Assembly: GCA_947303805.1 (NCBI GenBank)
Contig: CAMYZE010000002.1
Span: forward strand, 124,001-188,000
Source of the DNA: an uncultured Clostridia bacterium
Lineage (GTDB): Bacteria; Bacillota; Clostridia; Lachnospirales; Lachnospiraceae
DNA: 64,000 nt
Direction of reading: 5' to 3'
Part shown: positions 1-64,000 of the stretch, in pieces
How the letters are laid out: each line of letters starts with the position of its first letter
Numbering within the stretch: position 1 is the first letter of the stretch
The notes under the pieces: generated by a model
Seen by the model: only the letters and a program-made list of their open reading frames with translations
The model's database searches: none
Told to the model about the DNA's origin: nothing
Made by a program: the position numbers and the translations under genes

Positions 1-828
1 GTCTGTTTCTTTAATTCTGTCCATCTCGTGTGAGTTTATATAAATGCAATGAGCGAGAAGTGATTTAGGTCCTAAAATATCAAAGTCATCAAGTCTGTCA
101 ACTATTCTTTTTCCATGTTTTTTTAAGCAGTCATGCAAATCTTCTATTCCTTCAGCAACGTGTATGTGGAAACCTACTTCCTTTGGAGTCTCGCTACGAG
201 CAAACTCAAAAGTTTCATTGGAAATAGTAAATTGAGCATGCATACCACACATTGCTTTTATAAAATCATCATTATTCTTTAATGTCTTTTTAATAAAACG
301 AGAGTTTTCAAGAACTGACTTTTTAGATTTTTCCATTCCATCTCTATCAGAAATTTCATAACAAAGAACTGAACGAACACCAAGCTCTCTTGCAGCCTCT
401 TCTATAGCATCAAGTGAACCATCTATCTCACCAAATGAAGCATGGTGGTCAAATGTTGTAGTACAACCATTTTTAATAGATTCTATGTAAGTTTGAATTG
501 CAGAAAGTTTTGTAAACTCATTGTCAAGGTTTCTATCGAGTGTCCACCACAAACCGTCTAATATAGTAAGGAAATCTTTTGCAACATAGCCTTTAATATT
601 TAGACCTCTTGCAAGAGCAGAATAGATGTGTTCATGCATATTGATAAATGCTGGCATAACAACAGCACCCTTAGCATCTATCATCTCTGCATTTGTATAC
701 TTAGATTTTAATGCACTACTGTCACCAACTTCTACAATTTTGTTTCCACCAATTGCAACTGCACCACTATTTATAAGTGGATTTTTCTCATCTCTTGTAA
801 CTACTCTTCCATTAAACACTAGAATCAT
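1..828 (-). CDS. ssnA: SsnA-family putative aminohydrolase (C-terminus cut by window edge)
   Basis: I translated this from the minus strand; it starts at the ATG at 828 behind a strong AAAGGAGG site and stays open to base 1, giving 276 residues of a family usually near 440. It begins MILVFNGRVVTRDEKNPL, typical of the small beta domain of amidohydrolases. The metal site NMHEHIYSALARG lies near residues 63-75, followed by TTTFDHHASFGE, FHIHVAEG and LLAHCIYI, which fit the metal-dependent hydrolase barrel. SsnA is a putative deaminase or hydrolase encoded in the E. coli purine/selenium gene region. It is the last visible gene of the ygeX-to-ssnA operon, 35 nt after xdhC. The family call is strong. 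The exact substrate is not known from sequence, and the missing C-terminus lies left of the window. Confidence 0.87.
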   Translation of the reverse strand, partial: MILVFNGRVVTRDEKNPLINSGAVAIGGNKIVEVGDSSALKSKYTNAEMIDAKGAVVMPAFINMHEHIYSALARGLNIKGYVAKDFLTILDGLWWTLDRNLDNEFTKLSAIQTYIESIKNGCTTTFDHHASFGEIDGSLDAIEEAARELGVRSVLCYEISDRDGMEKSKKSVLENSRFIKKTLKNNDDFIKAMCGMHAQFTISNETFEFARSETPKEVGFHIHVAEGIEDLHDCLKKHGKRIVDRLDDFDILGPKSLLAHCIYINSHEMDRIKETD

Positions 829-844
829 AACTTTCCTCCTTTTA

Positions 845-870
845 GCTCGGCAAGCGCTCACCACTACGAT
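845..870 (-). repeat. Intercistronic GC-rich repeat, copy 1 (xdhC/ssnA junction)
   Basis: A degenerate member of the family found at each spaced junction of this operon. Read on the minus strand it begins ATCGTAGTGGTGAGCGC and ends GCCGAGC. The TAG at 864-866 inside the repeat is the stop codon of xdhC, so the last codon of that gene lies within the repeat. The ssnA ribosome site follows directly. There is no U tract, so it does not look like an intrinsic terminator. Confidence 0.65.
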
Positions 871-1463
871 TTTGTCACATCGTTATTTTGCATTTCTAGA
901 ACATCTTTAAGCATCTTTTCTTTCTCTTCATCTGGCAAATCAAATGAAGTAGTGGAAGGTTGAACTTCATATGGTATACCAAGTTTGTCCATATTATGTT
1001 TTATTGCATGTTCAATTGCTGTAACTATGTTCATATAACCAGTGCAACGGCAAAGGTTTCCTGTGATAAGCTCTTTGATTTCATCTCTAGTGTATGGCTT
1101 GTTTGCACCTACTATCTCAACTGCTTTTAGGATAAATCCAGGTGTGCAGAAACCACATTGAACTGCAGCCTGCTTAATAAATTCTTTTTGGACATCAGTA
1201 ATATCACCATTCGTCTCATCTTTTAGACCTTCAACTGTCACGATATCTTTTCCTACAGCCCATATAGTAAGATAGATACAACTATCCACGCATTTTCCAT
1301 TTAAAAGAACAGAACAAGCTCCACACTCGCCAACTTCGCAGCCTTTTTTTATAGAAGTTAATCTTAGTTCATTTCTAAGAGTCTCGTATAATGATTCTCT
1401 CTCATCAACTGCGACTTCTTGGTCTTTTCCATTTACATGGAGTGTAATTATTTTTTTAGACAT
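864..1463 (-). CDS. xdhC: Xanthine dehydrogenase, iron-sulfur subunit (XdhC-type)
   Basis: This is the 199-residue two-[2Fe-2S] subunit of a molybdenum hydroxylase. It passes electrons from the molybdenum site on XdhA to the FAD on XdhB. The plant-type cluster ligands are Cys42, Cys47, Cys50 and Cys62 (GCEVGECGAC then C-x11-C). The second, helical cluster ligands are Cys103, Cys106 (QCGFC) and Cys138, Cys140 (LCRC). The length is slightly longer than the usual 155-165 because of a charged 40-residue tail after the second domain. The ATG overlaps the end of xdhB by 8 nt and has a strong AGGAGG site within xdhB, suggesting translational coupling. Family and role are secure. Whether the enzyme works on xanthine, hypoxanthine or another purine is not readable from this subunit. 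Confidence 0.93.
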   Translation of the reverse strand: MSKKIITLHVNGKDQEVAVDERESLYETLRNELRLTSIKKGCEVGECGACSVLLNGKCVDSCIYLTIWAVGKDIVTVEGLKDETNGDITDVQKEFIKQAAVQCGFCTPGFILKAVEIVGANKPYTRDEIKELITGNLCRCTGYMNIVTAIEHAIKHNMDKLGIPYEVQPSTTSFDLPDEEKEKMLKDVLEMQNNDVTKS

Positions 1464-2352
1464 AATATTCTATCTTTCCTCCTGCTCTTCTTATTGAATT
1501 AACAAGTGATCTTTTTGCCATTTCTTTTATGAGTTGTTCTCTGAACTCTTTACTTGCACGCCAACTATCTCTTGGCTTCATTTCTTCAAGTGCAAGTTTT
1601 GCAAACTCATCAAGTAATGTCTTATCATCAAGCTTTTTCCCTTTAGCAAATTCTTCTGCTTTGTATGCTCTACTTGGTGTTGGTGCCGCAACGCCATAGG
1701 CAATCTTTACATCTTCTATAGCATCTTTTGCACTATTTAATTTCACAAGAACTGAACAACCAAGTGTTGCTATCTCAAGTGATTTTCTCTTTCCATATTT
1801 AAAATAATATCCATGATAATTTTCAAAATTTTCTTTTTTAATTACGAAGTGTTTACATACTTCACATCTATCACGAACAGTTTTTCCAGGTCCTGTATAA
1901 AAGTCTTTTATATTAACTGTTCTCTCACCATTTGGTCCTTCGAGTACAATGTCTGCCTGTAATGCAGTCATAGTAGACGCTGAATCAGCAGAAGTTGCAC
2001 CATTACAAATATTGCCTCCAATAGTACCCGTCTGTCTAATCTGAGGTCCTCCCACAGTATTTACTGCCTCGCCAAGTGATGGAATATATTTTTGTATTAT
2101 CTCATTATGAGTAATATCATAAAAACATGTGCCCGCACCAATAATTATATTGCCACTACCGTCTTGTTTAACTCCTTTTAGTTCTGCAATATTATGGATT
2201 GACACAAGTCCCATGCCTGCATCTTTGCCTTCACGAACGCGGATTAAAACATCAGTGCCACCACTCACTATCTCAGAATTTTCATTCTCAACAAGTTTCT
2301 TAATGGCATCTTTTACATCCTTCGCTTCGTAAACAAAACTTACATCAAACAT
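1456..2352 (-). CDS. xdhB: Xanthine dehydrogenase, FAD-binding subunit (XdhB-type)
   Basis: A 298-residue FAD subunit of the molybdenum hydroxylase. The FAD-binding signatures are EIVSGGTDVLIRVREG near residues 28-42 and TVGGPQIRQTGTIGGNI near 99-115, followed by CNGATSADS. The C-terminal CO-dehydrogenase flavoprotein domain is present. One oddity is a CEVC pair at residues 163-166, where I would expect a run like PGEIL in relatives; its meaning is unknown. The ATG has a good AAGGAG site immediately after repeat copy 2. The gene overlaps xdhC and follows the MOSC gene, so the three Xdh subunits are split by one accessory gene. Confidence 0.92.
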   Translation of the reverse strand: MFDVSFVYEAKDVKDAIKKLVENENSEIVSGGTDVLIRVREGKDAGMGLVSIHNIAELKGVKQDGSGNIIIGAGTCFYDITHNEIIQKYIPSLGEAVNTVGGPQIRQTGTIGGNICNGATSADSASTMTALQADIVLEGPNGERTVNIKDFYTGPGKTVRDRCEVCKHFVIKKENFENYHGYYFKYGKRKSLEIATLGCSVLVKLNSAKDAIEDVKIAYGVAAPTPSRAYKAEEFAKGKKLDDKTLLDEFAKLALEEMKPRDSWRASKEFREQLIKEMAKRSLVNSIRRAGGKIEYYV

Positions 2353-2365
2353 TTATACTCCTTTC

Positions 2366-2393
2366 GAGCTCGCAGTGCTCGCCCTTACGATTA
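2366..2393 (-). repeat. Intercistronic GC-rich repeat, copy 2 (MOSC/xdhB junction)
   Basis: On the minus strand this copy reads TAATCGTAAGGGCGAGC, a short loop, then GCGAGCTC. Its first three bases (2391-2393) are the TAA stop of the MOSC gene. The xdhB ribosome site AAGGAG starts right after it. It fills nearly the whole 38-nt spacer. Confidence 0.75.
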
Positions 2394-2828
2394 CAATTCT
2401 ATTTCGTCGCCTGGCTTGATTTTTCCACCAGTAATTACTTTTGTAAATATTCCTTCTCGTGGCATCACACAGTCACCTGTGATTTTTCTTATCTCACAAC
2501 TTGCATGACACTCTTTACCAATTTGAGTTACTTCTAAAGTGCAGTCTCCAACTTTCATTCTCTGACCTATTTTTAATTCATATAAAACTATGCCCGTATC
2601 TATTAATATGTTTTCTGCAAATGCTCCAGGTTCAAGTTTAAAACTTATCTTTGACTGCATTTTATTGACACTATCAATGCTTAAAAGACTAACTTGCCTA
2701 TGCCAATCACCACTATGAGCATCTCCAACTATTCCTTTGTCATTAACTTCTACAAAGTCAACCGCGTGTTTAACAACACCCTTTTTTTCACTTATACATA
2801 CTGCTAAAACTTTTGACTTGTTGTACAT
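2391..2828 (-). CDS. MOSC-domain protein linked to molybdenum hydroxylase
   Basis: A 145-residue single MOSC domain. Visible family features are GDAHSGDWHRQVSLL near residues 35-49, PGAFAENI near 67-74, and a cysteine-rich strand with Cys107, Cys111 and Cys120 (GKECHASCE, then GDC). MOSC domains occur in molybdenum cofactor sulfurases and related cofactor-handling proteins and are thought to bind sulfur-containing cofactor forms. Small stand-alone versions occur in clostridial molybdenum hydroxylase operons. Its position between xdhA and xdhB suggests a role in finishing the molybdenum cofactor, possibly adding the sulfido or seleno ligand. That role is inference. The ATG has an AAGGA site. 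Confidence 0.85.
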   Translation of the reverse strand: MYNKSKVLAVCISEKKGVVKHAVDFVEVNDKGIVGDAHSGDWHRQVSLLSIDSVNKMQSKISFKLEPGAFAENILIDTGIVLYELKIGQRMKVGDCTLEVTQIGKECHASCEIRKITGDCVMPREGIFTKVITGGKIKPGDEIEL

Positions 2829-2870
2829 AATATTTGTCCTTATAATTTAGTATTTTTCCTTTTTAAATAC

Positions 2871-2898
2871 GGGCTCGTAAAACTCGCCTCTATGATTA
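2871..2898 (-). repeat. Intercistronic GC-rich repeat, copy 3 (xdhA/MOSC junction)
   Basis: On the minus strand it reads TAATCATAGAGGCGAG, then TTTTA, then CGAGCCC. The leading TAA is the xdhA stop codon at 2896-2898. The MOSC ribosome site lies about 35 nt further on. The arms pair only partly, as in the other copies. Confidence 0.75.
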
Positions 2899-5235
2899 AA
2901 TCATCCCCTTCTCTTTAAACTCATGCACTAGTCTTTGTGCAGTGAGTGGGAATTCGTTGAAGCCGATACCTGTGGCATTTAGGACTGCATTACGGATAGC
3001 AACAGCAGGTGCTACTGTAGGTGGCTCTCCTAAAGCTTTATTGCCATAGCCTCCTGTTGGGTCTTTCATAACTACAAACTCAACTTTAAAATCTGGTGAG
3101 TCCATAGCAGTTGGTATTTTATAATCAAGAAGATTATTGTTATATGGTTTTCCAGTTTTTGGATCTAATATAAACTCTTCACTCATTCCATAGCCAAGAC
3201 TCATAGACATACCACCATGAACTTGTGCTGTGGCAAGTGCTGGATTTATTAAAGTTCCTGAATCATGAACACTTATTATATCTTTTACATTTATGATGCC
3301 AAGTGGCATATCAACTTCTATATCAGCAAATGTGCAACCTGATGCAAATGTATTTGTGTGAATATCTGTAGTCTTCTCAGCTGTTATATGTTGATTATTG
3401 GTAAAAGAATAAAATGCTGTCGTAGATAATTTTTCAAGTGAAACTAATTTTTCTTTGCTTTTAATATCTACAACGTAATTGTCAAATACATCTAAATCTT
3501 CTAACTTCTTTCCTTTAAGTTTTTCTTCATCTTCCATAGTTAGTGCATACTCGCATATTTTCTTTTTGAGAATAACTCCACATTCTTTAATTGCATTTCC
3601 TGTTACATAAGTTTGGCGTGAACCATATGCACCTGTATCAAATGGAGTAATATCTGTATCTTGTGAACTCATCACAAATACTTTATCAGGACTTATTCCA
3701 GTTGACTCTGCAGCGATTTGAGTAAATACAGTATCAGCACCTTGCCCAATTTCTGTTGCACCTATTGATAACTGCATAGAGCCATCTTGATTTAATATCA
3801 TACGAACTGAAGCTGTCTCAAGTGCTATAGGAGCAACTGCTGTCTGATATATGAAGCAGCACATTCCTATTCCTCTTCTTATAGGTCCTGTCTGATTTTT
3901 ATATTCTTCTCTCTTCTTTTCCCAATCAATTTTTTTAGAGCCAATCTCAAGACATTTCTTTAATCCATAAGTATAAAACTCTACTCCGCCAGCTTTAAGA
4001 TTTTCATCACAGAGATTATCCATTCTAAATTTTAATGGATCAAATCCACCTTTTTCGCAAATATCATCAGTTAATGTCTCTGCAAATGACACAGCCTGTG
4101 GTACGCCATAAGCACGCATAGCAGCAGATGTTGGCGCATTTGTCCATACAGTATAAGCCTCTGAATTTACCCCAAGAGGATTTTTATATAAGTTTTGAAA
4201 TATTCCTGCACACTTTGCTGTGATACTGTGACCATGTGCTGCATACCCTCCATTTGTACTATAATTTACTAACTCTCTACACAAAAGTTTTCCATCTTTT
4301 GTTGCAAGACCTCTCACATCACCATCCATAGGATGTCTTGTTCTTGTGCCTACCATAGTTTCTTCTCTTGGTATCTCAAGCATTACTGGTTTCCCACCAC
4401 ATTTAACTGAAAGCCAAGCATTAAGTGGCTCGTATAACATATCTTGCTTATTGCCAAAGCCACCACCAATATACGGCTTAATTACTCTAACTTTACCCCA
4501 AGGAATGTTAAGCGCTTGTGCAACAACACGACGACAAATATGTGGGAGTTGAGTTGATGCAACTACTGTTACTTTTCCATTTGTATCAACATAAGCATAT
4601 GAAATTGGTAACTCTATATGACAATGTGAAATTCTTGGAGTTTTAACATTTTTTACTACTTCAATTAAATTTTCTTCGCCATATTCAGCGATTGCTTTCT
4701 TTTTTGCTTCATCATAATTAAAATCATCACTTGATTTAAATGAAGTATGAGCAATTACATTATCTTTTCTCCAATTTGGATGAAGTATAGGAGCATCTTT
4801 ATCATTAAGCATTGAACGAGCATCAGTATGAACTGGGTATTCTTTATATTCAACTTTTATAAGTTTTAATGCTTTATCACAGGCAACATTATCAACTGCC
4901 ACAACTGCTGCTATATCATCACCATAAAATCTTACTCGTTTATTCAATAATTTTTTATCAGCAATATCTTGGTGCTTTTCATCAGTTGACCAAGGATGAC
5001 CAGCAGTTGGAAACTCTACGTCTGGTACATCAAAACAAGTAAAAACTCCAACGACACCAGGGACTTTTCTTGCTTCTGTCACATCCATACTAATTACTTC
5101 ACCATTAGCAATAGTAGAATGTAAAACTTTCGCTATAAGACAATCTCTCGGTGCCAAGTCAGCAGTATATTTTGCACTGCCAGTTACTTTAGCATATGCA
5201 TCCACTCTCAAATTACTTTTTCCAATGTAATCCAT
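2896..5235 (-). CDS. xdhA: Xanthine dehydrogenase, molybdenum-binding subunit (XdhA-type)
   Basis: The 779-residue catalytic subunit of a molybdenum hydroxylase that oxidises a purine ring carbon. I place the start at 5235 (MDYIGKSNLRVDAYAKVTG) because AAGGAG lies about 7 nt upstream; the longer open frame runs into a repeat. N-terminal residues 1-130 form the a/b hammerhead domain. The cofactor loop GGGFGNKQ is at about 257-264, AMRAYGVPQ at about 372-380, and GATEIGQGAD at about 492-501. The likely catalytic glutamate is Glu737 in ALGEPPTVAPA. Relatives encoded beside ygeW, ygeX and ygeY belong to the selenium-dependent molybdenum hydroxylase group, in which labile selenium sits at the active site. 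The linkage is established; its use here is inference. Substrate specificity is not certain. Confidence 0.92.
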   Translation of the reverse strand: MDYIGKSNLRVDAYAKVTGSAKYTADLAPRDCLIAKVLHSTIANGEVISMDVTEARKVPGVVGVFTCFDVPDVEFPTAGHPWSTDEKHQDIADKKLLNKRVRFYGDDIAAVVAVDNVACDKALKLIKVEYKEYPVHTDARSMLNDKDAPILHPNWRKDNVIAHTSFKSSDDFNYDEAKKKAIAEYGEENLIEVVKNVKTPRISHCHIELPISYAYVDTNGKVTVVASTQLPHICRRVVAQALNIPWGKVRVIKPYIGGGFGNKQDMLYEPLNAWLSVKCGGKPVMLEIPREETMVGTRTRHPMDGDVRGLATKDGKLLCRELVNYSTNGGYAAHGHSITAKCAGIFQNLYKNPLGVNSEAYTVWTNAPTSAAMRAYGVPQAVSFAETLTDDICEKGGFDPLKFRMDNLCDENLKAGGVEFYTYGLKKCLEIGSKKIDWEKKREEYKNQTGPIRRGIGMCCFIYQTAVAPIALETASVRMILNQDGSMQLSIGATEIGQGADTVFTQIAAESTGISPDKVFVMSSQDTDITPFDTGAYGSRQTYVTGNAIKECGVILKKKICEYALTMEDEEKLKGKKLEDLDVFDNYVVDIKSKEKLVSLEKLSTTAFYSFTNNQHITAEKTTDIHTNTFASGCTFADIEVDMPLGIINVKDIISVHDSGTLINPALATAQVHGGMSMSLGYGMSEEFILDPKTGKPYNNNLLDYKIPTAMDSPDFKVEFVVMKDPTGGYGNKALGEPPTVAPAVAIRNAVLNATGIGFNEFPLTAQRLVHEFKEKGMI

Positions 5236-5257
5236 AATTTGCTCCTTTATTACAATT

Positions 5258-5282
5258 GGGCTCACAAAGCTCGCCCCTACAC
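5258..5282 (-). repeat. Intercistronic GC-rich repeat, copy 4a (GGGCGAG type)
   Basis: On the minus strand it reads GTGTAGGGGCGAGC, a loop, then GTGAGCCC. It lies directly downstream of copy 4b in the ygeW-xdhA spacer, making a back-to-back pair. The xdhA ribosome site follows within about 15 nt. Confidence 0.7.
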
Positions 5283-5310
5283 GTGCGGATGGCATCCGCC
5301 TCTGCGATTA
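5283..5310 (-). repeat. Intercistronic GC-rich repeat, copy 4b (GGCGGAT type)
   Basis: On the minus strand it reads TAATCGCAGAGGCGGATG, then CCATCCGCAC. The arms GCGGAT and ATCCGC pair perfectly. The first three bases (5308-5310) are the ygeW stop codon. It is the second subtype of the family, closest to the copy at 16143-16166. Confidence 0.72.
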
Positions 5311-6498
5311 TGCGTGCACTCTTGCTTTGTTTGCTGACTCAAGTGCTTTAAGTGTAGCAACTGGATCTTTAAACTTAGCAAGGAAAATCATTGCTGCGAT
5401 AACATATGGTTTGAAGCTTGCTTCTTTGTAAAGTGGATCTCTATATCTATCAAATACTGAACCATCAACTTCACCTTCTTTACAAGATACTCCAGTTATA
5501 TCAGCTGGGAGGCAGTGCATATAAAGTGCTTTGCCACCCTTAGTGAGTTTCATCATCTCTTCTGTACAAGCCCAATCTTTATGTTGTGCATTTTGAGCAA
5601 GTAACTCTTTCTCAAGAGCCTTGATACCATCTGTATCACCTTTGCCATAAAGGTCTGTTCTCTTTTCCATAGCTTTAAATGGTGCCCAAGATTTTGGATA
5701 TACTATATCAGCATCTTTAAATGCTTCTTTCATATCATTTGTCTTTGTGAATTTTCCACCAGTAGCAGCTGCATTCTTCTTTGCAACTTCTTCTACTTCA
5801 GGCATAACTTCATATCCTTCTGGATGTGCAAGGCATACTTCCATACCAAGACGAGTGAAAAGTCCTATAACACCTTGAGGAACTGATAATGGCTTACCAT
5901 ATGATGGTGAATATGCCCAAGTCATAGCAATCTTCTTTCCTTTAAGATTTTCAATGCCGCCGAATTCATGAATTACATGAAGAGCATCAGCCATACATTG
6001 AGTTGGGTGGTCAATATCACATTGAAGATTTACAAGAGTTGGTTTTTGCTCAAGAACTCCATCCTTATGGCCTTGAGTAACAGCTTCAACTACTTCTTTT
6101 TGATATGTATGACCTTTACCGATATACATATCATCTCTTATACCAATTACATCTGCCATAAATGAAATCATATTAGCTGTCTCTCTAACCGTCTCACCAT
6201 GAGCTATTTGTGATTTTCCTTCATCTAGATCTTGAACTTCAAGTCCTAAAAGGTTACAAGCTGATGCAAATGAAAATCTAGTTCTTGTAGAATTATCTCT
6301 AAATAGAGAAATTCCAAGTCCTGAGTCAAATACTTTTGTAGATATATTTCTCTCTCTTAAAGCGCGAAGTGCATCTGCAACTTCCCATACTGCTTTAATC
6401 TCATCATCTGTCTTATCCCATGTAAGAAAGAAATCCCCCTCATACATATTTTTAAAATTTAATTTACTTAACCCTTCAATTGCTTTGTTGAAATCCAT
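5308..6498 (-). CDS. ygeW: YgeW-type carbamoyltransferase
   Basis: A 396-residue member of the aspartate/ornithine carbamoyltransferase superfamily in the YgeW (knotted) branch. The carbamoyl-phosphate loop is STRTR at residues 70-74 (FRDNSTRTRFSF). The second conserved motif is HPTQ at 164-167 and the third is HCLP at 328-331, all intact. E. coli YgeW does not behave as an ordinary ornithine or aspartate carbamoyltransferase. Work on anaerobic uric-acid use links it to a ureido intermediate from which carbamoyl phosphate is released for ATP production. I recall the substrate as 2,3-diureidopropionate but cannot confirm it from sequence. The ATG has an AAGGAG site and the gene lies between ygeY and xdhA. 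Confidence 0.92.
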   Translation of the reverse strand: MDFNKAIEGLSKLNFKNMYEGDFFLTWDKTDDEIKAVWEVADALRALRERNISTKVFDSGLGISLFRDNSTRTRFSFASACNLLGLEVQDLDEGKSQIAHGETVRETANMISFMADVIGIRDDMYIGKGHTYQKEVVEAVTQGHKDGVLEQKPTLVNLQCDIDHPTQCMADALHVIHEFGGIENLKGKKIAMTWAYSPSYGKPLSVPQGVIGLFTRLGMEVCLAHPEGYEVMPEVEEVAKKNAAATGGKFTKTNDMKEAFKDADIVYPKSWAPFKAMEKRTDLYGKGDTDGIKALEKELLAQNAQHKDWACTEEMMKLTKGGKALYMHCLPADITGVSCKEGEVDGSVFDRYRDPLYKEASFKPYVIAAMIFLAKFKDPVATLKALESANKARVHA

Positions 6499-6525
6499 AA
6501 TTTTATTCTCCTTATTATTTTAATG

Positions 6526-6550
6526 GGGCTCGTAAAACTCGCCCGTACAT
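6526..6550 (-). repeat. Intercistronic GC-rich repeat, copy 5 (ygeY/ygeW junction)
   Basis: On the minus strand it reads ATGTACGGGCGAG, TTTTA, then CGAGCCCC. It begins 2 nt after the ygeY stop codon and ends about 15 nt before the ygeW ribosome site. The core GGGCGAGTTTTACGAGCCC matches copy 3 at all but one position (copy 3 has AGGC where this has GGGC). Confidence 0.75.
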
Positions 6551-6552
6551 TT

Positions 6553-7890
6553 TTATTTCTTTACATTCTCTGCGTGAGTTGTTGGAAGTGCTGCATACAT
6601 TGCAGCACAAGTTACTAAATCTTGTTTCCAAGTAATTTCATTTGGTGCATGAGCTTGTGCTTCTGCTCCAGGTCCAAAGCCGATGCAGTCAACTTTATTT
6701 CTTCCCATAATAGTCACGCCATTTGTAGAGAATGTCCACTTATCAAGAAGCGGTCTCTTCTCTCTCATCTCTATAGTGTCTTTAGTTCCAATTCTCTTGT
6801 CAGTTCCAAAGAGACTCTTGTATGTCTCAACCATTGATTCGCAAAGTGGATGCTTTGGATCTAACCACCAAGTTGGGAAATAGCATTCGATTGGATATAC
6901 AAGACCTGTGTAAGATGGTGAATCGTAATTATACATAGACACCACTACATCTTTTGCATACTTCTTGCATGCAGGTAAATCTCTTATCTCTTGAAGACAT
7001 GATTCAAATGTCTCACCTGCAGTCATTCTTCTATCAAGTGATACCCAGCAACTATCAGCAACTGCACATCTACTTGGTGATGTGTATCCGATTTGAGAAA
7101 CAGTTACTGTTCCTTTTCCAAGGAAATTTGCTGCTTCTGCATCTTTATTAAACTTAGGGTCAAGCATCTTTACAAGACCTTTGATTTCTCCACTTGTATC
7201 ATTATCATTTAATGCTCTAACTTCAGTTAAGATATCTGCCATTTTATAAATTGCATTATCACCTCTCTCTGGAGCTGAACCGTGGCAAGAAACACCTTTT
7301 ACATCTACTCTTATTTCCATACGACCACGGTGACCTCTGTAGATACCACCATCAGTTGGCTCAGTAGATACAACAAACTCAGGAACAATCTTGTCTTCCT
7401 TTATAATATATTGCCAGCAAAGACCATCACAATCTTCTTCTTGCACTGTTCCTACTACCATTATCTTTACATCAGCTGGAATAAGATTCATATCTTTCAT
7501 AATCTTAGCTCCATATACTGATGAAACTATACCGCCAAGTTGGTCAGAAACTCCACGACCACCTACTTGATTATCATCTTCAAATCCCTCATATGGATCG
7601 AATTTCCAGTTTGCTTTATTACCTATACCAACAGTATCTATGTGTGCATCGAAGGCGAAAATTCTATTGCCCTTTCCCATGAAGCCATAAACATTTCCCA
7701 TCTTATCAACTACCACTTCATCAAAGCCAACCTTCTCCATCTCTTCTTTAATTACTCTTATGTGTTCTTTTTCACCACAAGACTCACCAGGATATTTAAC
7801 TATATTCCTTAAAAATGCAACCATATCCTTTTTGTAGCCTTCTGCTTTTTCTTTGATTTGAGCTAATTGCTCACTACTTAACTTTGCCAT
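6553..7890 (-). CDS. ygeY: YgeY-family metal-dependent hydrolase (M20)
   Basis: A 445-residue M20 di-metal amidohydrolase of the YgeY selenium-metabolism-linked branch. I set the start at the ATG at 7890 ([11 protein letters not shown]) behind GGAGGG; the frame also opens at a TTG that overlaps this ribosome site. Metal ligands visible are His83 and Asp85 ([11 protein letters not shown]), Asp116, the Glu151-Glu152 pair ([10 protein letters not shown]) and His414 (AHAPNE). The lid or dimer domain fills about 195-310. In this cluster it is thought to cleave a carbamoyl or ureido linkage upstream of the YgeX ammonia-lyase during purine breakdown. The family is clear. The precise reaction is inference. 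Confidence 0.91.
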
Positions 7891-7923
7891 ATTTATTCCC
7901 TCCAAAATTATTTTTTATATGTT

Positions 7924-7951
7924 GGGCTCGTGAAACTCGCCCCTACGATTA
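7924..7951 (-). repeat. Intercistronic GC-rich repeat, copy 6 (ygeX/ygeY junction)
   Basis: The clearest copy. On the minus strand it reads TAATCGTAGGGGCGAG, TTTCA, then CGAGCCC. The leading TAA at 7949-7951 is the ygeX stop codon. The ygeY ribosome site GGAGGG follows about 22 nt later. Confidence 0.78.
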
Positions 7952-9151
7952 ACGGTCTTTTCCGCCCCATACGATATTTTCATAACGCTCTGGGTCAGTG
8001 TTGCCTTCAGTTGAGAATAGAAGTACTTTTGAATTTGCATCAAGTTTTAATTCCTTCTTTAAGTCTGCATACTTGCTATCCATCATAATAGAAACTAGTG
8101 CACCAAATGGCACAGCACCTGACTCACCTGATGTGATAGGGTGGTCGCCTTTTATAGGAGCTGCAAGCATTCTCATACCAAGTCGAGTTACATTATCTTC
8201 TGCAGATATAAAACAATTAGCATGATTTCTTAATATATCCCAGCTCGTAATATTTGGTTCACCACAGCAAAGTCCTGCCATGATGCTATCCATATCACCA
8301 CCTACTATCGCAGTCTCACCAGTATTCTTTACTGCCCCCTTATATAAACAATCAGCTACTGATGTTTCAACAACAACAAATATTGGTGGATTATCTTTAT
8401 ACTTATTTGTAAAATATCCCACAACTCCACCTGCAAGTGAGCCCACACCAGCTTGTACAAATACATGAGTTGGTCTTTCTCCGAATTGATCACTTGCCTC
8501 AGATGCCATAGTTCCATAGCCCTGCATAATCCAAGATGGTATTTTTTCATAACCTTCCCAAGCAGTATCTTGAATAACAACTGAATGTGGAATTTTTGCA
8601 GATTCTGCAGCTGCTTTTCTCACACAGTCATCATAATTAAACTCTTCAATAGTCGCAGTTGCATTTTCAGATTGAATTGCTTTAAGTCTTAGTTGTGTAG
8701 ATCCTTTTGGCATATAGATTACACATTTCTGTCCAAGTTTATTTGCAGCCCAAGCAACTCCACGACCATGATTTCCATCGGTAGCAGAAAAAAATGTAAC
8801 GACATTTCCTAAATCTTTTTTTAATTGATCGCTTGTTAAATAATTATAATCTATAGTAGATATATCTCTACCAAGTTCATCTGCAATATGTCTTCCAATA
8901 GCATAAGAACCTCCAAGAACTTTAAATGCATTAAGTCCAAATCTATAAGACTCATCTTTAACACATACTTTGCTTAATCCTAAATACTTTGCCATCTCCT
9001 GCAAATCAACAAGTGGTGTTTCAGTGTACTGCGGGAAACTCCTATGAAAAGTTTTTGCCTTCTCAACTTCTTTGACATCCATAATAGGTAAATTCTTGTC
9101 ATCAGACTTAGGCATAGTATTCATTTTCCATTTGAAGTCAGTTGTTTCCAT
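7949..9151 (-). CDS. dpaL: 2,3-diaminopropionate ammonia-lyase (YgeX/DpaL)
   Basis: A 400-residue fold-type II PLP enzyme that splits 2,3-diaminopropionate to pyruvate and two ammonia. The PLP lysine is Lys77 in GLNAFKVLGGSYA, the same number as in the E. coli enzyme. Asp125 in FSATDGNHGRG and Asp195 in VVIQDTAWEGY correspond to the two general-base aspartates described for E. coli. The phosphate-binding glycine loop is QAGVGSLAGG near residues 233-242. It is the first gene of the purine operon, with a good AGGAG site 7 nt before the ATG and a probable promoter about 75 nt upstream. In the cluster it would deliver pyruvate and ammonia from the opened purine ring. Confidence in family and reaction is high. 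Confidence 0.94.
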   Translation of the reverse strand: METTDFKWKMNTMPKSDDKNLPIMDVKEVEKAKTFHRSFPQYTETPLVDLQEMAKYLGLSKVCVKDESYRFGLNAFKVLGGSYAIGRHIADELGRDISTIDYNYLTSDQLKKDLGNVVTFFSATDGNHGRGVAWAANKLGQKCVIYMPKGSTQLRLKAIQSENATATIEEFNYDDCVRKAAAESAKIPHSVVIQDTAWEGYEKIPSWIMQGYGTMASEASDQFGERPTHVFVQAGVGSLAGGVVGYFTNKYKDNPPIFVVVETSVADCLYKGAVKNTGETAIVGGDMDSIMAGLCCGEPNITSWDILRNHANCFISAEDNVTRLGMRMLAAPIKGDHPITSGESGAVPFGALVSIMMDSKYADLKKELKLDANSKVLLFSTEGNTDPERYENIVWGGKDR

Positions 9152-9224
9152 TTTATTTCTCCTATTTTTTAATTTTATCTTTATTTTATGTGTTTTTTAT
9201 CTTAAACGCACAAAATATAACTAT

Positions 9225-9253
9225 ATTATATATTATTTCATACTATAATGCAA
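9225..9253 (-). promoter_or_regulatory. Probable promoter of the ygeX-ssnA operon
   Basis: On the minus strand a perfect TATAAT -10 box (9225-9230) lies 17 nt downstream of TTGCAT (9248-9253), a weak -35 element. It falls in the 128-nt AT-rich gap between comF and ygeX, the only sizeable spacer here. The predicted start near 9218 leaves a leader of about 67 nt. No clear operator palindrome is visible. Confidence 0.55.
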
Positions 9254-9279
9254 TTGAATGATTTTTGTATAAATAATGC

Positions 9280-10017
9280 TTATAAGTTATCTACAATGGC
9301 AATTGCAACAAAATACACATTCTTAACCCCAGCATTTTTAAGAGTTATAGCTAGACTATCAATAGTTGACCCTGTAGTATAAATATCATCTACAAGAATA
9401 ACACTTTCAATATTGCTTAAATCAGTGGATAAAAATGCATTTTTTAGTTCTGATGCACGATCATCATTATCTAATTTGTTCAAAACTCGAGTATTTTTCA
9501 TTCTATGAACAATATTCTCATTAACAGCAATATTAATGCCATATTTACTTAATTCATTGGAAATCGAGTGTGCTAAAACAGTAGACTGATTATAATTACG
9601 TTCAACCAATCGGCTACGATGAATTGGGACAGGTACAAGGTAATCAGGATTTAATTCAGTAATTACATTCTTATATTTTTTCGCAATGCATTTGCCATAA
9701 AAATCAATGTATTCTTTTCTTCCCCTATATTTGATTCTATGTAGTGACTCTTTGACAAAATCATTATATCTTAATAATCCAAACCCAAACTCGAAATTTT
9801 TGTGCATATCATTCTTGCACCTTTCACAGTACATAGTGTCATTGTCATTTATCATTGCTCCACACTTCTTGCAAATTGGATCTTTTATAAATTCAAGTTT
9901 GTTCTTACAATCATTACACAAAAATAAATTTTCAAGATTTCCACCATAAGGTAGTAGTTTATCACAAATCACACAGTGACTAGGAAATATAAACTTTATA
10001 ATATTATCAAATATCAT
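9280..10017 (-). CDS. comF: ComF-family phosphoribosyltransferase-like protein
   Basis: A 245-residue ComF homologue. The N-terminal third carries zinc-binding cysteine pairs (CVICDKLL, CNDCK, CKKCGA, CERCK). The C-terminal domain has the PRPP-binding signature VILVDDIYTTGST near residues 207-219 and VPVPIHRSRLVERNYNQS near 130-147. ComF proteins act in natural transformation, with the helicase ComFA and PriA, but are widely conserved even where competence is unknown. It starts inside the end of recD2 (11-nt overlap) and is the last gene of the cca-recD2 unit. No terminator is evident after it. Confidence 0.9.
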   Translation of the reverse strand: MIFDNIIKFIFPSHCVICDKLLPYGGNLENLFLCNDCKNKLEFIKDPICKKCGAMINDNDTMYCERCKNDMHKNFEFGFGLLRYNDFVKESLHRIKYRGRKEYIDFYGKCIAKKYKNVITELNPDYLVPVPIHRSRLVERNYNQSTVLAHSISNELSKYGINIAVNENIVHRMKNTRVLNKLDNDDRASELKNAFLSTDLSNIESVILVDDIYTTGSTIDSLAITLKNAGVKNVYFVAIAIVDNL

Positions 10018-12103
10018 ATAAAAATAATTTGCTACAGAGAGCCGAATTTCTTATAACCTCATTTTTATTATTTAACATTTCATTAAAATACGATTCAATC
10101 CCTACAAATATTATACATTTTTTTGCTCTGGTAATAGCAGTATATAATATTTTTCTATTAAGCAATTGATAAGGGGTTCTCGCCATAGGCATAATAACTA
10201 CATCATACTCTGAACCTTGAGACTTATGTACAGTTATTGCATAGGCAAGAGTTAAGTCATTCAAATCTTTTGAAATATAATACGCCTCTCTATCATCAAA
10301 CTTTACAACCATATTTCTATTTTCATCATCTATCTCAACTATCGTACCTATATCACCATTAAAAACTCCTACGCCTCTATCAATTACTCTCCCATTTGCA
10401 TCAATAACATCATATGGTATATTGTAATTATTTGAAGTTTGCATCACTTTATCCCCAAGTCGAAATGTAGTATCGCCTACTTGCAATTCATCTTTTTCAA
10501 AACTCTCAGGATTTAACACTTGTTGCAATGATATATTTAACGATTCAGTCCCGCAATTACCTTTTTTTGAAGGGCATATAACTTGAATTTGGTCAAGAGA
10601 ACAATTAAAATGTCTTGGTACATTTTCTTTAACCAATGTTTTTATTGCTTCTTTAATAGCATCCTCACTACTCTTCCTAGTAAAAATAAAATCCTCTGAA
10701 CTTTTAGAAAACATAACCTTTTCGCCTGCATTTACATGGTGAGCATTTATAACTATATCGCTTGCTTCATCCTGACGATATATCTTAGTAAGTTTTTTTA
10801 CTTCAAAAAGATTTGAATCAATCATATCTTTTAACACTTTTCCAGCGCCAACTGAGGGAAGTTGGTCTACATCTCCAACAAGTATAATCTTTGAAAGGTT
10901 TGGCACAGCTTTAATTAGTGAAAGCATTAAGTATTCGTCAACCATACTCATCTCATCCACTATAAGTAAATCAACATCTAATTTGTTGTCCTCATTCCTA
11001 GAAAAATAACTCTTATTTCCCTCTGAGTCTCCGACACATTCAAGAAGTCTATGAATGGTTTTGGCTTCATGACCAGTAACCTCTGTAATTCTCTTAGCTG
11101 CCCTGCCAGTCGGTGCACAAATAGCCACCTTTAATCCCATTTCACTTGCCTCTTTTAAATATTTTTTAATATTGAAAGTTTTTCCAGTGCCAGGACCACC
11201 TGTGACTATAATTATATTACTTTTCATATCAAATAAATAATCACTAAGTCGTTTTTCTACATTATATGCCGATTTTAAGAATACCAAATCATTATTATTA
11301 TATGAATCTTGTTTGATTTTTAATGTAATCTCAAGGTTATAAAGAATATCTTCAAAATTATAATTATTATTTAAATTTAATAATTCAATTGCACGTCGAA
11401 ATAATTCATCTTTATATACAAATACATTTCCAAGCTTATATTCATCTTCTAAAATATATAGAAGTCCAGCCATTAAACGTTTCTCACTATCTTCTTTATA
11501 GCCATTGATTTTTGCAATTTTATCACAAATATAAAAACCTATTCCTTCAATATCCATTGCTAACTTATATGGGTTATCATTTATTACATTTAAAGTCTCT
11601 CCACCATACTTCTCGAGTATTTTTTTAATTGTTTTAGCACCTAATTCATATTTTTCAAGTGAAAGAATAATTTCAATTTCATTACTTCTTTCAATCATAC
11701 GTTCTCTTAATAAATCTATTTTTTCTTCAGTAAGCCCTTTAATTCCATGTAGTTTCTCTGGATAGTTCTTTATTATATCAATAGTATCTACCCCAAAATT
11801 GATGATAATTCGATTAATAGTTGCATCACCTATGCCTTTGACGGAAAGAGAAATCAGAAACTTATAAATTGCGTCTTCATCTTTATCTGGCATAACCACT
11901 TTATACGATAGAATCTTATATTGTTTTCCAAATATAGGGTGTTCTGTCTCTTCAACTTCTGCATCTATTGACTCTCCAATATTGACTTTCGCGAAATTCC
12001 CAATCAAAGTAAAAACGGCTTTGCCCGACTTAACAAGCAAAACCGTATAACCATTTGACTCACTTCTATACTTTATTTTTTCAATATTACCTTTTAATTT
12101 CAT
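10007..12103 (-). CDS. recD2: RecD2-type ATP-dependent DNA helicase
   Basis: A 698-residue SF1B 5'-3' helicase of the RecBC-independent RecD2 type. Residues 1-290 hold the RecD2-specific OB-like and helix-hairpin-helix region (ISLSVKGIGDATINRII, EGIGFYICDKIA). Walker A is GGPGTGKT at 302-309, Walker B is LLIVDEMSMVDE near 379, and motif VI TVHKSQGSEYD is near 643. RecD2 acts in repair and replication fork processing in Firmicutes. Its ATG overlaps the mreB stop codon by one base (TAATG), indicating translational coupling. The frame runs into comF by 11 nt. Family assignment is secure. Confidence 0.94.
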   Translation of the reverse strand: MKLKGNIEKIKYRSESNGYTVLLVKSGKAVFTLIGNFAKVNIGESIDAEVEETEHPIFGKQYKILSYKVVMPDKDEDAIYKFLISLSVKGIGDATINRIIINFGVDTIDIIKNYPEKLHGIKGLTEEKIDLLRERMIERSNEIEIILSLEKYELGAKTIKKILEKYGGETLNVINDNPYKLAMDIEGIGFYICDKIAKINGYKEDSEKRLMAGLLYILEDEYKLGNVFVYKDELFRRAIELLNLNNNYNFEDILYNLEITLKIKQDSYNNNDLVFLKSAYNVEKRLSDYLFDMKSNIIIVTGGPGTGKTFNIKKYLKEASEMGLKVAICAPTGRAAKRITEVTGHEAKTIHRLLECVGDSEGNKSYFSRNEDNKLDVDLLIVDEMSMVDEYLMLSLIKAVPNLSKIILVGDVDQLPSVGAGKVLKDMIDSNLFEVKKLTKIYRQDEASDIVINAHHVNAGEKVMFSKSSEDFIFTRKSSEDAIKEAIKTLVKENVPRHFNCSLDQIQVICPSKKGNCGTESLNISLQQVLNPESFEKDELQVGDTTFRLGDKVMQTSNNYNIPYDVIDANGRVIDRGVGVFNGDIGTIVEIDDENRNMVVKFDDREAYYISKDLNDLTLAYAITVHKSQGSEYDVVIMPMARTPYQLLNRKILYTAITRAKKCIIFVGIESYFNEMLNNKNEVIRNSALCSKLFLYDI

Positions 12104-13113
12104 TAATCGCTTTCTTCTTGTCTATCAAACATCATTATTCTCTTTTGAATTCCTAATATAACAGCTCTCATTGGATCATCGACTCTCAAACACTCTACAC
12201 CGATTTCTTCCTTAATAGCAGCATCCAGCCCATAAAGTTGAGAACCTCCACCTGTAAGATATATACCTTTATCAAATATGTCTGCAGCAAGTTCTGGCGG
12301 GGTTAATTCAAAAACTTTTTTTATTCCTTTTAATATTTCTCCAACTGGTTCTTTTAATACAAAATATATGTCATCGTCACCAATTAGCTTTTCACCAGGG
12401 TAACCATTTTGAGTACTTCTGCCTTTAACTGCCATTGTGATTGGTTTGTCATTATCTTTAAGCGGCATCGCTCTACCAAGTTGAATCTTAATTTGTTCTG
12501 CAGTTCTATCTCCAACAAGTAAATGATGTTGATTTTTTAGATATTCTATAATTGCTTGGTCAAAATCATCTCCTGCAACTTTAATCGAATTGGCACAAAC
12601 TATACCCCCTAGTGCAATCACAGCTATATCAGTTGTACCTCCACCTATATCAACTATCATACTACCTTCTGGTCTCTCTATGTCAATATCTGCACCGAGT
12701 GCAGCTGCAAGAGGTTCTTCGATAACTTCAACAGTTCTAGCTCCAGCAGAATATGCAGCATCTTCAACGGCTTTTTTTTCAATCTCAGTGCACATAGCAG
12801 GCACACATATGACAATTCTTGGTTTTCTTAAAGAAACTTTACCAATAGCTTCTTGCATAAAATGCTTAAGCATTCTCTCAGTAATAGTAATATTTGAAAT
12901 AACACCATGCTTAAGTGGTCTTATTGCTTTAATATTATCTGGTGTTCTACCTATCATTTTTCTAGCTTGTTCACCAAAAGCAATAGGAACATTGTCTACT
13001 GTGTTGATAGCCACAACAGAAGGTTCACGAGCAATAATTCCTTTACCCTTTACATAAACAAGAACTGTAGAAGTACCTAAATCTATTCCAATATCATTAC
13101 TACTAAATATCAT
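12103..13113 (-). CDS. mreB: MreB/Mbl-family actin-like cell shape protein
   Basis: A 336-residue bacterial actin. The phosphate-1 loop is IGIDLGTSTVLVYVKGKGI near residues 8-26, phosphate-2 is IVDIGGGTTDIAVIALGGI near 152-171, and the adenosine loop is GIYLTGGGSQLYGLD near 285-299. Such filaments sit under the membrane and guide lateral wall synthesis. No mreC or mreD follows, so this may be an Mbl-like paralogue rather than the mreBCD copy; sequence alone does not settle it. It sits 6 nt after the phosphosugar mutase gene and overlaps recD2 by one base. Confidence 0.92.
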   Translation of the reverse strand: MIFSSNDIGIDLGTSTVLVYVKGKGIIAREPSVVAINTVDNVPIAFGEQARKMIGRTPDNIKAIRPLKHGVISNITITERMLKHFMQEAIGKVSLRKPRIVICVPAMCTEIEKKAVEDAAYSAGARTVEVIEEPLAAALGADIDIERPEGSMIVDIGGGTTDIAVIALGGIVCANSIKVAGDDFDQAIIEYLKNQHHLLVGDRTAEQIKIQLGRAMPLKDNDKPITMAVKGRSTQNGYPGEKLIGDDDIYFVLKEPVGEILKGIKKVFELTPPELAADIFDKGIYLTGGGSQLYGLDAAIKEEIGVECLRVDDPMRAVILGIQKRIMMFDRQEESD

Positions 13114-13119
13114 ATATCT

Positions 13120-14823
13120 TTAAGCAAGCTCCTTTTTTAATGCACTTTCCAATATCTTAAACTTATTGTCTGCAAGTTCTTCAGACTTATCAATTACATC
13201 AAAGTAAATTTTAATCTTTGGTTCAGTACCTGATGGTCTTACTGTAACTGTGCTATTATCATCTAATAAAAACTTAACAGTGTTTGTGCTTGGAAAATTA
13301 AACTTTGACTTAGTCATTGAATGAAAATCTGTCACATCGCTAGTTTTATAATCAAGCATTTTTAAAACATTTATATCTGTTAATTTTTTAAATGGAGTGT
13401 TTCTTAGTTTTTCCATTATTAAATTCATCTTTTCTTTTCCAGAAAGTCCTTCATATACTACTGAGAAAGCATAATTCTTATGAACACCATAATGATCATA
13501 AAGCATATGAAGTAGATCATAAAGATTATATCCTATCCTCTTAAGAGCAAGTGCCATCTCAAGAACAAATAATGTAGTACCTATAGCGTCCTTATCTCTT
13601 ACATAGTTTGAAAGTGCACAACCGTAAGACTCTTCGCAAGAGAATATGAGTTTCTTAGGACTCTCATTTACATATCTCATAATCCATTTAAAACCAGTTG
13701 GAGTCTCACCAAGTTCTATCTTGTATCTTTCTGCAATTGCATCAAGAAGTCTTGTTGTTACAAATGATTTAACTGCCAAACACTTCTTCATATCATATTG
13801 TTTATTTCTAAAATATGCAACATATTCAAATATACAAGATGACAATTCATTTCCTGTGAGTGGCACATATTTTCCTTTAGCAACTTTTACATATACACCC
13901 ATTCTATCAGCATCTGGGTCACTTGCTACACAAATATCTGCATCTTTTTCTTTTGCAAGTTTTATAGCAAGTTCAAATGCTGCTGCTGTCTCGGGATTTG
14001 GATATGGTATAGTTTTAAAATCGCCACACTCATCATTTTGAGATTTAACTACATATACATTTGTAAATCCAGCTTGCTTAAATCCTTCTTTCAAGAAAGT
14101 GTATCCTGTGCCATGAAGTGGAGTGTATACAACTGATAATTCTTTTCCATGTTTCTTACAAAAATCTCTATGAAGCATACAGTCAAGTGCACCTTTTAAA
14201 AATGCATCTTCAACTGACTTTGGTATTATACTTATAAGTTTTGTATTTGGATGAACATTTTTTGGATCCACAAATATTTCATCATCTGTAATTTCATTTA
14301 CCAGTTTAATAATTACTTGGTCATCAGGTGGTGACATCTGTGCCCCATCTCTTAAATAAATTTTATAACCATTATCTTCTTTTCTATTGTGCGAGGCAGT
14401 TATATTAATTCCTGCAAATGCTTTCATATGAAGAACAGCAAAAGATAAAAATGGAGTCGGCCTCAAAGCCTTAGAAATATAAACTTTTATTCCAAACTCT
14501 GTTAAAACTTTTGCAACATAATTAGCATATTCTTTAGAGTTGTTTCTACAATCAAATGTAATAACTACTCCGCTTTTTTCAGCTTTGTTATTTACAATAT
14601 ACTTTGCTAGACCAAGAGTTGTTCTTCTAATAGTGAGATAATTCATTCTATTAGGTCCAACCCCCATGGTCCCTCTCATTCCAGCTGTTCCAAATTCAAC
14701 AAAACAAGAAAACTGATTCTTGATAGCTTCCTCATCATTTTCAATTTTTGCTAGTTCAGCTTTTAAAGTTTTGTCAAGAAAACTTAGAGATTTCCATTTT
14801 TTATACTCTTCTCTATAATTCAT
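13120..14823 (-). CDS. Phosphohexomutase (phosphoglucomutase/phosphomannomutase family)
   Basis: A 567-residue alpha-D-phosphohexomutase, the size of Firmicutes PgcA-type enzymes. The phosphoserine loop is ITASHNRKEDNGYK with Ser144. The metal loop is ASDPDADRMG near residue 295, the sugar-binding loop SCEESYGCA is near 390, and the phosphate-binding RPSGTEPKIKIYF is close to the C-terminus. The N-terminal FGTAGMRGTMGVGPNRMN is typical. It most likely interconverts glucose-1-phosphate and glucose-6-phosphate, which would feed RfbA (glucose-1-phosphate thymidylyltransferase) at 45978-46862. It overlaps cca by 11 nt, so the two are cotranscribed. Confidence 0.92.
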   Translation of the reverse strand: MNYREEYKKWKSLSFLDKTLKAELAKIENDEEAIKNQFSCFVEFGTAGMRGTMGVGPNRMNYLTIRRTTLGLAKYIVNNKAEKSGVVITFDCRNNSKEYANYVAKVLTEFGIKVYISKALRPTPFLSFAVLHMKAFAGINITASHNRKEDNGYKIYLRDGAQMSPPDDQVIIKLVNEITDDEIFVDPKNVHPNTKLISIIPKSVEDAFLKGALDCMLHRDFCKKHGKELSVVYTPLHGTGYTFLKEGFKQAGFTNVYVVKSQNDECGDFKTIPYPNPETAAAFELAIKLAKEKDADICVASDPDADRMGVYVKVAKGKYVPLTGNELSSCIFEYVAYFRNKQYDMKKCLAVKSFVTTRLLDAIAERYKIELGETPTGFKWIMRYVNESPKKLIFSCEESYGCALSNYVRDKDAIGTTLFVLEMALALKRIGYNLYDLLHMLYDHYGVHKNYAFSVVYEGLSGKEKMNLIMEKLRNTPFKKLTDINVLKMLDYKTSDVTDFHSMTKSKFNFPSTNTVKFLLDDNSTVTVRPSGTEPKIKIYFDVIDKSEELADNKFKILESALKKELA

Positions 14824-16084
14824 AAGCCACCCCTTTGTATGTATTATATGCTTTTTTTGCTATTTCTTGCAATAGTTTTTTATTGTTATAAAGTCTATTT
14901 TTATGGACAATTCTCAATAATTCATTTAAAGCAACACCAATTTCAGGTCCATTAAACCCAATATACATAATATCATTACCGTTAATCTCTAAATCCTTTA
15001 AAAAAATTGGGCAATTTTCATCTCTAAAGCTATTAATAGTACTCTCAATTTTATCAATGAGGCGTGAATCCAATTCATTGATGTCAATTAGTTTTATAAA
15101 ATCGTAACTAAGGTCATAGCCAAGAAAGTTAATTAACTCTTTAATTTTTATATTCATATCATTATATTTACTATTGTTATAAAGTTTTGATATTTCAGAA
15201 TATATATTCTTGGCCTCAAGTAAAGAATATGTTTTCGCAATAGTACTGTTGTCAAGTCTCAACTCTCTTAATACTTTGTATGCAATCGAAATTTCTGTAT
15301 TATATAATAAACATGCATAAGCAAGATGAGTTGGCAAATCTTTATTAAATCTTCCCATCTTGATGAGATTAAAGCTATCACTGATATAGTACGATAAACC
15401 TAAATCAAATACCATTTTTATATATTCTGGATTATCACTAGTAATAGTTTTAGTTAATTCAACTTGTACTCTTTCTTTGCTTACATACTTTAAATTTGGA
15501 GCAAGTCTAGGTATTGCACTCCTAGTATCTTCCTCTATTGTAAATCCTAATTTAGCAGAAAATCTCACAGCACGTAGTAATCTTAAAGCATCTTCAGTGA
15601 ATCTCTCAATTGGGTTTCCAACTGCTCTAATGATTTTTTTATCTAAATCTACAATACCGCCAAATTCATCAACTAGACCAACTTTATCATTATATGCCAT
15701 AGCATTTACTGTGAAGTCTCTTCTAAGCAAATCTTCTTTTAAATCTTTTACGAATACAACTTCTTTGGGATGTCTTGAATCATCATAGTCACCATCAATC
15801 CTAAAAGTTGTAACCTCATAAGTATATGGTTTATTGTTTTCATAAAATAAGACTGTTACAGTTCCATGTTTTATTCCCGTATCAATAGTTCTTTTAAAAA
15901 GTTTTTTTACAGCTTGTGGGTCAGCATTAGTTGTTATATCATAATCACTTGGTGACTTTCCAAGAATTGCATCTCTCACACAGCCACCAACTATATAAGC
16001 CTCATATCCATTTTTCTCAAGAGTATCAATAATCATCTTTGGATACTTTGGAATATTTATTTTAATTTCATTTACTTTTTGCAT
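14813..16084 (-). CDS. cca: CCA-adding tRNA nucleotidyltransferase
   Basis: A 423-residue class II nucleotidyltransferase that builds or repairs the tRNA 3' CCA end. The catalytic head has YIVGGCVRDAILG near residues 30-42, the metal aspartates Asp47 and Asp49 (SDYDI), RRDFTVNAMAY near 120-130 and the RNA-binding motif RLLRAVRFSAKLGF near 164-177. No HD phosphohydrolase motif was seen in the C-terminal half, which is helical and divergent. The start at 16084 fits the family N-terminus but has no Shine-Dalgarno site; an extended -10 box lies only 6 nt upstream, so the message may be leaderless. It is the first gene of the cca-comF unit. Confidence 0.93.
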   Translation of the reverse strand: MQKVNEIKINIPKYPKMIIDTLEKNGYEAYIVGGCVRDAILGKSPSDYDITTNADPQAVKKLFKRTIDTGIKHGTVTVLFYENNKPYTYEVTTFRIDGDYDDSRHPKEVVFVKDLKEDLLRRDFTVNAMAYNDKVGLVDEFGGIVDLDKKIIRAVGNPIERFTEDALRLLRAVRFSAKLGFTIEEDTRSAIPRLAPNLKYVSKERVQVELTKTITSDNPEYIKMVFDLGLSYYISDSFNLIKMGRFNKDLPTHLAYACLLYNTEISIAYKVLRELRLDNSTIAKTYSLLEAKNIYSEISKLYNNSKYNDMNIKIKELINFLGYDLSYDFIKLIDINELDSRLIDKIESTINSFRDENCPIFLKDLEINGNDIMYIGFNGPEIGVALNELLRIVHKNRLYNNKKLLQEIAKKAYNTYKGVAYEL

Positions 16085-16090
16085 TCATTT

Positions 16091-16099
16091 ATTATATCA
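16091..16099 (-). promoter_or_regulatory. Extended -10 promoter of cca, possibly leaderless
   Basis: On the minus strand TGATATAAT (TG-N-TATAAT) ends 6 nt before the cca ATG. A start about 7 nt after the -10 box would fall on or next to the start codon. No good -35 and no ribosome site are visible between the box and the ATG. Surrounding sequence is strongly AT-rich, so a chance match is possible. Confidence 0.5.
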
Positions 16100-16142
16100 T
16101 ATTTTAATAATAAAAACGATTTTTTTATATTTCAATACAAAA

Positions 16143-16166
16143 GGGCGGATGATATCCGCCCCTACA
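16143..16166 (-). terminator. Hairpin after proS (repeat-family copy 7, possible terminator)
   Basis: On the minus strand GGGCGGAT, a 3-nt ATC loop, and ATCCGCCC form a perfect 8-bp stem, followed by TTTTG. It lies 8 nt after the proS stop codon and is preceded by TGTA. The lead-in TGTAGGGGCGGAT matches the family found in the purine operon, especially copy 4b, so it is both a repeat copy and a plausible weak intrinsic terminator. Confidence 0.65.
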
Positions 16167-16173
16167 CTTAAAA

Positions 16174-17613
16174 CTAATATGATTTACCCCAGATAACTTC
16201 GTACTTCGCAGGCTTACCACAAACTACACATTTATCTGAAAGCTGCTCTTGCTCCATTGGTATGCATCTTGAAGAAATTCCTGTCTCATCCTTAAGTTCT
16301 ATCTCACACTCTTCACATCCACAGTGCATTGCCTTTATGAAGCCCTTCTTATTATTCATCTTGCTTATCAATTCTTCCTTAGTAAGCGCTACATCTATAT
16401 GGTCATCGAGGAATTTCTTAGCAACTTCGAACATATTCTTTTGGATTAATACAAGAGTCTCTTTTATTTTAGATTCTAATTCACTTAATTTAACGTCTAA
16501 CTTTTCTCCAGTATCTCTTCTTACAAGTACGCATACTCCCTTTTCTATGTCCTTAGGTCCTATTTCAAGTCTTATAGGTATTCCCTTCATCTCGCAATCT
16601 GAGAACTTGTATCCTGGAGTCTTGTCAGATAAATCAATGTCAGTTCTAATTCCTGCTTTCTTTAAGTTATTATATATTTCATTTGCCTTATCAACATTAT
16701 TCTTGTCTGTCATTCTTATAGGCACTACTCTTACCTGTATAGGAGCAAGATGTGGTGGAAGTTTAAGTCCGCGATCATCACCGTGTACCATTATAAGAGC
16801 TCCTATTATTCTTGAAGAAATTGCCCAAGATGTCTCAGTTGCATATGTAAGCTTGTTGTTCTTATCAAGATATTTTATATCAAAAGCTTTTGCGAAATTA
16901 TCTCCAAAGTCATGAGATGTACCAGATTGAAGAGCCTTACCATCTTTCATTATAGACTCTACTGTGTAGGTAGCCTGTGCTCCAGCAAATTTTTCTTTCT
17001 CAGTCTTCTTTCCTTTTAGCACTGGTATAGCAGCATCGTTTTGTATGAAGTCTTCATACATATAAAGTATGTCTAAAGTAAACTGAAGTGAATCTTCTGG
17101 AGTAGCATGTAAAGTATGACCCTCATGCCAGAAAAATTCACGAGTTCTTAAGAAAGGTCTTGTCTCTTTTTCCCAACGAACAACTGAGCCCCATTGACAT
17201 AGAAGCTGTGGCAAATCTCTATATGAGTGCACTACATCATGCCAGTAGTCACAAAATACTGTCTCAGAGGTTGGACGAACAGCAAGTCTGTCTTCTAATA
17301 TATCGTCACCGCCACATGCTACCCAAGCACATTCTGGTGCAAAGCCTTCAACGTGCTCTTTTTCTTTCAAAAGTAAATGCTCTGGTATAAGAACTGGCAT
17401 GGCCACATTTGTAACCCCCATCTTCTTAAGCCTTGCATCTATATTATTCATTACATTTTCCCATAATGCCCAACCATAGGGTCTTATTACAACAAATCCT
17501 TTTACACCACTATAGATGCAAAGTTCCGACTTAAGGCACACATCAGTGTACCACTGTGCGAAATCTTTCTCCTGTGATGTTATCTGTTCTACTTGTTTTT
17601 TAGCGTCAGCCAT
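16174..17613 (-). CDS. proS: Prolyl-tRNA synthetase (short type, ProS3)
   Basis: A 479-residue class II aminoacyl-tRNA synthetase charging tRNA-Pro. I start it at 17613 (MADAKKQVEQ) behind AGGAG; the frame extends 19 codons further into the preceding gene. Motif 2 region RWEKETRPFLRTREFFWHEGHT lies near residues 130-152 and motif 3 HGDDRGLKLPPHLAP near 265. The anticodon-binding domain follows. The tail holds a zinc-type cysteine set (CGCEEC, then CVVCG), typical of the archaeal/eukaryotic-like short enzyme without the editing insertion. It lies 13 nt after a TolC-like gene, so it may share the efflux operon transcript; no T-box leader fits in that gap. Confidence 0.95.
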   Translation of the reverse strand: MADAKKQVEQITSQEKDFAQWYTDVCLKSELCIYSGVKGFVVIRPYGWALWENVMNNIDARLKKMGVTNVAMPVLIPEHLLLKEKEHVEGFAPECAWVACGGDDILEDRLAVRPTSETVFCDYWHDVVHSYRDLPQLLCQWGSVVRWEKETRPFLRTREFFWHEGHTLHATPEDSLQFTLDILYMYEDFIQNDAAIPVLKGKKTEKEKFAGAQATYTVESIMKDGKALQSGTSHDFGDNFAKAFDIKYLDKNNKLTYATETSWAISSRIIGALIMVHGDDRGLKLPPHLAPIQVRVVPIRMTDKNNVDKANEIYNNLKKAGIRTDIDLSDKTPGYKFSDCEMKGIPIRLEIGPKDIEKGVCVLVRRDTGEKLDVKLSELESKIKETLVLIQKNMFEVAKKFLDDHIDVALTKEELISKMNNKKGFIKAMHCGCEECEIELKDETGISSRCIPMEQEQLSDKCVVCGKPAKYEVIWGKSY

Positions 17614-17626
17614 ATTAACTCCTAAA

Positions 17627-19036
17627 TTATGATATTGTGATATCTCCAAGTGTTGCATAGTAATATTCATTTATTGCATTAATTAAATTATACTTAGCAA
17701 CTTTAACTTGTAGTTTATTACTTAAGTTTTGTAATTCTAATCCTTTATATTCAAGTTCACTAACTAGATTATTATCAAATTTCCTTTTGTTCCCTACATC
17801 ATCTATATCGCATATCTCTTTCAAGTACAAACTAGCATCATATGATAATTTTTTTGCCAACAGATTATTATATATGTCTTCAAATTCAGCTGAGATTACA
17901 CTCGACATATACTCTTGTCTTTTGTTAAATATACTTTCTCCAGTACTTTGTGGATACTTTTTATCTTTGTCACTAATTTTAATTGAAGTATAAGCAGAAT
18001 TACTTGTGTATGCCCTGTTACGATCTTCTTCAAAATCTATACTAGCCATATAATTGAGGTCAGGCTCAGGTTCAACAAATACTAATTTATCTATATCGCT
18101 AATCTTATATCCTAGATTAATTGCTACCTGTTCTTTAACATTTTTTAGAGTAGTCTCAGTAGATTTAAAAGTATTCTTTGCCTTAACATATGTATCTAAA
18201 CTTGTAGAAACATCAATAGCAGTAGCAAGTCCTAACTCATAGTTCTTTTTCTTTAATAAATACATATCATAATACAAATTTGTCTGTTTTTCAAGTATAT
18301 CAGCATAATCAACTAGTTGGAGATAAGTAAGAACAACTGAAGAAATCGCTTTGCTTACTGACCTTCTAGCAAAAGCAACCCTATTGTTATTATCCACATT
18401 GTCAATATTATAAAGTGCTCTATTTAAGCCCAACATTGTCTTTGTCTTAGTAATAGTAGCATTGGTGATGCTATAACTACTCTTTGCAGTTCCATACATT
18501 GTTTGATATGTAATAATTTTAATGGTAAGATCTTTGTACTTCTTTTCAAAATCTGGATCAGACTTATTTAATAAGTTTCTCTGCGAAATATACTCATTCA
18601 TATCATCTTTATATAGCAACATGATATCATGAATCTCTTCAGTGTAGTACTTATAGTCGTATACCAATGTATCATTACCGCCTCTCGCATAAAATGCCAT
18701 CCAATATGAGCTTTCGGCGCTAGATTTTATATTGGTATATGTTGGTGAAAAATACTTAATTCTAGTATCCAAAGTATTCAAATCAACTATGTAATTATTA
18801 ACACTATCATACTCCGGATTACTTTTCTTTTCCATGGCAGGTCCTATAGGTTGATAACTACCATAAGGAAGTTCAGCAATAATAGTTGCTTCAGATATAT
18901 TATTCTTATTTTCAGCAACAGGAGCTTTAACCTCACCTTCAAAAGGATCACTATGCTTCGCATATGAAAAACTATGCAACAATACTACCATTGCAATTAA
19001 AATAGTAAATAGTTTTTTATAATATAAGTTTCTCAT
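17627..19036 (-). CDS. TolC-family outer-membrane-factor-like protein (copy 1)
   Basis: A 469-residue secreted protein with a signal peptide (MRNLYYKKLFTILIAMVV, then a small-residue stretch ending near SYA). The body is predicted long helical hairpins, with the hallmark repeat of the TolC family seen twice: KKNYELGLATAIDVSTSLD near residue 265 and VSELEYKGLELQNLSNKLQ near 430. TolC proteins normally form the outer-membrane exit duct of tripartite pumps. Here the gene is the last efflux gene, 3 nt after the second TolC-like gene. In a monoderm cell its location would be unclear: wall-embedded conduit or released protein. The family call rests on helix pattern and context. No cell-wall anchor is seen. 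Confidence 0.75.
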   Translation of the reverse strand: MRNLYYKKLFTILIAMVVLLHSFSYAKHSDPFEGEVKAPVAENKNNISEATIIAELPYGSYQPIGPAMEKKSNPEYDSVNNYIVDLNTLDTRIKYFSPTYTNIKSSAESSYWMAFYARGGNDTLVYDYKYYTEEIHDIMLLYKDDMNEYISQRNLLNKSDPDFEKKYKDLTIKIITYQTMYGTAKSSYSITNATITKTKTMLGLNRALYNIDNVDNNNRVAFARRSVSKAISSVVLTYLQLVDYADILEKQTNLYYDMYLLKKKNYELGLATAIDVSTSLDTYVKAKNTFKSTETTLKNVKEQVAINLGYKISDIDKLVFVEPEPDLNYMASIDFEEDRNRAYTSNSAYTSIKISDKDKKYPQSTGESIFNKRQEYMSSVISAEFEDIYNNLLAKKLSYDASLYLKEICDIDDVGNKRKFDNNLVSELEYKGLELQNLSNKLQVKVAKYNLINAINEYYYATLGDITIS

Positions 19037-19039
19037 TGT

Positions 19040-20221
19040 TTAACAGTTAGAAAATCCCTTAATAGCATATTTATAAGTTTCTACAGCGATTTTTAAATCA
19101 TATTTAGCTATCTGAATATTGTTGCTAGCAACTGACACATTATATTTAGCTGTCAATAATTCTTTCGTACTTATATTACCATGTTCATACTCATTATTAG
19201 CTTTAGTCAGATTATCTTTAGCGAGTTTCAATGCAACCTCTCGATTATAGCTCGTATCAAGAGCATCTAAGATATTTCTATATTTATTCTCTAAATCATT
19301 ATATATTTTTTCAGGAGCAGACTCGTATAAGATTTTGTACTCATTCTTAACTTCATCAGTTCTAGCATTCTCAATTTTTCGCCTATATATTTCATATTGA
19401 ATATTATTTGCTAGGGCTACTTGATAGTCATCGCTCAGTTTTATTGAAGATACATCTAGCCCCAACCCCAAATCAATTGGCTCTATATATATATCATCAC
19501 TGGCAGGTTTTCCACAGTTTAAAAGCAATTTTCTCTTATATGTTTTTTGAGATGATTCTGCACTAACTAAAGCAGATTCAGCATCGACAACAGCTTTTTT
19601 TGCTGTAAGTAATTCTACCTGTGTTCCAGCCCCATATTTTAGTGCATTCTCAGCTTTTTCCATATTTCGTTTTGATTCTAATATAGACTCATTGGCATTC
19701 AATAGCTCAAATGCACTTTTTTGATAATTTAAATCCAGTATCTTTGTAGAAAGAACTAGCTGCATTTCAGCAAGATAATTTGATAAAAAATTCGTATATG
19801 AATCACTAGCATTCTTATCTGCTTGAATTTGCATTGCCTTACCTTGAGCCAACATCATTCCTTCTTGCATTTCAGAGTCTTGAGATCCTGCAGCATCATA
19901 AAGAATATTCGCAGCATCTTGATACTCGTCATAGATATCTTGTGAAGACTTATTGTTTTCCCAAGAATTCCAGTTATTTAAAATCTCAGGATTATATAAA
20001 TGCACCATGTCATCAATGTCATTATAATTAACAATATTTCTTTTTAACTCGTTTTTTCTCTCTACCGAATAGATTTTATTGATATGAGCTTGCGGTGTCA
20101 ATTCATTAAAATATTCAATATCACCAAGATCAGCAAAAGAATTAAAAGTTATAATCAAAACAAATGCAAGCGACAATAGTTTTGTAATTTTAGTTTTTCT
20201 CATTCTTCCTTCTTTCAGCAT
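19040..20221 (-). CDS. TolC-family outer-membrane-factor-like protein (copy 2)
   Basis: A 393-residue secreted helical protein with signal sequence (KITKLLSLAFVLIITFNSFA). Two internal TolC-type half-repeats are visible: KAENALKYGAGTQVELLTAKK near residues 190-210 and KANNEYEHGNISTKELLTAK near 345-364. It shares only the architecture with copy 1, so the two may form a hetero-oligomer or serve different partners. Two starts are possible: the ATG at 20221 behind GAGGG, and one six codons later at 20203 that fits the signal peptide better. Either way the gene overlaps the RND permease end, so it belongs to the same operon. Confidence 0.75.
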   Translation of the reverse strand: MLKEGRMRKTKITKLLSLAFVLIITFNSFADLGDIEYFNELTPQAHINKIYSVERKNELKRNIVNYNDIDDMVHLYNPEILNNWNSWENNKSSQDIYDEYQDAANILYDAAGSQDSEMQEGMMLAQGKAMQIQADKNASDSYTNFLSNYLAEMQLVLSTKILDLNYQKSAFELLNANESILESKRNMEKAENALKYGAGTQVELLTAKKAVVDAESALVSAESSQKTYKRKLLLNCGKPASDDIYIEPIDLGLGLDVSSIKLSDDYQVALANNIQYEIYRRKIENARTDEVKNEYKILYESAPEKIYNDLENKYRNILDALDTSYNREVALKLAKDNLTKANNEYEHGNISTKELLTAKYNVSVASNNIQIAKYDLKIAVETYKYAIKGFSNC

Positions 20222-23200
20222 TTCTCAATTCCCTCTCTCTTTCTTCATCATCTACTTGAACAATAGCATCTGATGCTATAGGTCTTAACCTCTCTAATGG
20301 TGTTCCACCTCTTCTACTAAATATGTAATAATATACAGGCAAGAAGAAAAATGCCATAAGAGTTGAAGATATTAATCCACCAATATCTACAACTGCAAGT
20401 CCCTGCAAAACTTCTCCATTCTCACCATAAGCAAGTGACATTGGTATCATAGAAACGATAGTTGTAAGAGTAGTCATAAGTATAGGTCTAAGTCTAATCG
20501 CACCTGATTCAACTAGTGCCCACGTGAGTTCTTTTCCATCATCCAAAAATTGATTTACTGTATCAATATAAAGAATTCCGTTATTTACCGCAGTTCCTAT
20601 AAGCATAAGCATACCAAGTAAAACAACCATAGAAAGTTTTAAATTGGCAAGCCAAAGTGCAAATATTGCTCCACTTGCTGAAAATAAAACTGTTCCCATA
20701 ACCATTAGAGAATATCTCACAGATTCAAACTGTGAAGCCATAACAACAAATACTAAGAATGCAGCTATGGCAACGGCTATTCCAAGTGCAGAAAACTCTT
20801 CAACAAGCATATCATCAACCACACTAGTAGCTTTCTCAACGTATCTAGAATACATAGGCTCCACTATAGTCTTCCTTATTTCCTCTTTTGAATTCTCTGT
20901 TGCATTTTCATTGAAATAAGTAGTTATAGTAGTTTTATACTTCTTATCATACTTAGGAATACCGCTTGGGTTATCCTCATAATATATTTTTGCTATATCT
21001 TTAACTGTAGTTTCAACACCATTTGTGCTCTTTAAAACAATATTAGATACTTTTTCTATTGTATCATATTCGTTATCAGGATATTCAAGATAAATGCTCA
21101 TTGTTTCATTATCTATAGTCTTGTCCATAACTTTTATTCCTGATAATGTATTATACAACAACCCACCTACTGCCATAGGAGTAAAGCCTTCTGATGCAGC
21201 GAGTATTGGGTCAATTTCAATTTTAATTCTTGGAGCAGCATTGTCAAGAGAAGTGGTAATGTTTCCGCAATCTTTTCTTTGTTCAAGCATCTTGACAACT
21301 CTATCATTCACTTCTTTTAAGTACTTATACTCATTTGACTGGAAGTATATCTCATACTTATCATCATTTGGCATTACAAACATACTAACTGCTGATGTAG
21401 AGTATGAACTAAGCGAAACCGTACAGCTTGTCACATTTGCCAAATCTTTTTTCCACTTTCTTATTATATTATCCGTAGTATCTCTTTCTTTAGCATCTTT
21501 TAAATATACCACAAGCGCCTGTCCACTAGAGCTACCTGACATTGACATACTGCTTGCACTATTTGAAAGTATATAATGATCTGTCTCTGGTTGTTTTCTG
21601 ACAAATTCTTCAAACTCATTATATATTTCATCTCTCGCTTCTATTGTAAGACCAGGTTTAGTAACTATGTCAAATTTAATCATACCATTATCAGTTGCTG
21701 CCACCAATTCTCTTTCGAAAGTGCCAATAAGTGAAAACGATACAATAAGAATTATTAAACTAATACCTGCCGTAATCCATTTATGTCTTAAGAGTTTAGG
21801 AAGATCTCTTCTATACATTTCTTGTAATAATCTAACTAGCCCTCCTGCTGGCGATGACTCTTTCTCCCGAGGTTTAATTAATACATATGTAAGTGGCACT
21901 ACTGATATCGCAGAAACATATGATGCTAGCATACAAAATACAATTGTAAATCCAAGTGGTTTAAAGAATTGTCCTGACATACCAGTTAAGAATCCGAGTG
22001 GAGCAAAGACAACCACAGTAGTAAGAGTAGATCCAAATACAGATGATCCTATGGTCTTACTAGCTTTAAGGGCTGCAAGGCAATAATATGACACATCTTT
22101 CTTCCCTGTATATTCGTCACTTGCTCTAAAACATGCTTCTAACACAACTATAGAGTTATCAACCATCATACCTACACCAAGAACAAGAGCAGAAAGTGTA
22201 ATTATATTTAGTGTATAACCATTTAAATACATTAACACAAATGAAGTTAGTATCGAAAATGGAATTGATGTTCCTATAATAAATGATGCCTTGAGATCTC
22301 CAAGGAATACAAAAATTATAAGCATTGATAAGACAATAGCTATAATCATAGTCTCAAAAACATTTTTGATTGAGTGATTAACATTATCAGCGCTGTCTTC
22401 AACTATAACTGCTTCAAGATTAGGGTCAGCAGCTTGCAATTTCGCAAGAGCTTTCTTAACTTGTTTTGAAAGTGCTACTGTACTTGCAGATTGAGTTTTA
22501 GTTATCGATACAACTATACAATCTTCGCTATCATATCTTCCCAATTGAGTTTGATCTTTCTTTGTCGTATAAATATTGGCTATATCTTCAAGATATAATG
22601 TTCGCTTATTTCCAGTAATTATAGGTATAGACTTAAGCGATTCAACAGTGTCATATGCTACGCCAGTAGACATTGAAAGTTCTCTTTTACCAACTTTTAC
22701 ATCACCACCAGGAAGTGAAAAATCAGCATTTGCAATAATTTGGTTGAGAGTAGACATTGAAAGATTATACCTAGTCATCATTTCAGGTTTTAATTCAATT
22801 TTAATATAGTTCTCTCGTCCACCAGCTGTATCAACCGAAGAAACTTCACTAATTTTCTCCAGTTCCTTAACCATTGTTTCTTTTACATAGTTGTATATAT
22901 CTGATGACTTCTTATTTTGAACAGAAATCTTAATTGACGGCATAGAGTTAATATCCATCTCATATATAGAAGGTTCCTGCACATCATCAGGAAAATCAGC
23001 TTTTACAGTATCAACCGCTTTCTTTAAATCAGAATATGCTTGATCCATATTTTGTCCATAATTATATTGAACTGCCAATATGGATACATTTTCTCTTGAA
23101 GCACCTTGTAAATGCTTAACACCTTGCAAATTGTATAATTCATCTTCAAGTTTTTTTGTTATATTTGTATCTATATCTTCAGGTTGAGCACCTGGATAAA

Positions 23201-23354
23201 TAGTTACAACTGCATACATCGGCATAGATATAGATGGCATAAGTTCATATTGGAAACTAATAATTGAAATGAATCCAAAGAAAACAATAGACAACATCAT
23301 CAAAAATGCTGTTACTGGTTTTCTTAAGACAAACTTTGAAAACTGGTAACTCAT
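20190..23354 (-). CDS. RND-family efflux permease
   Basis: A 1054-residue inner-membrane proton-driven exporter with the duplicated RND layout: one N-terminal membrane helix (KPVTAFLMMLSIVFFGFISI), a large loop of about 290 residues, six helices, a second loop and six more helices. The TM4 motif reads GVGMMVDNSIVVLEA, with one acidic residue where AcrB has Asp-Asp. TM10 carries GTAVNNGILYID without the AcrB lysine. Such changes are common in Firmicutes homologues, so the permease may still be active. It begins in a TAATG overlap with the adaptor gene (GGAGG site). The pump likely exports lipophilic compounds or lipids; the substrate is unknown. Confidence 0.92.
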   Translation of the reverse strand: MSYQFSKFVLRKPVTAFLMMLSIVFFGFISIISFQYELMPSISMPMYAVVTIYPGAQPEDIDTNITKKLEDELYNLQGVKHLQGASRENVSILAVQYNYGQNMDQAYSDLKKAVDTVKADFPDDVQEPSIYEMDINSMPSIKISVQNKKSSDIYNYVKETMVKELEKISEVSSVDTAGGRENYIKIELKPEMMTRYNLSMSTLNQIIANADFSLPGGDVKVGKRELSMSTGVAYDTVESLKSIPIITGNKRTLYLEDIANIYTTKKDQTQLGRYDSEDCIVVSITKTQSASTVALSKQVKKALAKLQAADPNLEAVIVEDSADNVNHSIKNVFETMIIAIVLSMLIIFVFLGDLKASFIIGTSIPFSILTSFVLMYLNGYTLNIITLSALVLGVGMMVDNSIVVLEACFRASDEYTGKKDVSYYCLAALKASKTIGSSVFGSTLTTVVVFAPLGFLTGMSGQFFKPLGFTIVFCMLASYVSAISVVPLTYVLIKPREKESSPAGGLVRLLQEMYRRDLPKLLRHKWITAGISLIILIVSFSLIGTFERELVAATDNGMIKFDIVTKPGLTIEARDEIYNEFEEFVRKQPETDHYILSNSASSMSMSGSSSGQALVVYLKDAKERDTTDNIIRKWKKDLANVTSCTVSLSSYSTSAVSMFVMPNDDKYEIYFQSNEYKYLKEVNDRVVKMLEQRKDCGNITTSLDNAAPRIKIEIDPILAASEGFTPMAVGGLLYNTLSGIKVMDKTIDNETMSIYLEYPDNEYDTIEKVSNIVLKSTNGVETTVKDIAKIYYEDNPSGIPKYDKKYKTTITTYFNENATENSKEEIRKTIVEPMYSRYVEKATSVVDDMLVEEFSALGIAVAIAAFLVFVVMASQFESVRYSLMVMGTVLFSASGAIFALWLANLKLSMVVLLGMLMLIGTAVNNGILYIDTVNQFLDDGKELTWALVESGAIRLRPILMTTLTTIVSMIPMSLAYGENGEVLQGLAVVDIGGLISSTLMAFFFLPVYYYIFSRRGGTPLERLRPIASDAIVQVDDEERERELRNAERRKNEKN

Positions 23355-24757
23355 TATTTAACCTCCGTAATCTTTACAGAGTTTGAGTCGATATCTCTAC
23401 CAGAAAATGGAGAAACAGTGGTACTTTCCTCTATAAAACTACCTTTATTATTAGTGGTTTGTTCTTTAGTTTCATTTAATTTGTTAGCAACAATCGATTC
23501 ACTTTCTTCATTGATTTTACTTTCTTCATTGATTTTACTTTCTTCAATGATTTCGCGTTCTTCATTTATTTTGCTCTCACTTTGTGTCGTTTCAGATATT
23601 TCAGACACACTAGCAACATTTTTAGTTTCTATTTCTTTATCATCAATTACATTATTAATTGTTGTTTCAAATACAATTTCATCTTCGACTTTCTCATCTT
23701 TAACAACATTAACAGTTGTTCCTTCAGCTAAATCATTGTTCCAAGTTGACACAATTCTCAAACTCTTATCGAGATTAGTAATAATCTCAGAATAATTTTC
23801 ATTTTCAATTCCAACTTCGATAAATTTTTTATTTACAACGCCGTCACTTCCAACCACGAAAACATATGGCATACTTGCCTCGTAATATATTATTTCATTT
23901 GGTAATATATTAATATTTTTCTTTGTAATATAAGGGAAAGTAACCTTGGCCATTATCCCAGATGCAAATGAATTTTCTGAGGTAATGACAGCTTTTACAT
24001 TAAAAAGACCTGTTTGAGCATTAATTAGATTTGAAATATTTGAGATATAGCCATCATATATTTTCCCTGACTTTTCAATCTTAACAGGGTCATTAATATT
24101 TAGCCCATCTAGCACCCTTTCAGTAACTCCAAAATTTAACTCCTTTGCACCTTCTGATGTAATGTAACAAATTACGGTGCCTTGGCTAATACTAGTATTT
24201 ATTGTCATATTTGTGTTCTCGACAACACCATCATCAACAGCAACCGGTATTGAATACTCAACTTTAGTATCATATGCAAGTTTTGCTGCTTCATATTGCG
24301 CTTTCACAGTCTCAAAATTTTGCAATGAAATATCTCCAGCTTGATATAATTTTTGCATCCTTTCATAACTGCTTCTAGTAGTATCATATTGAATGAATGC
24401 AGCCTCAATTTCCTTAGATGCATCAATCTCGCAAATAGGGTCACCTTTTTTTACATAGTCACCATTCTTAACGTAAATATTTTTAATATCTCCACCAACT
24501 TTTGCAACAACATAATATGTATCAGTAGGTAATATATTTCCCATAACTGACACCTCTTTAATAATTGTCCCTTTTCTAATATGTGTTACATTAACTGATG
24601 GAATTGCATTAAAATCTTGCACTTTTTTAGTGGTCAATCTTTTATAGACCAAAAATCCTATGCCAGCCACAGCCAGTATAATCAATATAGTGTAAATCAA
24701 TTTTCCAACAACATTCTTAGAAGAATTTTGTAAATCATTTCTTTCATTCATAGCCAT
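23354..24757 (-). CDS. HlyD/AcrA-type membrane fusion adaptor of the RND pump
   Basis: A 465-467-residue adaptor: N-terminal membrane anchor (LIYTILIILAVAGIGFLVYK near 19-38), barrel-sandwich hybrid split around a short helical hairpin (GDYVKKGDPICEIDA, later GTVICYITSEGA), beta-barrel and a membrane-proximal domain. The last 110 residues form an unusual acidic tail with short ESKINE repeats and low complexity. Two ATGs are close: 24757 has AAGGGG only 2 nt away, while 24751 gives normal 8-nt spacing, so the latter may be the true start. It lies between the TetR gene and the permease and overlaps the permease by one base. Confidence 0.88.
   Translation of the reverse strand: MAMNERNDLQNSSKNVVGKLIYTILIILAVAGIGFLVYKRLTTKKVQDFNAIPSVNVTHIRKGTIIKEVSVMGNILPTDTYYVVAKVGGDIKNIYVKNGDYVKKGDPICEIDASKEIEAAFIQYDTTRSSYERMQKLYQAGDISLQNFETVKAQYEAAKLAYDTKVEYSIPVAVDDGVVENTNMTINTSISQGTVICYITSEGAKELNFGVTERVLDGLNINDPVKIEKSGKIYDGYISNISNLINAQTGLFNVKAVITSENSFASGIMAKVTFPYITKKNINILPNEIIYYEASMPYVFVVGSDGVVNKKFIEVGIENENYSEIITNLDKSLRIVSTWNNDLAEGTTVNVVKDEKVEDEIVFETTINNVIDDKEIETKNVASVSEISETTQSESKINEEREIIEESKINEESKINEESESIVANKLNETKEQTTNNKGSFIEESTTVSPFSGRDIDSNSVKITEVK
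23507..23578 (-). repeat. Four tandem 18-bp repeats in the adaptor gene
   Basis: Units start at 23507, 23525, 23543 and 23561. The first two are identical (plus strand TTCATTGATTTTACTTTC) and the last two diverge. On the coding strand each unit gives six residues of the ESKINE type. The frame is kept, so copy-number changes would lengthen or shorten the acidic tail without breaking the protein. Confidence 0.85.
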
Positions 24758-24770
24758 TACCCCTTCATAT

Positions 24771-25376
24771 CTAATATATACTTTTTTTTATTAATTCTAA
24801 TTTAAAGTTAAAATCATCATACTTCATAAAATATTTAGAATCAAACATAATAAGAGAAAATAAAGTATTTAAGCCAATTGTAATTAACATGTCTAAAACA
24901 TTTGCCATCTTTTTATACGAATTTAGTGTTGTTTTCCCTTCTATGGTGTTATTTATGAGCCAAGAAACGAATTCGTCAATATCATTTTCAAATCTTTTTG
25001 AGTGTACTGACTTCACTCCAAACTCAATAAAAAACTTTAGATTTCTCATTATTGTTACATTAATTTCGTCTTTAAGTATATCCTTAATATCATTATAAAC
25101 TTTCCTTGTGCCTTCAATCAAATTATTGTTTGAATTTATAATAGCAGTTTTATACTGTTCAAAGTGTTCTTTAATTTTGCTGTCAACAAGTGTGCACACT
25201 GCATCATATTTGTCATTAAAATAATTATAAAAACTTCCCCTCGATATATCGGCCTCTATAGAAATGTCATTTACAGAAAGTTCATCATAATTTTTATTTC
25301 TTAAACAAATTGAAATAGCATTTAAAATATTTTTTTTCTTTTTCTCTTTTAAATTATAAAATGCTTCTAATGCCAT
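24771..25376 (-). CDS. TetR-family transcriptional regulator
   Basis: A 201-residue regulator. I start it at 25376 (MALEAFYNLKEKKKKN) behind GGAG at 5 nt; a longer frame would run through the operator. The DNA-binding helix-turn-helix is at about residues 27-50 (YDELSVNDISIEADISRGSFYNYF as two parts: SVNDISIEADIS and RGSFYNYFNDKYD). The C-terminal ligand-binding half is unassignable, as usual. The gene leads the RND/TolC operon and a 14-bp-arm palindrome covers its promoter, so it probably represses its own operon and is released by a pump substrate. Confidence 0.9.
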   Translation of the reverse strand: MALEAFYNLKEKKKKNILNAISICLRNKNYDELSVNDISIEADISRGSFYNYFNDKYDAVCTLVDSKIKEHFEQYKTAIINSNNNLIEGTRKVYNDIKDILKDEINVTIMRNLKFFIEFGVKSVHSKRFENDIDEFVSWLINNTIEGKTTLNSYKKMANVLDMLITIGLNTLFSLIMFDSKYFMKYDDFNFKLELIKKSIY

Positions 25377-25395
25377 AATGCTCCAAAAAACAAAA

Positions 25396-25432
25396 ATTTG
25401 ACATACTGTCATTTTTAAACAGTATGTCAAAT
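25396..25432 (-). promoter_or_regulatory. Palindromic operator over the TetR promoter, also hairpin plus U tract
   Basis: A perfect inverted repeat with arms of 14 bp (25396-25409 and 25419-25432) and a 9-nt spacer; the arm reads ATTTGACATACTGT. It overlaps the end of the -10 box and the expected start site of the tetR promoter, a typical place for a repressor. In RNA reading through from ispE the same sequence makes a hairpin followed by UUUUGUUUUUU, which could terminate transcription. The left part also contains a shorter internal dyad, TGACA-TAC-TGTCA. Confidence 0.72.
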
Positions 25433-25458
25433 ATATCACTTTTATATAATATAGTCAA
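25430..25458 (-). promoter_or_regulatory. Promoter of the tetR-RND-TolC operon
   Basis: On the minus strand TTGACT (25453-25458) and TATATT (25430-25435) each match consensus at five of six positions and are separated by exactly 17 nt. The expected start near 25423 falls within the adjacent palindrome, about 46 nt before the regulator start codon. Confidence 0.65.
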
Positions 25459-25518
25459 GACCAATTTATCAGCAAGTTATACCAAATTAAAGCTTAAAAA
25501 CTAGCTAAATTGGTCTTG
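25456..25518 (-). repeat. Long-loop inverted repeat at the end of ispE
   Basis: Perfect 13-bp arms (25506-25518 and 25456-25468, CAAGACCAATTTA and its complement) flank a 37-nt loop. One arm covers the last codons and stop of ispE, the other touches the -35 box of the efflux promoter. No U tract follows. It may fold as an ispE mRNA 3' structure. Confidence 0.6.
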
Positions 25519-26446
25519 CCAAAAACACGAACGAATCATTATGCTCTTTTTTCAGAATATTTTTGCAATTCAATGCTTTTAAATATGAATTAAAAATGCC
25601 AAAAACCGTAGGCCCACTCCCGGACATTAGAGAAGCAAGAGCCCCCATTTTTACCATTTTATCTTTAAATAGAGTTACATCTGAGAACATTGACTCAGTT
25701 ACAATTTCTAAATTATTAAAAAGATTATTAGATAGTAGTTTTAAATCTCTATTATTAATTGCATCAAGACAGTTATTAAAAGCAATATTTTCTAAATCTT
25801 TTCTTGAATCTGGTATACTAAAGTTGTCAACTTTAGAAAAGATTTCTTTAGTAGAAACTCTTACATTAGGGGTGGCAATTAAGATATAATAATTGTTAAA
25901 TGACTTAAGCTCAGTTATTATTTCACCTCTACCTTCGCACAAACATTCTTTTTTATGGATAAAATAAGGAATATCTGATCCAAACATTGCAGATATATCT
26001 ATTAACTCATCAATATTAAGTCTAAGTTTATAGTGTCTATTTAAAAAAAGAAGCGTGCTAGCAGCATCACTTGACCCACCTCCCAAACCTCCACTAGTAG
26101 GTATCATCTTTTTTAAATATATAAATATTCTATCCCTAATATTATATTTATCAAATATAAATTTAACTATTTTATATACAAGATTCCTCTCATCAGTAGG
26201 TATATATGAATAATTACACTTTAAATTAATTTGAGAGAAAGTTTTATTATTGTATGGCTTTTTACTTTTAAATTTATCAAAAAAATCAAATCGGATTTCA
26301 TTTTCTTTTATAATCTCAAACTCTAGGGTGTCAAAAAGAGAGATGGTCTGCATAATCATAGACAAATCATGATAACCATCTTCTCTTAAGCCATTTACTC
26401 TAAGGCATAAATTAATTTTTGCTGGAGCTTTTATAATAGATTTCAT
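25505..26446 (-). CDS. ispE: 4-diphosphocytidyl-2-C-methyl-D-erythritol kinase
   Basis: A 313-residue GHMP kinase acting in the MEP (non-mevalonate) isoprenoid pathway, phosphorylating CDP-methylerythritol. The substrate motif APAKINLCLRVNGLREDGYH is at residues 7-26, the ATP loop PTSGGLGGGSSDAAS near 110-124, and the third GHMP motif ALASLMSGSGPTVFGIF near 270-286. The length is slightly above the usual 285-290. It starts 3 nt after the histidine kinase stop and lacks a clear ribosome site, suggesting coupling. Transcription probably stops after it at the palindrome before tetR. Confidence 0.94.
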   Translation of the reverse strand: MKSIIKAPAKINLCLRVNGLREDGYHDLSMIMQTISLFDTLEFEIIKENEIRFDFFDKFKSKKPYNNKTFSQINLKCNYSYIPTDERNLVYKIVKFIFDKYNIRDRIFIYLKKMIPTSGGLGGGSSDAASTLLFLNRHYKLRLNIDELIDISAMFGSDIPYFIHKKECLCEGRGEIITELKSFNNYYILIATPNVRVSTKEIFSKVDNFSIPDSRKDLENIAFNNCLDAINNRDLKLLSNNLFNNLEIVTESMFSDVTLFKDKMVKMGALASLMSGSGPTVFGIFNSYLKALNCKNILKKEHNDSFVFLARPI

Positions 26447-26448
26447 AT

Positions 26449-28110
26449 TTATTTAGTTTGGAAGTCAAAATAGAATACCATGCCAGATTTTCCATCAATT
26501 GTGATATTTTCACAACCACAAATAGTATTATGTTGTTCTGCAATAGCTTTTACTATACTTAGTCCGAGTCCCGTGCCACCGTAACTCCTTGTATGCGCTT
26601 TATCTACTTTATAGAATTTCTCCCAAATCCTGTCCATTTCTTCAGCAGGAAGTTGTACCCCAGTATTAAACACGCTTAATCTTATGGTATTTACACTATT
26701 TGTTTTAGTAAATATATTTATTATCTTATTATCATCAATGTGATTAATTGCATTTGATAAATAATTCTTCAAAACTTCTTCAGTTTTATAACCATCTGCC
26801 CATATAAATACATCATCCGGTATATTAATTGCCAATTCAATGCCCTTTTCTTTAAACTTTAGTTCAAAACTCTGACATACACCATTAACAATTTCATATA
26901 AATTTATTCTGGTAATATCTAATTCTGAAAGCCCCCTTTCAAGAGCTGAAAGATCTAAAAGTTGATGAACCATGTTATTCATTTTTTCAGTTTCATCTTT
27001 AATTACTGATACATAATAATCTCGCTTATCTTTACTATCAACTATGCCATCCGTTTCAAGTCCTTCCGCATACCCTTGAATAAGAGCTATCGGTGTCTTT
27101 AATTCATGAGAAACATTGGCTACAAACTCTTGCCTCATGAGATCAAGATGCTCTTTTTTCTCTAAATCAGCTTTCAATTGAATGTTGGCATTCTTAAGTT
27201 CTTTAATAGCTTTTTCAAGTTTAAAGCTTAATTCATTCATAGAGTTGCCAAGTATGCCAATCTCATCTTCTGATTTGCCCTCATACTTATTTTCAAACTC
27301 CAATCTACTCATTTTTTTACTTATTTCAGAGAGTTGCAAAAGTGGCTTCGTCAGATTATTAGATATTATATAAATAGCAACTGATCCAATTAAAATAATA
27401 ACAAGCGAAACTAAAACCAACACCTTGTTAAATAAATCTATTGATTCTTTTATTGATCCCACGGGAATTGTCAAAAAGAAGGCTGTTTCATTATCACTTA
27501 GAAATCCAAAGCACTCAATATCCGGATCTCTTCTAAAAAAAGGTATAGAGCCTCTATTTTTTAATTCGCCTTCTCCGTTTGGTCCACTGCTTTCATAAAA
27601 TTCAGTTGGCCCACTATCAGATGTGCCTCTTTGAATTCTCGGTGAAATGAAGTTATTCCCATTTATTGCTATAGTATAAAGATCATTTTTTTCCAATATT
27701 TGAAGGTTCTTATTATTAGCCATATCTTTATATATATAATCCTTCATCCTTCTATCGAACATTGAATTATTTTGAAACAAAGAATAAGTTTTATTATTAG
27801 AGTCCATCAAAATAGTGCTAACTCCATATATTTCTTGCAGTTCTCTCAAAAATCTAGATAAATTGCTTTCATCATTATCACTTGATGAATTTTTTTTCTT
27901 TTTGAAAAGATCTGATAAGGAATATCCCATGTCATATGCTTCTGTGATCCCATTCTCTAATGCATAATAAGATTGTTTTATAATGCTCTTCTTTTCATTA
28001 ATATATAGTTTTTCAAGAAACATGGTATTAAAAAGAAGAATACTGCCAATGCAGCATATGATTACAATAATGAATGTAATTGTAAGCCTAAGCTTAATAC
28101 TCTTTTTCAT
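26449..28110 (-). CDS. Membrane sensor histidine kinase
   Basis: A 553-residue two-component sensor. Transmembrane helices lie near residues 10-28 and 228-250 and frame an extracytoplasmic sensor domain of about 195 residues that is polar and unassigned. A HAMP linker follows, then HisKA with phospho-acceptor His335 (FVANVSHELKTPIA) and the HATPase domain with NAINHID near residue 450 and GTGLGLSIVKAIAEQH near 517. It is encoded 2 nt after its response regulator and before ispE. Signal and targets are unknown; the neighbouring SLH and exporter genes upstream hint at envelope stress, but that is inference. Confidence 0.93.
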   Translation of the reverse strand: MKKSIKLRLTITFIIVIICCIGSILLFNTMFLEKLYINEKKSIIKQSYYALENGITEAYDMGYSLSDLFKKKKNSSSDNDESNLSRFLRELQEIYGVSTILMDSNNKTYSLFQNNSMFDRRMKDYIYKDMANNKNLQILEKNDLYTIAINGNNFISPRIQRGTSDSGPTEFYESSGPNGEGELKNRGSIPFFRRDPDIECFGFLSDNETAFFLTIPVGSIKESIDLFNKVLVLVSLVIILIGSVAIYIISNNLTKPLLQLSEISKKMSRLEFENKYEGKSEDEIGILGNSMNELSFKLEKAIKELKNANIQLKADLEKKEHLDLMRQEFVANVSHELKTPIALIQGYAEGLETDGIVDSKDKRDYYVSVIKDETEKMNNMVHQLLDLSALERGLSELDITRINLYEIVNGVCQSFELKFKEKGIELAINIPDDVFIWADGYKTEEVLKNYLSNAINHIDDNKIINIFTKTNSVNTIRLSVFNTGVQLPAEEMDRIWEKFYKVDKAHTRSYGGTGLGLSIVKAIAEQHNTICGCENITIDGKSGMVFYFDFQTK

Positions 28111-28112
28111 TA

Positions 28113-28817
28113 CTATTTCTTTTTCTTATGACTCTTTTTGTCATCTTCACATTCAAATTTATATCCAAAACCCCAAAGTGTTTTAATATAATCACCTTTC
28201 TTGCCGAGTTTGGCTCTCACTTTTTTTATGTGTGTGTCTACAGTTCTTGCATCACCATAATAATCAAAGTTCCAAACTGCATTTAAAATCTTTTCGCGAG
28301 TTAGTGCGATGCCTTTATTCGCTATCAAGTAATCAATTAATTCAAATTCCTTAAAAGAAAATTCAACTGGCTTATCATCAATAAATACTTGATGTGCTGT
28401 TTTATCAATTCTAATGCCACCGATTTCCACTTTTTCATTGCTTGTATCATTTCGTCTAAGCACAGCATTAATTCTGGCTACTAAAATTTTAGGCGAAAAA
28501 GGTTTTTGAATATAGTCGTCAGCTCCTGATATAAATCCTTTTATCTGATCATTTTCTTCGCCTTTTGCAGTCAACAGTATAATTGGAACTTTTGAATCAT
28601 TTCTTATAGTTTTAAGCACTTCATATCCATCTAATTTAGGCATCATAACATCAAGTATAATTAAATCAATTCCTTTTGTAGAATAGAATACTTTTAAGGC
28701 ATCCTCTCCATCAACCGCTTCAATGATATCGAAATTATTGTTGATTAAAAAGTCACCAATAAGTTTTCGCATTCTTGATTCGTCATCAACTATAAGTATT
28801 TTATCTTTTTTATCCAT
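28113..28817 (-). CDS. OmpR-family response regulator
   Basis: A 234-residue regulator. The receiver domain has the acidic pair at Asp11-Asp12, phospho-acceptor Asp56 (LIILDVMMPKLDGYE) and the LLTAKGEE lysine near residue 85. The C-terminal winged helix (about 130-225) ends in VDTHIKKVRAKLGKKGDYIKT-type sequence that contacts DNA. A short lysine tail follows. The ATG lies inside the helicase gene (8-nt overlap) with an AGGAGG site. It is surely paired with the histidine kinase immediately downstream. Confidence 0.94.
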   Translation of the reverse strand: MDKKDKILIVDDESRMRKLIGDFLINNNFDIIEAVDGEDALKVFYSTKGIDLIILDVMMPKLDGYEVLKTIRNDSKVPIILLTAKGEENDQIKGFISGADDYIQKPFSPKILVARINAVLRRNDTSNEKVEIGGIRIDKTAHQVFIDDKPVEFSFKEFELIDYLIANKGIALTREKILNAVWNFDYYGDARTVDTHIKKVRAKLGKKGDYIKTLWGFGYKFECEDDKKSHKKKK

Positions 28818-30240
28818 TTCTACCTCCTATAGCTTCTAAAATAAATCTGGATGGTTTAAAATCTTTACCGAATCTTCTTGTGGTAAAACAAACATGTAAA
28901 CTATTTTTTGCTCTTGTGATTGCCACATAAAAAAGTCTTCTTTCCGTCTCTAAATCATTGTCTCTAATGCTTTTTTTATGGGGTATCAGCCCGTCATTTG
29001 TGTCTATAATAAATACTATATTAAATTCTAATCCTTTGCTTAAATGAAATGTCATTAGATTGATATAATCTTCATTATTGCTCTTAGTTTTTTTTAATCC
29101 TGCATTATCTTTAAGATTATTCTCATCATTTTTTACTTTATATTTTATATTGTATTTACTAAGCGTTGATATAATCGAGTTGGATAATATATTAGTTCTA
29201 TACAAAATCGCCATATCAGAAAGTTTGTTGCCAAGTTTTTTATATTTTTTAATTAGACTAATTATATAATTATTTTCTTCAGATGCATCTATGAATGACT
29301 TAATTTCAACTTTCCCAATTTCATTCCTGTTTGAAACTAAATTCTTTTTAAATCTTTCTTTATTGCAATCTATAACCAGTTTTGAAAACTTCACTATTTG
29401 TTTTGCGCATCTATAGTTTTCATTTAAATTAATAACTCTTGCATGTTTAAAGTCTTTTAGAAAGTCCGACATTACTTTTGGTCTCGAGCCTCTGAAACTA
29501 TATATGCTTTGGTCATCATCACCCACAACAAATATATTTTGATTTTTACAAACTAATTTAATTAAATCATATTGTATTTTGTTTATATCTTGAAATTCAT
29601 CAATCAAAATATATTTAAACTGCTTTCTATAATGATTAAGAATTTTTTTATCTGCCATTAGTAATTCGTAACATTTAAAGATCATATCACTAAAGTCTAG
29701 TTTTTTATTTAAAAATAACTTCTCTTGATAATTTTGATATACTTTAAAAAAATCATTTCGGTTAAGACTAGTTGGCACAAATATTTCATTTTTTTCAAGC
29801 GACAATTTATAAAGTTTGATATCTTTTAAAACATTATTTATAAAATCTAGTGAAACCTTAAACTTCTTCTGATTGTCTATAGTTACTGTTAGTAATTTCT
29901 TTTCTTCGCTACTATTTAAAAGACTATTTAAATCATATCCAAAATTAGTTTTTAAAATATCAAAAAATACAGAATGAAAAGTTCCAAACTTAGGTATACC
30001 ATCAAGAGTTACCTTATTGTCTTTCGCAATATTTAAAAACCTTTGTCTCATCTCATTTGCAGCTGCTCTTGTAAATGTTATAACAAGTATATTTTCAGCG
30101 TAAATGTCTAAGCAATCAATTAAATTCAAAACTCGATTTGTAAGTACATAAGTTTTTCCACTTCCAGGTCCAGCAACCACAAGGCATGGTCCGTCTCCAT
30201 GTCTAATTGCCATTTCTTGATTGATATTATTTTTTAGCAT
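28810..30240 (-). CDS. Compact UvrD/Rep-like SF1A helicase
   Basis: A 476-residue helicase, much shorter than UvrD/PcrA (about 720-780). Core motifs are all visible: Walker A VVAGPGSGKTYVLTNRV near residues 21-37, motif Ia ITFTRAAANEMRQRF near 54-68, Walker B ILIDEFQD near 212, motif III GDDDQSIYSFRGS near 237-249, motif IV RTN, motif V TFHLSKGLEFNIVFI and motif VI ERRLFYVAITRAKNSLHV. The 2B insertion domain is very small. It would move 3'-5' on single-stranded DNA, but its special role is unknown. It lies 20 nt after the MacB-like permease and overlaps the response regulator. Confidence 0.88.
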   Translation of the reverse strand: MLKNNINQEMAIRHGDGPCLVVAGPGSGKTYVLTNRVLNLIDCLDIYAENILVITFTRAAANEMRQRFLNIAKDNKVTLDGIPKFGTFHSVFFDILKTNFGYDLNSLLNSSEEKKLLTVTIDNQKKFKVSLDFINNVLKDIKLYKLSLEKNEIFVPTSLNRNDFFKVYQNYQEKLFLNKKLDFSDMIFKCYELLMADKKILNHYRKQFKYILIDEFQDINKIQYDLIKLVCKNQNIFVVGDDDQSIYSFRGSRPKVMSDFLKDFKHARVINLNENYRCAKQIVKFSKLVIDCNKERFKKNLVSNRNEIGKVEIKSFIDASEENNYIISLIKKYKKLGNKLSDMAILYRTNILSNSIISTLSKYNIKYKVKNDENNLKDNAGLKKTKSNNEDYINLMTFHLSKGLEFNIVFIIDTNDGLIPHKKSIRDNDLETERRLFYVAITRAKNSLHVCFTTRRFGKDFKPSRFILEAIGGRNG

Positions 30241-30260
30241 ATTAATTTTAAGGTTGTCCG

Positions 30261-31442
30261 CTAATCAGTTCTTAAAGCATCAATAGGATTTAATCTTGCA
30301 GCATTTTTTGCAGGTACATAGCCAAAAATTAATCCTATCGCTACTGATACTCCAAAAGATAATATTACCGCCCACACCGTAGGGTTGGCATTTATTTCCA
30401 TCATAGCACCTATAGACTTTGTGGCCAAAGCCCCTATCACTATTCCCATGATTCCACCTATTGTTGAAGTAACCGCAGCCTCTATAACAAATTGCTGCAT
30501 AATAACTCCTTGTCTAGCTCCAAGTGCCTTTCTTATGCCTATCTCCCTCGTTCTCTCTGTAACAGACACAAGCATAATATTCATAACTCCTATACCAGCT
30601 ACAAGAAGTGATATCCCAGCAATTCCTGCAAGCATGGCAGTTAAAGTTCCAATTGATTCATTCAACTGCTTTATAATAGATGAGTTTGCCATCACATTAT
30701 ATAGCCTTTCGTTTTTAAATATACTATTAAGTTTACTTTTTAATTCAGTAGTAATTTCATCAGTGTAAGCAGTGTCAGAAGAAATCATTACATAATTATT
30801 TATAAAACCATTTCTACCCATTTTTGTCGCTACTGTATATGGAATCCATATAAAATCGTCAGTGCCACCTTCTTCAAAATTATCTTCATCTTGTGTCTCT
30901 ACAACTCCTACAATAGTAAAAGGTTTTCCATTAATCTTTACCGTATCATCGATTGCCTTATCTGAAGAACCATAAAATGTATTTGCAACATAAGAGCCAA
31001 CCACACACACGCTCGATCTCCCAGCTATATCAGCATATACTAAACTTCGCCCCTCTTCAACATTATACTTTTGAATTTCCGCATAATCTTCAGACACTCC
31101 AGTAATTGAAGTGGAATCCAAATTATCACTACCAGATTTTATGACTGCATTACTTAATGAAACCGAAGGCGATATACCAGCAAGCCATTCAGGGTGTTCA
31201 TCCCAAAATCCATACATATCAGTATCATCAAAGTGTCTTGTATTCATATTTCTACAGAATATTGTAATTTTATTGACGCCCATTTCTTCAAACTGTTCAA
31301 CCATTTGTCCCATATATCCAGAAACAATAGAAACAAGTATAATAACGGCTGCTACGCCAATTATTATGCCAAGCATAGTAAGTAAACTTCGTATTTTGTT
31401 AGCCAAAATTGCTTTAATTGCTAGTTTGAAACTTTGCAACAT
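30261..31442 (-). CDS. MacB-type ABC transporter permease
   Basis: A 393-residue permease of the MacB/FtsX architecture: first membrane helix at about 16-40 (LLTMLGIIIGVAAVIILVSI), a large extracytoplasmic domain, then three helices in the C-terminal 130 residues. The sequence TERTREIGIRKALGARQGVIM near residue 295 is the typical coupling region contacting the ATPase. MacB-type systems use mechanotransmission to push substrates through an adaptor, often peptides or lipids, across the envelope. The gene overlaps the ATPase by 29 nt and has its ribosome site only 2 nt from the ATG, so it probably depends on coupling. Confidence 0.9.
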   Translation of the reverse strand: MLQSFKLAIKAILANKIRSLLTMLGIIIGVAAVIILVSIVSGYMGQMVEQFEEMGVNKITIFCRNMNTRHFDDTDMYGFWDEHPEWLAGISPSVSLSNAVIKSGSDNLDSTSITGVSEDYAEIQKYNVEEGRSLVYADIAGRSSVCVVGSYVANTFYGSSDKAIDDTVKINGKPFTIVGVVETQDEDNFEEGGTDDFIWIPYTVATKMGRNGFINNYVMISSDTAYTDEITTELKSKLNSIFKNERLYNVMANSSIIKQLNESIGTLTAMLAGIAGISLLVAGIGVMNIMLVSVTERTREIGIRKALGARQGVIMQQFVIEAAVTSTIGGIMGIVIGALATKSIGAMMEINANPTVWAVILSFGVSVAIGLIFGYVPAKNAARLNPIDALRTD

Positions 31443-32133
31443 ATTCCTTAGTTTCTCCGTCGAAAATTATTTTTCCATCATGAATTCTCACAACTCTCTC
31501 AGCTTCTTCAGCAATAGCATTATCATGTGTTATCATGACTATTGTATTTCCTTCGCTATGAAGTTGTTTCAAGAAATTTAGCACTTCTCTTGATGTTTTT
31601 GAATCAAGAGCTCCAGTTGGCTCATCAGCTAAAAGCAAACTAGGGTTTCCAGCTAATGCTCTTGCGATTGATACTCTCTGTTGTTGCCCACCAGATAATT
31701 GATTAGGATATTGATTATATTTTTCCTTTAATCCAACTCTTCCAAGCGACTCGAGTCCTCTTCTCCTTCTTTCACTTGATTTTATTCCAGCATATAAGAG
31801 AGGTAACTCAACGTTTTCAAGAAGTGTAAGTTTTGGCAGCAAATTATACTGTTGGAATATAAAACCTATTGTCTTATTTCTAATATCAGCAAGTTCATCA
31901 TCGCTCATAGTGCTTGTATCCCTGCCATTTAAAATATATTTACCACTCGTAGGCTTATCAAGAGCACCGATAATATTCATAAGGGTAGATTTTCCCGAAC
32001 CAGATTTGCCAACAATAGCTACAAACTCTCCACGATTTATTTTTAAATTTATATTATCATTAGCATATACTTGTTCTGTGCCCATAATATAAATCTTATA
32101 TTCATTTTTCATTTCAATAAGTGGTGAATTCAT
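31414..32133 (-). CDS. MacB/LolD-type ABC transporter ATPase
   Basis: A 239-residue ATPase. Walker A is VGKSGSGKSTLMNIIG near residues 41-56, the Q-loop FIFQQYNLLPKLT near 90-102, signature LSGGQQQRVSIARALAGNPSLLLADEP (as LSGGQQQR, then LLLADEP) near 144-170, and H-loop VMITHD near 200. This pattern places it with MacB and lipoprotein-release ATPases. It is encoded between the adaptor and the permease and should form a homodimer energising the permease. Substrate unknown. Confidence 0.93.
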   Translation of the reverse strand: MNSPLIEMKNEYKIYIMGTEQVYANDNINLKINRGEFVAIVGKSGSGKSTLMNIIGALDKPTSGKYILNGRDTSTMSDDELADIRNKTIGFIFQQYNLLPKLTLLENVELPLLYAGIKSSERRRRGLESLGRVGLKEKYNQYPNQLSGGQQQRVSIARALAGNPSLLLADEPTGALDSKTSREVLNFLKQLHSEGNTIVMITHDNAIAEEAERVVRIHDGKIIFDGETKEYVAKFQTSN

Positions 32134-32135
32134 GT

Positions 32136-34010
32136 CTATCTTCTTTGGCCCCCTCCCATTGGTGGTCCACCCATTCCTCCTCCCATTCCACCGAAATTCA
32201 TAGTCGTATTAGATGTGCTTTCGGATACATATACTTCATCCTCTTCTTGAAGCCCAGACTTAATCTCTATATAATTTGCATTTGATATTCCAGTGGTAAC
32301 GTTTATTGCAGTAAATCCATCAGGCGCTCTATTTTTAACTCTATCAGATATTCCTTCAGTACTATAATTTCCTGATTTTATTGTTGGTGAAGTGTTAAGC
32401 ACATATACTACATTCCCCCTTTGTAAAGCATCTGCAGGAATTGCAACTGCATTTTCTACATTTGCTAAAATTACATATGCATCGACATTCATTCCTGGCA
32501 ATAATTCACCAATATCAGTAATAGTAACCGTGACAGGATAATTTGTGACTCCATTAGAATTAGCAGAAACTAAACTAACATTGGTTATTGTTCCTTTAAA
32601 TACCTTATTTTTAAAAGCATCAGCTTGAACATTAACCTCCTGTCCTTCCTTAATATTAGTTATGTCAAGTTCATCTATATCCATGTCAAAAGTAAGTTCT
32701 GATAAATCATATAATGTAGCAAGTGTCTTAGCAGAACTAGTACTTTTTTGTATTTTATCACCAACTTTTGCATCTTTAGTTATTACAGTGCCATCTATAG
32801 GTGCAGTAATGTAATACTCATCAAATTTGTCTATTGCATCATCATAATTGTTTTCTGCCTTTGTAAGTGCTTCTTCTGCAGACAAATATGATTTCTTTTT
32901 ACTAGATAACACATTGTTAAATGTGTCCTCAGTTATCAAAAATAACGGTGTCCCCTTCTTCACAATAGCACCTTCGGCAACAAGAAGTTTTTCCACCTCT
33001 ATATTGTTTCCGTCGTTAAATACTAATTCTTCATCGGTTTCTAACTCAAAGCTTGCATCTTCTACCGAAACACAATTTCCGACAACAGCTATAGCGGTAT
33101 TATTGGTTGTAAGTCCACCTGGATTATCGCACACTATCGTCACATATCTCACAAGTGCTCCAGAATCATTTGCCTGCGCTTCTTGCGCTATACTTTTTAC
33201 AGTACCAAATAAAAATTCACCCGTTTCTTGTAATTCCAAAAGCGCCGCCTGTCCATCATTTATATTTTTTGCGTCATTATTTGAAAATGGCAACTTTATA
33301 GTCATTAAAGAGTCATTAACAATAGTTCCTATTTTTGAATTATTACTAAGTTTATCTCCTACCTTTACTGTAAATGACCTTAACGCGCCATCATGTGGAG
33401 CTTTATAAGTTCTGCCTTCATAATCCGTCAAGAGTTTTTCATACTCGTACTTTGCTTGATTATAAGTATCTTGAGCTTGCACTACCGAAGAAGAAGCATT
33501 GACTATTTCACGATATGCCGTTGAACTATCAATGGTGAGAAGTAATTGATCCTTGATAACTTTGTCACCCATATTGAAATATACATTTGTTACATTGCCT
33601 TCAACAAGTGAAGTAATAGTATAACTATCCTTTGGTTTAAGAGTACCAGAACCAGAAATCTCCGAAGAAATATTCATAATTCTGACCTTAGAAACATTTT
33701 TCATTACTTCTGCCTTGTCGGCTTGTTTCTTTCTAATGTTCAAAATTAATCTAACAACAATTATTATTGCGACAATAGCTACGACAATAACAATAATTTT
33801 CTTTATTAATCGTTGTTTTCTTAGTTTAATATTCTTAATTTCGTCTTGAGCTGCTTGAGTTGCCTCTATATCTTCATCGCTCATACTTGTTTTAACAAAA
33901 GTATCCGAGCTTACAGCTCCTTCTCCAGCATCAATTCCCGCAACTTCTTCAAGTTCTTTATTTTTATCTTTATTAAAAAGGTTTTTTATATTTGGTAATT
34001 TAAATGACAT
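32136..34010 (-). CDS. MacA/HlyD-type membrane fusion adaptor
   Basis: A 624-residue adaptor of a MacAB-type exporter. I use the ATG at 34010 behind GAGG; the frame also opens at a TTG overlapping the site. About 65 polar cytosolic residues precede the membrane helix (IIVIVVAIVAIIIVVRLIL). Two successive biotinyl-lipoyl-like halves are seen (VEGNVTNVYFNMGDKV near 125; YITAPIDGTVITKDAKVGDK near 385), so the protein is longer than usual. The tail is glycine-methionine rich (GGMGGGMGGPPMGGGQ). It follows an SLH protein by 15 nt and precedes the ATPase by 2 nt. Confidence 0.87.
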   Translation of the reverse strand: MSFKLPNIKNLFNKDKNKELEEVAGIDAGEGAVSSDTFVKTSMSDEDIEATQAAQDEIKNIKLRKQRLIKKIIVIVVAIVAIIIVVRLILNIRKKQADKAEVMKNVSKVRIMNISSEISGSGTLKPKDSYTITSLVEGNVTNVYFNMGDKVIKDQLLLTIDSSTAYREIVNASSSVVQAQDTYNQAKYEYEKLLTDYEGRTYKAPHDGALRSFTVKVGDKLSNNSKIGTIVNDSLMTIKLPFSNNDAKNINDGQAALLELQETGEFLFGTVKSIAQEAQANDSGALVRYVTIVCDNPGGLTTNNTAIAVVGNCVSVEDASFELETDEELVFNDGNNIEVEKLLVAEGAIVKKGTPLFLITEDTFNNVLSSKKKSYLSAEEALTKAENNYDDAIDKFDEYYITAPIDGTVITKDAKVGDKIQKSTSSAKTLATLYDLSELTFDMDIDELDITNIKEGQEVNVQADAFKNKVFKGTITNVSLVSANSNGVTNYPVTVTITDIGELLPGMNVDAYVILANVENAVAIPADALQRGNVVYVLNTSPTIKSGNYSTEGISDRVKNRAPDGFTAINVTTGISNANYIEIKSGLQEEDEVYVSESTSNTTMNFGGMGGGMGGPPMGGGQRR

Positions 34011-34025
34011 AGTTCGCCTCGCCAA

Positions 34026-35159
34026 TTAATAATTTAAATTATATATATATGCATTAGTAATAGTCCCTATAGTTTCAACAACACCATCACCCGAGCTATC
34101 TTCGTCACTACTATTTTCACTTTTTGTATATATGAATATAATTTGGTCTCCTACATGTATTGTGCCAGCATACGAAAATGCAAACTTAACATCTGAACCA
34201 GATAAAGTATAATATGCCAAGTCAATTTGAACTCTCGTAGGCGTTATAGTATCACTAGCACTATAATAAATATGATTAACGTATCCTTTTTTTACTAGAG
34301 TTGATGACTCAAGTGTAGTTCCCTCTTTATAAACATAAATAGTTTTAGTAGTTTTATTATAATAATAAACCAAATAGCCTGTGTTGTTTAACTCTCTCAT
34401 TGTCTGTTCAAGAGTTTGAGATGTCCCATTAATAAAAATATTCGCAGTAGTAATATCAAATGGAATAGCAAGATTAAATGCTTCACCTCTTTTTAAAATA
34501 AATGGTCCTTCTAATTTTGTCTTAGTAAGTCCAGTAGCATTTAAATCGCCATCATTATTTACAGATAAATCTTTGAACACAGTTGCACCATAAACTGAAT
34601 TAGAACCCTTAGTTTTAGTTTTTAAAGTGTTGTATATACCATTAACACAATCCTTCTTTGTAACGAAGTCATTTATATTCTTGTCAATATTTTCATTTAT
34701 ATTTAATGAGCAAAATAACTCAAATCTACCCGCTATCTGACTCCCAGAAAAGTCTGAATTTTCATAACCAAGTAGTGCTAGACAAGCTCTTGTCAAATCT
34801 TTATAAGTCACATATTCCAGTGGTTTATATAATCCACCAAGATATGAACTGATGTATCCTTCTTTTGTAGCCAACTTTATATATGGTGCAAATTCATTGT
34901 TGTTATCTACATCTGAAAAAGCAGTAGTAGCATCATAATAAGAAACACTATCTTTAAACTTTGATGCCTTAACCACCATTCTTGCGAACTCAGCTCTTGT
35001 AATATAATCATTCATAAAATTATCATTGGTTATAATATCTGCAAGATAAAGAACTTGTGTGCGCATTTCTTGCCCTGCAGTAGTTGCAGCGAAGCAGTTA
35101 GTGCTAGCACATAAGATATTTAATAAAACAAGTACTGCGATTAAAACTTTTTTAATCAT
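34026..35159 (-). CDS. Secreted SLH-domain protein, copy 1
   Basis: A 377-residue exported protein with signal peptide (MIKKVLIAVLVLLNILCAS, ending near CFA). Residues about 45-190 hold SLH modules: ITRAEFARMVVKA, then FAPYIKLATKEGYISSYLGG, KPLEYVTYKDLTRACLALLGY, and VTKKDCVNGIYNTL. SLH domains bind pyruvylated secondary wall polymers or peptidoglycan. The C-terminal half is a predicted beta-rich region with no family I recognise. It has a strong AGAGGTGAT ribosome site and lies 4 nt after its paralogue. Its placement just before the exporter suggests it helps connect or position that system at the wall. Confidence 0.85.
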   Translation of the reverse strand: MIKKVLIAVLVLLNILCASTNCFAATTAGQEMRTQVLYLADIITNDNFMNDYITRAEFARMVVKASKFKDSVSYYDATTAFSDVDNNNEFAPYIKLATKEGYISSYLGGLYKPLEYVTYKDLTRACLALLGYENSDFSGSQIAGRFELFCSLNINENIDKNINDFVTKKDCVNGIYNTLKTKTKGSNSVYGATVFKDLSVNNDGDLNATGLTKTKLEGPFILKRGEAFNLAIPFDITTANIFINGTSQTLEQTMRELNNTGYLVYYYNKTTKTIYVYKEGTTLESSTLVKKGYVNHIYYSASDTITPTRVQIDLAYYTLSGSDVKFAFSYAGTIHVGDQIIFIYTKSENSSDEDSSGDGVVETIGTITNAYIYNLNY

Positions 35160-35163
35160 CGTA

Positions 35164-36333
35164 TCACCTCTTTGTAGAATTTACATCAAATACAAGTATT
35201 ATGGATCCATTATAAGGTTCAGACTCATCATTTTTATGAACCACTTTACCACTGTCATCTAAATATACTGAATCAATGTCATTCATTTTATTGCATAAGT
35301 ATACTATGTAGTCTTCCTCTCTTACACTTCCACTTGCAGAAAATATGAATTTCACCTCTTCACTATCAAGCATATATTTATATCTATCTATATCAACTCT
35401 ATAAGGCATGAGCATATTTGATGCTGCATAATATATCTTGTAGACATATCCTTTTCTTAAGTCAACAGGAGAATTAATATCTTGTCGTTCAGTATATGCA
35501 ATAATAGAATTATTATCTAAATCAATATAGTAGATAGCATATCCATATACAATTATATCATATTTTAAATCATCTAAACTTCTTTTGACTAAATTTATAT
35601 ATACATTATGTTTTGTGATTTCGAATGGCGCATTAATTTCATCGACATTATTTATAATAAAAGGTCCTTCAACTTTACTTTCTTTATATTCTGACGCATT
35701 TAATTCTTTATCGTTGTCAATTATCAGTTTATCAAATACTTTTGTGCCATAAATTTCTGTTGTATCTTTTATTTTTTCTTTCAGAGTATTGTATATACCA
35801 TTTATAATATCCATCTTGGTTACTAGTTCCGAGCTATTTCTTTTAATATTTTCATTAAGTCCAAGCCCTTCAAATTTTAGTATTCGTCCCACAACTTGAT
35901 TACCTCTAAAGTCTTCATTTGAATATGATAGAAGCGACAAGCATGCTCTAGATAAGTCAGCATATGTCACATATTCATAAGGCTTAAATAAACCTCCTAG
36001 AAATGTAAACATATATCCATTTTCAATTGCCCTCTTTATATAAGCAGCATATGGTGTATCAATAGAAACATCATTACATACTGATTCAGACAAAATATCC
36101 GAAATTTTATCTCGATTTTCTGAAGCTCTTACAACTATTTTTGCAAATTCAGCTCTTGTGACATTTGTATTTAGATTGCCGCCATCCTCAATTATTTTCA
36201 AATGAATTAATGTTTTTACTCTATCATCTTCCGTTTTTAATGGTTTTGCATTACAAAAAATTGCATTAAATATAATGGTAAAAAGCACTATTTTAATAAT
36301 AAATATGCACTTATTAATTTTTATAGTATTCAC
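35164..36333 (-). CDS. Secreted SLH-domain protein, copy 2
   Basis: A 389-residue paralogue of the next gene, alignable along its whole length: VTRAEFAKIVVRA, AAYIKRAIENGYMFTFLGG, KPYEYVTYADLSRACLSLLSY and a shared KVEGPFI region. An N-terminal hydrophobic stretch (CIFIIKIVLFTIIFNAIFC) suits a signal peptide. It is the first gene after a good promoter. The start is GTG at 36333 with a stop codon two codons upstream in frame, and the nearest AAGGA lies about 22 nt away, so initiation may be weak. SLH binding to wall polymer is family knowledge; the C-terminal function is unknown. Confidence 0.82.
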   Translation of the reverse strand: MNTIKINKCIFIIKIVLFTIIFNAIFCNAKPLKTEDDRVKTLIHLKIIEDGGNLNTNVTRAEFAKIVVRASENRDKISDILSESVCNDVSIDTPYAAYIKRAIENGYMFTFLGGLFKPYEYVTYADLSRACLSLLSYSNEDFRGNQVVGRILKFEGLGLNENIKRNSSELVTKMDIINGIYNTLKEKIKDTTEIYGTKVFDKLIIDNDKELNASEYKESKVEGPFIINNVDEINAPFEITKHNVYINLVKRSLDDLKYDIIVYGYAIYYIDLDNNSIIAYTERQDINSPVDLRKGYVYKIYYAASNMLMPYRVDIDRYKYMLDSEEVKFIFSASGSVREEDYIVYLCNKMNDIDSVYLDDSGKVVHKNDESEPYNGSIILVFDVNSTKR

Positions 36334-36371
36334 ATGTCAATAATACAAATATCTGTGTCCTTTTTGTGTAT

Positions 36372-36400
36372 ATTATATGCACAAAATCATAATTTGTCTA
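36372..36400 (-). promoter_or_regulatory. Promoter of the SLH-MacAB-ispE run
   Basis: On the minus strand TAGACA (36395-36400, five of six matches) and a perfect TATAAT (36372-36377) are separated by 17 nt. It lies just after the fbp terminator and before the first SLH gene, with an expected start near 36365 and a leader of about 32 nt. Confidence 0.75.
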
Positions 36401-36401
36401 A

Positions 36402-36423
36402 TAAAAATGAGCCCTTCGGCTCA
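36402..36423 (-). terminator. Intrinsic terminator after fbp
   Basis: On the minus strand TGAGCC, loop GAAG, GGCTCA, then TTTTTATT. The 6-bp stem with a GNRA-like loop starts immediately after the fbp stop codon. It is the clearest factor-independent terminator in the window and ends the rfbA-fbp run. Confidence 0.85.
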
Positions 36424-38370
36424 CTATTCTTCTTTAATAAGTCCGCTACGAAAAGCTTCTAGTAATTCTTTCAAGTCCTTGATTCTTTCCATGATTTCCT
36501 TACCTCTATCAGTATCCTTGATACGCAATCTTCCATTTTTTGCTATATTCTCGACTTCCAAGGTCTCTGGTGTATTATACTTTCCTTTTTCAAATGGTTT
36601 ATGTGTAGCTAAAGTTAGGTGTACAGAATCACTAATAAGTGTATAGCCAGCAATTCCAGTGCTTTTTTGATAACTCTTTGACATTCCACCATCTATAATA
36701 AACAGCCTTCCATTTGCTTTTACAGGACTTTCTCCTTTTAATACTTTAACAGGCACATGCCCATTAATAATATGGCCAAAGCTGTCAAGTCCAAAATTTT
36801 CAAGTATATCGACTGCAACTTTTTCATCTTGATAGAACTTATAGTAGTTATTTTTATGTTCTACTTGTGCATCTTTATCATCAATAAAGTACAATTCAAA
36901 AGTTTTAATAGTGTCTTTTCCAAAAAGTGGCGACATGCTTCCACACCACATATAATACATAGCATCAACATTATCAGATTCAAATTTGTGCATTTTAATA
37001 TCGTTATTGGCGTTTCTAATTATATTTTCAAAATAATCAAGTAAAGCTTTTCCAGACAGATTTTGTTTACCATCAAAACCTTTAAATACGGCGTACTTGC
37101 CATTTTCGTCAAAAGGTATGATTCCATGATATATTAAATTTCCATTATGGATTTTGTAAAGACTACCCTTATCATATAAAAATTTAATATGTTCTTTTAG
37201 TTTTCTTGAATGAATAAAACTTGCTTTTAAAGATTTAAGTAAACTTTCTTCTTCATCAGTTAGTCGCAATGGTTCTTTTACATCAATAGTTGGAAAATTT
37301 GTATCTTTTAATTTGTACTTAATTCCATCTACATCAACAGTATAATTATTGTAATCAATCCTCTCAAGCATTATTCTATTAGACATGTTGTATTCAGGAT
37401 GTTTTTTAATAAGTTGACCTTCAACTTTAAATTGTAAAATTGCCAACGCCTTTTGTATCTTAGCAGAGAGACTTGGTCTTACAACATCATACTTATTCTC
37501 ATCCAATATTTTAGGCATAAATAATTCGCATGGATCGTTCATATATGTTCTTGCAGCAAAATCATTTAGAGCTCTCAAGCTTATGCCATAACCATCTTCA
37601 AGCATATCATAGCAGTTGTATCTCACAGCAATTCGAAGTGCATTCAATATTAGAGTTTCATTGCCTAGAGCCGCTCCCATCCATTCGATATCATGATTTC
37701 CCCACTCTATATCTACATTATGAAAATCAATCAGCTCGTCTAAAATTAAATCATGCCTTGGTCCTCTGTCAAATATGTCACCGACAACATGCAATGTATC
37801 AACAGCAAGTTTTTGTATTAGTTTGCACATCTCTATAATAAATCTCTTAGAAAGACCTATATCTATTACAGAGTTAAGAATTTCATCATAATAGAACTCT
37901 TTCTTTACATTATCTCTATCAGTATCTTTATATAACAATTCGTCAAGTAGATATGCATATTCTTTGTTAATTGCTTTACGAACTTTTGATTTTGAATATT
38001 TACTGGCAATATCTTTAACAACTTTAATAATTCTCATTATTATCGTTTTTTGAAATTCAAAAGTTGTTGCATCTCTAAAGTCTATAGGGTCTAATTTTTC
38101 TTCTGGATAATATATTATATTTGCAAACTCTAGTATCTCATCATCAGTCATCTCATCTTTAAATATAAATTTTATCTTAGACCTTACAACTCCAGATGCG
38201 GACCTAAGCAAATGAATAAAACTCTCATTTTCTCCATGTAAATCTGAAAGAAAGAATTCTGTTCCTTTTGGCAATGTCAAAATCGAGCTTAAATTGGCAA
38301 TCTCAACACAAGTCTTTTCTTGATTGGGAAACTGTCTAGAAAGAAGTTTCAAATAATCAAGATCTCTCAT
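36424..38370 (-). CDS. fbp: Class III fructose-1,6-bisphosphatase
   Basis: A 648-residue Firmicutes-type (class III) fructose-1,6-bisphosphatase for gluconeogenesis. It belongs to the metallophosphatase fold, with SDLHGE near residue 43, GDIFDRGPRHD near 197, EWGNHDIEWMGAA near 222 and NGHVPVK near 544. Length and domain order match the family. It has an AAGGAG site and begins 1 nt after the acidic secreted gene. A terminator follows directly. The assignment is secure. Its presence supports a Firmicutes origin. Confidence 0.95.
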   Translation of the reverse strand: MRDLDYLKLLSRQFPNQEKTCVEIANLSSILTLPKGTEFFLSDLHGENESFIHLLRSASGVVRSKIKFIFKDEMTDDEILEFANIIYYPEEKLDPIDFRDATTFEFQKTIIMRIIKVVKDIASKYSKSKVRKAINKEYAYLLDELLYKDTDRDNVKKEFYYDEILNSVIDIGLSKRFIIEMCKLIQKLAVDTLHVVGDIFDRGPRHDLILDELIDFHNVDIEWGNHDIEWMGAALGNETLILNALRIAVRYNCYDMLEDGYGISLRALNDFAARTYMNDPCELFMPKILDENKYDVVRPSLSAKIQKALAILQFKVEGQLIKKHPEYNMSNRIMLERIDYNNYTVDVDGIKYKLKDTNFPTIDVKEPLRLTDEEESLLKSLKASFIHSRKLKEHIKFLYDKGSLYKIHNGNLIYHGIIPFDENGKYAVFKGFDGKQNLSGKALLDYFENIIRNANNDIKMHKFESDNVDAMYYMWCGSMSPLFGKDTIKTFELYFIDDKDAQVEHKNNYYKFYQDEKVAVDILENFGLDSFGHIINGHVPVKVLKGESPVKANGRLFIIDGGMSKSYQKSTGIAGYTLISDSVHLTLATHKPFEKGKYNTPETLEVENIAKNGRLRIKDTDRGKEIMERIKDLKELLEAFRSGLIKEE

Positions 38371-38371
38371 A

Positions 38372-39775
38372 CTACTCTCCTTCTAATGCTGCGATCATTC
38401 TTGAAGAGCCATCCGGTCCTACAGCTTCAGTTTGTTCTTTAAGCACAGGATCAAATGCTGGCCCAGAAACTTTATTTCTTTTATCTTCATCTTCGGCTAA
38501 ACGTCTTTTTGCTTCAGATATTGATGCTTTCATAGCATCAGTTATACTATCATCAGCTTCATCATATGTGAAATTTGCCCAGTAATAATCATCAAGTTCC
38601 CCGTTTATTCTTCTATATCTTGCAGATGGGTCTTCTCCTTCTAGCGGAATCTCGCCCAAAGCTAAACGGGCTTCTTCATCTTCTTCATCATAATACTCTG
38701 CATCTGAGTCAGTACCTACTCTTCTTCTATATTCAGCTTCAACATCATCATCATATAATTCTTCTTCATATGCCTCTTTGTCAAATCCAAATTCACAATT
38801 TCTTAAATAACAAACTCTTGATGTGTATTGGCCATTGACTTCTAACTCAAATCTTATCGCTGAAGCCTTTTTAGGAAATATGCATTCAAAAGAAACACCA
38901 GCATTATAATTAAAATCAGATGTTGCATAGAGTTCTTCTCCATCATCTTCATTATAAATAGTAAACATACATTGTGTAGTTCTATCAGAATAAGAAAAGT
39001 AGTGTGTTGCAATTCTTCCTTTAACTTTATTGAAGTTATGTTCAGGATTTTCAAAAACTATTGAAGCTCCTGTACCCTTAAGCGCCATTACGTCTTTCCA
39101 CTTAGATTTATTAAATGTAGTACCATTGACTTTTTTACTATATTTATCTCCACTCTTAATATATTCTTGCATATTCTTATTCATAAGTGGGTCATGGTTA
39201 ATAGTCTTTTTATCCTTTTTCAAAACAACATTTGGGCCTAATAAGTACTTAGCAGTGCCATCTGGATTTGTCTCAACAATTAATCCATCTGATGGTTTAG
39301 GTCCATCAACCTCTAATGGGTCTTTTGCAACAAGATATCCTCCGGTAGAAAATAGTCCTTTAGGATTAGACACCATAGCTTGATCAGCTTTAATCTGCTC
39401 AAGTATTTCAGCACTGTAAACTGAATCATCAAACCCTTCTTCTCCGTAGACTATTTTATCAATTTTCTTACTTTCCGGATTTCCGTCATATCCAATTCTC
39501 TTGCCATCAATACCAACAACTTTGAAATCTGGTGTGATATCATCAATTAAAATAAATCCCTCTTTATTAAAATAATAATAATATCCTATTCCATCATCGT
39601 TGTCATCAATTAATTTCCAGCCATCAGTAGCAACCGAACCATCAAGTTCAAACCAATAAATTCCGCCTTTTTCTGTTTGTCCCCAAATGGCAAATGTTGG
39701 CATAGTCATAAGAAAACAAACACCAATTACAATAATTAAATTAATATTCAATTTTTTTATAAAATTATCAAACAT
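38372..39775 (-). CDS. Acidic secreted protein, unknown function
   Basis: A 467-residue protein with an N-terminal hydrophobic signal (LNIIVIGVCFLMTMPTFA-like region, residues about 12-30). Residues 30-110 contain aromatic-glycine runs (GGIYWFELDGSVATDGWK, GIGYYYYFNKEGF) resembling choline-binding or cell-wall-binding repeats. A central part around 225-330 looks like a beta-sandwich of NPCBM or discoidin type (FTIYNEDDGEELYATSDF). The last 120 residues are highly acidic. No catalytic motif is recognised. It lies between the cysteine desulfurase and fbp with spacers of 1-3 nt, and lacks a clear ribosome site, so coupling is likely. Confidence 0.75.
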   Translation of the reverse strand: MFDNFIKKLNINLIIVIGVCFLMTMPTFAIWGQTEKGGIYWFELDGSVATDGWKLIDDNDDGIGYYYYFNKEGFILIDDITPDFKVVGIDGKRIGYDGNPESKKIDKIVYGEEGFDDSVYSAEILEQIKADQAMVSNPKGLFSTGGYLVAKDPLEVDGPKPSDGLIVETNPDGTAKYLLGPNVVLKKDKKTINHDPLMNKNMQEYIKSGDKYSKKVNGTTFNKSKWKDVMALKGTGASIVFENPEHNFNKVKGRIATHYFSYSDRTTQCMFTIYNEDDGEELYATSDFNYNAGVSFECIFPKKASAIRFELEVNGQYTSRVCYLRNCEFGFDKEAYEEELYDDDVEAEYRRRVGTDSDAEYYDEEDEEARLALGEIPLEGEDPSARYRRINGELDDYYWANFTYDEADDSITDAMKASISEAKRRLAEDEDKRNKVSGPAFDPVLKEQTEAVGPDGSSRMIAALEGE

Positions 39776-39778
39776 ATA

Positions 39779-40939
39779 CTATTTTTTTATGTTGAGCTTT
39801 GGTATCAACTCGCTCAATACATCTACAAAACTGTCAATCTCAGATTTATTATTATATTTACTAAACGATATCCTAATAGTTGATTCTGCAATATTCTGAT
39901 TAAGTCCAATACTTCTTAAAGTACTACTTATCTTTTTGTCTCGAGAGGAGCATGCTGATCCAGCAGAAACAAATATATTATACTCTTCAAGTGCATGAAG
40001 CATCACCTCTGATCTAATTCCCACAAAACTTACAGAAACTATATGTGGCGCAAAGTTTTCATTCTTTTTAGTATTTACTACTATTATACCATATTTTTGA
40101 TTAATTATATCTAGTTTATCTATAAGATAATCCCTTAATTCTCGTAGTCTAGAAAAAATAATGTCAAAATCCTCATAAGCAACTTTAGTAGCAATATATG
40201 TACCAAATATTCCTGAAGTATTTAAAGTTCCAGATCTTAAACCTTGTTGTTGACCCCCACCAAGAATCATCGGTAATATTCTAAAATTTTTATTTTTATA
40301 TAAGAAACCTACACCCTTCGGACCATGAATTTTATGTGTACTTACAGACAAAAAATCTATTTTGCTACTTTTTACATCTATTTTGTACTTTGTAAATCCT
40401 TGTACAAAATCAACATGAAATGCACAATTTGGATTCAACTCTTTTATAACTTGCCCAATCTCTGAAATATTTTGTTTTGAACCTATCTCATTATTTACAT
40501 ACATAATTGATACAAGTATAGTATTTGAATCAATGATTTTTCTTAACTCATCTATAGATATATGGCCTGTTCTATCAACATCTAAATATACCACTTCAAA
40601 TCCTAATGCTTCATACTTTTTAAATACATTATATACAGATGGGTGTTCTATACTTGTAGTAATAATTTTATTGCCAGTTTTTTTGTAAGCTTCAATATAA
40701 CCACTTATCGCTAAATTATTACTCTCGCTTCCACCTGAAGTCCATATAATCTCAGAAACATCACAATTTAATATAGTAGATATATACTCATTGCATTTCT
40801 TAATCTCTTCCTCAACAAGATAGCCAAAACGATGCATAGCAGAAGGATTGGCATAGTACTTTTCATTAAACTCATCAATTGCCGACTGAACTTTCTTGTC
40901 AACCATAGTCGATGCCGAATTGTCAAAGTAGATTTCCAT
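39779..40939 (-). CDS. Cysteine desulfurase (NifS/IscS family)
   Basis: A 386-residue PLP enzyme that removes sulfur from cysteine. PLP site: STHKIHGPKGVGF with the Schiff-base lysine near residue 201, and HVDFVQG near 175. The mobile persulfide cysteine is in SAGSACSSRDKKIS near 330. Neither an iscU scaffold nor a thiI or mnmA gene adjoins it, so the sulfur acceptor is not evident. It starts in a TAATG overlap with the LTA-synthase-like gene. The enzyme class is certain; the IscS, NifS or tRNA-thiolation role is not. Confidence 0.9.
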   Translation of the reverse strand: MEIYFDNSASTMVDKKVQSAIDEFNEKYYANPSAMHRFGYLVEEEIKKCNEYISTILNCDVSEIIWTSGGSESNNLAISGYIEAYKKTGNKIITTSIEHPSVYNVFKKYEALGFEVVYLDVDRTGHISIDELRKIIDSNTILVSIMYVNNEIGSKQNISEIGQVIKELNPNCAFHVDFVQGFTKYKIDVKSSKIDFLSVSTHKIHGPKGVGFLYKNKNFRILPMILGGGQQQGLRSGTLNTSGIFGTYIATKVAYEDFDIIFSRLRELRDYLIDKLDIINQKYGIIVVNTKKNENFAPHIVSVSFVGIRSEVMLHALEEYNIFVSAGSACSSRDKKISSTLRSIGLNQNIAESTIRISFSKYNNKSEIDSFVDVLSELIPKLNIKK

Positions 40940-42702
40940 TATTTTAAATATTCCCTTTCAAGTTTCATGAACTGATCAATAGGTATATCATACAGTTTTT
41001 TGTCTTTTCTATTTTTAGCTTTATGGAAATTATATACCGAATAATTATTATATATATTTTTTAGCATTTCGTGTATAATGTCATATGGTAATTTAGCACA
41101 TTTCAATAATTCCAAACTTAAAAAGTTTGCTGAAACCTCTTTTACAAATCTTTCACGTTTATATTTATTATCATATATTAAAAATGGAGTCAAGTAAGGA
41201 TTAGAACACTCATATTCTAAATTACTTTCATACAACAATTTATTAATTTCAGTGCCGAAGCTTGCATTGTGGTCTCCGAAAAACAACAGTATTACCCTTT
41301 CTTTAACTGTGCTAAGATAATTAATCAAATACTCAAGTGCTTCATCTGATAATTTCATAAGAGATAGGTATGAGTCGACTGCTTCTCTATTTTTGTAATT
41401 TGACATCAAAGATAGAATCTTTTGACCACTAAAACTTTTATACCCACTATGGTTTTGCATAGTAATGCCAAATAAAAATAGTTTTTGTTTTGATTCCCTT
41501 ACAATTTTAAATCTTCTAATAACTTCATCAAACATAGATTTATCACTAACAAAGTTTCTTATATACTCTTTATTCTTAAAATCATTGTAAAACACTAATT
41601 CATTAAAACCGAATCTTTTATACACTTTGTTTCTGTGATAATTTGTAGCTGTATATGGGTGAACTGCAATAGTTTTATATCCTAGATTATTAAAATACCT
41701 TGCAATACTATACTTATCTCTTTTAACAAAATTATTGTATGGCATCACAGGATATGGATAATTGCCAATAGTCATTCCTGTTAAGAATTCAAATTCTGTG
41801 TTGGCTGTCCCCCCACCAAAAGTATTTACATATAAATTTCCTTTTACTACTCCAGTTATACTATCAAAATATGGCGTAACTGAATAATTAGACCTTATTC
41901 TTGTATGGACAGAACCAAAGCTTTCATTCATAATAACAATAATATGAGGGGCATCCTCATTTTTTGAGGCATACTCTCTAAATATACTATTATAGATTGT
42001 AACATAATCATGTGCACTTTTTGTGTTCTTATTCTTAAGATTTTCTTTAGCAACGCCAAATACATAATTTACAAAATCAGTTGCAGTTTTGTCTGATGGT
42101 TCTGCAACATTTCTATGTAAAATAGGTATAGATGAGAAAAAATTATAAATATATCCTTCATTTTCTCCTGCATTTAATGAATAGTCGAACTTACTCTGTG
42201 ACACTTTATCTTTTAGTATAAAAAACGATAGTAAAAAAACAAGTATATGTCTAACTTCTTTCCAAAAAAATCTATATATGTCAATATTACTACTTTTATC
42301 AACAATACTCTGATTAATGATAAAATTATAAACTTGATATACATATTCAAATAATATGACAATTAGAACTAAAACAAAATAAGGTTTGATTTCATATGTA
42401 TATCCACTAGCAACTTCCTTAGCAGTATTTAAGGATAGAATATCAGATAGATTGATATTTGTACCTCTAAACTCATGAACATAAAACATAGTAAGGGCCA
42501 ACAAATAAAAAAAAGTAATTATTATTAAGAAACTTATTCTTGTATCATATATAAAAATATTGAAAAATGAATATAAACAAAACACTGACAAAAAATTATA
42601 AAGTAACATTTCCTTTCTTTTTGGTAGTATATTGCTATTTCCAACACATATATATTGCGTAATAAAATAGACTATAATACTTGTCAATATAACTCTCAAC
42701 AT
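40939..42702 (-). CDS. LTA-synthase-family phosphoglycerol transferase
   Basis: A 587-residue membrane enzyme. About five hydrophobic helices occupy residues 1-180, followed by an extracellular sulfatase-fold domain. Metal and catalytic features are IIVIMNESFGS near 255, FGGGTANTEFEFLTG near 295 (nucleophile Thr), and LLFFGDHNASFG near 475. LtaS-like enzymes polymerise or transfer glycerophosphate from phosphatidylglycerol to lipoteichoic acid or wall glycans. It overlaps glmM by one base (TAATG) and is translationally coupled. Its presence argues for a Gram-positive style envelope. Confidence 0.88.
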   Translation of the reverse strand: MLRVILTSIIVYFITQYICVGNSNILPKRKEMLLYNFLSVFCLYSFFNIFIYDTRISFLIIITFFYLLALTMFYVHEFRGTNINLSDILSLNTAKEVASGYTYEIKPYFVLVLIVILFEYVYQVYNFIINQSIVDKSSNIDIYRFFWKEVRHILVFLLSFFILKDKVSQSKFDYSLNAGENEGYIYNFFSSIPILHRNVAEPSDKTATDFVNYVFGVAKENLKNKNTKSAHDYVTIYNSIFREYASKNEDAPHIIVIMNESFGSVHTRIRSNYSVTPYFDSITGVVKGNLYVNTFGGGTANTEFEFLTGMTIGNYPYPVMPYNNFVKRDKYSIARYFNNLGYKTIAVHPYTATNYHRNKVYKRFGFNELVFYNDFKNKEYIRNFVSDKSMFDEVIRRFKIVRESKQKLFLFGITMQNHSGYKSFSGQKILSLMSNYKNREAVDSYLSLMKLSDEALEYLINYLSTVKERVILLFFGDHNASFGTEINKLLYESNLEYECSNPYLTPFLIYDNKYKRERFVKEVSANFLSLELLKCAKLPYDIIHEMLKNIYNNYSVYNFHKAKNRKDKKLYDIPIDQFMKLEREYLK

Positions 42703-44048
42703 TAAACAGCGTAGCCTTTCTTTATAATAACATCTTCAATATTTTTTACATATTCTTTACAAGTCTTTATATTATCTGCTTCTATCATTATTCTGACAAC
42801 GTTTTCTGTACCAGATGCTCTAAGAAGTAGCCTTCCATTATTTCCAAGTTTATTATCTACAACTTCTTTTATTTCTAATATATCTTTATCTTCCATACAC
42901 TTATTTTTATCATTGACTTTAACATTTTTTAAAAGTTGAGGGTATAGTTCAACTTCTTTTGCCAATTCGCTTAGTTTTGTTTTCTTATTAATTACTACAT
43001 CCATTAATTTTAAAGATGTAAGTACACCATCACCGGTATTTGCATACTTTGAAAAAATTATATGTCCGGACTGTTCTCCACCAAAAGAATAGTCATTCTC
43101 TGATATACAAGACTGTACATTTTTGTCTCCCACAGCAGTCTTTTCATATTTAATTCCTATCTTATCGAATGCTTTGTAAAGCCCAAGATTTGACATAACC
43201 GTTGTGACAACTGTATTTTTCTTCAGTTTACCATCTTCCATCATTGATTTAGCACAAATATACATTATTTTGTCGCCATCAACTACATTACCTTTTTCAT
43301 CTACTGCCATACATCTATCAGCATCACCGTCATAGGCAAAACCTATATCCATTTCATTTTCAATTACATATTTTTGTAATCCTTCAATATGTGTTGACCC
43401 AGCATTATCATTAATATTTGATCCATTTGGACTATTATTTATTACATAAGTTTCAGCACCGAGTGCATCAAAAACACTTTTAGCAATTTGAAATGCAGAA
43501 CCATTGGCTAAATCTAATGCAACTTTTTTACCTTTAAAACTATTCATTGGAATTGAAATAAGATATCCAATATATCTATTTCTTCCAGCAAAATAATCAA
43601 CAGTTCTACCAATTTCTGTCTTTGTAGCATATGGCACTTCGGGTAACTTGCCATCAAGATAATCTTCAATAATATCGGTGATACTCTCTTCAAGTTTTTC
43701 CCCATTTGAATTGATTAATTTGATGCCATTGTCACTATATACATTATGAGAAGCAGAAATCATCACTCCTACATCAAATTGTTCAGTTCTCACCACATAA
43801 CTTATTGATGGGGTACTGGTAACATGGAGCAGATAAGCATCAGCACCTGTAGATGTAATACCAGCTGCAATTGCATACTCAAACATATAACTAGAACGCC
43901 TAGTATCTTTTCCAATAACTATTCTGCAGTTCTTGTTCTTTTTTCTATAGTAGTAACCCAAATATTTTCCAATCTTAAAAGCTTGATCAGCTGTAAGGGT
44001 CACATTTGCTTCGCCCCTAAATCCGTCTGTTCCAAAATACTTCCCCAT
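42702..44048 (-). CDS. glmM: Phosphoglucosamine mutase
   Basis: A 448-residue phosphohexomutase that makes glucosamine-1-phosphate for peptidoglycan precursors. I start it at 44048 (MGKYFGTDGFRGEANVTLT) with AGGAG upstream. Phosphoserine loop: MISASHNVYSDNGIK with Ser100. Metal loop AYDGDADRCMAVDE is near residues 238-251, EQSGHIIFS near 324 and RASGTENVVRIMIE near the C-terminus. The N-terminal GTDGFRG is diagnostic for GlmM. It is encoded between rfbD and the LtaS-like gene and so sits in an envelope-synthesis run. Confidence 0.95.
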   Translation of the reverse strand: MGKYFGTDGFRGEANVTLTADQAFKIGKYLGYYYRKKNKNCRIVIGKDTRRSSYMFEYAIAAGITSTGADAYLLHVTSTPSISYVVRTEQFDVGVMISASHNVYSDNGIKLINSNGEKLEESITDIIEDYLDGKLPEVPYATKTEIGRTVDYFAGRNRYIGYLISIPMNSFKGKKVALDLANGSAFQIAKSVFDALGAETYVINNSPNGSNINDNAGSTHIEGLQKYVIENEMDIGFAYDGDADRCMAVDEKGNVVDGDKIMYICAKSMMEDGKLKKNTVVTTVMSNLGLYKAFDKIGIKYEKTAVGDKNVQSCISENDYSFGGEQSGHIIFSKYANTGDGVLTSLKLMDVVINKKTKLSELAKEVELYPQLLKNVKVNDKNKCMEDKDILEIKEVVDNKLGNNGRLLLRASGTENVVRIMIEADNIKTCKEYVKNIEDVIIKKGYAV

Positions 44049-44056
44049 ACTTTCTC

Positions 44057-44917
44057 CTAAATCACATTTATCTCTTTTAAATATCTGCCAAGTGCATCTT
44101 GCCAAGTTGGCATTTTTTTGAATCCTGCATTTAAATATTTTGTCTTATCAAGCCTTGAATTCTTTGGTCTTTTTGCTTTTGCATTGTAAAACTCTGTAGT
44201 AACATCATTAACAGTTATTTTTATTTTGAGCATCTCAAATATTTTTCTAGCAAAATCCGACCAAGATACATATCCTTCATTGGTTAAATGGTACACTCCA
44301 AACTTCTCAGTGCCAATCATATCAACTATAGCTGTAGCTAAATCAACAGTATATGTAGGTGAACCAATCTGATCAGATACAACATTAATCTCATTTTTTG
44401 TCTCGGAAAGTTTTATCATTGTCTTAACAAAATTATTTCCATTCTTACCAAAAACCCATGATATTCTAACTATATAATACTTATCAAGTTTTTTAACTTC
44501 TTGTTCAGCTTGGTATTTAGCATTTGCATATTCACATAATGGATTAGGCGTATCCTCTTCTTTAAAAGGTATATCACCTTCCCCTCCAAAAATATAATCA
44601 GTAGAAAAATAAACCATTGGGATATTATACTTATAACATTGAGAAACGATATTTGAAGTTCCATGAACATTGATTGCATAATTTATATCTTTCTCATCTT
44701 CAGCCATATCTACTTTAGTATATGCTGCACAGTGAATAACATAAGATAACTTATAAGAATTGAAAAAATTAAACACTGCTTCATCATCAGTTATGTCAAG
44801 ATCTGCACTTCCAATACCAATGTTATGAATTCCTCTTTTGTTTAATTCATTAATTATATCCGATCCAAGTTGCCCTGTGGCACCAGTAACTAAGACATAT
44901 TTTAATTCGCTACTCAT
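44057..44917 (-). CDS. rfbD: dTDP-4-dehydrorhamnose reductase
   Basis: A 286-residue NAD(P)-dependent short-chain reductase giving dTDP-L-rhamnose. The nucleotide loop VTGATGQLGSDII is at residues 9-21, and the catalytic YANAKYQAE (YxxxK) near 130. FSTDYIFGG near 104 is typical for RfbD. It lies after rfbB and before glmM, 8 nt apart. The preceding epimerase gene rfbC is not in this run, so the four-step pathway is incomplete here. Confidence 0.93.
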   Translation of the reverse strand: MSSELKYVLVTGATGQLGSDIINELNKRGIHNIGIGSADLDITDDEAVFNFFNSYKLSYVIHCAAYTKVDMAEDEKDINYAINVHGTSNIVSQCYKYNIPMVYFSTDYIFGGEGDIPFKEEDTPNPLCEYANAKYQAEQEVKKLDKYYIVRISWVFGKNGNNFVKTMIKLSETKNEINVVSDQIGSPTYTVDLATAIVDMIGTEKFGVYHLTNEGYVSWSDFARKIFEMLKIKITVNDVTTEFYNAKAKRPKNSRLDKTKYLNAGFKKMPTWQDALGRYLKEINVI

Positions 44918-44928
44918 TGAAACACCTT

Positions 44929-45960
44929 TTATTTTTTATCCATTCTAGATCCATACATTTTATTAAAATAATTTTTATATTCTCCACTAATAATATGTTG
45001 CCACCAGGGTTTGTTATTTAAATACCATGCAATAGTTTTATCAATTCCTTCTTCAAAGGTAACTGATGGTTTCCAACCAAGCTCATTCTCTATCTTTGAT
45101 GGATTCATAGCATATCTTAAATCGTGTCCAGGCCTATCTTTAACGAACTCTATTAATGATTCAGGTTTTCCTAATTTCTTTAAAATAATTTTAACTATAT
45201 CTATATTTGCCTTTTCTTCATGTCCACCGATATTATATACTTCACCATCATTTCCATTTCTTACAATCATGTCTATTGCTCTACAATGATCTTCTACGTA
45301 TAGCCAATCTCTTACATTTTTACCCTCTCCATACACAGGAAGCTTCTCATCATTTAACGCCCTACTAATCATAAGCGGAATCAACTTTTCAGGAAAATGG
45401 TATGGGCCATAGTTATTTGAGCAACGGCTTATTGTACAAGGCAGTTTGAATGTTCTATGATAAGCCATTACAAGTAAATCAGCAGATGCTTTAGATGCTG
45501 AATATGGGCTTGAAGTTTTTATTGGATATGTCTCGTCAAATTGTAAATCAGGTCTTTCAAGAGGCAAATCTCCATATACTTCATCTGTAGATACTTGATG
45601 ATATCTTTTGATGCCATACTTTCTACAAGCATCCATCAACACTTCAGTCCCCAAAATATTTGTCTTTAAAAAAATATCTGGGTTTTCTAAAGATCTATCT
45701 ACATGAGACTCAGCGGCAAAGTTTATACAATAATCAGGACTTTCTTTTTCGAATATTTCGTAGACCGATTTTCTATCTGTAATATCAACTTTATAAAACT
45801 TATAATTTGCTTTATCCTTTATAGGCTCTAAAGTTTCCATATTGCCTGCATAGGTTAGTGAATCTATACAAATAATATTATCATTTGTATACTTATTCAC
45901 CATATAATGCATAAAATTCCCGCCAATAAATCCAGCACCGCCAGTAACAATTATATTCAT
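44929..45960 (-). CDS. rfbB: dTDP-glucose 4,6-dehydratase
   Basis: A 343-residue extended short-chain dehydrogenase converting dTDP-glucose to dTDP-4-keto-6-deoxyglucose. NAD loop VTGGAGFIGGNF is at residues 5-16. HVDRSLENP near 86, STDEVYGDLP near 128 and the catalytic YSASKASAD near 157 are all present. It has an AAGGAG site and sits between rfbA and rfbD. Assignment is secure. Confidence 0.95.
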   Translation of the reverse strand: MNIIVTGGAGFIGGNFMHYMVNKYTNDNIICIDSLTYAGNMETLEPIKDKANYKFYKVDITDRKSVYEIFEKESPDYCINFAAESHVDRSLENPDIFLKTNILGTEVLMDACRKYGIKRYHQVSTDEVYGDLPLERPDLQFDETYPIKTSSPYSASKASADLLVMAYHRTFKLPCTISRCSNNYGPYHFPEKLIPLMISRALNDEKLPVYGEGKNVRDWLYVEDHCRAIDMIVRNGNDGEVYNIGGHEEKANIDIVKIILKKLGKPESLIEFVKDRPGHDLRYAMNPSKIENELGWKPSVTFEEGIDKTIAWYLNNKPWWQHIISGEYKNYFNKMYGSRMDKK

Positions 45961-45977
45961 AGCTTATCTCCTTAAAC

Positions 45978-46862
45978 TTATACTTGTCTTATGTATTTAC
46001 CATCTAATACATCTTTAAGATATTTTCCATACTCATTTTTCTTATATGTCTCATATGCTTCCTGCATTTTATTACTATCAATCCAACCATTTACATATGC
46101 AATTTCTTCAAGACAGGCAATTTTTCTATGTTGATGATCTTCAATAGTTTTTACAAAATTTGTCGCTTCGACAAGAGACTCATGTGTTCCTGTGTCAAGC
46201 CATGTGAACCCTGCTCCAAGGAGTTCCACATCTAATTTGTTATTTTCAAGATAAATTCGATTTAAATCTGTAATTTCTAGTTCACCTCTCTTCGATGGTT
46301 TAAGGCTTTTTGCATATTCAACAACATTTGTGTCATAGAAGTATAATCCAGTTACACAATAATTTGACTTAGGTTTTTCTGGTTTTTCTTCTATGCTAAT
46401 TGCTTTACCATTTTTATCAAATTCTACAATTCCAAATCTTTCAGGGTCATCAACATAATAACCAAAAATTGTTGCCCCATCTTTTATTCCACTAGCTTTT
46501 TTTGTTTTAGCTGTGAAACCATGCCCATAAAAAATATTATCACCCAAAATCATTGCAGCGGTGTCATTTCCAATAAAGTCGGCTCCAATAATAAATGCCT
46601 GTGCAAGTCCATCTGGACTTGGTTGAACTTTATAAGACAAATTAATACCAAATTGACTACCATCTTTAAGCAAATCATTAAATCTTGGTGTGTCTTGTGG
46701 TGTAGAAATGATTAATATATCCTTGATACCAGCTCCCATCAAAACTGACAATGGGTAATATATCATTGGCTTATCATAAATCGGCAGTAACTGTTTAGAT
46801 GTCACCATAGTAAGTGGATATAGTCTTGTGCCCGATCCACCAGCAAGTATAATTCCTTTCAT
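45978..46862 (-). CDS. rfbA: Glucose-1-phosphate thymidylyltransferase
   Basis: A 294-residue nucleotidyltransferase that makes dTDP-glucose. The signature [11 protein letters not shown] is at residues 8-18, followed by [26 protein letters not shown] near 108 and [12 protein letters not shown]-type sequence ([13 protein letters not shown]) near 218 are typical. It has an AAGGAG site and is the first gene after the carboxyltransferase gene, with a 24-nt spacer, so a promoter could lie in the end of that gene. Confidence 0.95.
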
Positions 46863-46886
46863 AATAAATATGCTCCTTTGTAAGAA

Positions 46887-48287
46887 TTATTGAGCTGGAT
46901 ATACTCCTTGCTCTCTATCAACAAGCGTTGAATCTACTCCTGTCTTTTTAGTCATTCTATATTCAAAAAACTCTTTCGCAACAGCTGGGAAAAGTGCATA
47001 TGAAAGCACATCTTCATCTTGTTCTTTATAGAATCCCATCTCTTTTTCAAAATCTTTTAATTGAGGCTTGATATTATCAGCTGGTCTTCCTTTAATTTGT
47101 GGTTCATCACCTAAAATCTTTTTAACCACTTCTGCATTCATCGGTTTAATAGTCTGACCAAACTCACCATGAACCAATTTTTTGGATTCCTTAGGCACCA
47201 TTTTATATCTTTCACCGGCAAGCACATTAAGAACTGCTTGAGTTCCAACTATTTGCGATGAAGGCGTCACAAGTGGTGGTTGTCCAAAATCTTCTCTAAC
47301 CTTTGGAATTTCTTCTAATACCTCATCTAGTTTATCTAATTTGCCTGCTTCAGTAAGTTGTGAAATAAGATTAGAAAGCATACCACCAGGGACCTGATAC
47401 TTAAGAGTATTCACATTTACTCCAAGCACCTTTGGATTTAACAATCCATTTTTCAAACACTCATCTCTATACTTACTAAAATATTTTGCAAGATCAATCA
47501 ATTTATTTATATCTAGACCTGTATCAAATTGTGTTCCCTCAAAAGCTTTTACCATGACATCAGTTGCTGGTTGAGAAGTACCTAAAGCAAATGGCGATAG
47601 CGCAGTATCAATAATATCACATCCAGCTTCTACTGATTTAAGCAAAGTCATAGATGCCATTCCCGAAGTATAATGCGTATGCAACTCTATTGGTAATTTA
47701 GTTGATTTTTTTAATGTTTTAACCAGTTCTTCTGCAGCATAAGGAAGTAAAAGACCCGCCATATCTTTGATACAAAGTGAATCAGCACCCATATTTTCTA
47801 AATCTTTAGCAAGTTTAGCCCAATACTCAAGTGTGTAAGCATCTCCCAAAGTGTAAGAGAAAGCAACTTGTAAATGACCACCTTCCTTTTTAGTCGCATC
47901 GATGCAAGTTTTAAGATTTCTTATGTCGTTTAAGCAGTCAAATACTCGTATGATATCAATACCATTTTCAATAGATTTTTTAACAAAATACTCAACAGTA
48001 TCATCCGCATAGTGATTATATCCTAAAATATTCTGACCTCTAAAAAGCATTTGTAATTTTGTATTTTTGAAGTGTTTCTTAAAGTTTCTCAATCTTTCCC
48101 ATGGGTCTTCATGTAAAAATCTTAGGCAGGCATCGAAAGTCGCCCCACCCCAACATTCTACAGAATAAAAACCTACCTTATCCATGTCATCAAGAACAGG
48201 TTCCATTACTTCATAAGGCATTCTAGTTGCAATTAAACTTTGGTGTGCATCTCTCAACGTCGTATCAACAATTTTTACTCTAGGCAT
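46887..48287 (-). CDS. Carboxyltransferase subunit (OadA/PycB-like), no biotin domain
   Basis: A 466-residue protein: TIM-barrel carboxyltransferase (VKIVDTTLRDAHQSLIATRMP at residues 4-24, VECWGGATFDACLRFLHEDPWERLR near 43-67, ELHTHYTSGMA near 205) followed by the PYC/OADA helical domain. The family transfers carboxyl groups between biotin and pyruvate or oxaloacetate. The usual C-terminal biotinyl domain with MKM is absent; the tail stops near VDREQGVYPAQ. A separate biotin carrier must exist elsewhere if it works this way. No oadB, oadG or biotin carboxylase gene adjoins it. It has a strong GGAGG site. Confidence 0.88.
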   Translation of the reverse strand: MPRVKIVDTTLRDAHQSLIATRMPYEVMEPVLDDMDKVGFYSVECWGGATFDACLRFLHEDPWERLRNFKKHFKNTKLQMLFRGQNILGYNHYADDTVEYFVKKSIENGIDIIRVFDCLNDIRNLKTCIDATKKEGGHLQVAFSYTLGDAYTLEYWAKLAKDLENMGADSLCIKDMAGLLLPYAAEELVKTLKKSTKLPIELHTHYTSGMASMTLLKSVEAGCDIIDTALSPFALGTSQPATDVMVKAFEGTQFDTGLDINKLIDLAKYFSKYRDECLKNGLLNPKVLGVNVNTLKYQVPGGMLSNLISQLTEAGKLDKLDEVLEEIPKVREDFGQPPLVTPSSQIVGTQAVLNVLAGERYKMVPKESKKLVHGEFGQTIKPMNAEVVKKILGDEPQIKGRPADNIKPQLKDFEKEMGFYKEQDEDVLSYALFPAVAKEFFEYRMTKKTGVDSTLVDREQGVYPAQ

Positions 48288-48303
48288 AATTATCCTCCAT
48301 ATA

Positions 48304-50637
48304 TTATATTTTTTCTAATTTAGCAAATGCTGCAAATAATGTTTTTGTTCCAACCTCGTCAAACTCTACTGTAACCTCATAATCTCTACCAACATCATCT
48401 ATGTTTTTAACGATTCCATCACCAAATTTTATATGACTAACCCGATCGCCAATTTTATAATCAAGGCTTGATGCTTTGACAATGTTTGATCCAGTCTTAT
48501 AAGTATCTATACTCTTCTTTAAATCAATTTTTGATACACCAACGCTACTACCATAATCAAGTTTTATACCCTTTTTAGTTGATACATACTTATCAAACTT
48601 ATCCTTAGCAAAACTGCCTCTTTTTTTATATCCCCAAAATTCCGAATCAAGATCACTATCATGGAATGAAGCAATACTTGGAAGGATATTTTTAACAATG
48701 TTTTTATCTTCAATTTCATCAATAAATCTACTAATAAGATATGAATTATAATTGCCGTTATGCATTCTTCTTCTTGCAGCCGATAAATATAGATTTTTCT
48801 TTGCTCTTGTAATCCCGACATAGCACAACCTTCGTTCTTCTTCAATTTCTGAATTGCTATCATCAGAAGTTATAGCTTGATAAGATGGGAATATGCCTTC
48901 GTTCATACCAGTTAGATAAACATTATCATACTCAAGACCTTTTGATGCATGTAATGACATTAGTGTCAGCTTATCATCATTATCATTTAAATTATCTATA
49001 TCAGACACAAGTGCAATTTCATATAAAAAATCTTCTAATATAATTTGTGCTGACATATTCGTAGCTAAATCTTTCAATATATCATTTTCTGAAGTTAAGG
49101 GATAGGTTTTTTTAAATGTAATAGCTTTATTTTTTAATTCGTTAATATTCTCTATTCGTTCTTTGCCATCTTCATCACCATATTCATCAATTAGAAACTC
49201 TTCGTAACAGTTTTTCATTAGTTTATCAATAACACCATCTATTTCATTCTCACTCTTTAATAAAACAATTAATTCAACAAAGCTTTTTATTTTATCTTTA
49301 ATTTTTGGACTCAAGTCAATCTTATCGAAATTAAATACAGCTTCAAATGGTGTAATATTATTTTGTCCTGCAAATTCTAAAATCTTAGTAATGGTGGTTT
49401 CACCTATTCCTCTTTTAGGAACATTGATAACTCTAAATAAGCTATTAGAATCACTTGGATTTACAAGTAAATTCATATAAGCAATTATATCTTTAATTTC
49501 TCTTCTTTCATAAAAATTAATTCCGCCAACAAGTGTATAAGGAATCGAAAGAGAAACACACATTTCTTCAAACTTTCTCGATTGAGCATTAGTCCTATAA
49601 AGTATTGCTGTATTTTTATAATCTCCATTTTTCTTTATATCATTAATTATCGCATAACTTTCAGCATTGTCATCTTCATACTCAGTAAAAATAACATTAG
49701 ACCCCAAACCATTTTCTGACCACAATTCTTTTGATTTTCGTCCTCTATTATTTTTAATTACATTGTTCGCCACAGTTAAAATATTATTTGTCGATCTATA
49801 GTTCTGAGTTAGCTTAATAACTTTAGCATTTTCAAAAGCATCCTCAAACTCAAGTATATTTCTAATGTCTGCACCTCGAAACTTATAAATACTTTGATCA
49901 TCATCACCAACTACAGTTAAGAAATTGTTACCTTCAATTGTTAGTAATTTAATTATCTCAAGCTGTACAAGATTTGTATCTTGATATTCATCGACTAATA
50001 TATATTTAAACTTGGAAGATAATGCTTTTCTAGCGCCCTCATTCGTTTTTAAGACTTTTACTGTAAGTAGGAGCATGTCATCAAAATCAATAGCGTTATT
50101 CTTAAACATCCTACTTTCGTATTCTTCAAAGCAATGAGCATAAATCTTTTCTATATCACCCTTAGATGTCTTCTTGTATTCATCGATACTAATATCATGA
50201 TTCTTGCAGTATGAAATACGATTGGCTGCGGCCTTCGCCTTTACCTTCTTATCATCATATCCTAAATCTTTAATTATCTTTGTTAATACTTTCTTTTGGT
50301 CATCTGAATCATATATTGTAAAATTTTTATTGTAACCAATAGATTCAATGAATACTCTTAAAACTCTTCCACAAAACTTATGAAATGTTGAAATAAAAAC
50401 TTGCTTTGAATTATTTCCAAGCAAACTTTCTACTCTTTCCTTCATTTCAGATGCTGCTTTATTAGTAAATGTAATTGCAAGAATATTGCGTGGATCTATT
50501 CCAGATTCTACTAAATAAGCAACTTTATATGTAATAACTCTAGTTTTTCCAGATCCAGCACCAGCTATAATAAGCAAAGGACCTTCATTGTATAAAACCG
50601 CCTCTCTTTGTTCTTTATTCAAAACACTAAGATCCAT
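48304..50637 (-). CDS. pcrA: PcrA/UvrD-type DNA helicase
   Basis: A 777-residue full-length SF1A 3'-5' helicase. Walker A GAGSGKTRVITYKV lies near residues 25-38, AITFTNKAASEMKERV near 54, Walker B ILVDEYQD near 216, GDDDQSIYKFRGAD near 240, the 2B region with RGIGETTI near 408, and motif VI ERRLCYVGITRAKK near 608. The C-terminal tail ends in a small beta domain (KIGDRVSHIKFGDGIV) that in PcrA contacts RNA polymerase. It works in repair and transcription-coupled processes. It overlaps the lipoprotein gene by 11 nt. Confidence 0.95.
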   Translation of the reverse strand: MDLSVLNKEQREAVLYNEGPLLIIAGAGSGKTRVITYKVAYLVESGIDPRNILAITFTNKAASEMKERVESLLGNNSKQVFISTFHKFCGRVLRVFIESIGYNKNFTIYDSDDQKKVLTKIIKDLGYDDKKVKAKAAANRISYCKNHDISIDEYKKTSKGDIEKIYAHCFEEYESRMFKNNAIDFDDMLLLTVKVLKTNEGARKALSSKFKYILVDEYQDTNLVQLEIIKLLTIEGNNFLTVVGDDDQSIYKFRGADIRNILEFEDAFENAKVIKLTQNYRSTNNILTVANNVIKNNRGRKSKELWSENGLGSNVIFTEYEDDNAESYAIINDIKKNGDYKNTAILYRTNAQSRKFEEMCVSLSIPYTLVGGINFYERREIKDIIAYMNLLVNPSDSNSLFRVINVPKRGIGETTITKILEFAGQNNITPFEAVFNFDKIDLSPKIKDKIKSFVELIVLLKSENEIDGVIDKLMKNCYEEFLIDEYGDEDGKERIENINELKNKAITFKKTYPLTSENDILKDLATNMSAQIILEDFLYEIALVSDIDNLNDNDDKLTLMSLHASKGLEYDNVYLTGMNEGIFPSYQAITSDDSNSEIEEERRLCYVGITRAKKNLYLSAARRRMHNGNYNSYLISRFIDEIEDKNIVKNILPSIASFHDSDLDSEFWGYKKRGSFAKDKFDKYVSTKKGIKLDYGSSVGVSKIDLKKSIDTYKTGSNIVKASSLDYKIGDRVSHIKFGDGIVKNIDDVGRDYEVTVEFDEVGTKTLFAAFAKLEKI

Positions 50638-50950
50638 TGCTACTATTTCCTTTTATGACAATAGGTATTCCCCCATAGTCTGGATCATTTTCTAAATCGG
50701 CTGTTGGCTCAATTTTAATATTTGAATAATCAATATGTGGTGGTCCTGATTCAATTATAGTTGTTTTATCGCTCATTGGTGGTGTATTTTCAAAGTGTTG
50801 AGACTCAATTATCGGACCTTCTTTATTTACGCCTTCCACTTTATCATAGTCAATTACTTCAGCTCCAAAAGGTTTCTTTTCCTCTTTTACGCATGAAGAC
50901 AAAACTGATAAACTAATAATTAAAGCCATCATTAAAAAATGTTTTTTCAT
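50627..50950 (-). CDS. Small lipoprotein of unknown function
   Basis: A 107-residue protein with a lipoprotein signal: MKKHFLMMALIISLSVLSSC with the lipobox cysteine at residue 20. The remaining 87 residues are charged and proline-rich with no recognised domain. It sits between mutL (directly after its stop) and pcrA (11-nt overlap), so it is probably cotranscribed and possibly translationally coupled. It has no Shine-Dalgarno match of note. Function cannot be assigned. Confidence 0.75.
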   Translation of the reverse strand: MKKHFLMMALIISLSVLSSCVKEEKKPFGAEVIDYDKVEGVNKEGPIIESQHFENTPPMSDKTTIIESGPPHIDYSNIKIEPTADLENDPDYGGIPIVIKGNSSNGS

Positions 50951-52777
50951 CTATACTATCCTCCCAAATTTCTTTTCAAATTCTTGCTTACTGAGCGATA
51001 TGATGGTAGGCCTTCCATGTGGACAATTATATGGATTGTCTAGTGCAAATAGATCTCTAAGTAGCTGCTTAACTTCAATTTCGCTAAGAACATGATTAGC
51101 TTTAATTGCTTTTTTGCATGAAATCGAAGCGATTTTTTCTATAATGCTATCATATTCTTCTTTATTTTTGTCATCTGCAAAGCTATCTATCATATCCATA
51201 AGCAATTTTTCGTTTCCAATATTAAATATATTATATGGCACAGAATCGACTTTAATATCATTATCACCAAAGCTTTCAATCTCATAGCCAATCTTTTTAA
51301 AATCATCAATATTACTTGTAATTGCCTCAAATTGTACTGGAGTTAGCCTTAAAATAATACTTGGAAAAATTTTTTGAGTTAAAACTTTACCATCATGATA
51401 AGCTTTCATAATCTTTTCAAAATTAATTTTTTCATGTGCAGCATGTTGATCGATGATGTAAAGTTTGTTATCAAACTCAACTAATATATAAGTATTAAAA
51501 ATCTGTCCAATATACTTATGGTCTTCACTTAAGTTTTTTTGAATAAATGGCTTTTCTTCAAAATTATTAGATAATTTACTATATAAATTAGAAAGATTAA
51601 TTCCGCCTTTTAAATCTCGATTAATTATACTAGACATTGAAGGCATTGAATCTATATCATTCGCAACTTTTTTAATTTCGTAGTTTGTTGTAGGCGTTTC
51701 TTTGGTACTCTTGTCTATTGTATCAGAATCAATGACCAAATATTTATCTATAGTATCATTGACTAGTTTTTCATCATGTATAAGCTCAATATTTTTCAAA
51801 GCATCGTGTATTGCATTATATATAACAAAATACACCTCTTCATCATTAGAAAATCTAACTTCCAATTTCTTTGGATGTACATTTACATCTACTTTTGAAC
51901 TGTCAATATCAATCTTGAGTATCACAAGTGGAAACTTATGTTGCATCAAATACTCTTCATATGCTCCCTCAATTGCCTTAGAAATGGTTTTATCTTTTAT
52001 ATAGCGGCAATTTACAAAATATATTTCATCATTTCTTGTATTTCTAGAGATAATAGGTTTAGTGATAAAACCTTTGATTTTAACACCATCATATTCACAA
52101 TCAACATCTAATAAATTATTTACAATGTCTTTTCCATATAAACTGTATACTACATTCTTTAAATTCGAATCCCCGCTTGAAAAAAACTTTCTCTTTCCAT
52201 CTATAATCAATTCAAATGAAATATCTTCCCTAACTAGTGCAAACTTAATTACAACATCCTCAATGAGAGCATTTTCTTTACTAGAGCTTTTTAAAAATTT
52301 TTTTCTAACAGGCACATTCTTAAATAAATCTCTTACCTCTATGCATGTCCCATCATTTGCAGCGACACGCTCTATACTAGATTTACATCCAAAGTCTACG
52401 TTGTATTTATAGCCGTAGGAATTATTGTCGTTTTTCATTTTGCTTATGAGCGTGACATTACTTACTGCTGCTATGCTTGAAAGTGCTTCACCCCTAAAAC
52501 CAAATGATTTAATATTTTCTAAATCAGATATATCGGTAAGTTTAGAGGTGGCATGTTGTTCAAATGCAATTCCTATATCATTTTTATCAAATCCGAAGCC
52601 ATCATCGCTAACCCTTATAAGACCAGTCCCACCATCTAAAATTTCAACAATAATATGTCTAGCAGATGCATCAATTGCATTTTCAACTAATTCTTTAACT
52701 ACACTAGAAGGATTCTCTATGACTTCGCCAGCAGCAATTTTGCTTATAGTTTTATCATCTAATATCTTGATTGACAT
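50951..52777 (-). CDS. mutL: DNA mismatch repair protein MutL
   Basis: A 608-residue MutL. N-terminal GHKL ATPase motifs are IAAGEVIENPSSVVKELVENA near residues 13-33, IRVSDDGFGFDKND near 54-67 and GFRGEALSSI near 92-101. The C-terminal endonuclease motif is intact: DQHAAHEKINFE near 445-456, then SCKKAIKANHVLS and NCPHGRPTI near 580-590. It therefore nicks DNA itself and does not need MutH. MutS is not in the window. The start lies 1 nt after gpsA. Confidence 0.95.
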   Translation of the reverse strand: MSIKILDDKTISKIAAGEVIENPSSVVKELVENAIDASARHIIVEILDGGTGLIRVSDDGFGFDKNDIGIAFEQHATSKLTDISDLENIKSFGFRGEALSSIAAVSNVTLISKMKNDNNSYGYKYNVDFGCKSSIERVAANDGTCIEVRDLFKNVPVRKKFLKSSSKENALIEDVVIKFALVREDISFELIIDGKRKFFSSGDSNLKNVVYSLYGKDIVNNLLDVDCEYDGVKIKGFITKPIISRNTRNDEIYFVNCRYIKDKTISKAIEGAYEEYLMQHKFPLVILKIDIDSSKVDVNVHPKKLEVRFSNDEEVYFVIYNAIHDALKNIELIHDEKLVNDTIDKYLVIDSDTIDKSTKETPTTNYEIKKVANDIDSMPSMSSIINRDLKGGINLSNLYSKLSNNFEEKPFIQKNLSEDHKYIGQIFNTYILVEFDNKLYIIDQHAAHEKINFEKIMKAYHDGKVLTQKIFPSIILRLTPVQFEAITSNIDDFKKIGYEIESFGDNDIKVDSVPYNIFNIGNEKLLMDMIDSFADDKNKEEYDSIIEKIASISCKKAIKANHVLSEIEVKQLLRDLFALDNPYNCPHGRPTIISLSKQEFEKKFGRIV

Positions 52778-52778
52778 C

Positions 52779-53780
52779 TTATTCAGCCTTTTTATCTCTA
52801 GTCATTAAAAAATTGACAATATCTTTAGCAGACTTATTGTTAAATACTATCTCATAAACACCAGATGTAATTGGCAATTCAACATGATATCTATCTTTAA
52901 TTTCAATTGCTTTTGGAAGAAAATTAATACCCTCTACTACCATACCAATTTTTTCTATAGCGTCTTTTGGTTTCATCCCCTGTCCAATCAATTTGCCACA
53001 ATTATAATTTCTACTATTCGTGCTCATAGCAGTAACTATCATATCACCTACTCCAGCTAAACCATAAAAAGTCTCTTTTTTGCACCCAAGGGCGTCCCCA
53101 ACTCGTATCATCTCTGCAAGACCACGAGTAATTGTTGCTGCCTTCATATTATCGCCATCTCCAACACCAGCGATTATTCCACACGCTAATGCAATTACAT
53201 TTTTAAATGCCGCACATATCTCAACTCCTTTAACATCATTATTTGTATAAACTCTAAAACTTTCATTCATAAATAGATCTTGAATATATTTAGCGGCATT
53301 ATCATTCTTACTAGCAGATACAATCATTGAAGCCATACCTTTGCCCACTTCTTCTGCATGAGTCGGTCCAGATAGCACAACAATCTTATCATTAACTATA
53401 CCATGTTTTTTCAGTTCATCCTCAATTATTTCACTCATAGTAAAAAGCGAATTATTTTCCATACCTTTGGTGAGTGAAATTAAATAATGTTTGCAATTTA
53501 TATATTTTATTGATTTATCAACTAGTTCTCTAAATGCATTAGAGGGAATTGCATAAATTATTACATCTTTATCATAAAACGAAGATTCAAATTCATTCGT
53601 AAATAGCACTTTCTCGCTAAATACTACATTGGGAAGTTTGTCATGTGTATGTTCGGAATTAAGTTTTGATATTAAATTTTTGTTTCTTCCCCAGCAGGTA
53701 ACACTATGTCCGTTTAGAGCCAACAGATTTGCAACAACCGAGCCCCATGTTCCTGCTCCAAGAATTAAAACTTTTGCCAT
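52779..53780 (-). CDS. gpsA: Glycerol-3-phosphate dehydrogenase (NAD(P)+)
   Basis: A 333-residue enzyme making sn-glycerol-3-phosphate for phospholipids. NAD loop ILGAGTWGSVVANLLA is at residues 5-20. The active-site region FKNVIALACGIIAGVGDGDN near 190-210, then TITRGLAEMIRVG and GLAGVGDMIVT, are typical GpsA. It follows pyrG by 2 nt and precedes mutL by 1 nt. Secure. Confidence 0.95.
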   Translation of the reverse strand: MAKVLILGAGTWGSVVANLLALNGHSVTCWGRNKNLISKLNSEHTHDKLPNVVFSEKVLFTNEFESSFYDKDVIIYAIPSNAFRELVDKSIKYINCKHYLISLTKGMENNSLFTMSEIIEDELKKHGIVNDKIVVLSGPTHAEEVGKGMASMIVSASKNDNAAKYIQDLFMNESFRVYTNNDVKGVEICAAFKNVIALACGIIAGVGDGDNMKAATITRGLAEMIRVGDALGCKKETFYGLAGVGDMIVTAMSTNSRNYNCGKLIGQGMKPKDAIEKIGMVVEGINFLPKAIEIKDRYHVELPITSGVYEIVFNNKSAKDIVNFLMTRDKKAE

Positions 53781-53782
53781 AA

Positions 53783-55435
53783 TTACTTTTTCTTTTTATT
53801 TGATAAGGTATCCACAGCCGCAGCGATAAAACCGTGAAATAATGGATGAGGTCTATTAGGTCTACTCTTTAACTCAGGATGACTTTGAGTTGCAATATAA
53901 AATGGGTGTTTTGCAACTTCAATAATCTCAACGATTTTACCATTTGGAGATAGTCCCGCAAGAGTCATTCCATTTTTTTGATACTCTTCTCTATAATCAT
54001 TATTTACTTCATATCTGTGACGATGTCTTTCACTAATTTCTTCCTTTCCAAATAATTTATAACACTTAGAATTTTTATCTAATTTACATGGGTAACTTCC
54101 AAGTCTGAGAGTGCCACCTAAATCTTCAACTCCAATTTGTTCAGGCAATAAATGTATTACTGGATTCTTAGTTTCAATACTAAACTCAGCAGAGTCAGCA
54201 TCTTTAAGTCCTAGTACATTTCTTGCAAACTCAATAATAGCAACTTGCATTCCAAGACAAATTCCAAGATAAGGAATTTTTTTTGTTCTTGCATATTCTG
54301 CAGCAACAATCATTCCCTCAACTCCTCTTTGTCCGAAACCACCAGGTACAATTACTCCATTCATACCTTTTAAGTATTTTGCCACATTAGTCTTCTTAAT
54401 CAGTTCCGAATCTATCCATGTAATATTTATTTTTGCTCTGTTACTACCTCCGGCAGCCTTCAATGCTTCAACAACTGACAAATATGCATCATGAAGAGCT
54501 ACATACTTACCCACAAGAGCAATATTCACCTCTTTGGTAGGATTCTTCATATTATCTATCATTTTTTTCCACTCAGTAAGATTTGGCGTCTTATCTTTAA
54601 GTCCTAAACACTTACTTGCAGCTTTAGCAAGACCTTGCTTCTCCATTACTATAGGAACTTCATAAAGTATATCTACGTCTGGATTTATAATTACACAACT
54701 TGGATCTAAATTACAAAACAGTGATATCTTAGAGATGACACTTGAATCAACGGGATGTTCAGACCTACACACCAATATATCAGGTTGTATTCCCATTCCT
54801 TGTAATGTTTTCACAGACTGCTGAGTTGGTTTAGTTTTTAACTCTTCAGAAGCTTTTATATATGGTATCAAAACTACATGTACCAAAATAACATTATTAT
54901 TACCTAGTTCATGCTTAAACTGTCTTATTGTTTCAATAAATGGCTGCGATTCTATATCTCCAACTGTACCACCAACCTCAATGATTGCAATTTCAACATC
55001 TTTATCATCTTTTTTTCCTTTACCAATATTTCTAAGAGACTCTGCACTTTTATAGAATCTAGATTTAATCTCATTGGTCACATGTGGAATGAATTGAACA
55101 GTTCCTCCACCATAATCTCCCTTTCTCTCTTTATTTAAAACAGACCAATAAATCTTTCCACTTGTAACAGTAGAGTTCTTTGTTAAACTTTCATCAATAA
55201 ATCTTTCATAGTGTCCTAAATCCAAATCAGTTTCAGCGCCATCATCAGTAACAAAAACCTCACCATGCTGAATTGGATTCATAGTTCCCGGATCAACATT
55301 GAGATATGGATCAAACTTTTGCATAGTGACTTTATATCCTCTAGCTTTTAAAAGTCTGCCCAAACTAGATGCAGTTATCCCCTTTCCAAGTCCTGATACA
55401 ACACCACCTGTAACAAAAATATACTTTACTGACAT
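53783..55435 (-). CDS. pyrG: CTP synthase
   Basis: A 550-residue amidotransferase converting UTP to CTP with glutamine. N-terminal synthetase: [21 protein letters not shown] near residues 4-24, [13 protein letters not shown] near 66-78, and [16 protein letters not shown] near 142-157. C-terminal glutaminase: catalytic Cys in [12 protein letters not shown] near 382 and the His-Glu pair in [12 protein letters not shown] near 520-531. GGAGG site before the ATG. It follows topA by 17 nt. Confidence 0.96.
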
Positions 55436-55452
55436 AAGTCCTCCAAAATTTA

Positions 55453-57480
55453 TTATTTATTATTATTTTCTGTTTCGACATATTTCTCAAGACCTGGCAT
55501 AACCTCTGCATCCTTCGGCAATTGCCAAGTCATATAGTTACAATCTTGACTAGAACATCCAAAGAAAATTCTTCCTTTCTTTGTTCTAAGCTTATATAAT
55601 TCATGTTCTTTACACTCCGGACATTTAATTCCAGTATGCTCAAAATAAGTTTTAGTAAATCGACAGTCAGGGAAATTGGGGCACGCAAGAAACTTTCCAT
55701 ATGGTCCATACTTTACTATAAGATTTGCGCCACACTTTTCGCACTTTTCCTCAGTAACTTCTTCTTTAATACTTACTTTCTCAAGATTCTTTTCAGCATT
55801 GTCTAATTCTTCTTTTAATTTTGGATAAAACTCACGAAGAACTTCTTTCCATCCTATGTTGCCATTTTCAACTTCATCAAGTTGCTTTTCCATGTTGACA
55901 GTAAACTTCTCATCTACTATATCATTAAAAGCCTTTATCATTATATTATTTACGGCTGCGCCTAGTTCTGTGATGAATAAATTCTTTTTCTCTTTAGTAA
56001 TATATCTTCTTTTAAGTAAAGTATTTATTGTAGGTGCATAGGTCGATGGTCTACCTATGCCATTTTCCTCTAAAAGTTTTACCAAAGAACTTTCTGTAAA
56101 ATGAGCAGGTGGTTGTGTGAAATGCTGTTCTTTATCAAATTTATCTAGCTCGAGTTCATCTCCAACTTTAAAATCAGGCAGTTTTGATGATTTGTCATCC
56201 TCATCTTCCAAGCTTTTATACATAGTTAGATAACCCTGAAATGCAATCTTAGATGAATTGGCAGTGAAAGTATATGAATTTGCATCAAGTGTAACCTTTT
56301 CAGTATCATAAATCGCACTCTTCATTCTACATGCTATAAACCTTCTCCATATAAGAGAATAAAGCTTATATTCATCCTTACTCAATGAATCTTTAATGTC
56401 AGCTGGAGCAAGGTCGATATATGTTGGCCTAATAGCTTCGTGTGCATCTTGCACTTTTCCATTTTTTTCTTTTTCCTGCGGAACTATATCAGATACATAT
56501 GCGTTACCATAATTTTGCTCTATATAATCTCTGCAAGCTGCTATAGCCTCATCAGCGATTCTAGTCGAATCAGTTCTTAAATATGTTATAAGCGCAGTTG
56601 TGCCACGACCAGGAAGATCTATACCTTCATACAACTTTTGAGCAACACTCATTGTCTTTGAAATTGTGAAATTTAATATTTTCCCAGCTTCTTGCTGCAT
56701 CGTAGAGGTAGTAAATGGTAGTGGTGGTTTTTTTTCTCTTTGAGACTTCTTGACATCAATAATTTTAAAATTACAATTATTTATACTTTTTATAATCTCA
56801 TCGACGCTTTTTTCATTTTTTAGTTCAATTTTTTTGCCGTCTTTGCCATAAAAGTTTACTTCAATGCGAGAACTCTTTCCAACTTTTAATTTTGCGGCAA
56901 GAGTCCAATATTCATCTGGTATAAACTTGCTAATCTCATCTTCTCTCTCACTTATCAGTTTAAGTGCTACGCTTTGAACTCTTCCAGCAGAAAGTTTATT
57001 TTTAACTTTTTCCCAAAGAATAGGACTAATTTTGTATCCAACTATTCTATCTATAGCACGTCTTGCTTGCTGGCTATCAACTAAATTCATATCTATATCT
57101 CGTGGTTTATCAATAGCACTTGTGACAGCTTTTTGAGTAATCTCATTAAAAGTAATTCTATGAACTTCTTTATCTGCAGGTAAATTAAACGCATTTTTTA
57201 AATGCCAACTTATAGTTTCTCCCTCTCTATCAGGGTCAGTTGCTAGATATATAACATCTGACTGCTTTGCTTTCTTTTTTAATTTGTTTAATAATTGTCC
57301 TTTTCCTCTTATAGTTATATATTTAACATCAAAATCATGATCTACATCTACACCAATAGTGCTTTTAGGCAAATCTATGAGATGTCCCATACTAGCTTCA
57401 ATAGTATAGTCCTTTCCTAAAAACTTTGAAATTGTTTTAACTTTTGCTGGCGACTCAACAATAACTAATTTTTTTGCCAT
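55453..57480 (-). CDS. topA: DNA topoisomerase I
   Basis: A 675-residue type IA topoisomerase relaxing negative supercoils. TOPRIM domain: [19 protein letters not shown] at 4-22 and the metal [13 protein letters not shown] near 82-94. Active-site tyrosine is in [15 protein letters not shown] near residues 295-309. Two C-terminal C4 zinc modules are visible ([44 protein letters not shown] as two pairs). The ATG has GGAGA upstream and lies 1 nt after valS. Confidence 0.96.
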
Positions 57481-57481
57481 A

Positions 57482-60142
57482 TTATAATTTCTCCAAAGAA
57501 ATTTTTAAATCAACAAGCATTTGTTCATATTTATTTAGTTTATCTTTCTCTTCATCAATTTTTTGTTGTGGAGCTTTGCTAACAAATTTCTCGTTTGCAA
57601 GCATCCCTTTAGCTCGTGCAATTTCAGATTCAACTCTCTTTAGTTCATTCTCTATTCTTAGCTTTTCTTTAGCAGTATCAACAAGTTCTTCAAAAGGAAT
57701 ATATACATTGGATTTATCAAATGTAAGCGAAATATATTTATTTGTACTTTCTACATCTTTCACATAACTTATATCCTTAACCAAAGCAAGAGATTTAATA
57801 AATTCAGAACACAACTCATATGCTTTTCGAATTTTTTCATCGCTAGTAGTAAACACTATATCCGGTTTCTTATCTTTCGGAACATTTAGTTCAGATCTTT
57901 GATTTCTAATTGTAGATATAACATTCTTGACATACTCTAAAGAATTCTCTTCTATATCAAAGCAAAACTTTGAATTATATTCAGGGAATTTTTCTTTTAT
58001 AAGTAATTTATCTCCAAATACTTTTCCGTATATTTCTTCAGTAATAAACGGACAAAATGGATGTAATAACTTTAAGCTAGTGCATAAAACAAATTTCAAA
58101 ACATATATAGCCTTATCCTTCTCTTCATCAGTTCCGTTGTATAATATTCCTTTTTTAAACTCTATATACCAATCACAAAACTCTTCCCACACAAACTTTT
58201 GTATCTTCTCTAAAGCAATACCAAGTTCATATTTTTCAATATTGTTTGTAACTTCACTTATGGTATTATTTAGCTTTGAAATAATCCATCTGTCTTCTAA
58301 TCTATCTATATTAATGCTCTCAATATTATTTTCATCAAATGATAATTCTTTAGAATCATTCATTAATATAAATCTTGTTGCATTCCAAATTTTATTTAAA
58401 AAATTCCTTCCGGATGCAACTCTTGATTCATAAAATCTCATGTCATTTCCAGGTGCATTTCCAGTTAATAGAGCAATCCTTAAAGCATCAGCTCCATATC
58501 CTTTAATTATATCAAGTGGATCAATACCATTGCCAAGAGACTTACTCATTTTTCGACCGAGTTCATCTCTTACAATACCATGTATTAAAACTTCATCAAA
58601 AGGACATTTGCCAGTCTGCTCAATACCAGAAAATACCATACGAATAACCCAAAAGAATATTATGTCATAACCTGTCACTAAAACATCTGTAGGATAAAAA
58701 TATTTAAATTTTTCATCATTAGTATTTGGCCATCCAAGTGTAGAAAAAGGCCAAAGTGCTGACGAGAACCAAGTATCAAGCGTGTCTTCATCTTGATAAA
58801 TATTTTTACTTTTGCAGTGTTCACACTCAGTAACTTTGTTATCAGAAACTGTCATCTTACCACAGTCTCTACAATAGAACACTGGTATTCTATGTCCCCA
58901 CCAAATTTGTCTAGATATACACCAATCTTTTATGTTCTCAAGCCAATGCAAATAAGTGTTGGCAAAATTTGCTGGAATAAATTTTAGCTCCCCACTCTTC
59001 AATGCTTCAATAGCAGGTTTTGCAAGTGGTTCCATCTTTACAAACCACTGATCTTTTATCATAGGCTCAATATTTGTTCCGCACCTATCATGAGTTCCAA
59101 CATTATGTTTATATGGTTCAATCTTCTCAATATAACCCTGACTTTTCAAATCTTCAACAATAGCTTTTCTACATGCAATTCTATCCATTCCATCATACTT
59201 GCTACCTTTAAATGTAATTCTTGCATCATCGTCCAATATTTGAATTTGTTCTAAGTTGTGTCTCAACCCCACTTCAAAATCATTTGGATCATGACAAGGT
59301 GTCATCTTTACAAACCCAGTACCAAACTCCATATCGACATATTTGTCGGCAATGATTTCAAGTTTTCTCCCAACTAAAGGTAAAATCAAATAACTACCAA
59401 CTATATCTTTATATCGTTCATCATCTGGATTTACTGCCACAGCAGTGTCACCGAGCATTGTTTCTGGTCTTGTAGTCGCAACAACAATATAATTATTTTC
59501 ATTAATCTTAGTATTTTTATCTTCAAAATAATACTTAATATGATAAAGTGCACCTTCTTGTTCCTCATAATTTACTTCAGCATCAGAAATTGTAGTATGG
59601 CAAACTGGACACCAATTAATAATTTTTTTTCCTTTATAAATCAGTCCCTTGTCAAACAGTTCTTTAAATGTCTTTAACACTGCATGGCTGCAGCCTTCAT
59701 CCATAGTAAATCTTAGTTTACTCCAATCACAACTTGCCCCCATCTTTTTTTGTTGTTCTATGATATTACTCTCATACTTTTCTTTCCAAGCCCATGCCTC
59801 TTTCATGAAGCCTTCTCGTCCTAGACTATGCTTGTCCTTCCCTTCAGCTCTAAGTTTTTCAACAACTTTCACTTCAGTAGAAATAGCTGCATGGTCAGTC
59901 CCTGGTTGCCAGAGAGCCTCGAATCCTTTCATTCTCTTATATCTTATAAGAGAGTCTTGCAGGCTTATATCTAAAGCATGCCCCATATGTAGTTTGCCCG
60001 TAATATTTGGTGGTGGCATAATAATTGTATATGGCTTTTTGTTTGGATTTGGATTTGCAACAAAAGAATCTGCATCCATCCACTTCTTATATATTCTATC
60101 CTCTATATCAGCTGGACTATAATTTTTTTCTAATTTTTCCAT
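57482..60142 (-). CDS. valS: Valyl-tRNA synthetase
   Basis: An 886-residue class I synthetase charging tRNA-Val, with editing domain. Signature PPPNITGKLHMGHALDI at residues 42-58 (HIGH variant HMGH) and KMSKSLGNGIDPLDI near 531-545. Editing domain around 180-350 with TTRPETMLGDTAV near 226. C-terminal coiled-coil arm is the last 70 residues. No T-box leader fits in the 2-nt gap after the upstream gene. Secure. Confidence 0.96.
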   Translation of the reverse strand: MEKLEKNYSPADIEDRIYKKWMDADSFVANPNPNKKPYTIIMPPPNITGKLHMGHALDISLQDSLIRYKRMKGFEALWQPGTDHAAISTEVKVVEKLRAEGKDKHSLGREGFMKEAWAWKEKYESNIIEQQKKMGASCDWSKLRFTMDEGCSHAVLKTFKELFDKGLIYKGKKIINWCPVCHTTISDAEVNYEEQEGALYHIKYYFEDKNTKINENNYIVVATTRPETMLGDTAVAVNPDDERYKDIVGSYLILPLVGRKLEIIADKYVDMEFGTGFVKMTPCHDPNDFEVGLRHNLEQIQILDDDARITFKGSKYDGMDRIACRKAIVEDLKSQGYIEKIEPYKHNVGTHDRCGTNIEPMIKDQWFVKMEPLAKPAIEALKSGELKFIPANFANTYLHWLENIKDWCISRQIWWGHRIPVFYCRDCGKMTVSDNKVTECEHCKSKNIYQDEDTLDTWFSSALWPFSTLGWPNTNDEKFKYFYPTDVLVTGYDIIFFWVIRMVFSGIEQTGKCPFDEVLIHGIVRDELGRKMSKSLGNGIDPLDIIKGYGADALRIALLTGNAPGNDMRFYESRVASGRNFLNKIWNATRFILMNDSKELSFDENNIESINIDRLEDRWIISKLNNTISEVTNNIEKYELGIALEKIQKFVWEEFCDWYIEFKKGILYNGTDEEKDKAIYVLKFVLCTSLKLLHPFCPFITEEIYGKVFGDKLLIKEKFPEYNSKFCFDIEENSLEYVKNVISTIRNQRSELNVPKDKKPDIVFTTSDEKIRKAYELCSEFIKSLALVKDISYVKDVESTNKYISLTFDKSNVYIPFEELVDTAKEKLRIENELKRVESEIARAKGMLANEKFVSKAPQQKIDEEKDKLNKYEQMLVDLKISLEKL

Positions 60143-60144
60143 AA

Positions 60145-60921
60145 TTAACCAATAAACCTAAATTTTTCCTTCCAAATTTTTATTCGCGACAAAACATTTT
60201 CTTTAATATAACTTGATCCCATCAAGAAAATATCTTCAATACCTTTCATTTCTTCACTTTTTCTAACTCTAATCATTCTGCTTACTATATCGTATTCCCA
60301 GTCAGCGAGCAAAGTCTCATTGATATTAGATTCATAATCATAAATTTTATCTACAGTACCATTAAGTTTCAGACAAAAGTATGTTTCTCTCAGTATATCT
60401 AAATCTCTTGTTCTTTTATACAATTCGCCAAGATAATTTGCTGCAATCTCATAAAATTGAAGTTTGGCATAGCTAAAAGCTAATCTCATCAATGCAACAT
60501 CATTACTTTTTGAAATCTTTGAATATTGTGAAATTGCCTTCTCGTACTTTTTAAGTTGAAACAATTTATCTCCAGCTCTCAATATGTAGTCAACCTCAGG
60601 TAAAGATAAAAGTCTAACTAGTCTCATCCTAAACTGTCCTATTTCTTCATCATTGTAAAAATTTGAATTTGCTAGTATATGAGTTAAAATATCAGTCAAA
60701 TTCGCTTTTTTATTAAACATCTCATTGATATCACTAGCAAGTCTTGGCAGCTTAAGTGAATTATCAATATAAAGAATTAAATTCTTTGTTATAAAACTAT
60801 TGGAAATTAAAATTGCATAATTATATATAAAGTATGCTAGCTCTTGAATTGATTTTATATTCAAGTCAGCCTCTTTAATATAATACGGGTTTTTATTTGA
60901 TTTTCCACAATAGATAACCAC
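60145..60921 (-). CDS. Helical TPR-like protein, unknown function
   Basis: A 258-residue mainly helical protein. Its middle, residues about 110-200, looks like tetratricopeptide repeats (AGDKLFQLKKYEKAISQYSKI, LMRLAFSYAKLQFYEIAANYLG-type spacing with A/Y/G positions). No catalytic motif or signal peptide. It starts with GTG at 60921, overlapping the TAG stop of the upstream gene by one base, with no clear ribosome site, so it is translationally coupled. Together with the two genes upstream it looks like one functional module. I do not recognise a named family with certainty. Confidence 0.7.
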   Translation of the reverse strand: MVIYCGKSNKNPYYIKEADLNIKSIQELAYFIYNYAILISNSFITKNLILYIDNSLKLPRLASDINEMFNKKANLTDILTHILANSNFYNDEEIGQFRMRLVRLLSLPEVDYILRAGDKLFQLKKYEKAISQYSKISKSNDVALMRLAFSYAKLQFYEIAANYLGELYKRTRDLDILRETYFCLKLNGTVDKIYDYESNINETLLADWEYDIVSRMIRVRKSEEMKGIEDIFLMGSSYIKENVLSRIKIWKEKFRFIG

Positions 60922-62123
60922 TAAATATATACCTGTCGCGGTGTCATTCTTCTATTTGACTCATAGAACTCACCGAATCCTTTATCTGTCAAAGTAATAT
61001 TAACAATATTTTGTTCAATAAACTCAAATCCCAATTCAAATAGATTAGTTTTATCATCTCTTAGATCCATGTTATCCGGAATAGCAATAGGAACTTCTTT
61101 TATTACTCGCTCAATGACTTTAAGAATTTCTATTTTAATCTCTCTATCATCTTCAACTATCACGTCGTAATTGTTATCATTTAAATTGAACCATTCTTCT
61201 CCAGGTCTAATTAGCTCAATCTTAGTCTTAACTTGATTAACATTAGCTATTAGTCTTATAGAAGCAGTTGTTCGTGCATCTGTTATAAGTAGAACATTTT
61301 TATCAAAATTATTATTTAGAATATCATTTGATAACAACGCCGCAGATTTAGCAAAGAAAAACTGATCAGTTTCAACATTTGCTATGCTACAGACAAAAGT
61401 CATAAACTCTCTATAATATGATGAATCTTGAAATCCGAGTCCTGATAAAATAATGTGATTATACGGTTCCTCTTTTATGCATTTTTTTGCAAAATCATAT
61501 AATATTTTATCACATACCTTTTTACCAGCATCACCCGATAGTAAGTCGAGAGGTAACGCAAGGTGTTCTTGTGTATTTACCTTCCAGTACTCTAAATTGT
61601 TATCATCAACGTATCTCACTAATTCATAATAAGTAAGTGCTTTTTCAGTAAAGTCAAATAGGGAAACAAGATTGCTATAATATGATAGCTCTTTAGATTT
61701 AATATATGACACAAATGCTTCGCTGTAAGTGGTAACATTATATTTATTGTCATCTTTAAAGAATGACTGGAGAGCATACTTAATTTTTTCTAAATACTTT
61801 ATATTGCTTTGCCTTATAACAACTGTTACATATTCTATATCTTCAAACTTTGTCAAAAGATTGCTAAAGAAAATTCTTGTGAGTTCTCTTGCATCATATG
61901 GAGTTTCACCAATTCTCGCCATCCCATCAGTGCCCATTATATAAAATAACTTATCTATGACGATGTCGACATTATCAATATCTTCATTTCTTGCCTCTTC
62001 TCCAATAAACCAATTATTATTTGCAAGGTCTCTTCCAAGTGAAAACGGAAGTGATATGACTTCATTTTCACCTAAAACATTTACATATACATTATTTTCA
62101 TCTAGACTAATTCCTAAAATCAT
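60921..62123 (-). CDS. Degenerate Hsp70/actin-fold protein (DUF5716-like)
   Basis: A 400-residue cytosolic protein with the outline of the actin/Hsp70 ATPase fold. The N-terminus MILGISLDENNVYVNVLGEN aligns with the Hsp70 phosphate-1 strand pair, followed by SLPFSLGRD and WFIGEEA. LVSLFDFTEKALTYYELV near residues 154-171 sits where phosphate-2 (DxGGGT) should be but lacks the glycines. NHIILSGLGFQDSSYYREFM near 225 resembles the adenosine loop, then AKSAALLSNDI. ATP hydrolysis is therefore doubtful. I recall a Lachnospiraceae family DUF5716 with this look; treat that as tentative. An ATGA overlap couples it to the upstream large gene. Confidence 0.65.
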   Translation of the reverse strand: MILGISLDENNVYVNVLGENEVISLPFSLGRDLANNNWFIGEEARNEDIDNVDIVIDKLFYIMGTDGMARIGETPYDARELTRIFFSNLLTKFEDIEYVTVVIRQSNIKYLEKIKYALQSFFKDDNKYNVTTYSEAFVSYIKSKELSYYSNLVSLFDFTEKALTYYELVRYVDDNNLEYWKVNTQEHLALPLDLLSGDAGKKVCDKILYDFAKKCIKEEPYNHIILSGLGFQDSSYYREFMTFVCSIANVETDQFFFAKSAALLSNDILNNNFDKNVLLITDARTTASIRLIANVNQVKTKIELIRPGEEWFNLNDNNYDVIVEDDREIKIEILKVIERVIKEVPIAIPDNMDLRDDKTNLFELGFEFIEQNIVNITLTDKGFGEFYESNRRMTPRQVYI

Positions 62124-64000
62124 ATATTAAACAATTCCTTGGACATTTCCTGCTTTTCGACCATCTCCATAACAACTTTTTTCAATCCTTCTAAATTATC
62201 TCTATCTAGGCAAACAATTGCATCGTTGATAAAATCGAATGTGCTTCTCATTTTCGAGTTCTTTGGATATTCGAATTCATAATTCTCATCATATGTAAGT
62301 GTTCCTCTTGCAAGTATGCCAGCAGAAGCATCATTAGCATTTGTTATTTCGTAATTAATTACTTCATTTTTAAATACCGTAATCTTCTTAACATATATAT
62401 TCATAAACACCTTGGAAAGATCCATGGATTTCTTCTCGTCAACACCACTAATTGATATAGTAACTCTTGGCACAAAATCCTTATCGGCATGGTACTCAAT
62501 ATACTCTTTGTTCATAATATTATAAGGCATTCTCATGTGCTTATTTAAATTTTTGTAATAAGCAAATACATATTCGGTTTTAAGTAATCTTTCCATTGAT
62601 TTTACAAGTATTCTTCTAAGGTCGTTGTTGGATAAAATTTTAAATGTAGAAATATATTTAGTAATTGCAAATAGAAAAATAATTGGCATCGTGTCAATAT
62701 CATCATAGTGATTAGACAAATACTTGGTGAGCCTATCAAAATATATATCATCAGTCTCCTTTTCATCTAAGACATAATCTGTGGCTTTTTTATTAAGGTA
62801 GGCTACTTCTAAATTATTGTCCTCATCACTATTAACATCATAACTCTCAATTATATGATCTATATGTTCTGTATTATCGCTTTCTAGCGAAATCATTAGT
62901 AATTTTTTTGCTATAAAACTAGAGTCTAAGTTCAATTCGTTCATTGCGTCCATTATGAATAACATATTGTCAATTGAAAACTCATAATTGTTAGAAAGAA
63001 AATTTAAGAGTTTGATATCTTTGCATCCGTTTTTAACAAATTTGACTATGTCATTGAGCAATTTATACTTTGACTCTTCATTATTCATGTCTATGCACTT
63101 AGAAAATAGAGTTAGCAAATCGCTATCTTCCATCAAGTCTTGTCCATAAATCGAAACTTTGTCATACACATATTTATATTCATTACATTCAAGCATAATC
63201 TTCAGTATTTTTCTTTTATCAAAAATATCCATCTTGCCAAATACAAGTTTCTTGAGAAAAACTTTAGCTTCTTCCCCAATATCATTGCCAGCCATCAAGT
63301 GTCTAAAATAATAATCAATAATTTTCTTCTTAAACTTTTCCTTTATTACAAGGTTAATTTTAATTTTGTTCTCAAGGTCTCTAATTTCATCTACTTCGTA
63401 TTCTTTAGTAATATTTTCTTGTTCATTGAGTTTTATAATTTTAGTCATATCAATAATTTCTTTCTGTGGGTAATTCTCAATGATATAAGTCTCTAGATCT
63501 TTTCTTTCAAACAGAATTTTTATTATTGAATCTTCAGAATAAAATCTGTTACCATAAACATCTTCATATAAAATTATTCTAGATCCAAAAAATATAGGAA
63601 CATATGCTATGCTATTAAATACATCATACTTTGTTTCTTTTTCAGTTTCAGCATACTTAATAATTATCTTTTTAATATTTGAATTATTAACTATAACTTT
63701 ATGATTTCTAAGTAGATATAATATATTGTTGCAATTATTTTCATTGATAATGTTTTTGCTCAAAACTTTGTTATATATTTTGATAAGTGATTCTGTAATT
63801 CTATTTTGATATATTCTTGATATAGCATATTCTAATATTTCATTGCTATACATTTTATATACATCTTCGTTTTCATCAAATGCTGCAATTATATTTTCAT
63901 ATAGTTTTGTTTTGTCATCAAAAGAATAACTCTTATCGTCAAAATAGTATCTATAGATATATAATGGCAACTTGTAGATGTAATCATCTGGTATAGACAA
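62120..64000 (-). CDS. Large protein of unknown function, C-terminal part (DUF5717-like)
   Basis: The visible 626 residues are the C-terminal part of a longer protein entering from the right edge. The first 400 residues are mostly helical with repeated-looking leucine/tyrosine spacing. The last 200 include a beta-rich region (VTISISGVDEKKSMDLSKVF, ARGTLTYDENYEFEYP) and a helical end. No enzymatic motif, membrane segment or signal seen. It ends in an ATGA overlap with the Hsp70-like gene. From recalled neighbourhood in Lachnospiraceae it may be a DUF5717 protein; that needs a profile search. Confidence 0.6.
   Translation of the reverse strand: MSIPDDYIYKLPLYIYRYYFDDKSYSFDDKTKLYENIIAAFDENEDVYKMYSNEILEYAISRIYQNRITESLIKIYNKVLSKNIINENNCNNILYLLRNHKVIVNNSNIKKIIIKYAETEKETKYDVFNSIAYVPIFFGSRIILYEDVYGNRFYSEDSIIKILFERKDLETYIIENYPQKEIIDMTKIIKLNEQENITKEYEVDEIRDLENKIKINLVIKEKFKKKIIDYYFRHLMAGNDIGEEAKVFLKKLVFGKMDIFDKRKILKIMLECNEYKYVYDKVSIYGQDLMEDSDLLTLFSKCIDMNNEESKYKLLNDIVKFVKNGCKDIKLLNFLSNNYEFSIDNMLFIMDAMNELNLDSSFIAKKLLMISLESDNTEHIDHIIESYDVNSDEDNNLEVAYLNKKATDYVLDEKETDDIYFDRLTKYLSNHYDDIDTMPIIFLFAITKYISTFKILSNNDLRRILVKSMERLLKTEYVFAYYKNLNKHMRMPYNIMNKEYIEYHADKDFVPRVTISISGVDEKKSMDLSKVFMNIYVKKITVFKNEVINYEITNANDASAGILARGTLTYDENYEFEYPKNSKMRSTFDFINDAIVCLDRDNLEGLKKVVMEMVEKQEMSKELFNI

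Follow-up and report, generated by a model that had tools for sequence, protein, structure and literature searches.

The window analyzed here is a 64,000-nt stretch of DNA (G000:C2:124001-188000), and positions 60145-64000 hold three minus-strand genes, a trio, encoding a DUF5717 protein, a DUF5716 protein and a TPR protein. We refer to the family of the source genome (f1; well over 100 genera) as the source family. The genes, their landmarks and the downstream neighbor are given below.

62120..64000, running past the window edge, minus strand: DUF5717 gene (PF18984 and PF18983), 926 codons in full, of which the window holds the C-terminal part
62120..62123, minus strand: ATGA overlap of the DUF5717 stop and the DUF5716 start (sequence)
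60921..62123, minus strand: DUF5716 pseudo-Hsp70 gene, 400 aa (PF18980, E 1.3e-42; hhalign to the sister pseudo-Hsp70 and to the Hsp70 H2; tree)
62091..62120, minus strand: degenerate phosphate-1 motif, ILGISLDENN against xxGIDLGTTNS (motif alignment)
61623..61661, minus strand: degenerate phosphate-2 motif, LFDFTEKALTYYE against xxDxGGGTxD (motif alignment)
61480..61500, minus strand: approximate point of the missing subdomain IIB (short phosphate-2 to adenosine span)
61428..61451, minus strand: degenerate adenosine motif, ILSGLGFQ against xxxGGS (motif alignment)
60969..60989, minus strand: end of SBD-beta, conserved TDKGFGE, with no alpha-lid after it
60919..60923, minus strand: TAGTG overlap of the DUF5716 stop and the GTG start of the TPR gene (sequence)
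60145..60921, minus strand: TPR protein gene, 258 aa, with a conserved N-terminal region (PYYI...SIQEL) (profile, hhalign and a low-confidence helical model)
57482..60142, minus strand: valS, 2 bases downstream of the TPR gene and outside the module

Both overlaps can be read in the sequence, as the earlier note had proposed in describing the three genes as coupled. The ATG of the DUF5717 gene lies 900 bases outside the window (G000:C2:188900) and yields a protein of 926 aa, the full open reading frame being L002 2121-4901. A DUF4364 gene is located upstream of the trio in divergent orientation, and a scan for promoters and terminators gave results at about chance level.

The earlier note had anticipated the DUF5716 and DUF5717 families from the letters alone, and both matched at curated cut-offs (PF18980, PF18983 and PF18984), with E-values of 2.5e-44 and 1.5e-41 for DUF5717_N and DUF5717_C in the window part of DUF5717. 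Pfam assigns neither family a function or a fold. A literature search that covered few subscription papers found DUF5716 once, in an unrelated motif listing, and DUF5717 never, in agreement with the view that the set has no named function; it found no essentiality data. The first protein, described beforehand as a large helical/beta protein, does combine beta and helical parts, and its family profile gives weak matches only to PPR/TPR solenoids. The TPR-like character ascribed to the third protein holds for its family, whose profile matches consensus TPR proteins at E 4e-38, but is weak in the single window sequence, which stays below the Pfam cut-off (E 0.001, 19.5 bits versus 27). The trio's TPR protein also aligns with the TPR protein of a longer, related operon (hhalign probability 99.9, E 5e-31, a single pairwise comparison, as are all hhalign E-values below). 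Its structure model is helical at pLDDT 59, and TPR proteins are the top fold matches at E-values above 0.09, which lends weak support.

The longer operon occurs in about ten families of the order, probably Lachnospirales, outside the source family. Its locus order is DUF5717 - H1 - GrpE fusion - pseudo-Hsp70 - H2 - H3 - TPR (f3, f4, f5, f8, f12, f15, f18, f19 and f20), with DUF5717 often split into two genes; f14 is known through H1 and a DUF5716 match alone, and some MAG contigs give parts of the operon only. H1, H2 and H3 are Hsp70s with intact motifs (DLGTTNS, GGGTFD or GGGTLD, and GGS). H3 is an Hsp70-VWA protein with an IDTTGSM metal-site motif, and the GrpE fusion joins GrpE to a long helical part. 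The operons of f3, f5 and f18 add a coiled-coil protein that carries a membrane hairpin of two helices (two TM segments by hydropathy), and the three f18 copies of the pseudo-Hsp70 have each degenerated differently. The same divergent PLP-type gene lies upstream of DUF5717 in source-family loci and f18 alike, indicating that the short locus is the long locus minus its middle genes.

Judged by profiles, an intermediate family and the tree, DUF5716 is a true Hsp70 descendant, as the earlier note had suspected in calling the middle protein a degenerate Hsp70-fold protein. The window protein alone has no match to PF00012 (HSP70) at the Pfam cut-off. Its relatives in sister families are some 520 aa long and have matches to DUF5716_C as well as to HSP70, and a sister-family D protein reaches E 1.4e-17 against PF00012. 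The sister-family profile A2 aligns with DnaK across NBD and SBD-beta at E 2.6e-22, the source-family profile A1 matches DnaK at E 1.3e-5, and through the family profiles and the intermediate family the homology of DUF5716 to DnaK extends over NBD and SBD-beta at full length. In hhalign, the source family matches the sister pseudo-Hsp70 (100%, E 2e-54) and the motif-intact H2 (99.6%, E 6e-24, full length), and the MreB, valS and topA controls all stay below 3%. Even the five-member clade of the window protein on its own aligns with H2 over the full length (95.4%, E 2e-8), the gap lying within subdomain IIB. The tree recovers H2 as sister to all pseudo-Hsp70s (100/99) and the source family as one clade (100/99) beside the intermediate L054 (100/100), in which subdomain IIB and the whole operon are still present. 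Bootstrap values reach 98 or more at the main splits, and long branches, including that of the window protein, leave the order within the source family uncertain. The sequence tree thus shows DUF5716 within the pseudo-Hsp70 line sister to H2, the lidless motif-intact Hsp70 of the long operon. The structure model of DUF5716 is poor, with pLDDT 38 from a two-row alignment (the window protein and L033), and it is at the level of sequence that the profiles settle the homology to Hsp70.

The loss of the phosphate-2 glycines reported for the middle protein was confirmed by motif alignment and extends to the whole source family, where the phosphate-1, phosphate-2 and adenosine motifs are intact in none of 21 sequences. 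The sister pseudo-Hsp70s keep a remnant of phosphate-1 only. The span from phosphate-2 to the adenosine motif is 69 residues in the window protein and 51-76 in the source family, versus 133-150 in the sister pseudo-Hsp70s and 141 in DnaK, so that subdomain IIB is absent from DUF5716. H1, H2, the sister pseudo-Hsp70s and DUF5716 all lack a lid and end after SBD-beta, and what remains of DUF5716 is the NBD shell plus SBD-beta. The comparison shows an order of loss in which the ATP motifs went first, in the sister families as well, and the source family additionally lost IIB, the active Hsp70s and the GrpE at the locus. Subdomain IIB is where exchange factors act in Hsp70s, and the joint absence of GrpE, IIB and ATP motifs fits a complex without an ATP cycle. 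Motif loss is not proof that nucleotide binding is lost. Conservation of SBD-beta (2.02 bits versus 1.97 and 2.32 elsewhere) is not higher than in the rest of the protein, so it gives peptide holding no specific support.

DUF5716 is present in 120 of 121 source-family genomes, once in each, and DUF5717 in 118 of 120; of 398 genomes sampled across the phylum, only the five from the source family have DUF5717 above its cut-off. Conserved co-occurrence of the three genes, set beforehand in the earlier note as a refutation test, was found at 51 of 51 scored source-family loci, which represent 43 distinct genomes, some counted twice (L022 was left out, its gene having been missed by the ORF caller). 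At every one, DUF5717 and DUF5716 share a strand, with DUF5717 directly upstream, and the TPR gene either follows DUF5716 (47 loci) or is fused to it (4 loci), the fusion occurring in four lineages. H1 is present in 47 of 137 genomes of the order, none of them from the source family, and in none of the 348 genomes of a phylum-wide sample; neither H1 nor H2 was found in 200 source-family genomes. H3 and the GrpE fusion are gone from the source-family locus, a loss seen at the locus itself, the genome-wide search being for H1 and H2. The only HSP70 matches in the source genome are DnaK and an MreB-type protein. Strong matches to the membrane coiled-coil partner occur in 47 of 120 source-family genomes (~40%) but not in the source genome, leaving the trio as the minimal unit. 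The position before valS and topA had been taken as a sign of a core role. This argument finds no support, as the neighborhood varies between lineages: valS is near the trio in some lineages only, and topA in the close relative L033 only. It is near-universal presence, not neighborhood, that argues for a core role.

We propose, with a probability of roughly 0.6, that the order has a dedicated multi-Hsp70 chaperone operon whose core survives in the trio, now an ATP-independent complex. The chances seem evenly balanced that the whole family swapped an ATP-driven four-Hsp70 machine, equipped with GrpE, VWA and TPR parts of its own, for an ATP-independent pseudo-Hsp70 core on which a conserved cell process depends. 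The trio would form a stable complex, which we infer because the genes overlap and the pseudo-Hsp70 is fused to the TPR protein in four lineages. DUF5717, with its beta N-terminal part and helical body, would act as the scaffold, and the TPR protein would clasp the pseudo-Hsp70, whose remaining NBD shell would be a structural part. SBD-beta may hold a client or partner peptide, either permanently or with low affinity. Neither ATP cycling nor nucleotide exchange would take place in such a complex, which would sit at the membrane in lineages that retain the coiled-coil hairpin protein.

In another reading, as an adaptor for the housekeeping DnaK, the trio would deliver clients or serve as a co-chaperone without a complex of its own. 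The single other Hsp70 of the source genome is a canonical DnaK that could stand in for the lost active Hsp70s, and TPR proteins are common Hsp70 partners. However, the operon proteins checked contain neither a J-domain nor an HPD motif, the GrpE fusion is gone from the locus, and nothing ties the locus to dnaK, making this reading unlikely. Compared with the DnaK/DnaJ/GrpE system itself, DUF5716 is homologous to the NBD and SBD-beta of DnaK and the sister operon has a GrpE-like exchange factor, but DUF5716 is without nucleotide motifs, IIB and lid, and the source-family locus encodes neither GrpE nor DnaJ. Hsp70 and actin share a common fold, and the earlier note had raised a polymer-based complex, which would make DUF5716 an actin-like scaffold whose filaments associate with the TPR and DUF5717 proteins. 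That is highly improbable: the profile of DUF5716 shows no similarity of note to the MreB/actin branch (hhalign probability for MreB, 0.8%), its closest relatives are Hsp70s with SBD-beta, and the usual polymer switch would be lost along with IIB and the nucleotide motifs. An actin polymer was thus rejected as the main explanation. A remodeled cleft in DUF5716 might instead bind nucleotide or another ligand and work as a switch within a complex. Nearly all members retain the overall NBD fold, and a GxGF that stands in place of the adenosine motif is largely conserved. Against this, all 21 source-family sequences lack phosphate-1 and phosphate-2 together with the half of the adenosine clamp that IIB contributes, and the divergent decay of the three f18 copies is expected of a site no longer selected; such a switch seems quite unlikely. 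Ssz1 offers a precedent, as it binds ATP without hydrolysis (PMC7083937); under the main proposal, too, it is the closest working analogue of DUF5716. It is a lidless, non-canonical Hsp70 with a rudimentary SBD that binds nascent chains without ATP hydrolysis and works inside a fixed complex, that of Ssz1/Zuo1 (RAC) (PMC7083937). Ssz1 is an ATP binder whose partner on the ribosome is a J-domain protein (PMC7083937). DUF5716 also lacks IIB and has TPR and DUF5717 proteins as partners, and the operon proteins checked show, by Pfam J-domain or HPD motif, no counterpart of the J-domain partner typical of RAC.

Among published systems, the Hsp70/GrpE theme described for GAP1-N2 systems in Firmicutes and Actinobacteria (Kaur et al. 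2020, eLife, PMC7159879) comes closest, which raises the question of an anti-phage or signaling conflict system. The part lists are alike: in Firmicutes, HSP70 and GrpE share one neighborhood, at times with a second, reduced HSP70 without SBD, alongside FNIII beta-domain proteins fused to DnaJ or TPR (PMC7159879), and the sister operon carries VWA and TPR domains. The HSP70 and GrpE neighborhood is found in the sister families only and is absent from the window locus. In contrast to GAP1-N2 systems, the operon proteins scanned include no GTPase, GAP1, DnaJ, FNIII or effector domain, and the long operon has three motif-intact Hsp70s plus a pseudo-Hsp70, a helical GrpE fusion, an Hsp70-VWA protein and DUF5717. 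PADLOC returned weak Hsp70/TPR cross-matches only. H1 was not found on plasmids, a search of viral contigs with H1 gave distant DnaK-like proteins only (~30% identity), and no DUF5716 relatives were found in viral contigs. In the source family, the active parts are lost and the trio is a single copy in nearly every genome, unlike typical patchy defense genes. A conflict system is therefore very unlikely, and defense was rejected as the main explanation; given the missing GTPase, GAP1 and DnaJ and the near-universal trio, we do not file the locus under GAP1-N2 systems.

The sequence comparisons newly place DUF5716 in the Hsp70 superfamily and join it with DUF5717 in one operon history. The long operon, of which we found no description, brings together three apparently active Hsp70s, two lidless and one VWA-fused, with a GrpE fusion. 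Across the families, active Hsp70, pseudo-Hsp70 with IIB and pseudo-Hsp70 without IIB form a natural series that may reveal what an Hsp70 can do without its ATP cycle. Two uncharacterized protein families found in nearly all members of the source family, which is probably Lachnospiraceae, the dominant gut family, would thereby gain a fold and an origin, along with a complex that can be tested.

Several comparison loci carry features of the longer operon kept in sister families, and other features lie beside the trio (the DUF5717, pseudo-Hsp70 and TPR genes):

L061 9870-11804 and orthologues: long helical protein with a GrpE-like domain at its C-terminus
L061 4495-6573 and orthologues: Hsp70 joined to VWA in one protein, motif IDTTGSM
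L054 3205-4231 and 4340-6375: split TPR and Hsp70-VWA genes, two ORFs each
L075 6780-8018: shortened pseudo-Hsp70 of family f18, 412 aa
L002 4890-4978, both strands, just past the window edge: promoter-like sites TTGAAA-17-TATAAT (11/12)
L074-L076, L054, L060 and many own-family loci (e.g., L036 5437-6630): coiled-coil protein carrying a membrane hairpin of two helices, after the TPR gene

The metal-site motif of the Hsp70-VWA fusion is apparently intact, and we found no published description of this protein. The split genes of L054, from the family nearest the window's own, reflect either ongoing decay or assembly errors. Motif losses in the f18 protein differ in pattern from those of other pseudo-Hsp70s; it decayed independently.

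The promoter-like sites, from a scan whose overall result was close to chance level, lie between DUF5717 and the divergent DUF4364 gene, each only 7-9 bases upstream of the respective ATG, and the transcripts could therefore be leaderless.

The coiled-coil protein (~390 aa) was not assigned to any named family. It is likely the membrane anchor of the proposed trio complex, and the window's lineage has likely lost this putative anchor.
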